Below, in pieces: positions 1-42,785 of a stretch of DNA of 42,785 nucleotides. The stretch is from NCBI GenBank assembly GCA_015661395.1, contig JACWML010000001.1, positions 83,273 through 126,057 on the forward strand, in the 5' to 3' direction. The notes under the pieces were generated by a model, which did no database searches, was not told the origin of the DNA, and saw only the letters and a list, made by a program, of their open reading frames with translations. Made by a program: the position numbers and the translations under genes. The stretch's first letter is position 1; each line of letters opens with the position of its first letter. This DNA comes from Methanomicrobia archaeon. Lineage in GTDB: Archaea > Halobacteriota > Bog-38 > Methanoflorentales > Methanoflorentaceae.

Positions 1-671
1 TCAAAGAAGCCGCTTTGCATTACTGCAAGCCTGATGCATTATCACAACGAATCGGCGCAGTGAACACGATCGACCGCGCGGGAGCGGGCTACAACACCGA
101 CGGCATTGGAGCGGTCAGGGCGCTCGAGGAGGCCGGCGTTACGGTCAAAGACGCAAGCATCGTGCTCCTGGGCGCAGGGGGCGCTGCAAAGGCGATCGCG
201 GCACAACTGCTGCTCAGCGGAGCACGCGTACTCGTTGCCAATCGGACGGCGAGCAGGTCGCTCATCTTGGCCCAGCAAATGACCGCTGCGAACATCAACT
301 GCGGTTGCGGCGACATAGAGGCACACAGCCTAAATGAGGTCGATCGCCTGCTCCGCGAGGCACGTGTGCTTATCAACGCCACCACTGTGGGAATGCGCGG
401 CGTGCTCGAAGGACAGACGCTCGTAGCCTCAGCTCAAATGCATCCCGGTCTCGTGGTCTTCGACATCGTCTATCACCCTCTCGAGACTCCCTTGTTACGC
501 GAGGCCCGCGCCGCAGGATTACAAACAATTGACGGCGTGAAGATGTTGGTGCACCAAGGGGCGGCCTCCTTCGCCCTGTGGACCGCGTTAGACCCGCCCG
601 TGCAGACTATGGAGGCGGCAGTCCGCGAAGCGCTCCGAAGCGCGAGCGGGACGGACGACGAGGGAAGGTAG
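1..671 (+). CDS. aroE: Shikimate dehydrogenase, 5'-truncated by window edge
   Basis: Translation has AVNTIDRAGAGYNTDGIGAVRAL, a VLLGAGGAAKAIA Rossmann motif and C-terminal DGVKMLVHQGAASFALWT typical of AroE; frame open to the window start. Confidence 0.93.
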   Translation, partial: KEAALHYCKPDALSQRIGAVNTIDRAGAGYNTDGIGAVRALEEAGVTVKDASIVLLGAGGAAKAIAAQLLLSGARVLVANRTASRSLILAQQMTAANINCGCGDIEAHSLNEVDRLLREARVLINATTVGMRGVLEGQTLVASAQMHPGLVVFDIVYHPLETPLLREARAAGLQTIDGVKMLVHQGAASFALWTALDPPVQTMEAAVREALRSASGTDDEGR

Positions 672-673
672 TA

Positions 674-1915
674 ATGTCACTCAAAGCGGCAATCGTGGGC
701 GGCCACGGAGAGATGGGGCGCTGGTTCGAACGATTTTTTGTGCAACGAGGGGTGGATGTCACGCTTGTTGGGCGATCATCGCGCGTCCGCTACGCGGACT
801 ACGACGTGGTTATGGTCGCTGTGCCCATCGACGTCACATGCAACGTGATTGCACAAGTGGCACCCCAGTTGAAACCAGACGCGGTGCTCTTCGACATAAC
901 GTCCATCAAGCGAGACCCCGTCAAACAGATGCTGGCCAGCGCCCCACAAGGCGTCGAGCTCGTCAGCGTCCATCCCCTCTTTGGTCCCAGCTTGCCCGAC
1001 ATGGAGGGGCAAACCGTCATTGTCACGCCGGTGCGCGGAGAGCGCGGACGTCAGTTTCTCGTCGATCTCTTTGAGAGCGCGGGCGCTCGTGTCGAGGAGC
1101 TCTCAGCTGACGAGCACGACCGCCTCATGTCGGTGATTCAAGGACTAACCCACTTCGGCTACATCGCCACGGGCGCTACACTCGAAGCCCTCCGCTTTGA
1201 TATCAAACGCTCACGCCGCTTCATGAGCCCCATTTATGAGATTATGATCGATTTCGTCGGACGAATCCTAGGGCAGAACCCCGCACTCTACGCCTCAATC
1301 CAGATGAGCGCCGATCGATCCGTCCACGAGGCTTTTCTCACGCAATGCGCGACGCTCGTTGACATTATCAACGCGAGGGATCGCGACGCGTTCGTTGCGA
1401 TCATGAAGCGCGCGGCAAAGCACTTCGGGGACGCCGAGCCGGCCCTAAAACGCTCCAATAAGCTCATTATGGCCAACATCAAAGAGTTAGAAGAGTTTAA
1501 GCAATCCATCGGAAGTGCGCGCGGGCTCCGAAATGTCTACACCGAAGCCGTGCACGTCGGCATCATAAAGAGAGCTTCCCCGGACGAAATCGCCGTGGAA
1601 GAGGGATCTAAGGAGGTTATCTTAAAGACGGAAAACGTGCAACTGATGACGGAAGAAGAGCTCAAGCAGCACCGGCTAGCGCGCGGCCAGCGGTACCGGG
1701 ATTTTTCCGCAGTGTTTCCTGCCGGGGCGGATCCCGATGTTATAGCCCGTGTGCTTTCCACCGTCCCAGGGGTTACCGCGGTGAACGTCATCGACCACTA
1801 CGCGCCGCGCGCAAGTTACACCTTCCGAGTCTCCACTTACAGAGACGGCGACGTAGGACAGCTGCACCGCGACGTGACGGAGCTGCTCGTCGGAATTGGA
1901 TGCCGACTCCGATAA
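674..1915 (+). CDS. tyrA: Prephenate dehydrogenase (archaeal TyrA type with C-terminal extension)
   Basis: ATG at 674 gives MSLKAAIVGGHGEMGRWFERFF; SVHPLFGPSLPDMEGQTVIVTP; GLTHFGY; adjacent to aroE. Confidence 0.9.
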   Translation: MSLKAAIVGGHGEMGRWFERFFVQRGVDVTLVGRSSRVRYADYDVVMVAVPIDVTCNVIAQVAPQLKPDAVLFDITSIKRDPVKQMLASAPQGVELVSVHPLFGPSLPDMEGQTVIVTPVRGERGRQFLVDLFESAGARVEELSADEHDRLMSVIQGLTHFGYIATGATLEALRFDIKRSRRFMSPIYEIMIDFVGRILGQNPALYASIQMSADRSVHEAFLTQCATLVDIINARDRDAFVAIMKRAAKHFGDAEPALKRSNKLIMANIKELEEFKQSIGSARGLRNVYTEAVHVGIIKRASPDEIAVEEGSKEVILKTENVQLMTEEELKQHRLARGQRYRDFSAVFPAGADPDVIARVLSTVPGVTAVNVIDHYAPRASYTFRVSTYRDGDVGQLHRDVTELLVGIGCRLR

Positions 1916-1952
1916 GAAGCCCGTCCACGAGTGACGTGGCTACACCCCGTCT

Positions 1953-1990
1953 GCGCGAGGGCGTCAAAGGAGCGCGAGGGCGTCAAAGGA
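1953..1990. repeat. 19-bp perfect tandem duplication GCGCGAGGGCGTCAAAGGA x2
   Basis: Direct reading; each copy contains an AAAGGAG Shine-Dalgarno-like core just upstream of the 1998 start. Confidence 0.95.
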
Positions 1991-1997
1991 GTATGAG

Positions 1998-2909
1998 ATG
2001 GCTAAACTGGAAACGGTCTTTGTAACGGGCGCTACAGGCTTCCTCGGCTCGCACTTGGTCGAACGTCTAGCGCACCGCGGGGGCGCCATCAGCATTCTCG
2101 CGCGGGGGCGGCCTGACCGGCTTACCCAAGAAATCCCCCGCCTGAATGTCGTGCGAGGCGACCTCAGCCACGCATTCTCGATCAGCGACGCTTCGACCGT
2201 GTTTCACTTGGCCGCCCAAGCCCACGTCGGGCACGCCCTCGATGATCCAAGCCAAACGTTCGAGACCAACACGGCCGGCACCATAACCGTTCTTGATGCC
2301 GTGCGGCGATCACCATCTGTCGAGAAATTCGTATTCGTGAGCACTGCCCACGTGTATGGCACTCCCAGGTACGTTCCTATCGACGAAGAGCACCCCGTTC
2401 ACGCTCAAGAGCCCTATGCGGCAAGCAAGCTAGCTGCAGAGGCGTTCATTTCCGCATACAGCACTGCGTACGGCATACCGGCAGCGATCGCGCGACTGTT
2501 TAACACGTACGGCCCTCGTCAACATCCTGACTTTGTCGTACCCTCGATTATCAGGCAGGCGCTTACCCACGACTCGCTGACGATGGGCAACCTAGGGCCG
2601 ACGCGTGACTTTACCTACGTAGATGATGTTGTCGAGGCTCTGCTGCGACTCGCTGACGCTGGCCAAGGGATCTACAATGTCGCGTCGGGAGTCGAGGTAA
2701 GTATTGAAGCACTGGTGACGCACGTGGCGCAGATCCTTGGAAAACGCGTAACCGTAGTATCTCAGCGCGCACAGCGCCGATCAGCGGCCGTCGAAATAGA
2801 CAGGATGTGGGCAGATATCTCGCGCATCACTGCGCTTGGATGGCAACCCCACGTTGGACTGAGCGACGGATTGACCAGAACGATCGAGTGGTGGCGCAAC
2901 AACCTATAG
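1998..2909 (+). CDS. NAD-dependent epimerase/dehydratase (extended SDR, UDP-glucose 4-epimerase-like)
   Basis: VTGATGFLGSHLV, YxxxK (YAASKLAAE), FNTYGPRQHPDFVVP, RDFTYVDDVV. Confidence 0.9.
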   Translation: MAKLETVFVTGATGFLGSHLVERLAHRGGAISILARGRPDRLTQEIPRLNVVRGDLSHAFSISDASTVFHLAAQAHVGHALDDPSQTFETNTAGTITVLDAVRRSPSVEKFVFVSTAHVYGTPRYVPIDEEHPVHAQEPYAASKLAAEAFISAYSTAYGIPAAIARLFNTYGPRQHPDFVVPSIIRQALTHDSLTMGNLGPTRDFTYVDDVVEALLRLADAGQGIYNVASGVEVSIEALVTHVAQILGKRVTVVSQRAQRRSAAVEIDRMWADISRITALGWQPHVGLSDGLTRTIEWWRNNL

Positions 2910-3012
2910 TGTCCAGAGTCAATTATGGCAGTTCGCCTCAGTATGCTTTGTGGCCGCCACGAAAGAGCGCGCTTGTAGCAAGCTCTTTTGATCGTTTCAG
3001 TTGTTTGGCCTG

Positions 3013-3714
3013 CTAGGCGTGCGTTATACACGCTCCGTCAAACGAGGCGTGAACGAGCGTGGGCAGCGTGCCCCACGTAGCGAGATTGTTTTGGACGATT
3101 AACAGAGCGCCAAGAATTCCGTTAATGTCCTTTATCGCGCCAAAGGCCGCTTCAGGATCAGTGCTCAAATTGCCAAGCGCCGATGCAGCGGCGTCAGCTA
3201 AACACGCCTTTTCGGCAACGACGCACGCGACATCTGCCGTGCCGAAGCTTATCGACGGACCGACCGTCGCTGAGGACGTGCACACGCCGAGAAAGGGGGT
3301 TGGCCTAATCTTGAATGCAACGTCTTTGAAGGCTGACTCGCCCGCATATATCCCAACGGTAATCTCGCGGTCAGTCGAGAGCGCGATGTCGCCCCCATTG
3401 TCGACGATGGCATAAGATGCACCCTCGTCAACCATTGCCTCAACCGCGAGATCCGCGATAACGCCCGCTACAGCAGCCATTGGGCCTACATTCGCCGCAG
3501 AAGAAGCCATCAGCATGCGGCGCACGATCTCCGGAGGCACCCCGACATACTCATCGAGAGGCTCAAGTGCGAACCGGAAAAAAGGATTGAGTGCGATGAA
3601 ACGCTCTAGCTCGCGTCGGTGAGTGCGTATCGCCTCTTTTGCGTTTTCGATGTGCACACGTGCGTCCGCGACGATTGTGACGACCGTTTGCTTGAGCTGA
3701 AACTTCTCCTTCAT
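3013..3714 (-). CDS. UPF0280/COG2122 family protein (ApbE-like; homocysteine biosynthesis-associated)
   Basis: ASSAANVGPMAAVAGVIADLAVE, IVDNGGDIAL; likely start MKEKFQLKQTVV at 3714; clustered with DUF39 and NIL-ferredoxin genes. Confidence 0.85.
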   Translation of the reverse strand: MKEKFQLKQTVVTIVADARVHIENAKEAIRTHRRELERFIALNPFFRFALEPLDEYVGVPPEIVRRMLMASSAANVGPMAAVAGVIADLAVEAMVDEGASYAIVDNGGDIALSTDREITVGIYAGESAFKDVAFKIRPTPFLGVCTSSATVGPSISFGTADVACVVAEKACLADAAASALGNLSTDPEAAFGAIKDINGILGALLIVQNNLATWGTLPTLVHASFDGACITHA

Positions 3715-4100
3715 TCCTCGGCAGCTTTCAGAGCGCCGTGCGGACACATCGCAATACAGGTCTTGCAGAGCACGCACCGCTTGAGGTTGATCGAAATCGT
3801 TCTGTCGTTCTTGTACTCAAATACCTCAACAGGACAGACTGATACGCACGCGCCACACTGAACGCACTCCGCTTCATCGAATACGATTGGCGTGTCCATT
3901 TCGCGCACCTCAGTCCCGCGTCGCCGGAAGGCTGCAGCAACCTCTTCGACGCGTTCGTCGGGCACGTCGATCACGATTTCCCCGATAGAGGGGTCAACAA
4001 ATGCCCGATCGATGTTGATGCGGACGCCCGTTTCGAGCACGACATCTGCAAGCAGCGGATCCTGCATAATCTTTTGTGAAAACTTCAATATGATCTTCAC
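3711..4100 (-). CDS. NIL domain plus 2x[4Fe-4S] ferredoxin protein
   Basis: CVQCGACVSVCPVEVF and CVLCKTCIAMCPHGAL motifs after an N-terminal NIL-like domain. Confidence 0.9.
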   Translation of the reverse strand: MKIILKFSQKIMQDPLLADVVLETGVRINIDRAFVDPSIGEIVIDVPDERVEEVAAAFRRRGTEVREMDTPIVFDEAECVQCGACVSVCPVEVFEYKNDRTISINLKRCVLCKTCIAMCPHGALKAAEE

Positions 4101-4121
4101 GGATGCCCCCCTGTCCTCAGC

Positions 4122-5615
4122 CTACCTACACGCGAGGAGCTTGCTCAGATCCTCACTCGTGATGATGCCGATGACCGTATTCGTGTGATCGATAACAGGA
4201 AGTGCCGAGATGTTGTGCCGCTCGAGACGCCGTGCGGCGAGGTCGATCGGCTCATCAGGTGTCGCCGTCACGACGCGCCTCGTCATTATTCCTTTCAGGC
4301 TATCGCCTTTGTTTAGCGCAACCGCTTTGGAGATATCGTACGCCGTGACTATGCCGATAAGCTTGTTGCTGGCTGAGATAACCGGCAAGTGATTGACCTG
4401 CCTTCCGACAATAATCTTGGCAGCCTCTTGCACGCTGATCGCTTCACGCACGGTGATGCTTGGCAGCATCACTTCACGCACGAGTGGCACCGCAGAAAGT
4501 TGCTTCATGGGCTTCTGTGTGGCCTGCCGCGGGAGCCGCGCTGTCGGCAGGGCGAGCTCAAACGCGCCTTTTTGTATACGCGCGGCAAGTTCGGTGGCGA
4601 TTTCTTTTGCCTTGAAGAAGCTCGACATGGATGATGTGCGCACTTCCTTGCCATTTAGATCTATCATCCCGGATTTTAGCTCCTCATAGCTAACCGTCTT
4701 TAGTTCTGGCCGCGACCGACGACCGACGCCGTAGTCGAGGATGGTCGTCTTGATATCGGCATCGCTGATGGCAGTTTTTCGCGCAATCCCCTCGTTCAGC
4801 ACAGGAATAGGGATGCCGATGCCTACGTACAGCGACGTGCCGTACTTGTGGAGAATCGCCGCCCTCAGGTAATCGGTGCTCATAGCTTTGAGGTCACCGC
4901 ACACCATAAGCGTGCCAAAGCTGTTCGCCGGGTCGTGCTGCGTCCCGTTGCCGACGACGTACCCCTGCGCACCACACAGAAAGATCCTCGTCCCTACGCC
5001 GATGGTTTCATAGTCCGGATCATTATAGATGGGTGAGAGTGTGCCCGAACCAGAGAACGTCGCGTTTCCGAATCTGGGGAGAAGCGTTCCCATATAGGTG
5101 TAGAGCACTCTGTCAGTGGAGTTGGTTGCCACGTTGTACCGCTGGTAAGCGTTACGCGGATTCAACATCGTCGCTTCGTTAAGGTCAACGATGGAGATGG
5201 GTGCTTCTACGCTGCGGCGTGGATAGCAGTCGGTGGCATAGCCAACAGCCCTCATATGGACTTCTTTGCGGGCCACCAGGTCTTCGATAACGTGCGCACC
5301 GCCGTACTCGAGGCCCCGCGTCTCCGAAAGCTGGGTCGCGCCTATGAACGCGTCAACCGCAGCGACGCCGGCGTACGCCTCGACATCGTTGAGCCACACC
5401 TGACTCATCTTGATGGGCGGATCTGAATGGCCGAAATTCATCCATACGCCGGACGAGCACATCGCACCAAACGTCCCTGTGGTCACGACGTCGACCTCTC
5501 TTGCCGCGTCCTCAGACCCCAGCTCGCCCACGATGGCAGGCATTTCGTCGGCTGTCACAACGTAAACGCTCCCATCGCGAATGCGCTCGTTGATCTCCTC
5601 TAAGCTTTTTGGCAC
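4122..5615 (-). CDS. DUF39/COG1900 homocysteine biosynthesis protein (L-aspartate semialdehyde sulfurtransferase family) with C-terminal CBS pair
   Basis: SLEEINERIRDGSVYVVTADEM start, central FLCGAQGYVVGNGTQH, two CBS repeats (VREVMLPS..., IMTRRVVTATPDEP...). Confidence 0.9.
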   Translation of the reverse strand: MPKSLEEINERIRDGSVYVVTADEMPAIVGELGSEDAAREVDVVTTGTFGAMCSSGVWMNFGHSDPPIKMSQVWLNDVEAYAGVAAVDAFIGATQLSETRGLEYGGAHVIEDLVARKEVHMRAVGYATDCYPRRSVEAPISIVDLNEATMLNPRNAYQRYNVATNSTDRVLYTYMGTLLPRFGNATFSGSGTLSPIYNDPDYETIGVGTRIFLCGAQGYVVGNGTQHDPANSFGTLMVCGDLKAMSTDYLRAAILHKYGTSLYVGIGIPIPVLNEGIARKTAISDADIKTTILDYGVGRRSRPELKTVSYEELKSGMIDLNGKEVRTSSMSSFFKAKEIATELAARIQKGAFELALPTARLPRQATQKPMKQLSAVPLVREVMLPSITVREAISVQEAAKIIVGRQVNHLPVISASNKLIGIVTAYDISKAVALNKGDSLKGIMTRRVVTATPDEPIDLAARRLERHNISALPVIDHTNTVIGIITSEDLSKLLACR

Positions 5616-5816
5616 CGCTCCTCCAAAGCAATCACTGCGCCGAGTGAACAGTAATCGTATGACGATAGCTATTATTTATTCTTGTTGCACTCTGAAATAC
5701 GGCTTTTTTCGGTGCGCTGTTGCTGATTGAAGTTCGACGAGCGGTTAGATCTGCGTGCGTTCAGGGTTTGGAATAGAACAATATTTATGCCCCCTAGCAC
5801 GGTGTAAGAAAAGAGA

Positions 5817-6500
5817 ATGATTTCCGTCGTGATTCTAGCGCATAATGAGGCCGACGAGATAGGCAGATTGCTCGACGAGTTCAGTGCCTTTGAAGGCCTG
5901 GAGCTCATCATTGCCGAAGACGCGTCCACTGACCACACACCCGACATCGTGCAAGAATTCGCGACGCACAACAGCAACGTGATACTCTCAAGCAGCCCGG
6001 TCTTGGGCGGTAAGGGTGCAGCGCTGCGACGCGGGCTTGCTTTGGCAACGGGAGAGGTGCTCGGGTTCGTCGACGGCGACGCATCGATTCATCCCCGTGA
6101 CTTCATGCGCGTCGCAGCAACGATCGAGCAGGAGGCCGATCTCGCCGTCGGGTCGCGGAGGCTGCGCGGGTCGATCATTGCCCGCCCGCAACCGTTCTCG
6201 AGACGGCTCTCAGGATCCATTTACCGCATGCTCGCCCACCTCCTGCTCGACACTGCCATACGCGATTTTCAGTGCGGCTGCAAAGCGTTTCGGCGCGAGG
6301 TGTGGGACGCCATCACTATCAGCTGCGACGGATTTGCGTTTGACGCAGAGTTAATCGCTAAAGCGCACCGAGAGGGGTTCAACATCGTCGAAGTGCCCAT
6401 AACGTGGAGCAATAAGGCGAACAGCAAGGTCAGCCTTACGCGCGATACGCTAGCGATGTTGAGGTGCCTCCTGAAAACGCGCGCCGAGGTACGGGGGTGA
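5817..6500 (+). CDS. Family 2 glycosyltransferase (dolichyl-phosphate glucose/mannose synthase-like)
   Basis: MISVVILAHNEADEIGRLL, GKGAALRRGLALATGEVLGFVDGDASI, DFQCGCKAF. Confidence 0.88.
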   Translation: MISVVILAHNEADEIGRLLDEFSAFEGLELIIAEDASTDHTPDIVQEFATHNSNVILSSSPVLGGKGAALRRGLALATGEVLGFVDGDASIHPRDFMRVAATIEQEADLAVGSRRLRGSIIARPQPFSRRLSGSIYRMLAHLLLDTAIRDFQCGCKAFRREVWDAITISCDGFAFDAELIAKAHREGFNIVEVPITWSNKANSKVSLTRDTLAMLRCLLKTRAEVRG

Positions 6501-6504
6501 GCGC

Positions 6505-8280
6505 TTGAACAGGAAGTACGTTGCTGCATTGCTGGTGATCACTGTTGTGCTCGTCATTTTCAGGGTCGGATACTCGGTGGCCGCGTGGGGCGGTTCGGTC
6601 GACGTCGATCCGTGGAGGCTCCTCGGCGATACCAACAAGTATGTGGTAACCGGGCATTATTCCCCATCTGCGACGCAGTCGATGTACTACGGTGCCTACT
6701 CAGTCGGCCTCGAAGCGCTGCTTGCGTCGCTCACCGTTTTTACCGGCATTGATCTCACCGTGCTCGCGCAGTACTTCTTGCAAATAGCGACACCTATCGT
6801 CATGGTTGCGGTTGCCTACCTGATAACGTCGCGTTCAGGCCGAGTCACGAGCTGGGCGATCCCAGTGATGATTCTTCTCATCGGCGTGTTCGAGGGTATC
6901 ACGCACCAACAGTCGCGCATGATCGAAGAGAACATGGGCTTCATCCTCTTTTGCGGCGCGCTGCTGTTCCTCTACCTGTACTATGTCGGACGAACATCGC
7001 GCGCGTATACGTTTTCGATGCTCACGGCGATACTACTCGCCACCATCTTCACCCACCACCTGAGCTTTCTGGTCGTCGCGATACTCGCGATGCCGTTCCT
7101 CGTATACTCGCTCAAGTACGCGGCTCCCGTCTACGTCGCTGCTATTTTTGTGCCCTGGTGGGGCTATTACCAAGTGCTTAACGGCTACAACGGCTCATAT
7201 GTCGGTATCTTTTTTTATACGACGGTAGGTCTGGCGTCGCTGTATGCAGTCTGTGTGCTGTGCTGCGCTTTTTTTTGGCGTACGGAAGAGTCGCGTACAG
7301 CCACCACGCAATCACTAGCGCGTCTGCGGAACAGGCTCGTGGGATTGGGTGATTACCGACGATCTGCCGCAGCGTTGACGATTGTGCTTGGAGCTGGAGT
7401 GATCGTGTACTCCCTCGCAACGCGGCTGCAGTCAGGTTACCTGCCTTTCTTTCTGCCTCTGGCTCCCCTCGTTGTTTATGCCGGTGCGCATTCAGTGTCC
7501 CCCCACAGCCACGAAGCGGACCAAGTGGACGTTGCCTATCTACGGTACCTCTTTCTAAGTCTTATCTTGCTCGCGGCTGTGACAGCGCTCGGATTTTTTT
7601 TGCAGTTCTACATCGCAACAAGCACGCTTCCTACCTACCTCAGCTCACTCGAAGCGCTTCCGTCTCTAGATCTTGGCGGCCGTCTTATCACTTGGGTTGC
7701 TTTTATCTATGGCATCACGGCCACCATAGGTTTGATCTTGGTATCACACGGGGTGCCGGTCAACAAAAGGTGGCTGGCTCCTTCCGTAGCTGCGATGCTC
7801 CTGGTATTAGCAGCGGTGAACGCGAGCGTTCTTGCGGTGAACTACGACACAAGCTTCACGATAACTGCGCCGCTCGACGTCCGAGTCACCGCCGCCGCTC
7901 TCTGGACCGTTGGAAAAGACCCTGACAACGTCACGATGACCGACTATAGAGACGAGATGATTTACTGGTACTATACCGGCGCCCTAGTGATGCATCCCCC
8001 GGCCAGTCCGCTGGAGAACTACACCGTGCTCACCTTCGTCTATCCCGCATACCTACAGCAATGGAACGGCACCGGTCACACCGGAGTCAACTACCTGTTC
8101 CTCACAGCGACGCCGCCGAAGTACTACTACGACCACCTTGTGAACGGACAATGGAGGCTCAGCCCCCAAAACGCCACGCAATGGGCCGGGCGCATCGAAG
8201 TGATTGACCACAGCGCCGCAGGAGTTGACAAGATCTACACTAATGGATACACATACTACTATAAGGTGGTCGCGGCGTGA
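6505..8280 (+). CDS. Polytopic membrane protein, GT-C/ArnT-like candidate glycosyltransferase
   Basis: TTG start; multiple hydrophobic segments, N-terminal VDVDPWRLLGDTNKYVVTGHY; follows the GT2 gene. Confidence 0.65.
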   Translation: MNRKYVAALLVITVVLVIFRVGYSVAAWGGSVDVDPWRLLGDTNKYVVTGHYSPSATQSMYYGAYSVGLEALLASLTVFTGIDLTVLAQYFLQIATPIVMVAVAYLITSRSGRVTSWAIPVMILLIGVFEGITHQQSRMIEENMGFILFCGALLFLYLYYVGRTSRAYTFSMLTAILLATIFTHHLSFLVVAILAMPFLVYSLKYAAPVYVAAIFVPWWGYYQVLNGYNGSYVGIFFYTTVGLASLYAVCVLCCAFFWRTEESRTATTQSLARLRNRLVGLGDYRRSAAALTIVLGAGVIVYSLATRLQSGYLPFFLPLAPLVVYAGAHSVSPHSHEADQVDVAYLRYLFLSLILLAAVTALGFFLQFYIATSTLPTYLSSLEALPSLDLGGRLITWVAFIYGITATIGLILVSHGVPVNKRWLAPSVAAMLLVLAAVNASVLAVNYDTSFTITAPLDVRVTAAALWTVGKDPDNVTMTDYRDEMIYWYYTGALVMHPPASPLENYTVLTFVYPAYLQQWNGTGHTGVNYLFLTATPPKYYYDHLVNGQWRLSPQNATQWAGRIEVIDHSAAGVDKIYTNGYTYYYKVVAA

Positions 8281-8397
8281 CGCAAGCGGCTTGTGCGCAG
8301 GGGCAGCAGCCGTTCGCTAGTTCTAAACGTGCTAAATCTTTATGCCTCAAAGAGAGAGATTAAGTACGACGTTCAACAACCGACACAATGAGAGACC

Positions 8398-9561
8398 ATG
8401 ATTTATCTTGATCACGCCGCGACCACTCCGATGCGCCCTGAGATCCTCGAAGTGATGCGTCCATACTTTTTAGAGCGCTTCGGAAACCCCTCGAGCCTCC
8501 ACGCCTATGGGCTTGAGGCGCGCAAAGCAATCGAGGACGCGCGAGAACAGATAGCGCACGCGATTGGAGCGACCCCGCCAGAGATCGTTTTTACGTCAGG
8601 GGGAACTGAATCGGACAACATGGCTTTGCGTGGAGTACTACGCGCTCGAAGTGGCGAGAGCGACCATATCATCACCTCCGCGATCGAACATCCCGCGGTT
8701 CTCGAGACGTGCAAGTTTATTGAGCAACTTGGACACCAGGTGACCTACGTTCCTGTCGATGATGACGGCAGGATAAATCCCGGCGAAGTGGAAGAGGCGA
8801 TTCGGGACAACACGCGACTCATATCAATCATGCACGCTAACAACGAGATCGGCTCAATACAGCCCATAGCTGAGGTTGGAGCGATCGCAGCGTCACACGG
8901 CGTCTACATGCACACCGACGCCGTCCAGAGCGTCGGGAAGATTCCAGTGGACGTGACCGCTCTCAATGTGGACATGCTCTCTATTTCATCACACAAGATA
9001 TACGGACCGAAAGGGGTCGGATGCCTCTACCTTCGGAAGGGCACCAAACTGAAACCGCTCATTTTCGGTGGCGGCCACGAGCGCGGCCTCAGAAGCGGCA
9101 CCGAGAACGTTTCGGGTATTATTGGCTTTAGTGAGGCAATGCGACTGGCGACAGAAGATTTCGCGGACAATGTGCGCATACAAAGACTCAGAGATGAGCT
9201 CATCGACGCCGTACTGCGAGACATCCCCTACACTCGACTCAACGGTGGAAAGGAGTACCGCCTTCCGAACAATGCCAATTTCAGCTTCAGCTACATTGAG
9301 GGGGAGTCGCTTGTGCTCCGCTTGAGCGCAAAGGGGATTGCTGGATCGACTGGCTCCGCCTGCTCGTCAAAGAAGCTTGAACCATCGCACGTGCTGCTGG
9401 CGATCGGCCTGGACCCCGTTGATGCTCACGGCAGTCTGAGGCTCACCCTGGGGCGAGATACATCGGAAGCAGATGTTCAATACGTTAACGAAGTCCTTCC
9501 CGAAATCGTTGATCAGCTGCGACAGATGTCGCCTCTCTATGCGTACAGGGATGAAGGCTAA
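8398..9561 (+). CDS. nifS: Cysteine desulfurase (NifS/IscS family)
   Basis: MIYLDHAATTPMRPEV-like start, FTSGGTESDN, SHKIYGPKG (PLP Lys), GSTGSACSSKKLEPSHVL. Confidence 0.94.
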   Translation: MIYLDHAATTPMRPEILEVMRPYFLERFGNPSSLHAYGLEARKAIEDAREQIAHAIGATPPEIVFTSGGTESDNMALRGVLRARSGESDHIITSAIEHPAVLETCKFIEQLGHQVTYVPVDDDGRINPGEVEEAIRDNTRLISIMHANNEIGSIQPIAEVGAIAASHGVYMHTDAVQSVGKIPVDVTALNVDMLSISSHKIYGPKGVGCLYLRKGTKLKPLIFGGGHERGLRSGTENVSGIIGFSEAMRLATEDFADNVRIQRLRDELIDAVLRDIPYTRLNGGKEYRLPNNANFSFSYIEGESLVLRLSAKGIAGSTGSACSSKKLEPSHVLLAIGLDPVDAHGSLRLTLGRDTSEADVQYVNEVLPEIVDQLRQMSPLYAYRDEG

Positions 9562-9638
9562 GGGAAGCCCGAATAGTTACTGACAGAACCACCGGCTACG
9601 TTGCTTCGCCGGCGGCCTGCAACTCGTGTGGCCTGCAG

Positions 9639-10094
9639 TTGCACGTGGCACTGATAGGTCACGGCGCGAGTTGGCCTGTACCAGTTCTCTTTTTGCGATC
9701 GGTCGAGTTTCATCGTTTTTGGAAATTTATGGCCGTGGGCGCCGTGGGCGCTATTTTGAATTTAGCCGTATTATACGCGCTTACTGAACTCGGGGTCTTC
9801 TATCTGCTGTCGGGAGGTATAGCGACGGAAGCAGGTCTTTTGTCAAACTTCTTGTTGAACAGATCGTCCACATTCAGAGACAGAGGGACAAGCGGGCTTC
9901 GATACGCACTCGCGGCCCTGTACAGAGATCACGCCGTGCGGTTTGTCGGGATTGTAATCAACCGTCTGATTTTGTAGCTCTTGACGAGTTTATTCGGTTT
10001 CGACTATCTCACGTCGCAACTCATCGGAATAGGCGTCGCGATGGTGTGGAACTATAGCGGAAACCAGTGGCGGACCTGGGAACTAACGTTCTAA
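9639..10094 (+). pseudogene. GtrA-like membrane protein interrupted by an in-frame TAG at 9975-9977
   Basis: FHRFWKFMAVGAVGAILNLAVLYALTELG...NRLIL(TAG)LLTSLFGFDYLTSQLIGIGVAMVWNYSGNQWRTW; both sides of the stop are in the same frame and match GtrA layout. Confidence 0.75.
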
Positions 10095-10105
10095 TCTTGT
10101 CAAGC

Positions 10106-10438
10106 TCACTCGGCTCGCCACGATGCTGGAGAGCTCTTGCTTTGATCGCCCTGCACGAACGCCTCGCGGACTATTGCTTTCACCTCGTCAAGAATCGCTA
10201 TAGCTTCTTCAGTCGATTGGACGCGGTGGACGTCAACCCGGCCATTTCTGTATAACGTGATGCCACATCCCCCGTGGAAGAAGCGCGCCACGCCGAGTTT
10301 TTCAGCGCATTTCCCCGTATCGCGCAGAATCCGACACAATATTTCCATTGAAAACGGCTTGTCGAACGTTCCTTCGACTAAGATGCCGCCTCCTTTGCAC
10401 GGCCTTACTGAACGTGCGTTGTACTTTTCTTCTGGCAT
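10106..10438 (-). CDS. Conserved-looking small protein, unknown function
   Basis: MPEEKYNARSVRPCKGGGILVEGTFDKPFSMEILCRILRDTGKC...; plausible internal start at 10438. Confidence 0.6.
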   Translation of the reverse strand: MPEEKYNARSVRPCKGGGILVEGTFDKPFSMEILCRILRDTGKCAEKLGVARFFHGGCGITLYRNGRVDVHRVQSTEEAIAILDEVKAIVREAFVQGDQSKSSPASWRAE

Positions 10439-10724
10439 AGCAGCCTTGGTGATGCGTTTCGGGTCGTTCTGTCTCCGATTTATGAACTCAAAGCTACTTA
10501 TCACGTTCGGAGAATGACCTGCCGTTATTTCGGCTCGTTGCGGTCTTTTGTCCGGCTCTTCGCCCTATTGGACGCACCTCGACGTAGCAAAAAAAGAGTC
10601 GCTTGGCGATGCTTTTCAGCATTCTCGTGGCTAATGATCGTAAAATGTGGGCACATATTGTCCTGATCGCAGCCGTTAAGTCAATTGTGTCACTACAATC
10701 GAGTGTCTACGTGCATCGGCTTGT

Positions 10725-10795
10725 GCCGACATGGCGGAACGGCTACGCAGCCGCCTGCAGAGCGGCTTATCCCGGTTCGATTCCGGGTGTCGGCT
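10725..10795 (+). tRNA. tRNA-Cys (anticodon GCA)
   Basis: Acceptor GCCGACA/TGTCGGC; anticodon stem-loop GCCGC-CTGCAGA-GCGGC; T arm CCCGG-TTCGATT-CCGGG; CCA not encoded. Confidence 0.93.
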
Positions 10796-10972
10796 TAGTG
10801 TATATATTTACTCTTCCGGGGGATAGTCGACGGTAGGTGGACAACGGGGCAGCACGGTACTGAGATTTGTTTTTAGATATTGCATCGTGCAGATAGTTAT
10901 GGCGCATTACGCTGTCCAACGTAATACTTTGTTGCTGGGCGAAGCTTCTGCTGCTTATGCAAGAGCGATCAG

Positions 10973-11806
10973 ATGGATCCACTAAGCCTGCTCATGATTT
11001 TCTTCGTTTCTGTGTTCGTCGGAGTGATCACCTCGATGCTTGGCATTGGAGAGGGAGTTCTTTTGGTTCCGTTTCTCACACTCGCGGCAGGCATCCCGAT
11101 ACAGATCGCAATTGCCACAAGCCTTGTCAGCACGATAGCCAACTCCAGCGCCGCGTCGATGACGTACGTCAAAGATTGCAGGTTAAATCTACGGCTTGGT
11201 CTGTGGTTTGCCATCACCGCGACCGCCGGCGCGATCATCGGAGCCCAAATAGCAGCGCAGATAAACCGAACGCTGCTAACTGAGATCTTCGCTGCGGCCC
11301 TCGTCGCGACGGCTGTCGTTATGTTTCTGCGACGCAAGGAAGCCGACGCTGTGCAATCTACCGGACTACGTGACGCGCAGTACGATCGATTCCAATTGGG
11401 CGGCAGCTATACTAACGCCATGGGTGAGCGCCTAATAACCTATCAGGTAAGAAACCCGCTCTTAGGGCTGCTAAGCGGATTCGTAGCGGGCAACGCATCA
11501 GGACTGTTAGGCATTGGAGGGGGAATCATAAACGTACCAGTTATGACGCTCGGCATGCGAGTTCCTATCAAGGTAGCGACTGGCACAAGCGCACTAATTA
11601 TCGGGCTGACGACCGCGGTCGGTGCGATTATCTACTATGCAAACGGGTTCGTGCAGCCACTGCTCGCCGCAATTGTGCTTGAAGCGGTCTTTTTGGGGGC
11701 CCTGATCGGGCCGCGTCTGCAGGGCAAGATTCGAAACGAAGCGCTAACTGCGAGCTTTGCTGTGGTATTAGTCATTTTGGCGTCGCTAATGCTATTGAGG
11801 TCATAA
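10973..11806 (+). CDS. TauE/SafE family sulfite/anion exporter-like membrane protein
   Basis: Two repeats with GIGEGVLLVPFL and GIGGGIINVPVM, TSLVST/TSALIIG; multiple TM segments. Confidence 0.9.
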   Translation: MDPLSLLMIFFVSVFVGVITSMLGIGEGVLLVPFLTLAAGIPIQIAIATSLVSTIANSSAASMTYVKDCRLNLRLGLWFAITATAGAIIGAQIAAQINRTLLTEIFAAALVATAVVMFLRRKEADAVQSTGLRDAQYDRFQLGGSYTNAMGERLITYQVRNPLLGLLSGFVAGNASGLLGIGGGIINVPVMTLGMRVPIKVATGTSALIIGLTTAVGAIIYYANGFVQPLLAAIVLEAVFLGALIGPRLQGKIRNEALTASFAVVLVILASLMLLRS

Positions 11807-11807
11807 C

Positions 11808-12160
11808 ATGAAAGAGGTGATACTATCATTGGAGGAGAAGCTTCAGGTTTAGGCAGAACATTGGCGGTCTGTTCTGCCGTCAGCATTTCTGTGTGTCTGA
11901 TTGGCATTTTGCTTTTCGCTGCTAACCCGAGTTCAAATAGTGACACGGCGCTGCCTCTCAAAGACGCGCTGATGGGCCTCAAATCTCTTAGTGCGCCCAG
12001 TATCACCACTTTGGGAGTCCTACTAACAATAGTTTCTCCGTTGGTCTGGGTCAGCGTGGCACTCGTGAGTTTCGCAACGAAAAGGAGCTTACTGTACAGT
12101 TTCTTAAGCATCTTCGTCTTGTTTTTGATGCTGCTCAGCATAGCAATATCCTTTAAGTAG
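11808..12160 (+). pseudogene. DUF1634-like membrane protein with apparent single-base frameshift near 11848
   Basis: ATG at 11808 gives MKEVILSLEEKLQV*; the -1 frame continues LGRTLAVCSAVSISVCLIGILL...; a TTG start at 11861 is the alternative. Confidence 0.5.
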
Positions 12161-12390
12161 ACCGCAATTCAGTCGCACAGAGAATGAGAGCGCACGGGTC
12201 GAACAGAAGGCTCTGCACCAAGCCTGCCGAGGTCTCAACCCCTCGCAATAAAGGACGCAGCTCGCAAGCCCATGATTACGGTTCGATGCGTGGCTACCAG
12301 ACCACGCCGCGCAGGCAAGGCATTTCTAACCAACCTCGACCTAGCTCGCGCAGCAAAGCATTGGACTTAATCCTTGCGTTTGGGACAAAA

Positions 12391-13467
12391 ATGGCACCTA
12401 ACGATTGCCATAAGCTCGTCACCGCTAACTTCTCCGTAGTGAATGCCAGGCACGAGTATGCGCGCTATTCAAGACAACTGATTCTCCCCGAGATCGGGAC
12501 TGAGGGCCAGTCTGCACTGCAGAACAGCAGCGTTTCGGTAGTGGGATGCGGGGCCACCGGCTCGACAGTCCTCACCTTATTGGCGCGGGCAGGCGTCGGA
12601 GAGCTGACGGTCATTGACAGGGACTTCGTCGAGCTGACGAACCTGCAGCGACAGGTCTTGTTTGACGAGGGAGACCTCGACTTACCTAAAGCGCTCGCGG
12701 CTTCTGAGAAGGTGAGACGCGCAAACTCAGACATTGTCGTCCACGACATCATTAAGGATCTCAACCTCAACAATGCGGAAGACATCCTCGGACATCCGGA
12801 TGTGATCGTTGATGGCACCGACAATATGGAGACACGCTTTTTGGTGAATGATGTCTGCACCAAGCATGAGATCCCGTGGGTATACTGCGGAGCGGTCGGG
12901 ACTCACGGCATGGTGATGCCGATTATTCCTCGCACAACCCCTTGCCTACGCTGTTTCATCCCAAACATTCCGCCTCAGGGGGTTCTCCAAACGTGCGATC
13001 TGGCCGGGGTGCTCAACACCATACCCACCATCGTCGCATCAATTGCCACCACGGAAGCCATTAGGATCTTGTTGGGCAAAAAGGCGACCGCTACAAAACT
13101 TATCATATATGACGTCTGGGAGCAAACCCTGCAAAAGATGGACGTTATAAAGGACCCCTCCTGTCGATGCTGTGTCGAGTCGCAGTTTGAGTTCTTGGAC
13201 GCCAAAAAGGGCGATAAAATCACAACACTCTGTGGTCGCGATGCCGTTCAGATTACCCCAGCCCGAGAAGGCACCATCAAGTTAGCGGAGCTCGCCGGCA
13301 ATCTCAACCGGATCGGGCGGGTTAAGCATAACGAGTACACCCTGCTGTTCAAAGACCCTCATACCGACTTCGAGATGACCCTATTTCGTGACGGCCGCGC
13401 AATAATCAAGGGTACGCGCGATCCAGAGGCTGCCAAGAGCATTTACGCTCGATACGTTGCCAGGTAA
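12391..13467 (+). CDS. ThiF/MoeB/HesA family E1-like adenylyltransferase
   Basis: YARYSRQLILPEIGTEGQ, VVGCGATGSTVLTLLARAGVGELTVIDRDFVELTNLQRQ, CLRCF ... CRCC Zn ligands. Confidence 0.9.
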   Translation: MAPNDCHKLVTANFSVVNARHEYARYSRQLILPEIGTEGQSALQNSSVSVVGCGATGSTVLTLLARAGVGELTVIDRDFVELTNLQRQVLFDEGDLDLPKALAASEKVRRANSDIVVHDIIKDLNLNNAEDILGHPDVIVDGTDNMETRFLVNDVCTKHEIPWVYCGAVGTHGMVMPIIPRTTPCLRCFIPNIPPQGVLQTCDLAGVLNTIPTIVASIATTEAIRILLGKKATATKLIIYDVWEQTLQKMDVIKDPSCRCCVESQFEFLDAKKGDKITTLCGRDAVQITPAREGTIKLAELAGNLNRIGRVKHNEYTLLFKDPHTDFEMTLFRDGRAIIKGTRDPEAAKSIYARYVAR

Positions 13468-13534
13468 GGACGATTGCTCTATGCGCTGGAGGGAACCCAC
13501 TGCGCTGTGCGCATTTCGCATTTTTCCGGGCTTA

Positions 13535-14494
13535 CTAGAAAGCCCCTTGTAACCCGCACTCGTAGTGTGGCGGCGCCGTATGCACCTCATTAATAAGCGA
13601 CGCGTCGAATATGTCCGTCTCGCTCATTCGCCTCGAGATGTATCCGAGCGCTTCAAGCGCATTCACGAACTTCATCGTCGATGAAACGTATTCCGGAGGC
13701 AAAGAAGCGCAGTACTTTGGAGAGATCTGATACGCTTCCGCCACAAAGGCTGCATCCACCACCCCTGTCGTTCGAGCAACGATGCGCGCGCATTTGCCCG
13801 GGTGATGTCTGATCATCTCACACGCAATCTCGTGAGCGACGAGAAACCTCCGGAGAAGATCCTCGTGACGAACCAAATCGTCTCGCATTGCCACAATTCC
13901 GTAGCTTGGGTTAAACGGCCATAATCGTGCGGGGGGCATTATCGTGTGCGCCCCATAGTACCTCCGAGCTGCTACGGCGAGCGCAGGCGTGCCTGCAGCC
14001 GCTGCTATTTCAGCTTCCACGAGCGCATCGGGAAGAAAATCCGCCCAAGCATAATTGTTCACATGCACATCCTCGATCTGATACTCTTTCAGCAATTCGT
14101 TGACAATAACATCGTGAATCGAGCCCCGTGGTGGACAGCCTATGGCTGTCCCTGAAAACTGGCCGAGGAACGCTGGCATGCTCCTGCACTGATCAACCGT
14201 TCTGACACCTTGTCCCGCGACCATCAAAGTTCCTTCAACGTGCCCTCCAGCGATGCATATGAGCCCAGTACCTTTGTCAACACCAATGATAGCCGGTGGA
14301 AGCCCGACGTAGCCGATGTCGAGGTGTCCATCGCGCATGGCATTCACAAGATCGGGACCCGAGGGGAAAAGTGTCCACTCGGCCTCCACGCCATTATTCT
14401 TCAGAAGGGCTGTACCCATGAGGAGGAACGAAGTATGGTACAGGGTGGGAAGATGCCCGATTCTCAGTGAGGGACGATTAGCTTCCTTCATCAA
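13535..14494 (-). CDS. NMT1/THI5-like ABC-type substrate-binding protein, no evident signal peptide
   Basis: LRIGHLPTLYHTSFLLMGTALLKNNGVEAEWTLFPSGPDLVNAMRDGHLDIGYVGLPPAIIG; PBP2-like layout. Confidence 0.75.
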   Translation of the reverse strand: MMKEANRPSLRIGHLPTLYHTSFLLMGTALLKNNGVEAEWTLFPSGPDLVNAMRDGHLDIGYVGLPPAIIGVDKGTGLICIAGGHVEGTLMVAGQGVRTVDQCRSMPAFLGQFSGTAIGCPPRGSIHDVIVNELLKEYQIEDVHVNNYAWADFLPDALVEAEIAAAAGTPALAVAARRYYGAHTIMPPARLWPFNPSYGIVAMRDDLVRHEDLLRRFLVAHEIACEMIRHHPGKCARIVARTTGVVDAAFVAEAYQISPKYCASLPPEYVSSTMKFVNALEALGYISRRMSETDIFDASLINEVHTAPPHYECGLQGAF

Positions 14495-14531
14495 ACCCGT
14501 CTCTGCTTTGCTTCATCCCATTTTCTAAGAC

Positions 14532-15001
14532 GTGCATGCTCACATTTACGCCTTTGGTCACAATCACTTGGAAATCAGCGGAACAATTGCGAAATTGTGG
14601 CGTCGAGCTATGAGAAGAGCATTGGATATCAAATCCAGCATGAACAACGAGACCAAGTTAGCCGAGCTGCTTTACGAAGAGAGGCTCGTCGGCGCTTTGA
14701 ATAGCCCATCGTCCGCTTTCGGCATTTTAGAAACAACAGATCCCACTCTATTCTCCGTGGAAAACGTTGGCGAAGCCACGCGAATCAATGGCAACTGATC
14801 CATGATAATAGTGAGCAAAACTACTTCGTCTTAGCGAGTGAGCAAACCAGATTTTCTTCCGCCGACCGCGTGCTGGTCACGAATGCCGATTATCTGGAAG
14901 AGGATACTCGAATTCCTGTGATTCTTGTCCCTTCCTACCATATTCCTTCATCAGAATGCCTTGAAACTGGCTTCGAAGCTAGTTTCGCATATCAGTTCTG
15001 A
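14532..15001 (+). pseudogene. Unidentified gene apparently split by a -1 frameshift near 14792
   Basis: First frame ends ...FSVENVGEATRINGN*(14798); -1 frame continues QLIHDNSEQNYFVLASEQTRFSSADRVLVTNADYLEEDTRIPVILVPSYHIPSSECLETGFEASFAYQF* to 15001. Confidence 0.5.
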
Positions 15002-15108
15002 TTACTTTTTCTCCTTAATAGGTTAAATCGTAATTCTTTTTATTACTTAGAGGATAACTCTTTGCCTCTTTCGAAACTTATTTGTAGGCACCAGATGAAG
15101 AGTTTTGT

Positions 15109-15915
15109 ATGCACCGTGATCAGATGAGTGAAATCACCGTCCTCCCGGGAACCAACCGCAATGGCAAAAGAGAAGGGTTTGACCAAATAATCATCCGCCC
15201 GGGGGATACCCTCTCGATTGTGGGGCCAACCGGGTCTGGAAAATCGGCATTCATAAATGATATCGAGGTGCTGGCGCAGGCTGATACGGTTACGGGCCGG
15301 CGTATTCTCGTAAATGGCGTTCCTCCTTCTGACGAGATGGCTCGAGATCCGTCGAAAAAACCGATTGCACTTATCACGCAGAGCACGCGTGTGATTGCAG
15401 ATTTGGACGTGTCACGTTTTCTGGAGCTACACATCGAAGCGCGCAAGCAAACGCACATCAAAGACCTCATTGAAAACACGATTGCGCTAGCAAATGAGTT
15501 TACGGGGGAGCAGATTACCAGGGCCATGAGCATGACCGCTCTGTCAGGAGGGCAGACGCGTGCGCTTCTTATCGCAGATGCGATTCTCATCGGAAGGACC
15601 CCGATCTTACTCCTCGATGAAGTGGAGAACGCGGGTATCTTCAAGGAACGCGTCATTTCGTGCATAAAGGAGTGCAGGAAAACGGTCATCTTCGTGACAC
15701 ACGATCCCTATCTCGCCCTGAGCACGGACCGGCGAATTGTGATGAGCAATGGAGCTGTGGTCAAGGTGCTTGAACCTCGCGAACGAGAGAGGGCGACGAT
15801 TGCACGTGTTTCTGAGATCGATGATCTGCTCTGGGACCTCCGCGAGAGAATCAGATCTGGAGATTTAATCGGTGAAGAAGACGCAATAGACGAGGAGATA
15901 GGGGTACCCGCGTGA
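15109..15915 (+). CDS. ABC-type ATPase (stand-alone, soluble)
   Basis: Walker A GPTGSGKS, signature LSGGQTRALLIADAI, Walker B ILLLDEVE, H-loop FVTHD; no permease nearby. Confidence 0.88.
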   Translation: MHRDQMSEITVLPGTNRNGKREGFDQIIIRPGDTLSIVGPTGSGKSAFINDIEVLAQADTVTGRRILVNGVPPSDEMARDPSKKPIALITQSTRVIADLDVSRFLELHIEARKQTHIKDLIENTIALANEFTGEQITRAMSMTALSGGQTRALLIADAILIGRTPILLLDEVENAGIFKERVISCIKECRKTVIFVTHDPYLALSTDRRIVMSNGAVVKVLEPRERERATIARVSEIDDLLWDLRERIRSGDLIGEEDAIDEEIGVPA

Positions 15916-16619
15916 AACTCGCCATAATCGCGGGACCCGCCAGCGTCGGGAAGACTGCGGTCGTTCGGCAGATCATCCGTGAATTTCGCGAGAGCAGCAA
16001 TCCGGCATATGTGAAAATCGACGTCGTTCGCGCGTTTGAAGACGAGGAACTCAGAGAAGAATTTGGGATTCCGACGCGCAAGGTGTACTCCGGTGACCTG
16101 TGCCCGGATCACGCGGGCATTATGGTGCTCCAAGACGCTATTTCGTGGGCGCAGAACGTAGGATCGGGCCTTCTCATCATCGAGAGCGCAGGCCTCTGTC
16201 TTAGATGCACCCCCTACACGACCCAGTCATTCGGTATCGCTGTTCTTTCAGCAGTCTCGGGAAGCAACTCACCTTTGAAAATGGCGCCGATGATTGCTCA
16301 GGCTGACATGGCCGTTGTCACGAAGACTGACCTCGTTTCCCAGGCCGAGAAGGAAGTTTTTCGCGAATACATTAAGGAGGTCGCCCCTTCAATCGACATT
16401 ATTGAAACCAATGCGACACAGGGCACGGGTATGCGGTATCTGATGAAAGCGCTCGCAGCATATCCTGATCTTAGCGACGCCGCGCAAATCGTCCTCCGCG
16501 GGTCACCTCCGCTTGGAGTCTGTACCATCTGCGTCGGGAAGAAGGAAATCGGATGGCAGCACCATTTTGGCGTGATACGGCCGCTCGAGGAGGCTGATAA
16601 TATTTATCGGGGTGACTAA
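15912..16619 (+). CDS. HypB/CobW-like P-loop GTPase
   Basis: GPASVGKTAVV P-loop, VVTKTDLV (NKxD-like), Cys pairs CLRC and CTIC; overlaps the ABC ATPase stop by 4 nt. Confidence 0.8.
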   Translation: MKLAIIAGPASVGKTAVVRQIIREFRESSNPAYVKIDVVRAFEDEELREEFGIPTRKVYSGDLCPDHAGIMVLQDAISWAQNVGSGLLIIESAGLCLRCTPYTTQSFGIAVLSAVSGSNSPLKMAPMIAQADMAVVTKTDLVSQAEKEVFREYIKEVAPSIDIIETNATQGTGMRYLMKALAAYPDLSDAAQIVLRGSPPLGVCTICVGKKEIGWQHHFGVIRPLEEADNIYRGD

Positions 16620-17235
16620 GGTGGCTTGAGAGCCGGCCGGAAAAGACTGTGGAGCCTGCGGAACGGCCACGTGCGAGCAATTTCTTTCGCACGTCCGCGC
16701 TGGAGAGAAATCGTACAAAGATTGTCCTTACTACGAGACAGAAGAGGGCGTGCGAAGGGAAGCTCCAACCTACTCCGGGACTGACGTCCTAGGGAATGAA
16801 TACGATTTCGTGCTCCGCCCTTTGCCGGGCGAGCCCTCGGCGCGCAAATTCATCGTTCCGTTTCGCGCCGATTTGGTGGAGCGCTGGGACATTACAGCAG
16901 GAGACCTCGTGACTGGTCGTCCCGCCGGTCCAGGATGCCCGTTGTATCACGCTCTCCGGGTTCTCTCTGCCAACCCCGTAACGGGAGTTCTCGAGTGCCA
17001 TACGCTGGGCCCGCTTGCTGCTCGAAAAGAAAAGTCACACGACGTTCAAGCCTATAACGTGCACGCGTTCGAGGGCATAGCAGAGGTCATTCGCCACGCA
17101 CCAGTTATTGGGAAGAGGCAACGCTTCTTGCCTGGATACTGCATGATCAATCTCTCGCATACCGCAGTTGTGAACATGGTCCTCAACAAGCGTGCGGGAA
17201 TTCACGTGCGGCTTGAGGACATACGGATTTTGTAG
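16612..17235 (+). CDS. Fes-type (PF04060-like) [4Fe-4S] protein; in-frame TGA at codon 6 (16627-16629)
   Basis: GTG-ACT-AAG-GTG-GCT-TGA then EPAGKDCGACGTATCEQFLSHVRAGEKSYKDCPYYE; the ORF track starts only at 16750, losing the cluster motif. Confidence 0.65.
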
Positions 17236-17471
17236 TGGCGAATCCGACAAGCTACTAGGCTAGTCTTGCGCTGTCGTACGTGGTTCGCGGAGCCGGACTC
17301 GCAGCTTTTTTATAGATTATCGCAGCTGAGCTCTTTTTGGCTAGTGCTAAAACTGAAATCACAAGCAAGACGTACTCGGGATCTGGAAGACAACTTCCAA
17401 CGGGGTTTTTTTGCGGTGTGCTTGCCACAAAGTTGTCCAAGTGGCGATTACAGTCGTCGTTCGTCAACGCC

Positions 17472-18284
17472 CTAACGCGCCTCTACAGACTTTCGTTTTA
17501 CGGAACTCACGGCAACGTCCATGCTGCCCGATCGGAACCACTCGAGATCTAACGTCAAATAGGTAAACCCGAGTTGCACGAACGTCTCGGCTAGTTTGGA
17601 GGAGTGTGTGATGACTTTTTCGGCCTCTTCAATGTCGACTTCAATGCGAGCGAGGCCATTGTGATCTTTAACTTTAGCTTTCGTGATTCCTGCGGCCTTT
17701 AACGCACGTTCAGCTTCTCTCACTCTCTCGATCCTTTCTGGCGTTATGGTAGTGCCGTAGGGAAATGAAGTGAGAAGGCACGCGACTGACGGTGCATCCG
17801 CATTCGGCAAGCCGAGTTTGCGTGCGAAGTTTCTTACCTCATCTTTGGTGCTCTCGATCAAAGGAGACACAATGCCAAGTTCTCGTAACGCTTTCAGGCC
17901 GGGCCTGTACCCCGTAAGATCAGAAGCATTGGTACCATCCATTACCGCATTGAGATGTAGTTCATCGGAGAAGTCGCGCAACGTCCGAAAAACCAACTTC
18001 TTGCAGTAGTAACACCGTTCAGGATCGTTCTGCTTCACTTCGAATGTAGTCAACGGATTGAGGGCAATCACTATGTGACGAATGCCGATCTCGTTGGCGA
18101 TCGCAGCCGCGTGCTCGACCTCGCCGTGATGAAGCGCACCGTTATCTACCGTTACGGCCACTGTTGCATCTCCAAAAGCCCGTTTGGCAAGCGCGGCAAC
18201 GACCGAGCTATCAACGCCGCCAGAAAAGGCTATCAGTGCGCTTTCGTGCGAGCGTATATTAGCACACAGCTCTTTCAAGTTCAT
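17472..18284 (-). CDS. larE: ATP-dependent sacrificial sulfur transferase LarE family
   Basis: LIAFSGGVDSSVVAALA PP-loop, NDPERCYYCK, DGTNASDLTGYRPGLKAL. Confidence 0.9.
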   Translation of the reverse strand: MNLKELCANIRSHESALIAFSGGVDSSVVAALAKRAFGDATVAVTVDNGALHHGEVEHAAAIANEIGIRHIVIALNPLTTFEVKQNDPERCYYCKKLVFRTLRDFSDELHLNAVMDGTNASDLTGYRPGLKALRELGIVSPLIESTKDEVRNFARKLGLPNADAPSVACLLTSFPYGTTITPERIERVREAERALKAAGITKAKVKDHNGLARIEVDIEEAEKVITHSSKLAETFVQLGFTYLTLDLEWFRSGSMDVAVSSVKRKSVEAR

Positions 18285-18324
18285 GGTTTTTTGTGACTAG
18301 TGGCCCGCGGGCCGTCTCTGCGGC

Positions 18325-18366
18325 ATCAGGTCGACATTCTCACTTCTGCTTGCACGTCGACCTGAT
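18325..18366. promoter_or_regulatory. 11-bp perfect inverted repeat ATCAGGTCGAC-N20-GTCGACCTGAT
   Basis: Arms 18325-18335 and 18356-18366, in the divergent intergenic region upstream of larE. Confidence 0.55.
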
Positions 18367-18412
18367 TTCGATATAACGTTGCTGATCACAACAATTCTTG
18401 TAACGAACTCAG

Positions 18413-18450
18413 CATATATCTAGTGCAATTCACCATATATGTAGCGCAAT
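18413..18450. repeat. Imperfect 17-bp direct repeat CATATATSTAGYGCAAT, 21-bp period
   Basis: CATATATCTAGTGCAAT (18413) and CATATATGTAGCGCAAT (18434). Confidence 0.6.
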
Positions 18451-18521
18451 AGACGAGAATCTTCATGGTTCCAACGAAGGGAACCGCCAGTAAAGCAGCT
18501 CAAGATCCTCCTTCTAGTGAT

Positions 18522-18589
18522 AGCATGGCGACCTTTCGGGATGCTGGGCGACGCGGCTGGGGGGCCGAGCCAAGCCCAGTGGATGCTCA
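18522..18589 (+). ncRNA. Possible structured 5' leader RNA upstream of radical SAM gene
   Basis: Nested pairing AGCAT/ATGCT and CTGGGC-(GGCT..AGCC)-GCCCAG in a GC-rich noncoding stretch before 18660. Confidence 0.3.
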
Positions 18590-18659
18590 ATAGAAACTTT
18601 AATTGCAGCGTGCGCAAACCACTTAATGATGCGATCGCGATTGACCAGTTCGTGGGCAT

Positions 18660-19667
18660 ATGAAAGCACAAGCAACAGACAAAAGCGCAGAAATTAAAGC
18701 CTTTCTTATTGCGCAAGGAGGCGTTGACATTGATGAGCGCGTACTTGGACGCATTACGACTCCTGCTTCGGGGCCGGGCGCAGGGCTAACATCGTTCTTT
18801 CTACGATTTGACGGTCACCGCGTACGCCTGGGAATAAAACATAATTCCCGGCTTAAGGCATCACTTGAAGGAGATGAAGTGGTGATCCGAGACCACGAAA
18901 AAGAAATCGTTCGTGGATGCCTTGAGGATGCCATCGCGCACTGCCCCGAACAAGCGTATATCACGGTAAGCGAAGTATGCATCTTCGATTGCCAGTACTG
19001 CCCCGTGCCTCTCCTCGGGGGCTCTGTAAAAGATCGCGACGATGTTGAAACGGCGATTGAGCGAATTCTCGCTGATCCGAAGCTCGCCGGCAAACTAAAA
19101 GCCATTGCACTTACGTCTGGAGTAGAAGAGTCACCACAAAGCGAAGTTGAGCGGATCGCAGTCATAGTCAGCGCCCTGAAAGAAAAATACGATCTGCCCA
19201 TCGGAGTATCCGTTTATCCGACACCGAGTTCTACGAGACTTTTGAAGGACGCTGGAGCTGATGAGATAAAGTACAACGTCGAAACGATGGATCCTCAGCT
19301 CTTTCAGACAATGTGCCCTGGACTTTCGCTCGAATTCATTCTGCACGCCCTCAAAGACGCCGTAGAGGTCTTCGGCAGAAATAAAGTCTTTTCGAACATC
19401 CTCGTCGGCTTGGGCGAGGATGATGACTCGATTATCGACGGCATGGAAGAACTGACCAACATGGGCGTGATCCCGATGTTGAGGGCCGCAGTTGAGCATC
19501 CGTTACGTCCAGAAGCCGGGATACGACGGCCTGATGCCGATAGACTCTTGCGATTATCGCGAAAGGAACGCGAACTGCTAGACAAACACGAGCTGAGGGC
19601 TGACGTCGCGCAAACGATGTGCGCGCCGTGTACGGGCTGCGATCTTGTACCGCACCGGGACGTCTAG
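18660..19667 (+). CDS. Radical SAM protein (biotin synthase-like) with C-terminal CxxCxxC
   Basis: CIFDCQYC (CxxxCxxC) radical SAM motif; C-terminal MCAPCTGCDL. Confidence 0.85.
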   Translation: MKAQATDKSAEIKAFLIAQGGVDIDERVLGRITTPASGPGAGLTSFFLRFDGHRVRLGIKHNSRLKASLEGDEVVIRDHEKEIVRGCLEDAIAHCPEQAYITVSEVCIFDCQYCPVPLLGGSVKDRDDVETAIERILADPKLAGKLKAIALTSGVEESPQSEVERIAVIVSALKEKYDLPIGVSVYPTPSSTRLLKDAGADEIKYNVETMDPQLFQTMCPGLSLEFILHALKDAVEVFGRNKVFSNILVGLGEDDDSIIDGMEELTNMGVIPMLRAAVEHPLRPEAGIRRPDADRLLRLSRKERELLDKHELRADVAQTMCAPCTGCDLVPHRDV

Positions 19668-19731
19668 CACTGACATACATCCGTCCAAATGAGTGCTGCG
19701 CACAAGGAAAGAGAGCGGCATGGCCCCTAAA

Positions 19732-20415
19732 CCGAGTTTACACAGGCTGCCCGCACCATTGACCTTTTACGTGCGGATAAATGCACTCTCCGAGTCGCAC
19801 TTAAGGCAGGTCGCAAAGCTCAAGGGTGTCTATGGCCCGGATCTGTTGCGGGATCTTTCGCAATGGAAGTGGGACTATCCGCCAGCCGGCGACAACGCCG
19901 TGTGGGCTTCTATATTGCTCAACGCACTGCGCCCTGAGGAATGGGCCATTGCATGCCTCCGTCCCGATATGGTGAAAGACAGCGTCGTGCACGGGTGCGA
20001 GATCTTCGCGTCGTACGTGGTGCAGCGCAGCAGGATCCTCCCTCAGTGGGTGATCGCCGCATTCTGGTGGGAAAGCATAGCCGCGCAGGGGGAGATGTCT
20101 GCGGAAGACCTCGCGCTCCTCATCGAGGGTTGGAAAGATCGTTTTCAGAATGCGGTATCGTGGTGGATGGAGCGAGGCACAAACCCCCCCAATGCGCTCC
20201 CGCGCGAGCGAGACGAAGCGCTTCTCTGGCGGTGCTTTTATAGCGACTTGTGGCACTCAGGAGCACTCGATGAGCAGACCAACACCATAAGCCCTATGCT
20301 CAAGCTGTCCGGCACACGCGTAGTGCTAGGAGGGCACAAAAGCCGAGGCAGGCTTCCGTCCGCGGTGCAAGCAGGGATCGCCAAATATGTGTTAAGAGAG
20401 CCTGATGAAAACTAA
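19732..20415 (+). CDS. Hypothetical Trp-rich protein downstream of radical SAM gene
   Basis: ATG at 19732 (MAPKPSLHRLPAPLTFYVRINAL...), same strand, 64-nt gap. Confidence 0.6.
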   Translation, partial: PSLHRLPAPLTFYVRINALSESHLRQVAKLKGVYGPDLLRDLSQWKWDYPPAGDNAVWASILLNALRPEEWAIACLRPDMVKDSVVHGCEIFASYVVQRSRILPQWVIAAFWWESIAAQGEMSAEDLALLIEGWKDRFQNAVSWWMERGTNPPNALPRERDEALLWRCFYSDLWHSGALDEQTNTISPMLKLSGTRVVLGGHKSRGRLPSAVQAGIAKYVLREPDEN

Positions 20416-20573
20416 ATAACGAATGTGCGCCTAAAGATCAGTGTTCAACCGTCTTGGAAACTCTGTGTCGATCTCGAGATCCAGGGCGGGAAATCTGCAG
20501 CTAGTGCTTGAAATGTACAGAACTCAGTCCGCGCCGAAAAAAAATCCTCTCAGCTTCGCGGACAGCCTCACAT

Positions 20574-20930
20574 TCACAAGTTAGCTGAGTAGTCTGTTAT
20601 CCCCAATTTGTTGCCAAACGGATCTTCAAACTCGACTGCCCGTCCGGTCGCTATCAAAAACGGCCCTGAAAAAAACTTAAGACCTCGTTGCTTCAAGCGC
20701 TCGTACTCTTCTTCAACGTCGTCTACTACAAACCAGATCGTTGGTCGGGCGTCAGGAAACTGGTGTACGTCCTTCAAAATAAGTGCAGGTTCTTGACTTC
20801 CGACGGCAAATGCTATCATACCTTCATTCGAGAGATCAAATTTCACAGGAAGTCTTAGCACGCGGTTGTAAAATTCTTTGGCCGCTTTTAAGTCAGTTGC
20901 CGGCAAGAAGAAATTATCGTAGTCTCTCAT
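20574..20930 (-). CDS. VOC/glyoxalase-like protein
   Basis: NFFLPATDLKAAKEFYNRVLRLPVKF..., ATGRAVEFEDPFGNKLGITDY. Confidence 0.88.
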   Translation of the reverse strand: MRDYDNFFLPATDLKAAKEFYNRVLRLPVKFDLSNEGMIAFAVGSQEPALILKDVHQFPDARPTIWFVVDDVEEEYERLKQRGLKFFSGPFLIATGRAVEFEDPFGNKLGITDYSANL

Positions 20931-21212
20931 TTGTGTCCCTCTTCAGATCATCCGTATCGAGCTCATTCTGCGTTTTTCACTATTAAAACTACGCTCGGGT
21001 CGAGAAGCATGTCGTTGATTACTATTCCGTGGACCACGGCGATTTTGTGGATGGATTTGCGATCAGCTGGGGTCCGCACAGAAACGCGTGAAAGGCGATT
21101 CTACGATAGCTTGCTTCGTCTCTTTGAGATCCGAACACATGAAATGACAGAAAAAGGAGAGACGATATCGCAGCGGCGGCGATTTTTGGCCATGACATTG
21201 AAAACGGTTACG

Positions 21213-22313
21213 TCAACGTGCCAGTGTTTGGACGGTTCGATCTGCCGCTCGTTGGAAAGCGTACCCGAACAAGCACGACGCTGATACGCCAATGATCGTA
21301 AGCAGCATATCCCGCGGAAACCCTACAGGTAAGTGCATACCGGTGAAGATGGTGTTCAAGCCCGCTAAGATCAGAGGGTTGAATAGAAAGATAGTATACG
21401 AAGCATACGAAATGAACAAAAGCGTTGGGACAAGCTTGGTCAAAGAAATTAGGTAGCTGGCGAAATAGTAGAGCAACGGCATGAACAACAACACCATTGC
21501 GTTCAGTACCAGGAATAAGCTGATGTCGGCGTAAGGGCCAAACTGCCCGGCGTTGAATACATAGGTCGGATCACTGGGTAGTTGATGACTATATATTGCG
21601 ACATGCACGGTCACTAGGGCAGTCAATACTAGAGCAGCTCCGACAAAAGTTCTCCGCTTATCCAGCAGTAGCTTGGTATGAAATGTGCTCGCTGCAATTC
21701 CGCTAACGAAGATAAAATAGTACAAGAAGAATCGCGTATCAACAATGCCAAAACTGAGCCTCATCGCCAGAAATAATGCGAATATTGCGGCTGATATTAA
21801 AAGCAACCTGACTTTGTTGTTTGATCCGTAGCGCATCATGAGCGGATAAATCAAGTAGCAGAGCAATATGACGCCGACGAACCAAAACATGTAGAAGTCT
21901 GGCACGTAGCGGGGAGCTAGGAGGCCCTGTAGTCCCAATGCATAGATGAGGACCTGCGAAGAGGAAAGTGAAAAATGCGATTGCGAGGGAAGTAGTATAA
22001 ATGCGCCGACAGCCAGGGCCAAAGCAACCAGATAGAGCGGATAGATGCGAAGCAGCCTCTTTTTGAAGAAACTCGCAACGTCGCTCCAAGCATTAAACTT
22101 CCTGTTGTTGTAGCCGAGGACAAAACCTGACAAGAAGAAAAAGGTTCCTAAACCGAACAGCACGAGATACGTGCCCAAGACGTTGTTCCACCCGAAGAGG
22201 TTTGAGTGGAAATAGTAACTGAGATGGGAGGCCACAATCATCAAGATGGCGACGGCTCTGACAGCATCGAGTTCCAATAGTCGCTTGCGCGTTGTTGACG
22301 GGTGTTTGCTCAT
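21213..22313 (-). CDS. Acyltransferase 3 family membrane protein
   Basis: Start MSKHPSTTRKRLLELDAVRAVAILMIVASHLSYYF; FFFLSGFVLGY; about 10 TM segments. Confidence 0.85.
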   Translation of the reverse strand: MSKHPSTTRKRLLELDAVRAVAILMIVASHLSYYFHSNLFGWNNVLGTYLVLFGLGTFFFLSGFVLGYNNRKFNAWSDVASFFKKRLLRIYPLYLVALALAVGAFILLPSQSHFSLSSSQVLIYALGLQGLLAPRYVPDFYMFWFVGVILLCYLIYPLMMRYGSNNKVRLLLISAAIFALFLAMRLSFGIVDTRFFLYYFIFVSGIAASTFHTKLLLDKRRTFVGAALVLTALVTVHVAIYSHQLPSDPTYVFNAGQFGPYADISLFLVLNAMVLLFMPLLYYFASYLISLTKLVPTLLFISYASYTIFLFNPLILAGLNTIFTGMHLPVGFPRDMLLTIIGVSASCLFGYAFQRAADRTVQTLAR

Positions 22314-22820
22314 TTGAACGGAACGTATGGAGACAGCTTCAAAGGAATAGAGCAAGACAGGGAGAAGAAAAAAGGCTTTGACCGCTCTCGAAAACCCGGC
22401 TCTTTCCTTTAGTCCCCCTCTTTTTTGCGCACCCGGTAACACTCGATGTAGTTCCTGCCCCGTCCAAGGGTCATGATAGCTGCGGCGTGTCAGCGCGACT
22501 CCGCGGTGAGATTTTTTCGACTGCAACCATCGTGGACCTAGAACCAGAAGCACGTCTCGATAACGACCAGCTGGCCCCTGAGTGCCCAGTATTATGAACA
22601 CTGCCTTCCGGGCATTCACGAAGGTGTAATAACGCAAGTTTAGTGAGCGTTGAGCGCGGAGACCGAGAAAACCTGACGTCGTCCAACGCGTTCCAGCTGA
22701 ACAGCAGGAGGGGATATGTGGGAAAGCTCGCGCGAACGAGTCTCCCCGACAATCCCCTTTCACATCTGTTCAGTTGTCGTGACTCTCTTTCGTTCAGTTG
22801 TCGTTTCAGAGGTTGCTATT

Positions 22821-23342
22821 TCACGTCTTGAATGCTGATTCCTTAGTCGTCAGGTCTGAGGTCTTGATGACAACAGAATTGCCGCTGATGCTCATCGGCA
22901 GATGGCTTGGCGAGCAACCGCCGCTCACGTTAGCCGTTCCGATGGTGTTTATCGCAAAGTGCTTGCCACAGTTGTTGCACACCACGTCGTTGCCAGATTG
23001 CTTATACCCCTTTGGACCGCAGACATCGCACGTGTCAAAAGCCACGTGGACGTTGCCATCAGTGCCCTTTACCGCAAAGAACTTGATTGCCGTTCCATTT
23101 GAATCGTAGGTGTAGAAGGAAAGGGTCTTGGTGATGTTGGACACAGGGATTTTGACGACACCTTGCGCCGGCGAGAGGTCAGTAGCCTGCGGGTTGCCAT
23201 TACCAGCGTTCCCAATGCCATTTAGCAAACCTCCGGCGCTAGACAACACAACGAACCCCCCGCCTGCAACTAAAACTGCGGCGACGGCTATCGCTGCGAG
23301 CAATTTTGTGTTCGTTCCTTTCTTTTTTTGATCATTCACCAT
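22821..23342 (-). CDS. DUF2318-like membrane-anchored Cys-rich protein
   Basis: [33 protein letters not shown] anchor; FDTCDVCGPKGYKQSGNDVVCNNCGKHFAINTIG. Confidence 0.82.
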   Translation of the reverse strand: MVNDQKKKGTNTKLLAAIAVAAVLVAGGGFVVLSSAGGLLNGIGNAGNGNPQATDLSPAQGVVKIPVSNITKTLSFYTYDSNGTAIKFFAVKGTDGNVHVAFDTCDVCGPKGYKQSGNDVVCNNCGKHFAINTIGTANVSGGCSPSHLPMSISGNSVVIKTSDLTTKESAFKT

Positions 23343-24033
23343 TTCTGTCTCCTCCAGATTTAAAATCCTGCTCCACGCTCCCGTCGACAATCCGGATCGT
23401 CCGATCTCCAAGCTCGCTTATGTCCGGATTATGCGTGACGAGGACGATCGCGCGGCCTTCTGCGTGTAATCGTTGAATCATTTGCAACACCACATTCCCG
23501 TTCGTTTGATCGAGATTGCCGGTCGGCTCATCAGCAAGAAGGATAGCTGGTTCGTTGACGAGGGCTCTTGCGATACACACACGCTGCTGTTCACCGCCAG
23601 ACAGGTGTGCTGGCGGGTGGTCGAGCCGGTGCTCCAAGCCGACGTTTTTGAGGGCATCCACTGCTTTCGTCTCATCAGGGCTGCCATGGTAATACTGCGC
23701 CAGCATGACGTTCTCAAGCGCGGTGAGATAAGGAACGAGATGATATTGCTGGAAGATGAGCCCAACGTTCTCCCGTCTCAACCGCGTCAGCGCCGCCTGA
23801 CCGACCCCTGTGACCTCTTTTCCAGCGATGCGCACGATTCCGCTCGTTGGTAGGTCCAAGCACCCGATGATGTTAAGCAGCGTGGTCTTTCCCGATCCCG
23901 AAGGCCCCATGATCGTGGTCCACTGGTCCTTCTCGAAAGAGAGGGTTACTTCGTTGAGGGCTCTCGTCCCCCCGCCATACACCTTTGTGACCTTCTCCAG
24001 ACTGATCAGTTCTTCGTCCATTCGATCATTCAC
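23332..24033 (-). CDS. ABC transporter ATPase, MacB/LolD type
   Basis: [55 protein letters not shown]. Confidence 0.95.
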
Positions 24034-25330
24034 CTCGCAGCACTATAGCGGGCTCAACCGCCGTCGCGCGCCTTACTGGCAATGCACTCGCGAGGAGGGA
24101 GACGCCGATCGCAATTGGTATGGCCACGGCCAGCACCTCCCACCTCAGCGGAATAGTTGTCGAAAATACTCTTAGCCCGATGAACTGCGCAAGGACGATC
24201 CCCACCCCGAAGCCTCCAATACCGCCTATAAGGCCAGTTAAGGTAGCTTCGGCGAGGAAAAGCGACGCTATACTCCGGTTTTCAGCACCAATACTCTTCA
24301 TAAGTCCGATCTCTCGCCGGCGCTCCGTGACATTGGCCGTCATCGTCGTGAAGATCCCCATCGTCGAAGCGAGCAGCGCCACTGCCGTTACGAGCGCCAT
24401 CATGCTTTGGTACTTGTCGAGTGTGCTCATCTCCGCGTTGGTGAGCTGCGTGATGGTGGTTCCCTGAACGCCGGGGATCTTGCCTTGGATTTCCGATGCC
24501 ATGTCTGCCACGGGGCAGCGGACACACAGCGCGGAAACCTGCACCGTGTCCACTTTACCAGGCCTCGAGCTCAAATCTTGCGCCACCGGCAGGTTGACGA
24601 AGATTTGGTTATCCTCGGCGCCGCCACTTTCCACAATGCCTGCTACCTTCAACTCTTTCTCATTCGTCGCGGTAGTACCATTTTGCGTCGTCGCGGTAGT
24701 ACCATTTTGCGTCGTCGCGGTAGTACCGTTTTGCGCCCCTGCATAACTGACTTTAAACGAGTCGCCAACAGTGAGATTAAGCTTCTGAGCGACATTGGAG
24801 CCGACCATAGCACTCGTCGTGTCATTTTGATCTGTTATCCAGTTCCCGGTGACCTTCCACCACGAGCTGATATCCTCGATGCCCGTGCTGAATACTGAAG
24901 GGTCCTGAGGCGATGCCGGCTGAAGGATCTGAATTGTCTTATTGAAGTACGTACCTGCCAGGACGGCCTGCTGCGCGTTGGGCCCGTCACCGACTGTGAC
25001 CACTTGATAGAGAAATGGCGCAAAACCGAGCACATTGGCCTTGTGCTGGATAGTTTTTATCATCCACAAATCGCTTTCGTTGATGTATTTCTGCTCGGTG
25101 ACGGAGCCTATGCTGACGCCCGGAAGTCCGATCTGTATCGTGTTTGACTGTGGCTGCAACATTAAGTCCGCCCCGTATTTTGTAAATTCCTGCCCAACCT
25201 GATCGCCAACGCCAAGTGAAACCGTAAACAGGGCGGTCACGACTGCAGCTCCGATTAGAACTGACGCGACGCCCATCGCGAACCGCGACTTACGCCTTAG
25301 AATTGACTTCCTCAGGAGTCGAACGAACAT
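24026..25330 (-). CDS. MacB/FtsX-type ABC transporter permease with extracytoplasmic domain
   Basis: N-terminal TM plus three C-terminal [42 protein letters not shown]. Confidence 0.93.
   Translation of the reverse strand: MFVRLLRKSILRRKSRFAMGVASVLIGAAVVTALFTVSLGVGDQVGQEFTKYGADLMLQPQSNTIQIGLPGVSIGSVTEQKYINESDLWMIKTIQHKANVLGFAPFLYQVVTVGDGPNAQQAVLAGTYFNKTIQILQPASPQDPSVFSTGIEDISSWWKVTGNWITDQNDTTSAMVGSNVAQKLNLTVGDSFKVSYAGAQNGTTATTQNGTTATTQNGTTATNEKELKVAGIVESGGAEDNQIFVNLPVAQDLSSRPGKVDTVQVSALCVRCPVADMASEIQGKIPGVQGTTITQLTNAEMSTLDKYQSMMALVTAVALLASTMGIFTTMTANVTERRREIGLMKSIGAENRSIASLFLAEATLTGLIGGIGGFGVGIVLAQFIGLRVFSTTIPLRWEVLAVAIPIAIGVSLLASALPVRRATAVEPAIVLRGE
24665..24736. repeat. 24-bp tandem repeat x3 inside permease gene (encodes NGTTATTQ x3)
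   Basis: CGTCGCGGTAGTACCATTTTGCGT at 24665, 24689 and 24713 (last copy with 2 changes). Confidence 0.95.
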
Positions 25331-25331
25331 G

Positions 25332-25350
25332 GTTTACACCGACTGTAAAC
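25332..25350. promoter_or_regulatory. Operator dyad 1: GTTTACA-CCGAC-TGTAAAC
   Basis: Perfect 7-bp inverted repeat, 5-bp spacer, ends 2 nt from the permease start codon. Confidence 0.85.
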
Positions 25351-25374
25351 TTCGAGGTGGTGATTCTTCATATA

Positions 25375-25393
25375 GTTTACGTTAGGTGCAAAC
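25375..25393. promoter_or_regulatory. Operator dyad 2: GTTTACG-TTAGG-TGCAAAC, overlapping a TATA-like element
   Basis: Same 19-bp architecture, 2 mismatches between arms. Confidence 0.75.
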
Positions 25394-25427
25394 ATTGTCA
25401 GTTCGCTAGAAACCTTGAAGTAAGGGT

Positions 25428-25446
25428 ATTTACACTATACGTAAAC
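25428..25446. promoter_or_regulatory. Operator dyad 3: ATTTACA-CTATA-CGTAAAC
   Basis: Same 19-bp architecture; ends 2 nt before blaI ATG. Confidence 0.8.
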
Positions 25447-25447
25447 G

Positions 25448-25804
25448 ATGGTGAAGCTTGAGCGCATCAGTCTGCGGAACGAGGGCTTGAAGAAGTTCTT
25501 CAGTCCAAACGAGGTAAGAATACTTGGGCTGCTTTGGGAGAAGGAGCGAGTGACGTCCGGGCAAATACAGAAGCAGTGCGGCGATCTCTCGCTGGCCTGC
25601 ATCGCAGGAACTTTAGATCGGCTCGTAAAAAGCGGCTTCGTAAATCGAACGCTAGATGCAAGCGAGTCACGGGTGCGGTACCTCTACGCCCCGACCTGCA
25701 CCCAACAGGAGCTCGGGACGAAGATATCCGAACAGGTGGTTGACTGTCTTGTAGACACGTTCGGCACCGCAGTCGTCAGCAGCATTGGCAGATTCAGGAG
25801 GTAG
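25448..25804 (+). CDS. BlaI/MecI family transcriptional repressor
   Basis: LSPNEVRILGLLWEKERVTSGQIQKQC...TLDRLVKSGFVNRTLDASESRVRYLYAP; winged-helix layout. Confidence 0.85.
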   Translation: MVKLERISLRNEGLKKFFSPNEVRILGLLWEKERVTSGQIQKQCGDLSLACIAGTLDRLVKSGFVNRTLDASESRVRYLYAPTCTQQELGTKISEQVVDCLVDTFGTAVVSSIGRFRR

Positions 25805-26480
25805 GCGTATCGATTGGCTGCAATGCATTCTTGGATGCCTGACACAAGCCGGCTCGTTGCTGCCTTTCTTAGCGATCTTAGTTATAGCAGCTAGCTTTTT
25901 GTCAGTTTTTCTTGTTTGGAAGCGGTTTGAGCTCCTAATCGCCGGACAAGCAGCCGCAGCATCGGCAATTGTCGTGGGAATCGTTTCGATGAGCTGTCCC
26001 ATGTTTCAGTGGATTTGGGCGTACCTTGGGGTTGTCTCATTCGGGCTGCTAACGGTCAGCATCGTTCGATACTGCCTCACGCGCGAAGGCCAGCCAAATC
26101 ACGCAGGCCTTTCGTCGTACATTGCAACGCTCGAGGTGCAGTTTTGCATACCCATACGCGTGATCGACACGCAAAGGATACGGGCATTTGCACATCGGCG
26201 CGCCGCTTATCTGTCCGTCGGGCTCCTCGAACGGCTCGACAAAGATGAGGTAACAGCCGTCGTAGCTCACGAAGCATACCACGTCAAGCACAGCCCGAGC
26301 AAGCTCGTGTCGTCCCTAGCAGCACTAAGCTCTTTGACGTTTGTCCCATACAACGACGAGCATTTGGCTGATCAATACGCCGCAGACATCGCTGGCAAAG
26401 ATACGCTGGCGCGCGCCCTTCGGAAACTGGAAATCGCGGGCGGCGAACAACGAATAGAGGATCTTGTTACGAGCGGCTGA
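25785..26480 (+). CDS. M48/M56-like membrane metalloprotease
   Basis: Hydrophobic TM segments then VVAHEAYHVKHSPSK (HExxH); overlaps the end of blaI. Confidence 0.8.
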   Translation: MADSGGRRIDWLQCILGCLTQAGSLLPFLAILVIAASFLSVFLVWKRFELLIAGQAAAASAIVVGIVSMSCPMFQWIWAYLGVVSFGLLTVSIVRYCLTREGQPNHAGLSSYIATLEVQFCIPIRVIDTQRIRAFAHRRAAYLSVGLLERLDKDEVTAVVAHEAYHVKHSPSKLVSSLAALSSLTFVPYNDEHLADQYAADIAGKDTLARALRKLEIAGGEQRIEDLVTSG

Positions 26481-26688
26481 AATTTGCATCCGCGGACAGC
26501 TTTTTTTGAACGCTGCGCGCGTTCGAGCAAGACACTGCTGATACCGAACGCATTGCACACAACGAGAAAACAGAAACAGTTTAAAGAGATAGCAAAAATA
26601 ATGAAAGGTTGCGCGCATATTATCAAAAGTATGACCGTGAGGCCTCACAATCGCGAAATTTTTCTTGACACGCTTTAGAGGGATGCGC

Positions 26689-27324
26689 ATGGACGATAAA
26701 ACGTTAGAAAATGAGCTTAAGGCGCTAGCTAAGAAAAACAACGCCCAAATTTATGAGATTGACCCGCGTGAAATTGTGGTGAGCGAATGGGTCAGATGGC
26801 GCTGTAAGTTTGGTTGCAAGGGCTTCGCAAAGCACCTCGGCTGTCCCCCATATGTCCCAGGTCCTTCGGAGACGAGAGACCTTCTCAAAGAGTATTCAAA
26901 AGCGTATATCGTGCACTTCAAGGGAATACCCGGAATGGAAGATATCGACCCGAAGAGCATACCTGAAGATTGGCATCAATTTCTCAAAGGGCTGATACGT
27001 TGGATCGGCGACACGGTGTACGAACTCGAGCAACACGCGTTCTATCAAGGTTATTATAAATCCCTGGCCTTTGCCGCGTACCCGTGTATTTACTGCGACG
27101 AGTGCGTAGCTGAGCAGTCAGAGGGCGTTGTGGACCTCTCGCTGAAGAGGGCTTGCAGGCACGCCGAGAGGGTTCGAACCTCAATGGAAGCAGTCGGGGT
27201 CGACGTATTTGCCACGGTAAGGAAGCTTGGCTTGCCAATAGAGGTAATTCCATGCGAGGGGAATGTGTACGGAATGATCACCCACACGAACTTAAACTCA
27301 TACGGGTTACTCCTCGTCTACTGA
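26689..27324 (+). CDS. DUF2284 predicted metal-binding protein
   Basis: WRCKFGCKGFAKHLGCPPYVPGP, PCIYCDECVAEQ, ACRHAERVRTSMEAVGVDVFATVRKLG. Confidence 0.85.
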   Translation: MDDKTLENELKALAKKNNAQIYEIDPREIVVSEWVRWRCKFGCKGFAKHLGCPPYVPGPSETRDLLKEYSKAYIVHFKGIPGMEDIDPKSIPEDWHQFLKGLIRWIGDTVYELEQHAFYQGYYKSLAFAAYPCIYCDECVAEQSEGVVDLSLKRACRHAERVRTSMEAVGVDVFATVRKLGLPIEVIPCEGNVYGMITHTNLNSYGLLLVY

Positions 27325-27471
27325 TGCTGTTCTTGACCTGGTCAACGAGCAAGGTAACGCCACTGCCTATATGTTGCGAGTTTCCGAGTCGTGCAGTCTG
27401 CGAAAGTCTGCGCTTCTGCCAAACATCGCCTGAGCCGCCGAGTGCCGTCTTCGTCGCACCACACATCGCTG

Positions 27472-27618
27472 TTACAGCTCCCAGCGCTTTGTCTTCGTGT
27501 TCCATACTTTGAACGTCACATGGTCGCACATCAAAAACGACTCACACAGGCTGGTCCTATATTCATCACATCCGACCTCGGTCACGCACTTCTTCTTCTT
27601 TAGCGTGCACCACTTCAT
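27472..27618 (-). CDS. Small Cys-rich protein (48 aa)
   Basis: MKWCTLKKKKCVTEVGCDEYRTSLCESFLMCDHVTFKVWNTKTKRWEL. Confidence 0.5.
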   Translation of the reverse strand: MKWCTLKKKKCVTEVGCDEYRTSLCESFLMCDHVTFKVWNTKTKRWEL

Positions 27619-27913
27619 CGGCAACACCCCCTCCGTCGGGTAGTTGTGAACATCGTCAGAATCGTAGATATGGCTTAAGATGATGGCAAGAATTGCCACC
27701 TTTGCGCGGTCGTAAAAAAGGTCGGACTGAGTTTTTTATCCGATTTCTGGGCGGACTGGATGCATCCAGCTGCGATAAAAAACCTGCAATGGCGCCACAC
27801 ACGCAAAAGGATCGGACAGTCGCAGAGCTTTTTTCTCAGAGTGCTCGCGCCGGGGCACGATAACGAAATCGAAAGCTAGCACAGCTTAGGGGGTTTAGAT
27901 GCTTTCTTGTGGG

Positions 27914-28213
27914 TTATCTTTTCTTTTGATTCTTTTTGAGCTGTCTTAGCTTAGCCATTTCCTCTTCATCCCAAGGCAGCGCCAAGAGGTACCCCCGGTA
28001 ATATGGCGGCGTGATATAGATTAAGAGGATGCGATCGCGGGCGACGCCAACAGGGATCCGGGTAGTTCCGACAAGACGTTTGCCGAAGATCTTGTAGCCT
28101 GGCTCCACGTAGTAGACCTCTTCTGCGTTCTCCACAATGTATTTGGCACCTTCAGTGAAGCTTATGTCGTGAAGCAGTATTTCGTAATCCCTGTTGTCAA
28201 TAAGTCTAACCAC
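27914..28213 (-). CDS. Hypothetical protein
   Basis: Coherent 99-aa ORF MVRLIDNRDYEILLHDISFTEGAKYIVENAEEVYYVEPGYKIFGKRL... Confidence 0.6.
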   Translation of the reverse strand: MVRLIDNRDYEILLHDISFTEGAKYIVENAEEVYYVEPGYKIFGKRLVGTTRIPVGVARDRILLIYITPPYYRGYLLALPWDEEEMAKLRQLKKNQKKR

Positions 28214-28399
28214 TTTCCGCCTCCGTCAAGCTGTGCCTCGCATAGCTGATTCAAAAACGTAATTTGACTAACGCAAACTTAAAACTATTGAGTGCTCGAA
28301 TAACTATTCAGACTCGCGATTAATCTTACATGCAAAATCGTATAGCTAAAGGGGAATGCTTAAAAACCCGTACGAGCGAGGCGAGATGAGAAAGTCGCA

Positions 28400-28507
28400 G
28401 TGTCTCCGATTGTAAAAAGAACGATGGTGTCGCAAACGTGTCCAATGTCGACGCTTGCAGATTTGTATGAAATAGTGAAGGAGAGAGATAGAATCGTTAC
28501 TTTCTAG
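28400..28507 (+). CDS. Possible leader/small ORF (35 aa, GTG start)
   Basis: VSPIVKRTMVSQTCPMSTLADLYEIVKERDRIVTF* upstream of the HgdB-like gene. Confidence 0.25.
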   Translation: MSPIVKRTMVSQTCPMSTLADLYEIVKERDRIVTF

Positions 28508-28557
28508 ATGCACGGTTGGAACGTGCTATCCCACCGTGATGCTTTAAAAACACGTCG

Positions 28558-29745
28558 ATGGTAAGAACCCTGAGGGAGTCAAGTATAACGACTTACACGC
28601 TCCAATGTCTCAGTGATTTTGAAGATGCATATCAGAGAAGAATAAACGAGCTAACCGCTCGACGGAACCAAGCGAGAAAGATAGTAGGCACCTTTTGTCT
28701 TTTCGTTCCCGATGAGATTATTTATGCCGCGGGGGCCGACCGCGTCATTTTATGTGGGGGACGAAACGCGACGGTTTCGCTCGCCGAGGAGTATCTGCCG
28801 AGAAATATCTGCCCATTGGTAAAATCGTCCTTCGGTTCTGTCGTGAGCACGGAGTGCAGCGGAGGAGATGCGTGTCCCCACTTCAACCTCATCGACATGG
28901 TGGTAGCGGAAGCTACGTGCGATGCGAAGAAGAAGATGTATGAGCTCTTGAATGAGTATATTCCGACCTACGTCATAGACCTCCCACAGAAACCGGACAG
29001 CCCTGCAGGAATAGCGTACTATACTGTGCAGTTGGAGCAGTTTACAGACGCCATGGAGGGACTGACGGGCACCCTCATCACTGACGACCGTTTGCGACGA
29101 GAGATCAAATCAGCTAACGAGACAAGGAGCTTACTCCACAGGCTGTACGAATTGAGACGAAGAGATCCCCCACCAATACGGGGCCTCGACGTTTTGACGG
29201 TGCTTCAAAAACAATTTTTCTTATCGCCGGAGGAGTTGAGGCGCATTCTCCGCCAGTTGTGCGACGAAGCGGAGCGAAAGCCAAATGAGGGTGCGCGTAA
29301 GCCGAGGATCATGATTTCGGGGTGCCCGATGGCTGGCGGAAACATCAAGGTGCCGAAGATTATCGAGGATCGAGGGGGCGTCATCGTCGTGGAGGAGAGC
29401 TGCACGGGTACCAGAGCATTCTGGAACCTCGTGGATGAGCATAAGGATCCGCTCAGAGCGATCGCAGAAAGATACATGCAGATACCGTGTTCCTGCATGA
29501 CGCCGAACGAATGGCGGACGGAACACATACGTGAACTGGTCGAACGTTTCAACGTTGATGGCGTCGTGTATTACACGCTGCAGTCGTGCCACGCGTATAA
29601 CATCGAGAGATTCCGAGTTCAGCAGGCGTTGAAGGAGACGCACACCCCTCTACTCGCGATTGAAACGGATTATAGCGATTCGGATGTCGAGCAGATAGCG
29701 ACACGGGTAGATGCGTTCATGGAGATGATCGCATCATCACCGTAG
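28558..29745 (+). CDS. HgdB/BcrB-like Fe-S protein, double-cubane-cluster protein type
   Basis: CPLVKSSFGSV...DMVVAEATCDAKKKMYELL, VVEESCTGTRAFWNLVDE, IPCSCMTPNEWR, TDYSDSDVEQIATRVDAFMEMI. Confidence 0.85.
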   Translation: MVRTLRESSITTYTLQCLSDFEDAYQRRINELTARRNQARKIVGTFCLFVPDEIIYAAGADRVILCGGRNATVSLAEEYLPRNICPLVKSSFGSVVSTECSGGDACPHFNLIDMVVAEATCDAKKKMYELLNEYIPTYVIDLPQKPDSPAGIAYYTVQLEQFTDAMEGLTGTLITDDRLRREIKSANETRSLLHRLYELRRRDPPPIRGLDVLTVLQKQFFLSPEELRRILRQLCDEAERKPNEGARKPRIMISGCPMAGGNIKVPKIIEDRGGVIVVEESCTGTRAFWNLVDEHKDPLRAIAERYMQIPCSCMTPNEWRTEHIRELVERFNVDGVVYYTLQSCHAYNIERFRVQQALKETHTPLLAIETDYSDSDVEQIATRVDAFMEMIASSP

Positions 29746-30551
29746 GGATCGATGCTGGTGCGGCCACGACGAAGGCAGTCATCCTCAGAGATGACACGAT
29801 TGCCGCGTACAGGATAGCCCCCACTGGATTCGATTTTTTGCACGTCGCCGAGACCATTTACAGGGCGGTTCAGGTTGATGCGGGGATACGGGGGGGTGAT
29901 ATCGAAAATGTCGTCGCTACCGGGTATGGCAGAGAAAGCATCGAATTTGCTAACAAAGCCGTGAGCGAAATCACCACCCACGCGGCGGGCGTAAGTTACC
30001 TCTTTCCAGACGTTAAGGGAGTCATCGACATCGGCGGACAAGACAGCAAAGTCATAGCAGTGGAAAAAGGGAGGGTTGTGGACTTTTTGATGAACGACAA
30101 ATGTGCGGCAGGCACCGGCAAGTTCTTGGAGTTCACAGCAAAAGCGTTGGAGGTGTCTACAGAGGCGTTAGGCGGCCTTGCTCTCGCGTCACGAACGCCT
30201 GTTAGCATCAGCAGCATGTGCACAGTGTTCGCTGAATCAGAGGTCATATCGTTACGAGCGAGAGGAATCACAAAGGAGGATATCGCTGCGGGTCTGGTAG
30301 AAAGCGTCGCGCAGAGAGTCTCCGTCATGGCCAAACAGATCGGTTTAAAAGAGAATGTTGCCTTTGTCGGTGGGGTGGCAAAAAACGCAGGCATTAAGGC
30401 GGCGTTGGAAAGAAAGCTAGGTGTAACGCTTTTCGTGCCCTTTGAGCCTCAAATTACGGGAGCGCTGGGAGCAGCATTGCGTGGCAAGGCTCAGGTACTA
30501 GCCGGGCACGAAGCTTTACTGCGCAGCTGCGCGCCACCATCCAAGCGGTGA
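29727..30551 (+). CDS. BadF/BcrA/HgdC-type ATPase activator; no canonical start codon before the conserved N-terminus
   Basis: DRIITVGIDAGAATTKAVILRDD..., IDIGGQDSK, NDKCAAGTGKFLEFTAKAL, FVGGVAKNAG; ORF track starts at 29838, inside the domain. Confidence 0.85.
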   Translation, partial: DRIITVGIDAGAATTKAVILRDDTIAAYRIAPTGFDFLHVAETIYRAVQVDAGIRGGDIENVVATGYGRESIEFANKAVSEITTHAAGVSYLFPDVKGVIDIGGQDSKVIAVEKGRVVDFLMNDKCAAGTGKFLEFTAKALEVSTEALGGLALASRTPVSISSMCTVFAESEVISLRARGITKEDIAAGLVESVAQRVSVMAKQIGLKENVAFVGGVAKNAGIKAALERKLGVTLFVPFEPQITGALGAALRGKAQVLAGHEALLRSCAPPSKR

Positions 30552-30967
30552 TCCGAGTGAAGTTATTGATGTTTGATACGGATGATTTCTGGTATAAGAC
30601 GTTTGAAAAGACCGTTGATCACGTCAGCCCGGTAGATACAGAAGCGTCGGTGCAGGATTCGCTCGTGATCTTCATAAATGTCGAGAAAGAGGACGAGGCG
30701 CAACGGGACAGAGTCGTCAAAAAAGCAGTTGAAAACATCAGCTGGCTCGCGAGAAAGACAAATCGAAAAAAGGTGGTCCTCCACTCGTTTGCTCATCTCT
30801 CGGAAAGTAAGTCGAGCATAACGTTTGCCGAGGCGGTGTTCAAATCAATCATGGATGCGCTCTGTGCGAAAGGACTTGAAACTAGCATGACGCCTTTTGG
30901 CTATTTCCTCGAATTTACCATTCATGTGAGGGGGGAATCTCTCGCAAAGGTATGGAAGTCCATCTAA
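30548..30967 (+). CDS. Stand-alone archaeal ThrRS N-terminal editing-domain-like protein (D-aminoacyl-tRNA deacylase fold)
   Basis: VKLLMFDTDDFWYKTFEK..., LVIFINVEKEDE, VVLHSFAHLSESKSSITFAEAVFKSI, TPFGYFLEFTIHVRGESLAKVWK. Confidence 0.75.
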   Translation: MIRVKLLMFDTDDFWYKTFEKTVDHVSPVDTEASVQDSLVIFINVEKEDEAQRDRVVKKAVENISWLARKTNRKKVVLHSFAHLSESKSSITFAEAVFKSIMDALCAKGLETSMTPFGYFLEFTIHVRGESLAKVWKSI

Positions 30968-31015
30968 AACTGAGAGGGTTCATCAAAAGGAGGCGTCTGC
31001 TACTCATCTTCATTC

Positions 31016-31588
31016 TTACGCCTCTGGTTTTGCGAAGACGACCCCATAATGGTAGGGCTTAAGGTCGTTGCTACTCACGTAGGTAAATCCCGCTCTTAGT
31101 GCCCACTCGTAACACTGCTCGGGTTTCGGTCGGATGCCCATCGGCGGCCCCCGTGGAGTGCTGCTATCATAGTTCCAATGAATGATGCCGACCCTCCCTT
31201 TTGGCTTTAGAATGCGATAGGATTCGTTCAGCATGCGCTCAGGTCTCTCGTCGTGCAATATATTAAAAAGCATCACGTAATCAACGCTCACGTCGGCGAG
31301 TCCTGACCCGTCGGCGATAAAGTCACGAAGCAATAACACAATGTTTGTAAGCCCGCTGCCCTGCGCACGATCTTTCACCGTATTGATCATTTCTGGCTCT
31401 ATGTCGATTGCATATATGGTGCCGGATATCAGCGTCGCTGCGGGAATGGTGAACGTTCCGTAACCGCACCCAAACTCGGCCACGTCGACGACTGCACCAT
31501 CAATCCCGAGGGCACTCAGAACTTCGAATGGCTCGAAGAAACCCTCCCACACCTCTTCAGTGGGGATATCACTCTCGCGCACTTTCAT
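31016..31588 (-). CDS. Class I SAM-dependent methyltransferase
   Basis: VAEFGCGYGTFTIPAA, YAIDIEPEMI, NILHDERPERMLNESYRILKPKGRVGIIHW. Confidence 0.88.
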   Translation of the reverse strand: MKVRESDIPTEEVWEGFFEPFEVLSALGIDGAVVDVAEFGCGYGTFTIPAATLISGTIYAIDIEPEMINTVKDRAQGSGLTNIVLLLRDFIADGSGLADVSVDYVMLFNILHDERPERMLNESYRILKPKGRVGIIHWNYDSSTPRGPPMGIRPKPEQCYEWALRAGFTYVSSNDLKPYHYGVVFAKPEA

Positions 31589-31739
31589 GGTGATTCCATC
31601 ATTACGAGGTCGATCCAGCTACAGCTATCAGGTCTTTCACCTGCTGAGCAGTACGTTCACACTAAAATAAAGAGTTAGCCTTCAATCGCAGCAATTTTTG
31701 GTATACACGTTCCTTTGAGAGATGCCGCGAGTAGAAAAG

Positions 31740-31955
31740 TCAGCCGTTTGATCGTAATGAGCCGTTCTTTTTCGTCAAAAAAGGGGGGTGCGGGCGCGGC
31801 TCCCTGGCAGCGCTTAGCGGGCGCAAGCAAGCCCGTTCTGCAGGACCCGGACCTTCCTCATCGTGAAACTCCATGGGGCACGCACAACAGGCATGTATGG
31901 CGGCACTCAAGAAGAGGAGAGCTAGTGGCAGTGCTTTGAGGAGGAGTTTTTTCAT
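31740..31955 (-). CDS. Possible small secreted/lipoprotein-like ORF
   Basis: MKKLLLKALPLALLFLSAAIHACCAC signal-like N-terminus; no homology argument. Confidence 0.25.
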   Translation of the reverse strand: MKKLLLKALPLALLFLSAAIHACCACPMEFHDEEGPGPAERACLRPLSAAREPRPHPPFLTKKNGSLRSNG

Positions 31956-32369
31956 GGTCGGTCTTTCTGATAACGCTGTGCAGGGGCTGTGCGCTGCTCA
32001 TGCGGATATACCTTCAGGTCATGACAAAAATTGCTGCCACGAAGCTCTGCCTATCATGGGCCTTGAAAACTACAATAGCGGGCGCTGTAGGCACACCTGA
32101 CGGATGGAACCGTTTGATTCTCTCAGGAAGCTGAATGCGCAGCGATTGCGTGTACGTCGTAAGACGAGAAGATTGCTGCGGTTATTCCGGGTTCTTAACG
32201 CTCACTGCCCGAGTGATCCATTCGTTGAGAGCAGAGAGCGCCCTTGTCTTGTAAACTTCTTTGAAACCCTACGTGGTCACAGCGGGTATGTCTGCAGACG
32301 TCGCAAATCCGAACAGTAAAAAGGTACGAGATATCTGCTTGCCGTTTGGTCTCCGCTTCCCGATTCCTA

Positions 32370-33619
32370 TTAATATTTCGAACCGACCGTACGAACTGGA
32401 ATAGTTATGATCTTTTTGCGAGCGAGCAAAGAACGCACCCATTCACGCTCTGTCCAAAGGGCACAGCCACCTTCGGTCTCATTGAGTAAGGCATGCTGTT
32501 GGCGAATGGTTTGCAATAGGTTAGATTGCAGGGCCTCTCTGAGTGACGCCGTCTGCACGCTCGCATCTGAAAAGGGAGAGGCGGGACACGGTTCAACGTC
32601 CCCTCCTGCGCTGATATGGACGAATCCTCGCCCTGCAGCCAGACAGCCTCCGTATTGTTCCTCGTCCCCGGGAATCGCGATGAAGAGGGCGGGGAATTGA
32701 GTACGAAACGCCTCGGTCGTTTGTCGCAGGTGACTTCTTTGTTCGTCAGTCAAGACCCAATCGTCTGTCCCCCCTTCAAAAGAGACGTATTCGAGAAGGA
32801 GAAAAACGCTAGTCCCCGCGTCGACCAGATCTTTTACAAAGTTCGTATCGGTGATCGTTGTGACGTTTGACCTAGTTATTGTCAACGAGCAGCCAAAAAA
32901 GATTCCCTCCGCGCACATCTTTTCCATGACGCCTCGGAGACGCTTGTAAACGCCAGCGCCTCGACGTTCATCGGTATTGCATTCGTCACCTTCGATGCTT
33001 ATGACGGGAATGACGTTTCGTTTTCCTTGAGTTGTCGCATCACGGTCTCATCGATAAGCGTGCCATTCGTGATGAGAGGGAAAACAATTGATGGAAAGTC
33101 TTTAGTAATGGCCAGAAGCTCCCTGCGGACAAGCGGCTCACCGCCGGCGAGGAGGATCGCTGATACGCCAAGCTGATGTGCCTCACTAACGAGGCTACGA
33201 AGCCTGTGCTCGCTTAGCTCTCTCGCAGCTGGCCGGTGTTCCCGGTGTGCGAATGCGATACATCCCTTGCAGCGCAAGTTGCACTCGTTCGTCACGCTGA
33301 TGATGAGAAATGGAGGCACATGGAGATTTTCGTTTTGCCATCTCTGCCTCTTTTGGGCTGCTCTCTTTTGCCACCACGCGGTACGCAAGAAGAAGAGGGC
33401 TTTCGATGGTTCTCTGAGCGTAATTCGCGCTGCGTCTTTAAAAAAGACTGTGATCGCGCGGTTCAGGATGTTGGTATAGTCAGAATCCTGTTCCACAATA
33501 CGTGTTGACCTGTGGTGGTATTTATAGTGCTCGAGGATATCAATTTTGACACGTGAGAGTTTATAAACAGCGTGCTTAAGGCGGCTAACCATAACCTTGC
33601 GGCAAGAATTGCTGTTCAC
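32370..33619 (-). pseudogene. Radical SAM/SPASM-like protein split by an apparent -1 frameshift near 33015
   Basis: Upstream frame has CNLRCKGC, LLAGGEPLVRRELL, LITNGTLIDE and stops ...ENETSFPS*; the -1 frame gives NVIPVISIEGDECNTDERRGAGVYKRLRGVMEKMCAEGIFFG..., continuing into ORF 32370-32927. Confidence 0.8.
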
Positions 33620-34093
33620 ATGCTCACAGATGAGTAAGACGAGGCTTTCTTAGTAGAGACGCATGATTCGCGCGGATGAAGACAAGTATTACCGCTTACC
33701 CAGCTTTTATGGAAAATGGTCGCAAATATGCAACCCCCCAATCCGCCTCAAACACACTCGGGTGGGGTTCGCGCTGGTTCATGTAAGAGGGGTTGTACTT
33801 AGCCTTTTGCTGGACACCTACCCTGGGTCCATTTAACGCCAAATTTGTAACCCCGATTTTGCAACCCTTCTTGCCGGCGCGTGACTATGATTCCGCGTCC
33901 GTCTTTTTCCACAAGATTGCGCCCGCTGCGAGTTTTCCCTACCGCATTCGATGCTTCATACTGCCCCGCAGCCTGAGCGCGTGCAAACGGGGCTTTGTGC
34001 GCGTGGATTGCAAACTGCCACCCTTTGGCTGCTCGTTTGTGCTTTAGGCGATAACATGTCAGCGGTTATGCAGCCATGGCTCCAAATGAGCTG

Positions 34094-35122
34094 TCACAAC
34101 GCGCCAAAAAACACTGGCCAGAAAGGATCTTGGATTGGAATTGCCAGGGGAACGAGCGTCCCGTCGCGCCGCTTGATTGTTTTCGTCCTTGGATCATCAG
34201 TCACTTTTCCTATAACAGATGCCTCGATGCCGCTGGCACTTAGTTTGTGGAGTATGACCTTTGAATGATCCGGCCTTGCCGTGATCAGGAGCGAGCCCTC
34301 GGCGATCGCTGCCAAGGGATCAATGTCAAATGCCTCGCAGACCATCCGTACCTCTTCTGGATAGACGAACGCCTCCTCATGTATCTCCATCCCCGTTCCG
34401 CTAGCGCTGGCTATCTCGAAGAGCCCGCCGATAACGCCGCCCTCAGTCGCGTCGTGCATAGCAGTTACGCCCCCGGATTCCATAGCTAAGAGGGCGTCTT
34501 TTACCACGGTCATTTGCATGCAGAGGGCCTTAGCTTTCTCAACCAGAGGCGGCGGATAATTCTCTAAGAGCTCCGTTTCCCTGATCACGGCGAGGATTCC
34601 CGCTGTCTCTATTGCCGGCCCCTTGGTCAGAATCACGTCGTCGCCCGCCTTCGCGCCGGCTGGCGTAACATAACCGTGCTTGTCTGCGATGGCAAAGACG
34701 GTGACTCCACCTATGGTGGGTGATACAAACCCTGGGTAGTACCCCGTATGCCCACCGACGATCGCTATCCCAAGCTCCACGGCAGCTCTATGGATGGCAT
34801 CCACGATGGTGTGGAAGTCCTCTTCGTTCGTCTCGGGAGGCATCAATAGTGAATATGTCATGTATCTGGGCTTGACGCCCATGACCGCCACGTCGCTCGC
34901 ACCTATATGGACGGTATACCATCCAAACATCTCCAGGGGCTGGTTCGGGATAGCGAAGATCGGGTCTTCCGCTATTATGAGCACCCTGTCGTTGCCGATG
35001 TCGATAACTCCGGCATCGATCCCTGTTCTCGGTGGCACGATTACCGAGTCATCCTTGTTTCCGAGCCGCGGGAGCAGAAAGGAGGTGAAGGCGTCGAGGT
35101 CTATCTTTCCTATCTTATCGCT
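34094..35122 (-). CDS. AIR synthase-related protein (HypE/ThiL superfamily)
   Basis: MSDKIGKIDLDAFTSFLLPRLG..., GASDVAVMGVKPRYM, VGGHTGYYPG, MHDATEGGVIGGLFEIA. Confidence 0.85.
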   Translation of the reverse strand, partial: SDKIGKIDLDAFTSFLLPRLGNKDDSVIVPPRTGIDAGVIDIGNDRVLIIAEDPIFAIPNQPLEMFGWYTVHIGASDVAVMGVKPRYMTYSLLMPPETNEEDFHTIVDAIHRAAVELGIAIVGGHTGYYPGFVSPTIGGVTVFAIADKHGYVTPAGAKAGDDVILTKGPAIETAGILAVIRETELLENYPPPLVEKAKALCMQMTVVKDALLAMESGGVTAMHDATEGGVIGGLFEIASASGTGMEIHEEAFVYPEEVRMVCEAFDIDPLAAIAEGSLLITARPDHSKVILHKLSASGIEASVIGKVTDDPRTKTIKRRDGTLVPLAIPIQDPFWPVFFGAL

Positions 35123-35696
35123 CATGATAGCGCCTCGCGATTTCACAGATCTGCTCTGCGACTTCTATGGGATCCCGTCCGACAAGCACCGACACGGGCT
35201 CTTTACCGATAGCACCCGTTTCGTAGAAGATCTTGGGGACCCGGCCACCGGCGGCATCTATCGCTTGCTGAACTTTCCAGGGCATCGATGCGCCTTCCGC
35301 TTCCTTGATTTCTTCCGGTTCTTTACTGCGGTCGATCACGCTGAAAACCCACCCTTTTGCTTTGCAATACTCCTCGAGCCATTTCGTCAGAGATGGATTG
35401 TTGGCGAAGTTCACGCCTGCCCTAAACGCCGAATCGGCTTTGCCCAGCTCTACCATCAGTCGGGCCATGTGGCTCGACGCGCCGAATCTGGGCTTGCCTG
35501 CAGCGTGAGGTACGCCGCTCACGACGGTTATGCGTCCGTCTATTCCTAATACATCATCTCTGCTTCTAGAATTGGGTCGAGCGTACACGAGGTTGGTCCT
35601 GACCTCGGGAATCAAGGCTGCAAACTCCTTGCATTCCTCCACGAGGCCCAGGGCGACAGCAATCTTCCCGCGCATATCGATTTCGTTAGGCTTCAA
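35115..35696 (-). CDS. ThiN-domain (thiamine-phosphate synthase-like) stand-alone protein
   Basis: LIPEVRTNLVYARPNSRSRDDVLGIDGRITVVSGVPHAAGKPRFGASSHMARLMVELGK. Confidence 0.85.
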   Translation of the reverse strand: MKPNEIDMRGKIAVALGLVEECKEFAALIPEVRTNLVYARPNSRSRDDVLGIDGRITVVSGVPHAAGKPRFGASSHMARLMVELGKADSAFRAGVNFANNPSLTKWLEEYCKAKGWVFSVIDRSKEPEEIKEAEGASMPWKVQQAIDAAGGRVPKIFYETGAIGKEPVSVLVGRDPIEVAEQICEIARRYHER

Positions 35697-35922
35697 TGAT
35701 TAGTCTCCTCCGGCCTTGGATTGGTGTCGAACACTTTGAAGTGGAACGATAAGTAGTAATCGCTAGTTACTGTTTCTCCATCTGTCACTAAGATTGGTCG
35801 ATTAGTATGAACACGCGATGGTAGTTTCGTCACGTCGCGACCGACTTGCAATATTGTTTGATTTCATTTTGTTTGCTTCGCGAAAATTTTAAATATGATA
35901 ATCGCTTTACGCATTTTGTTGG

Positions 35923-35947
35923 TAGGAAGTAGGAAACCTACTTCCTA
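35923..35947. promoter_or_regulatory. NrpR-type nitrogen operator upstream of amt
   Basis: TAGGAAGTAGG-AAA-CCTACTTCCTA palindrome (11-bp arms) containing GGAA-N6-TTCC; TATA-like TTTTAAATAT about 30 bp upstream. Confidence 0.75.
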
Positions 35948-36087
35948 TAGATATAGCTTCCTACTAACAGGGCGCAACACGGAACTGCGCCAATGGGAGC
36001 GCCTCGATCCTCCGTGTGCGCTCTCCGCTCGTTTACGTCAAACAGGCCAAAAACTGGCCCACATTTCCCGCAACGTGAGGTTTCAAA

Positions 36088-37695
36088 ATGACATGGAAAC
36101 CAAGTAAAAAACTGATAATAAACTGCCTGTTGATACTCGTTTTCGTGAGTTTGATGATGGCAAAATCCGGGTATATCACCGGAATGGCCCAACAACCTAC
36201 AAACTCTGCGCTGAACGCCTCAACGCCAATTGCCGCTACGCAGGCGTTGCCCGACAGAAGTCAGCCCGACCCAACGGGCAGCAGCATTGGCTCGGCCAAC
36301 GTTCCGGCTAACGTAACTGGCCAACCGACGTTATCTGAGCTCGCCAATGCTGTCGGCCATAATACAACGGCCATCAACTTCGTGTGGACGCTCATGGCCG
36401 GCTTCCTCGTTTTCTTTATGCAGGCGGGGTTTGCGCTCGTTGAAACCGGCTTCACGCGCTCAAAGAACGTGGCTCACACGATGGGCATGAACATATTGAT
36501 CTACGCGCTTGGCGTGCTCGGGTGGTATTTCTGCGGATTCGCCATAATGTTCGGCGGATTGAAGACGCTTCCCACCTTGGGCGGGTTTACCGGACTTAAC
36601 AGCGAGGTGGCAATCAGTATACTGGGACACCCGTTCGGACTGTTCGGTGCTCACGGTTTTGCGCTGACCGGCGCCTATGACGTCGGCGTGTTTGCGCTGT
36701 TCCTGTTCGAAGTCGTCTTCATGGATACCGCTGCCACGATTCCGACCGGGGCCATGGCCGAACGATGGAAATTCTTGGCATTCTGCATCTACGGTCTTTT
36801 CATCGGGACGATCATTTACCCGCTCTTTGGCAACTGGGTTTGGGGCGGTGGATGGCTTTCGCAGCTCGGCACGAACTTTGGCTTGGGCAACGGGTACGTC
36901 GACTTTGCGGGTTCGACGGTCGTACACATGATAGGTGGTACGATCGGCTTTGTCGGCGCGTGGATGCTCGGCCCTCGAATCGGCAAGTACGTCAACGGGA
37001 AGGTCCACGCCATTCCACCGCACAGCATCCCTATGGCTGTGCTCGGATCGCTCATCCTCGCATTCGGATGGTTCGGGTTTAATCCGGGCTCGACGCTCGC
37101 AGGAACCGATCTCCGTATTAGTGTCGTCGCCGTTAACACGATGCTGGCGTCGGTTGCTGGCATGACGGCGGCAACGTTCTGGATGTGGCGGGTCCGCAGC
37201 AACAAGCCTGATGTCAGTTTTATGTGCAACGGGTTACTTGCCGGGCTCGTAGCGATAACCGGCCCTTGTGCGTTCGTTAACTCGCAAAGCGCAGTCTTCA
37301 TCGGGTTGGTCGCTGGCATTCTCGTGGTCGAAGCCGCGCTTTTCATTGACAAAAGGCTAAAAGTTGATGACCCGGTCGGAGCGGTGGCCGTGCACGGCGT
37401 ATGCGGTGCGTGGGGATGTCTCAGCCTAGGACTCCTCGCAGATGGCACGTACGGCGCGGGCTGGAACGGCGTTTCCGGCGCGGTAACCGGTCTTCTCTAC
37501 GGAAATCCCAGTCAGCTCGCTGCACAGTGCATCGGAGTGGCGACATGCTTCGTTTATACAGCGGCGATCTCACTTGCGATCTTCATATTCATAGACAAAG
37601 TTGTCGGACTGAGGATCGGATCGCAGACCGAAGTAGACGGCCTGGACGTCCCAGAAATGGGAGTAGGAGGATACGATGGCGGCTACGGGCTCTGA
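36088..37695 (+). CDS. amt: Ammonium transporter
   Basis: FVWTLMAGFLVFFMQAGFALVETGFTRSKNVAHTMGMN..., VAVHGVCGAWGCLSLGLLADGTYG. Confidence 0.96.
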   Translation: MTWKPSKKLIINCLLILVFVSLMMAKSGYITGMAQQPTNSALNASTPIAATQALPDRSQPDPTGSSIGSANVPANVTGQPTLSELANAVGHNTTAINFVWTLMAGFLVFFMQAGFALVETGFTRSKNVAHTMGMNILIYALGVLGWYFCGFAIMFGGLKTLPTLGGFTGLNSEVAISILGHPFGLFGAHGFALTGAYDVGVFALFLFEVVFMDTAATIPTGAMAERWKFLAFCIYGLFIGTIIYPLFGNWVWGGGWLSQLGTNFGLGNGYVDFAGSTVVHMIGGTIGFVGAWMLGPRIGKYVNGKVHAIPPHSIPMAVLGSLILAFGWFGFNPGSTLAGTDLRISVVAVNTMLASVAGMTAATFWMWRVRSNKPDVSFMCNGLLAGLVAITGPCAFVNSQSAVFIGLVAGILVVEAALFIDKRLKVDDPVGAVAVHGVCGAWGCLSLGLLADGTYGAGWNGVSGAVTGLLYGNPSQLAAQCIGVATCFVYTAAISLAIFIFIDKVVGLRIGSQTEVDGLDVPEMGVGGYDGGYGL

Positions 37696-38145
<450 letters not shown>

Positions 38146-38158
38146 CGCGCGGCATCGC

Positions 38159-38191
38159 AGGCGGGGCGACCACCCGCCTTTTCTTTTTTTT
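38159..38191 (+). terminator. Hairpin plus T-run terminator after glnK
   Basis: AGGCGGG-GCGACCA-CCCGCCT followed by TTTCTTTTTTTT. Confidence 0.8.
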
Positions 38192-38508
38192 ACGCGCCAG
38201 TAGAGCGGCGTGCATGTAAGTGCGTTGCCATACACGTGAGAAGAGGGCAACAACGGTCTCTCGAACAATGCGTTTATTTGTTTCGGGGGCCGTGCTTTTG
38301 TATTGAGAGATCTGACGTAAAACGATAAGTACCAGAATGATTGTTTCTATAACCCCCACAGGGCGGGCAAAGACGCCTTCCCGTCTTTTGGAGTTGGTGG
38401 CAGGGTGTAGCTTTTCTATCGGCTGACTTATGCGAGACGCTTCCGACGGCTCCGTTCTTCAAACGGGTATATCGGGGAATCGGTTTGTGCTCGTCTGCTC
38501 TTCTTTCC

Positions 38509-38781
38509 TCACCACGTTACCTGGTTCGCCTCTTCGAGCGGCATTGCCGGCGCGATGTGGGCCACGCCAAAGCTGCTGAACGGGCCGGTAATCTTGAGCA
38601 GTGATGCTTCATTTGGTGCATCGAAAATTGCCACAGACATATGCCTTCCTATGAGAACGTAACGGCCTATCACCTTAACGCTTTCTGGAAACTTAAAGTG
38701 CTTCCACAACTCGCGAACCCGTTCAGTATGATCGGGATCGAATTTATACCATAAAACGAATAGCATTTTCTCCACTTCCAT
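38509..38781 (-). CDS. DUF3303-like small protein
   Basis: MLFVLWYKFDPDHTERVRELWKHFKFPESVKVIGRYVLIGRHMSVAIFDAPNEASLLKITGPFSSFGVAHIAPAMPLEEA. Confidence 0.75.
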   Translation of the reverse strand: MEVEKMLFVLWYKFDPDHTERVRELWKHFKFPESVKVIGRYVLIGRHMSVAIFDAPNEASLLKITGPFSSFGVAHIAPAMPLEEANQVTW

Positions 38782-39061
38782 TACTTAGTTGAGTTTAGCA
38801 CGCTCCTCCTTGAGCGCGTCGCTCTCGATCTAAAAAACCCCTTCGACGTTCGGAATAGCTTACGCCATCTGGTTTTTGACGAGAGCATCGCTAAAAGAAT
38901 AACATTCTTAAACAATAACTCTTTCTCAGCTTTTCTTACGTTCCGGCTTTATCGAAGCGGCGGGGTTTCGTCTGCGGTGCTGGCGGTCAACTGCCATCAT
39001 CAAAACCTATATGCGTGAAAAGATGGAACGCACGCAGCACGGAGGTGAGAGAATAACACAA

Positions 39062-39277
39062 ATGCTTCCACAGTGTTTCAATTGCAAACATTTCCATACG
39101 GAGGGGGACAAATGTGACGCCTACCCGACTGAAAGGTTGTACAACTGCGACGCTTTCCCTGATCCAAAGCGCGAGATACCTGGAGACCTTCTTTCGAATA
39201 TGGTCCTCCACACGACACCATATGCAGGAGATCACGGCATCCTTTATGACCCAATAGACCCGACAGTATCTTATTAA
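39062..39277 (+). CDS. Small CxxC-type hypothetical protein
   Basis: MLPQCFNCKHFHTEGDKCDAYPTERLYNCDAF...HTTPYAGDHGILYDPIDP; start at 39062 inferred. Confidence 0.6.
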   Translation: MLPQCFNCKHFHTEGDKCDAYPTERLYNCDAFPDPKREIPGDLLSNMVLHTTPYAGDHGILYDPIDPTVSY

Positions 39278-39564
39278 GCTATTACTCGCAAGTCTTCATC
39301 GTCGGAAAACCCAGTTGTCCTCAACCTTGGTACGTCGTAACACAAGGGCTATTAAGGGGACGCCAAATCCGCCCCCGACAACCCAATTGCGCTCTTCATA
39401 GGCGCGCTCAATCGGTAGGTGAAGTGCTAAAAAAGCTCCCGGCCTCCGGACCTGCGATTTTGTTGGCCCGGAACCCGATTTCGTAGATTTGTGCGGCTAG
39501 CTTTTTTGCCTGTTAAGTACCTTATTCGATTTTTTTTAGCTTCTCTCAGGGAGTTCTGTAGAAA

Positions 39565-39866
39565 AAAGTTGGCGCTGTTCCCTATATCCCCTTCAAGAAA
39601 GGGACGACAGGAAGAGCGAAGAACGCTCCGACGTGGAAGAAGATATATCACTACTTCGAGTTCAGGAATGAAGAATTCTTAGAGCGCTACCATAAGCGGA
39701 GCAACGCGAGACGACGTTTCATATGATAAAGAGCAAGTTTGGCGACGCTGTGAGAAGCAAAACGGAGGTTGCTCAGGTTAACGAGGTGCTGCTAAAAGTG
39801 CTGTGCCACAACATCTGTGTTGTGATACAAGAGATGTTTGAGCTGGAGATTGAATTCAGCTCTTAA
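39565..39866 (+). mobile_element. 3' remnant of a DDE transposase gene, frameshifted
   Basis: KVGAVPYIPFKKGTTGRAKNAPTWKKIYHYFEFRNEEFLERYHKRSNA / ETTFHMIKSKFGDAVRSKTEVAQVNEVLLKVLCHNICVVIQEMFELEIEFSS*; -1 shift near 39707; no upstream transposase sequence. Confidence 0.85.
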
Positions 39867-39879
39867 CTCCTTACTCAAT

Positions 39880-40377
39880 CTAGCCTTCGTTCTTAGTTAT
39901 GTGTTCCTTTAGGATTTCATAAAGGAAGTCACAGTTCTTTCCTGCAGCCTTAAATCTTAAAGTCTGCTCGTTTGTCAGTATTACCGACAGAGAGAGTGTT
40001 GATGATGCAGATGCGGCAGTCTTGTTGTAGTAGTCACCCTCAAAATCTTTAAAATCGTAGTCCTTTTTTTGCACGGTCCAAGATTGTACTCGGTTTTTCA
40101 GGTTGACCAGAGTCATATGGTCTTCGGTAAGGAAGTCCTGCATTTCCCACCAGCGCTTTTCTGAAAAGAACCACAAGTTCTCAAAATGGATTTTATCATC
40201 TTTAATGTAGTTTGTAATGAAGATATCACCAATTTCGTCGCCGTAAAGCTTCTCGTACTGCCTGATCAAATCCGAAACGCGACTTGAACATTGGATAGCT
40301 GCTCCAATCTTGAGCATATACTCGTTCAATGCAAATACCGTAGCCTTGTCCATGATACCTTGAACAATCTCTTGCAA
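39880..40377 (-). CDS. Hypothetical protein; start uncertain (TTG at about 40377, or frameshift from ATG at 40417 across A7)
   Basis: QEIVQGIMDKATVFALNEYMLKIGAAIQCSSRVSDLIRQYEKLYGDEIGDIFI...; removing one A gives MIEVKNLQVSLSALQEIVQGIM... Confidence 0.6.
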   Translation of the reverse strand: MQEIVQGIMDKATVFALNEYMLKIGAAIQCSSRVSDLIRQYEKLYGDEIGDIFITNYIKDDKIHFENLWFFSEKRWWEMQDFLTEDHMTLVNLKNRVQSWTVQKKDYDFKDFEGDYYNKTAASASSTLSLSVILTNEQTLRFKAAGKNCDFLYEILKEHITKNEG

Positions 40378-40476
40378 AGCGCTTAAACTTACCTGTAAGT
40401 TTTTTTACCTCAATCATGTATCGCTCCTACACGTTCTGTTAAAAAGTCAACACCGTGTTAAAAAATCGCTACCAAC

Positions 40477-40518
40477 CCTTTCTTAACAACCCATTCTTAA
40501 CAACGCTCATTTTAACAG
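40477..40518. repeat. 14-bp-period direct repeats (CCCTTTCTTAACAA / CCCATTCTTAACAA / CGCTCATTTTAACA)
   Basis: CTTAACAAC at 40482 and 40496, TTTTAACAG at 40510. Confidence 0.6.
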
Positions 40519-40772
40519 CACCAGATCGAACCAGATCCAGATCGAGGCTTTGTCAGACGTGTGTAGATTAAGTGCAAAGGTTAGCATGGTTGTCAAAAGG
40601 GTATTATTAAAAATGGGTTGGTGAGTTCGGTTTACCCTAGTCAACAAGAGAGAGCACAATGTTACTTCAAAATCTTTATAAACACTCTAAGCATTTTCTA
40701 AGTAATTCTTACAATAATTCGTTACAAAGGATTTTATCTAAGCTTTGTCCGTGCGGAGACAAGGAGTTTACT

Positions 40773-41702
40773 ATGGCATCTCAAGAGGTAATTAGCGAAG
40801 TGATACCTCTAATCGAAGAAGCGTATTTTGTTAAGACAGACAAATTTAAAAACTATGGTTTTACGGTAACAAATCTGCACAAGAGCCTGTTCAAACTCAA
40901 AAAAGAACTTCCAAACAACGAACAGATACAAGAAATCCTCCCATATTACTGGTATCTTTACGGCCCCTATTCCGAAGTTGTTGCTAAAGCAGCTGAACGA
41001 ATGGAGTCTGAAGGACTGTTAATGAGAGAGCAAAATGTGCTTTATCTAAATCGCGACAAAGTAACGCAAGAAGTGCCCGTAGATAGAGATGTGAGAAGGG
41101 GATTTAACTCAGCACTCAAACATTTTAACCCCACCAATGCTACTCCGTTCATAGAACGGATTTACAAAGAGTATTCACCGTATTCTTTCATGCCAGCATT
41201 CAAAATTGATTTTGTGAATACAATTAAAGAGTATATATCAAATCTAACGTTAGGCCAAATCACATTAGATGATTATTCAGATACTTCAGTACTGAGGGAC
41301 AGTATATTTGAGTGTGAGACTGAACTACCTCCCCATCCTCTTTTTGACCAATTTAATACGCTGTTTTCTTCGTTCACAACAGATGCTCTTCGCGTATTCA
41401 ACTATTTAAGAGAAGTTGACAAAGATGCTATTTTATTAAATAAAGTCCTCAGAATGGCTGAGGATACTGTGTGGACAACTTTTGCGTGTGGCATCCGGAT
41501 TGTCGAGCATGACCCCCCTTATGCCACGAGATTAAAAAGATGGAATCCGATGTACAGTGACTCCTTAAGCGAACTTTCTTCGCAGGTTCGAGCATTTCGC
41601 TCAGACGTTCTGTCAACCATTAGAGGGACGTTGCGTTGTGAACAGGATGAAAAATCGCAGAAGTTTTTGTCAACAGTCATGCAAAAAACACTTAGCAGAT
41701 GA
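40773..41702 (+). CDS. Panacea-like/winged-helix domain protein, putative PIN-toxin partner
   Basis: AAGGAG RBS then ATG 40773; KFKNYGFTVTNLHKSLFKLKKELPNNEQIQEILPYYWYLYGPYSEVVAKAAERMESEGLL; stop abuts next ATG. Confidence 0.65.
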   Translation: MASQEVISEVIPLIEEAYFVKTDKFKNYGFTVTNLHKSLFKLKKELPNNEQIQEILPYYWYLYGPYSEVVAKAAERMESEGLLMREQNVLYLNRDKVTQEVPVDRDVRRGFNSALKHFNPTNATPFIERIYKEYSPYSFMPAFKIDFVNTIKEYISNLTLGQITLDDYSDTSVLRDSIFECETELPPHPLFDQFNTLFSSFTTDALRVFNYLREVDKDAILLNKVLRMAEDTVWTTFACGIRIVEHDPPYATRLKRWNPMYSDSLSELSSQVRAFRSDVLSTIRGTLRCEQDEKSQKFLSTVMQKTLSR

Positions 41703-42422
41703 ATGAACTTCGACTATTTTTTTGACTCTAATATTTTGATTGGTTCTAGACTGTCGTGGGATGCCCAATACGAAGTCGCGTGCGATTGTGTCGATAAGCA
41801 ACAAATAAAGAAACGTACGAGTGATAACGTTTACTGGGAGAGTTCATTCAAACTTGAGAAAGTTAGACAGGTAATTTGGACGTTCTTAAAAGAGATTCTA
41901 AATAACTCATTTAAATTCAATCCTTGGAATTTTGATAGTAAGATTCACAGCCGCAAACTTAGCTTTTTGAAAAGGCAGTATCCAACGAAAGAAATACGGG
42001 AAGACGCGGAAGACATACTGAATCCCTTCTTAGACAAATATGGGCACAATATGAGAGATTCGATACTCAACAATGATGAGATAAAGTGCTGCAAAATGGC
42101 CGAAGACTCTGTAAATAACGCCATTAGTTCCTTAGATGTTGATTGTTTTGCACACCCAAGCGCTAAGATTGAAATGCACGTTGTCACTCCGCAAGACATT
42201 AAGCATTACGCTTCAAAAGAAAGAGCATTGCAGAAAAAAATCAGCGATAATTCTGACATTTTGATACTTTTAGATTCGTATCATATCAAACAAACTGTTA
42301 CTGGAAACAACTCAATTTGTTTTGTAACAACTGATAAAGAACACATATCGGATAATAGCGGGGATATAGAAAAAATTCTGGTTGGGGTGCGCATCAGAAA
42401 CCCAAACGAAAAACCACTTTGA
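41703..42422 (+). CDS. PIN-like nuclease domain protein
   Basis: N-terminal FDYFFDSNILIG, C-terminal SDILILLDSYHIKQ and ICFVTTDKEHI: the acidic-residue layout of PIN folds; 0-nt gap to upstream gene. Confidence 0.65.
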   Translation: MNFDYFFDSNILIGSRLSWDAQYEVACDCVDKQQIKKRTSDNVYWESSFKLEKVRQVIWTFLKEILNNSFKFNPWNFDSKIHSRKLSFLKRQYPTKEIREDAEDILNPFLDKYGHNMRDSILNNDEIKCCKMAEDSVNNAISSLDVDCFAHPSAKIEMHVVTPQDIKHYASKERALQKKISDNSDILILLDSYHIKQTVTGNNSICFVTTDKEHISDNSGDIEKILVGVRIRNPNEKPL

Positions 42423-42547
42423 ACTATCGGACCCTTAAAAGGGAGGATAACGGCTCTCACCTCCGCATGTTCTCCATCGCCTTCTTCAGCAACCCCAACG
42501 CTTAATATGCTAAAAGTGATACATTTACCTGTACTGGTCCAAAAAAG

Positions 42548-42605
42548 AGGACACCTTTTGTGAGGAAAGGTGTCCTACCATAGGTGCTATGGTCAAAAGA
42601 CCATA
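42548..42605. terminator. Three consecutive hairpins; the first has a T-run on the minus strand
   Basis: AGGACACCTTT-N7-AAAGGTGTCCT; ACCATAG-GTG-CTATGGT; TATGGTC-AAAA-GACCATA (shared arm). Confidence 0.7.
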
Positions 42606-42703
42606 CTCAAAAGGCGCAATAGCAAAAACCAAATTACTGCCTCGATTGCTGTGTGCAGAATTAGTAATGTTATTGCGTCTTTGCTTATCCACTGATTAAA
42701 CAC
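42593..42703 (-). CDS. Possible small membrane protein (36 aa, GTG start)
   Basis: VFNQWISKDAITLLILHTAIEAVIWFLLLRLLSMVF*; single hydrophobic helix. Confidence 0.35.
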   Translation of the reverse strand: MFNQWISKDAITLLILHTAIEAVIWFLLLRLLSMVF

Positions 42704-42785
42704 TTCTTTTTCTTGAGCTTCTAGAGAACAGGGATGGATTGACGCCCGATTCCTGTTCCGCTTTTTTGCTTCGAATCACCTCCCT

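Follow-up and report, generated by a model that had tools for sequence, protein, structure and literature searches.

Panacea-type antitoxins have been surveyed with a Pfam model applied at its gathering cut-off (PMC8832971, main text). According to the main text of PMC10440598, C-terminal helices on the Panacea core block a toxin in other PanAT systems, and the Panacea domain itself is proposed to act as a sensor. As far as these main texts go, PIN toxins are not listed as Panacea partners: the main text of PMC8832971 names none, although its supplementary tables may hold an entry; that of PMC10440598 pairs PIN toxins with RHH and ImmA-type antitoxins, Panacea not being among them; and that of PMC2701414 lists other PIN-associated antitoxins, without GepA/Panacea. 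Here we describe a two-gene locus in which a Panacea-type protein is directly followed by a PIN-like protein. It lies in the window, that is, the whole stretch of 42,785 nucleotides of archaeal DNA that was analysed.

We regard the pair as a variant within the PanAT systems (PMC8832971, PMC10440598) and not as a separate kind. It shares with them the two-gene organisation with the predicted antitoxin first, the Panacea-type domain, an extra helical part in the antitoxin, horizontal mobility and ties to transposons and islands; it differs in that the predicted toxin is PIN-like and the Panacea domain lies below Pfam detection. VapBC modules also place a PIN-type nuclease directly after its partner gene, and the order of the catalytic acids is the same. 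However, the toxin here has ~240 residues and a helical insertion, as against ~130 residues in VapC, and its partner is a 309-residue Panacea-type protein rather than a short VapB of the AbrB, RHH or Phd type; VapBC was rejected on this misfit of toxin size and antitoxin type. The families PIN_8 (PF18476) and PIN_12 (PF16289) have a PIN fold with a large insert, as gene 2 appears to, and are weakly matched by its relatives, but all these matches are sub-threshold and restricted to the N-terminal part, and pairing with Panacea is not in the definition of either family. The preliminary description of this DNA considered a Panacea-PIN pairing in this architecture to be undescribed. As far as the main texts of PMC8832971, PMC10440598 and PMC2701414 go, the pairing is indeed absent; PIN families with large inserts, on the other hand, already exist.

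Organisation of the locus

The two genes abut, as had been described, the stop codon of the first running directly into the start codon of the second (...AGA TGA, then ATG AAC...). The features of the pair and its upstream region are as follows.

40470..40530, + strand: short repeat TTAACAAC..TTAACAACNCT..TTTAACAG upstream of the pair, common to other accessory genes of the genus
40675..40682, + strand: TATA-like box TTTATAAA, inferred archaeal promoter of the pair
40761..40766, + strand: Shine-Dalgarno-like AAGGAG, followed after 6 nt by the gene 1 ATG
40773..41702, + strand: gene 1, predicted antitoxin, 309 aa (open reading frame, relatives, hhalign)
40824-41192, + strand: N-terminal Panacea-type domain of gene 1, residues ~18-140
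41193-41699, + strand: helical C-terminal part of gene 1, residues ~141-309
41703..42422, + strand: gene 2, predicted PIN-like nuclease toxin, 239 aa (open reading frame, model, Foldseek, family profile)

A longer gene 1 frame is open from an alternative ATG at 40659. The start was placed at 40773 because of the AAGGAG site, the N-terminus of all relatives and the position of TTTATAAA downstream of 40659. The TATA-like pattern has two matches in the window, against 0.5 expected, and no Rfam family was found in the locus region.

Copies of the ~50-bp repeat occur at G000:C46:71211 (G000 being the window's own genome), G003:C4:49015, G003:C9:21516, G003:C18:156815 and several times on G006:C155. 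Its neighbours in the genus are AT-rich accessory genes, which read as toxin-antitoxin pairs, restriction-modification genes and proteasome-like proteins. The repeat might serve as an operator or for recombination.

Gene 1 encodes a diverged Panacea-type protein

Direct family searches were almost silent for both proteins, PDB sequences yielded no relatives, and identity was therefore sought through relatives in other genomes. For gene 1, the direct Pfam search returned no family of note. PF13274 (SocA_Panacea) gave no match to the protein at E values up to 10, nor to any of 10 members of subfamily 1, the group delimited by the genome scan described below; lying below the gathering cut-off, the window gene thus falls outside the survey criterion of PMC8832971. 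Also, no AbrB, RHH, Phd or HTH Pfam domain was found in gene 1 or in the subfamily 1 partners. Profile-profile comparison was more informative: with hhalign, a ten-protein gene 1 profile matched archaeal SocA_Panacea-type proteins at 97.3% (E 2.6e-11) over residues 18-140, while reversed and shuffled gene 1 profiles stayed below 1% against Panacea. This bears out the proposal of a Panacea-like partner. The LHKSLFKLK...-type region on which that proposal drew is present too, although it had been quoted one residue short; the true reading is LHKSLFKLK...EILPYYWYLYGPYSEVV. Residues 141-309 are predicted to be helical, but the AlphaFold model of gene 1 is too poor for use (mean pLDDT 52).

The PADLOC protein PDC-M19A matches the same N-terminal domain (E 2.2e-5, profile positions 20-123 of 294) and does so in 9 of the 10 partners. 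The candidate system PDC-M19 was nevertheless rejected, only the Panacea-type half being matched and the C-terminal half of PDC-M19A remaining unmatched. When the PADLOC DarG model was compared with the partners in alignment A3, 8 of 10 were weakly matched (best 1.9e-4; NCBIfam DarG, 0.14), hinting that part of DarG may be Panacea-like, which we offer as a lead only. Elsewhere, Panacea-domain or Panacea-like genes overlap genes that read as HD-phosphohydrolase-like (L050 3817-5683, L052 3593-5478), which would be a further uncommon type of partner. A further candidate Panacea-PIN pair (L053, G019, 3095-4561) was dismissed: its first gene is Panacea-like at 91.9%, and its second reaches 1.9% against PIN profiles. 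By motif reading alone this second gene has PIN-like motifs, and a separate Panacea-nuclease pairing is possible there.

The gene 1 family also has uses outside the pair, since a solitary paralogue without a PIN gene is found in the same genome (L020 5275-6189, G000:C26) and in the sister genomes (G001, G003, G005). In several genomes of the genus it adjoins an apparent DNA primase small subunit gene, as if domesticated.

Gene 2 has the signature of a PIN-like nuclease

The acidic motifs that had suggested a PIN nuclease (FDSN, LLDSYH, TTDKEH) are all there, and gene 2 is PIN-like by motif, model and profile. The predicted metal-binding acids are located as follows.

41724..41726, + strand: D8, first predicted metal-binding acid (FFDSN), invariant in 25/25
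41838..41840, + strand: E46, second predicted metal-binding acid (TSDNVYWE), invariant in 25/25
42255..42275, + strand: D185 and D191 (SDILILLDSY), third predicted acid, both invariant in 25/25
42333..42335, + strand: D211, fourth predicted acid (VTTDKEH), invariant in 25/25

These five residues were compared across 25 diverse family members, and D191 aligns with the third acid of VapC. The gene 2 model is of good quality (mean pLDDT 81, pTM 0.75) and has an order of strands and helices that fits PIN. A helical insertion of ~100 residues splits the predicted PIN domain between E46 and the C-terminal acids; in the model it is formed by helices between residues 41 and 147. In Foldseek searches the most probable match among solved structures was VapC (0.92; E 0.57, not significant), and among viral models a PIN like domain protein (0.96; E 0.09, not significant).

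Gene 2 gave nothing above threshold in direct family searches, and Pfam PIN matches across the family were sub-threshold (best 0.00096). By contrast with shuffled profiles, which reached at most 0.1%, the profile of the 25-member PIN family matched archaeal VapC at 91.2% (E 1e-6). The predicted fold of gene 2 looks PIN-type.

The pair recurs and its two genes appear to travel together

Among the 394 genomes of the phylum, strong gene 1 homologues occur in five besides the window's own, and in 5/5 of them gene 2 lies directly downstream on the same strand and in the same order. A scan of GTDB genomes recovered nine loci, which constitute subfamily 1, in Methanomicrobiales-type methanogens, Ca. 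Methanoperedens and Halobacterium; every scan locus not cut by a contig end carries an adjacent PIN gene, broken in two cases. Named hosts of the pair include Methanomicrobiaceae, Methanocorpusculaceae, Methanoculleus, Ca. Methanoperedens and Halobacterium. Within subfamily 1 the pairwise identities of the two proteins correlate (r = 0.98), a value attained in 0 of 5000 permutations, and the relationships do not follow taxonomy: identity is 78-84% between L023 and L024, which belong to different families, but about 60% between L022 and L023, which share a genus. Such co-divergence together with relationships crossing taxonomy is the signature of two genes travelling together. As asked of PanAT systems, the two genes lie within 100 nt of each other in at least two species. 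At least ten diverged loci share the two-gene arrangement, so that the pairing goes beyond chance. Most other copies stand alone among ordinary genes, many of them on chromosomes, and no pair was found in the plasmid, phage and virus records and viral contigs searched. We conclude that this is a conserved family, probably of toxin-antitoxin modules, and not a one-off, and that it is apparently undescribed.

A wider PIN family with Panacea-type partners

A second group of PIN genes (subfamily 2), from methanogens of the phylum, lies directly downstream of genes for Panacea proteins of ~340 aa that are confirmed by PF13274 (e.g. 2.1e-11 for L065). The subfamily 2 PIN proteins match those of subfamily 1 at 96.0% (E 3.9e-9), and no homology was detected between the C-terminal parts of the partners of the two subfamilies (0.9%). 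A third group, from haloarchaea and others, matches subfamily 1 through both its partner (98.9%) and its PIN protein (99.0%); its PIN protein also matches that of subfamily 2 (99.3%), and its partner matches Panacea at 90.0%. These profile matches across the three groups indicate one PIN family, tied throughout to Panacea-type partners. The combined PIN profile matches 34 of the 394 phylum genomes and 19 of 136 genera. Thirty loci were fetched with their flanks: 26 were intact or near-intact, two were decayed pairs and two were short PIN fragments, with which no partner was detected. In each of these 26 a partner ORF, identified by profile in 22 cases and by position and motif reading in four, immediately precedes the PIN gene.

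Subfamily 2 appears peculiar in its start codons. In 9 of the 10 loci examined, CTG stands at the expected PIN start, mostly one or two bases past the partner stop and behind a GGAGG-type site, and none of these nine has an ATG, GTG or TTG at that position. Two of these loci do carry an in-frame TTG, but it falls within the partner gene, eleven codons ahead of the motif. In the tenth locus, the orthologue L140, the place of the CTG is taken by GTG. These sequences are most simply read as CTG initiation. A fusion by programmed frameshift is disfavoured, as the frame offset varies from locus to locus. PIN genes that apparently start with CTG are those of L064-L066, L068-L070, L076, L131-L134, L136-L139 and L141. 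Gene callers, for which CTG is not a start codon, would truncate or miss such toxins, which may have helped to hide them.

The pair lies in an island at a variable site

The surroundings of the pair in the window agree with the AT-rich island and transposase remnant noticed earlier. GC content is ~39% from 40 kb to the end of the window, against 50-57% in most of the window, and the remnant, at 39571-39853, corresponds to the 3' end of a SWIM-type transposase gene. The island comprises the following features in addition to the pair.

39531: left boundary of the island; synteny with the sister genome G005 stops at 39530
39571..39853, - strand: remnant, 3' end of a SWIM-type transposase gene, with intact copies elsewhere in the genome and in sisters
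39880..40417, - strand: frame-broken ORF, cargo and not transposase, paralogue of a gene on contig C83 of G000
42469..42499: 31 bp that match (93.5%) the 3' end of a different SWIM-type transposase gene, from a sister genome
42664..42785: end of the contig, identical over 122 bp to the end of contig C83 of G000

The paralogue of the frame-broken ORF on G000:C83 is full-length, and each of the two stands beside a transposase end.

The contig ends 363 nt past gene 2, and an artefact or chimera of the contig end was considered. It was rejected on the 122 exact bases shared with C83, which carries the rest of the island (~3.4 kb) and the right flank common to G005; that C83 leads back into a flank shared with a sister genome indicates that the AT-rich contig end belongs to this genome. 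The bases of G005 just past the end of synteny align to C83, and G005 thus appears to be an empty site, with two Ns at the junction where an assembly join is possible. Another sister genome, G006, has the same flanks around a different island of ~12 kb (L116, G006:C155, 559-12599), whose cargo reads as two Panacea + RelE-like pairs, a type I methylase, another methyltransferase and SWIM-type transposases. Judged from these alignments, the site is an island hotspot with empty and alternatively filled states.

Proposed function and alternative explanations

Based on the gene order and its conservation, the co-divergence, the Panacea homology, the PIN-like signature and the mobility, all of which are read directly from the sequences, the pair is probably a bicistronic, horizontally mobile module of the toxin-antitoxin type with gene 2 as toxin and gene 1 as antitoxin; it is most likely type II-like, and perhaps serves in virus defence. 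We infer its RNase activity, the neutralisation and the domain responsible, the trigger and the benefit (defence or addiction) along the following lines. Gene 2 would be a metal-dependent PIN-fold ribonuclease with D8, E46, D185/D191 and D211 as predicted acids, and gene 1 its antitoxin, whose coding sequence comes immediately before and is translated first. Within gene 1, the C-terminal helices probably block the nuclease, and the Panacea-type domain at the N-terminus probably serves to sense a trigger or to set stability; this division is drawn by analogy with the PanAT work (PMC10440598, main text). Loss or triggering of gene 1, as when a virus enters or the island is lost, would let the PIN enzyme cleave cellular RNA, and growth would stop. 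Counting against this reading are the non-significant Foldseek E values and sub-threshold Pfam PIN matches, the poor gene 1 model, the solitary gene 1 paralogue, and the failure to find the pair in the plasmid, phage and virus records searched.

Within the toxin-antitoxin reading, the benefit may take different forms. Antiviral abortive infection, in which the Panacea-type domain would sense infection and free the nuclease, is a tentative possibility. It is favoured by the type I methylase and other Panacea modules in the same-site island of G006, by the PADLOC matches of a candidate defence protein to most partners, and by the sensor role proposed for Panacea in the main text of PMC10440598; however, those matches are limited to the Panacea-type half, and most other copies are not surrounded by anything but ordinary genes. 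A slightly less likely possibility is selfish addiction, in which the module would stabilise the island or other mobile DNA and play no part in defence. It is favoured by the patchy, horizontally moving distribution, the GC content below that of the flanks and the transposase remnants alongside; against it, the plasmids and viruses searched yielded no copy and many copies stand alone on chromosomes.

Other explanations would do without a toxin. PIN domains also act in RNA maturation, and the pair might be a non-toxic RNA-processing unit in which the PIN protein would mature or degrade particular RNAs, with gene 1 as its regulator or substrate adaptor. The solitary gene 1 paralogue, whose place on the chromosome is conserved, agrees with such a role, but patchy distribution, transfer between families, insertion at a hotspot and tight pairing fit a toxin-antitoxin module better, which makes the processing pair improbable. 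Least probable of all is that the window copy is a decayed remnant without function: the adjacent island genes are indeed broken (the transposase remnant and the 39880-40417 ORF), but neither ORF of the pair is shortened, none of the catalytic acids is lost, and promoter-like and ribosome-binding-like sites are in place.

Implications for archaeal toxin-antitoxin systems

Extending this reading to all three groups, we lean slightly towards a phylum-wide, undescribed archaeal toxin-antitoxin or defence family that combines diverged Panacea-type sensor-antitoxins with large-insert PIN nucleases and has been hidden by the Pfam cut-off and the CTG starts. The locus widens the range of partners of Panacea-type antitoxins to include PIN nucleases. 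It also extends the Panacea-type antitoxin domain past Pfam detection into methanogens, anaerobic methanotrophs and haloarchaea, in which few defence or toxin-antitoxin systems have been characterised. With its empty and alternatively filled sites, the hotspot is a place to search for further archaeal defence genes. Finally, the three diverged groups, in which one PIN family is joined to Panacea-type partners, constitute a natural test of whether Panacea senses or neutralises.
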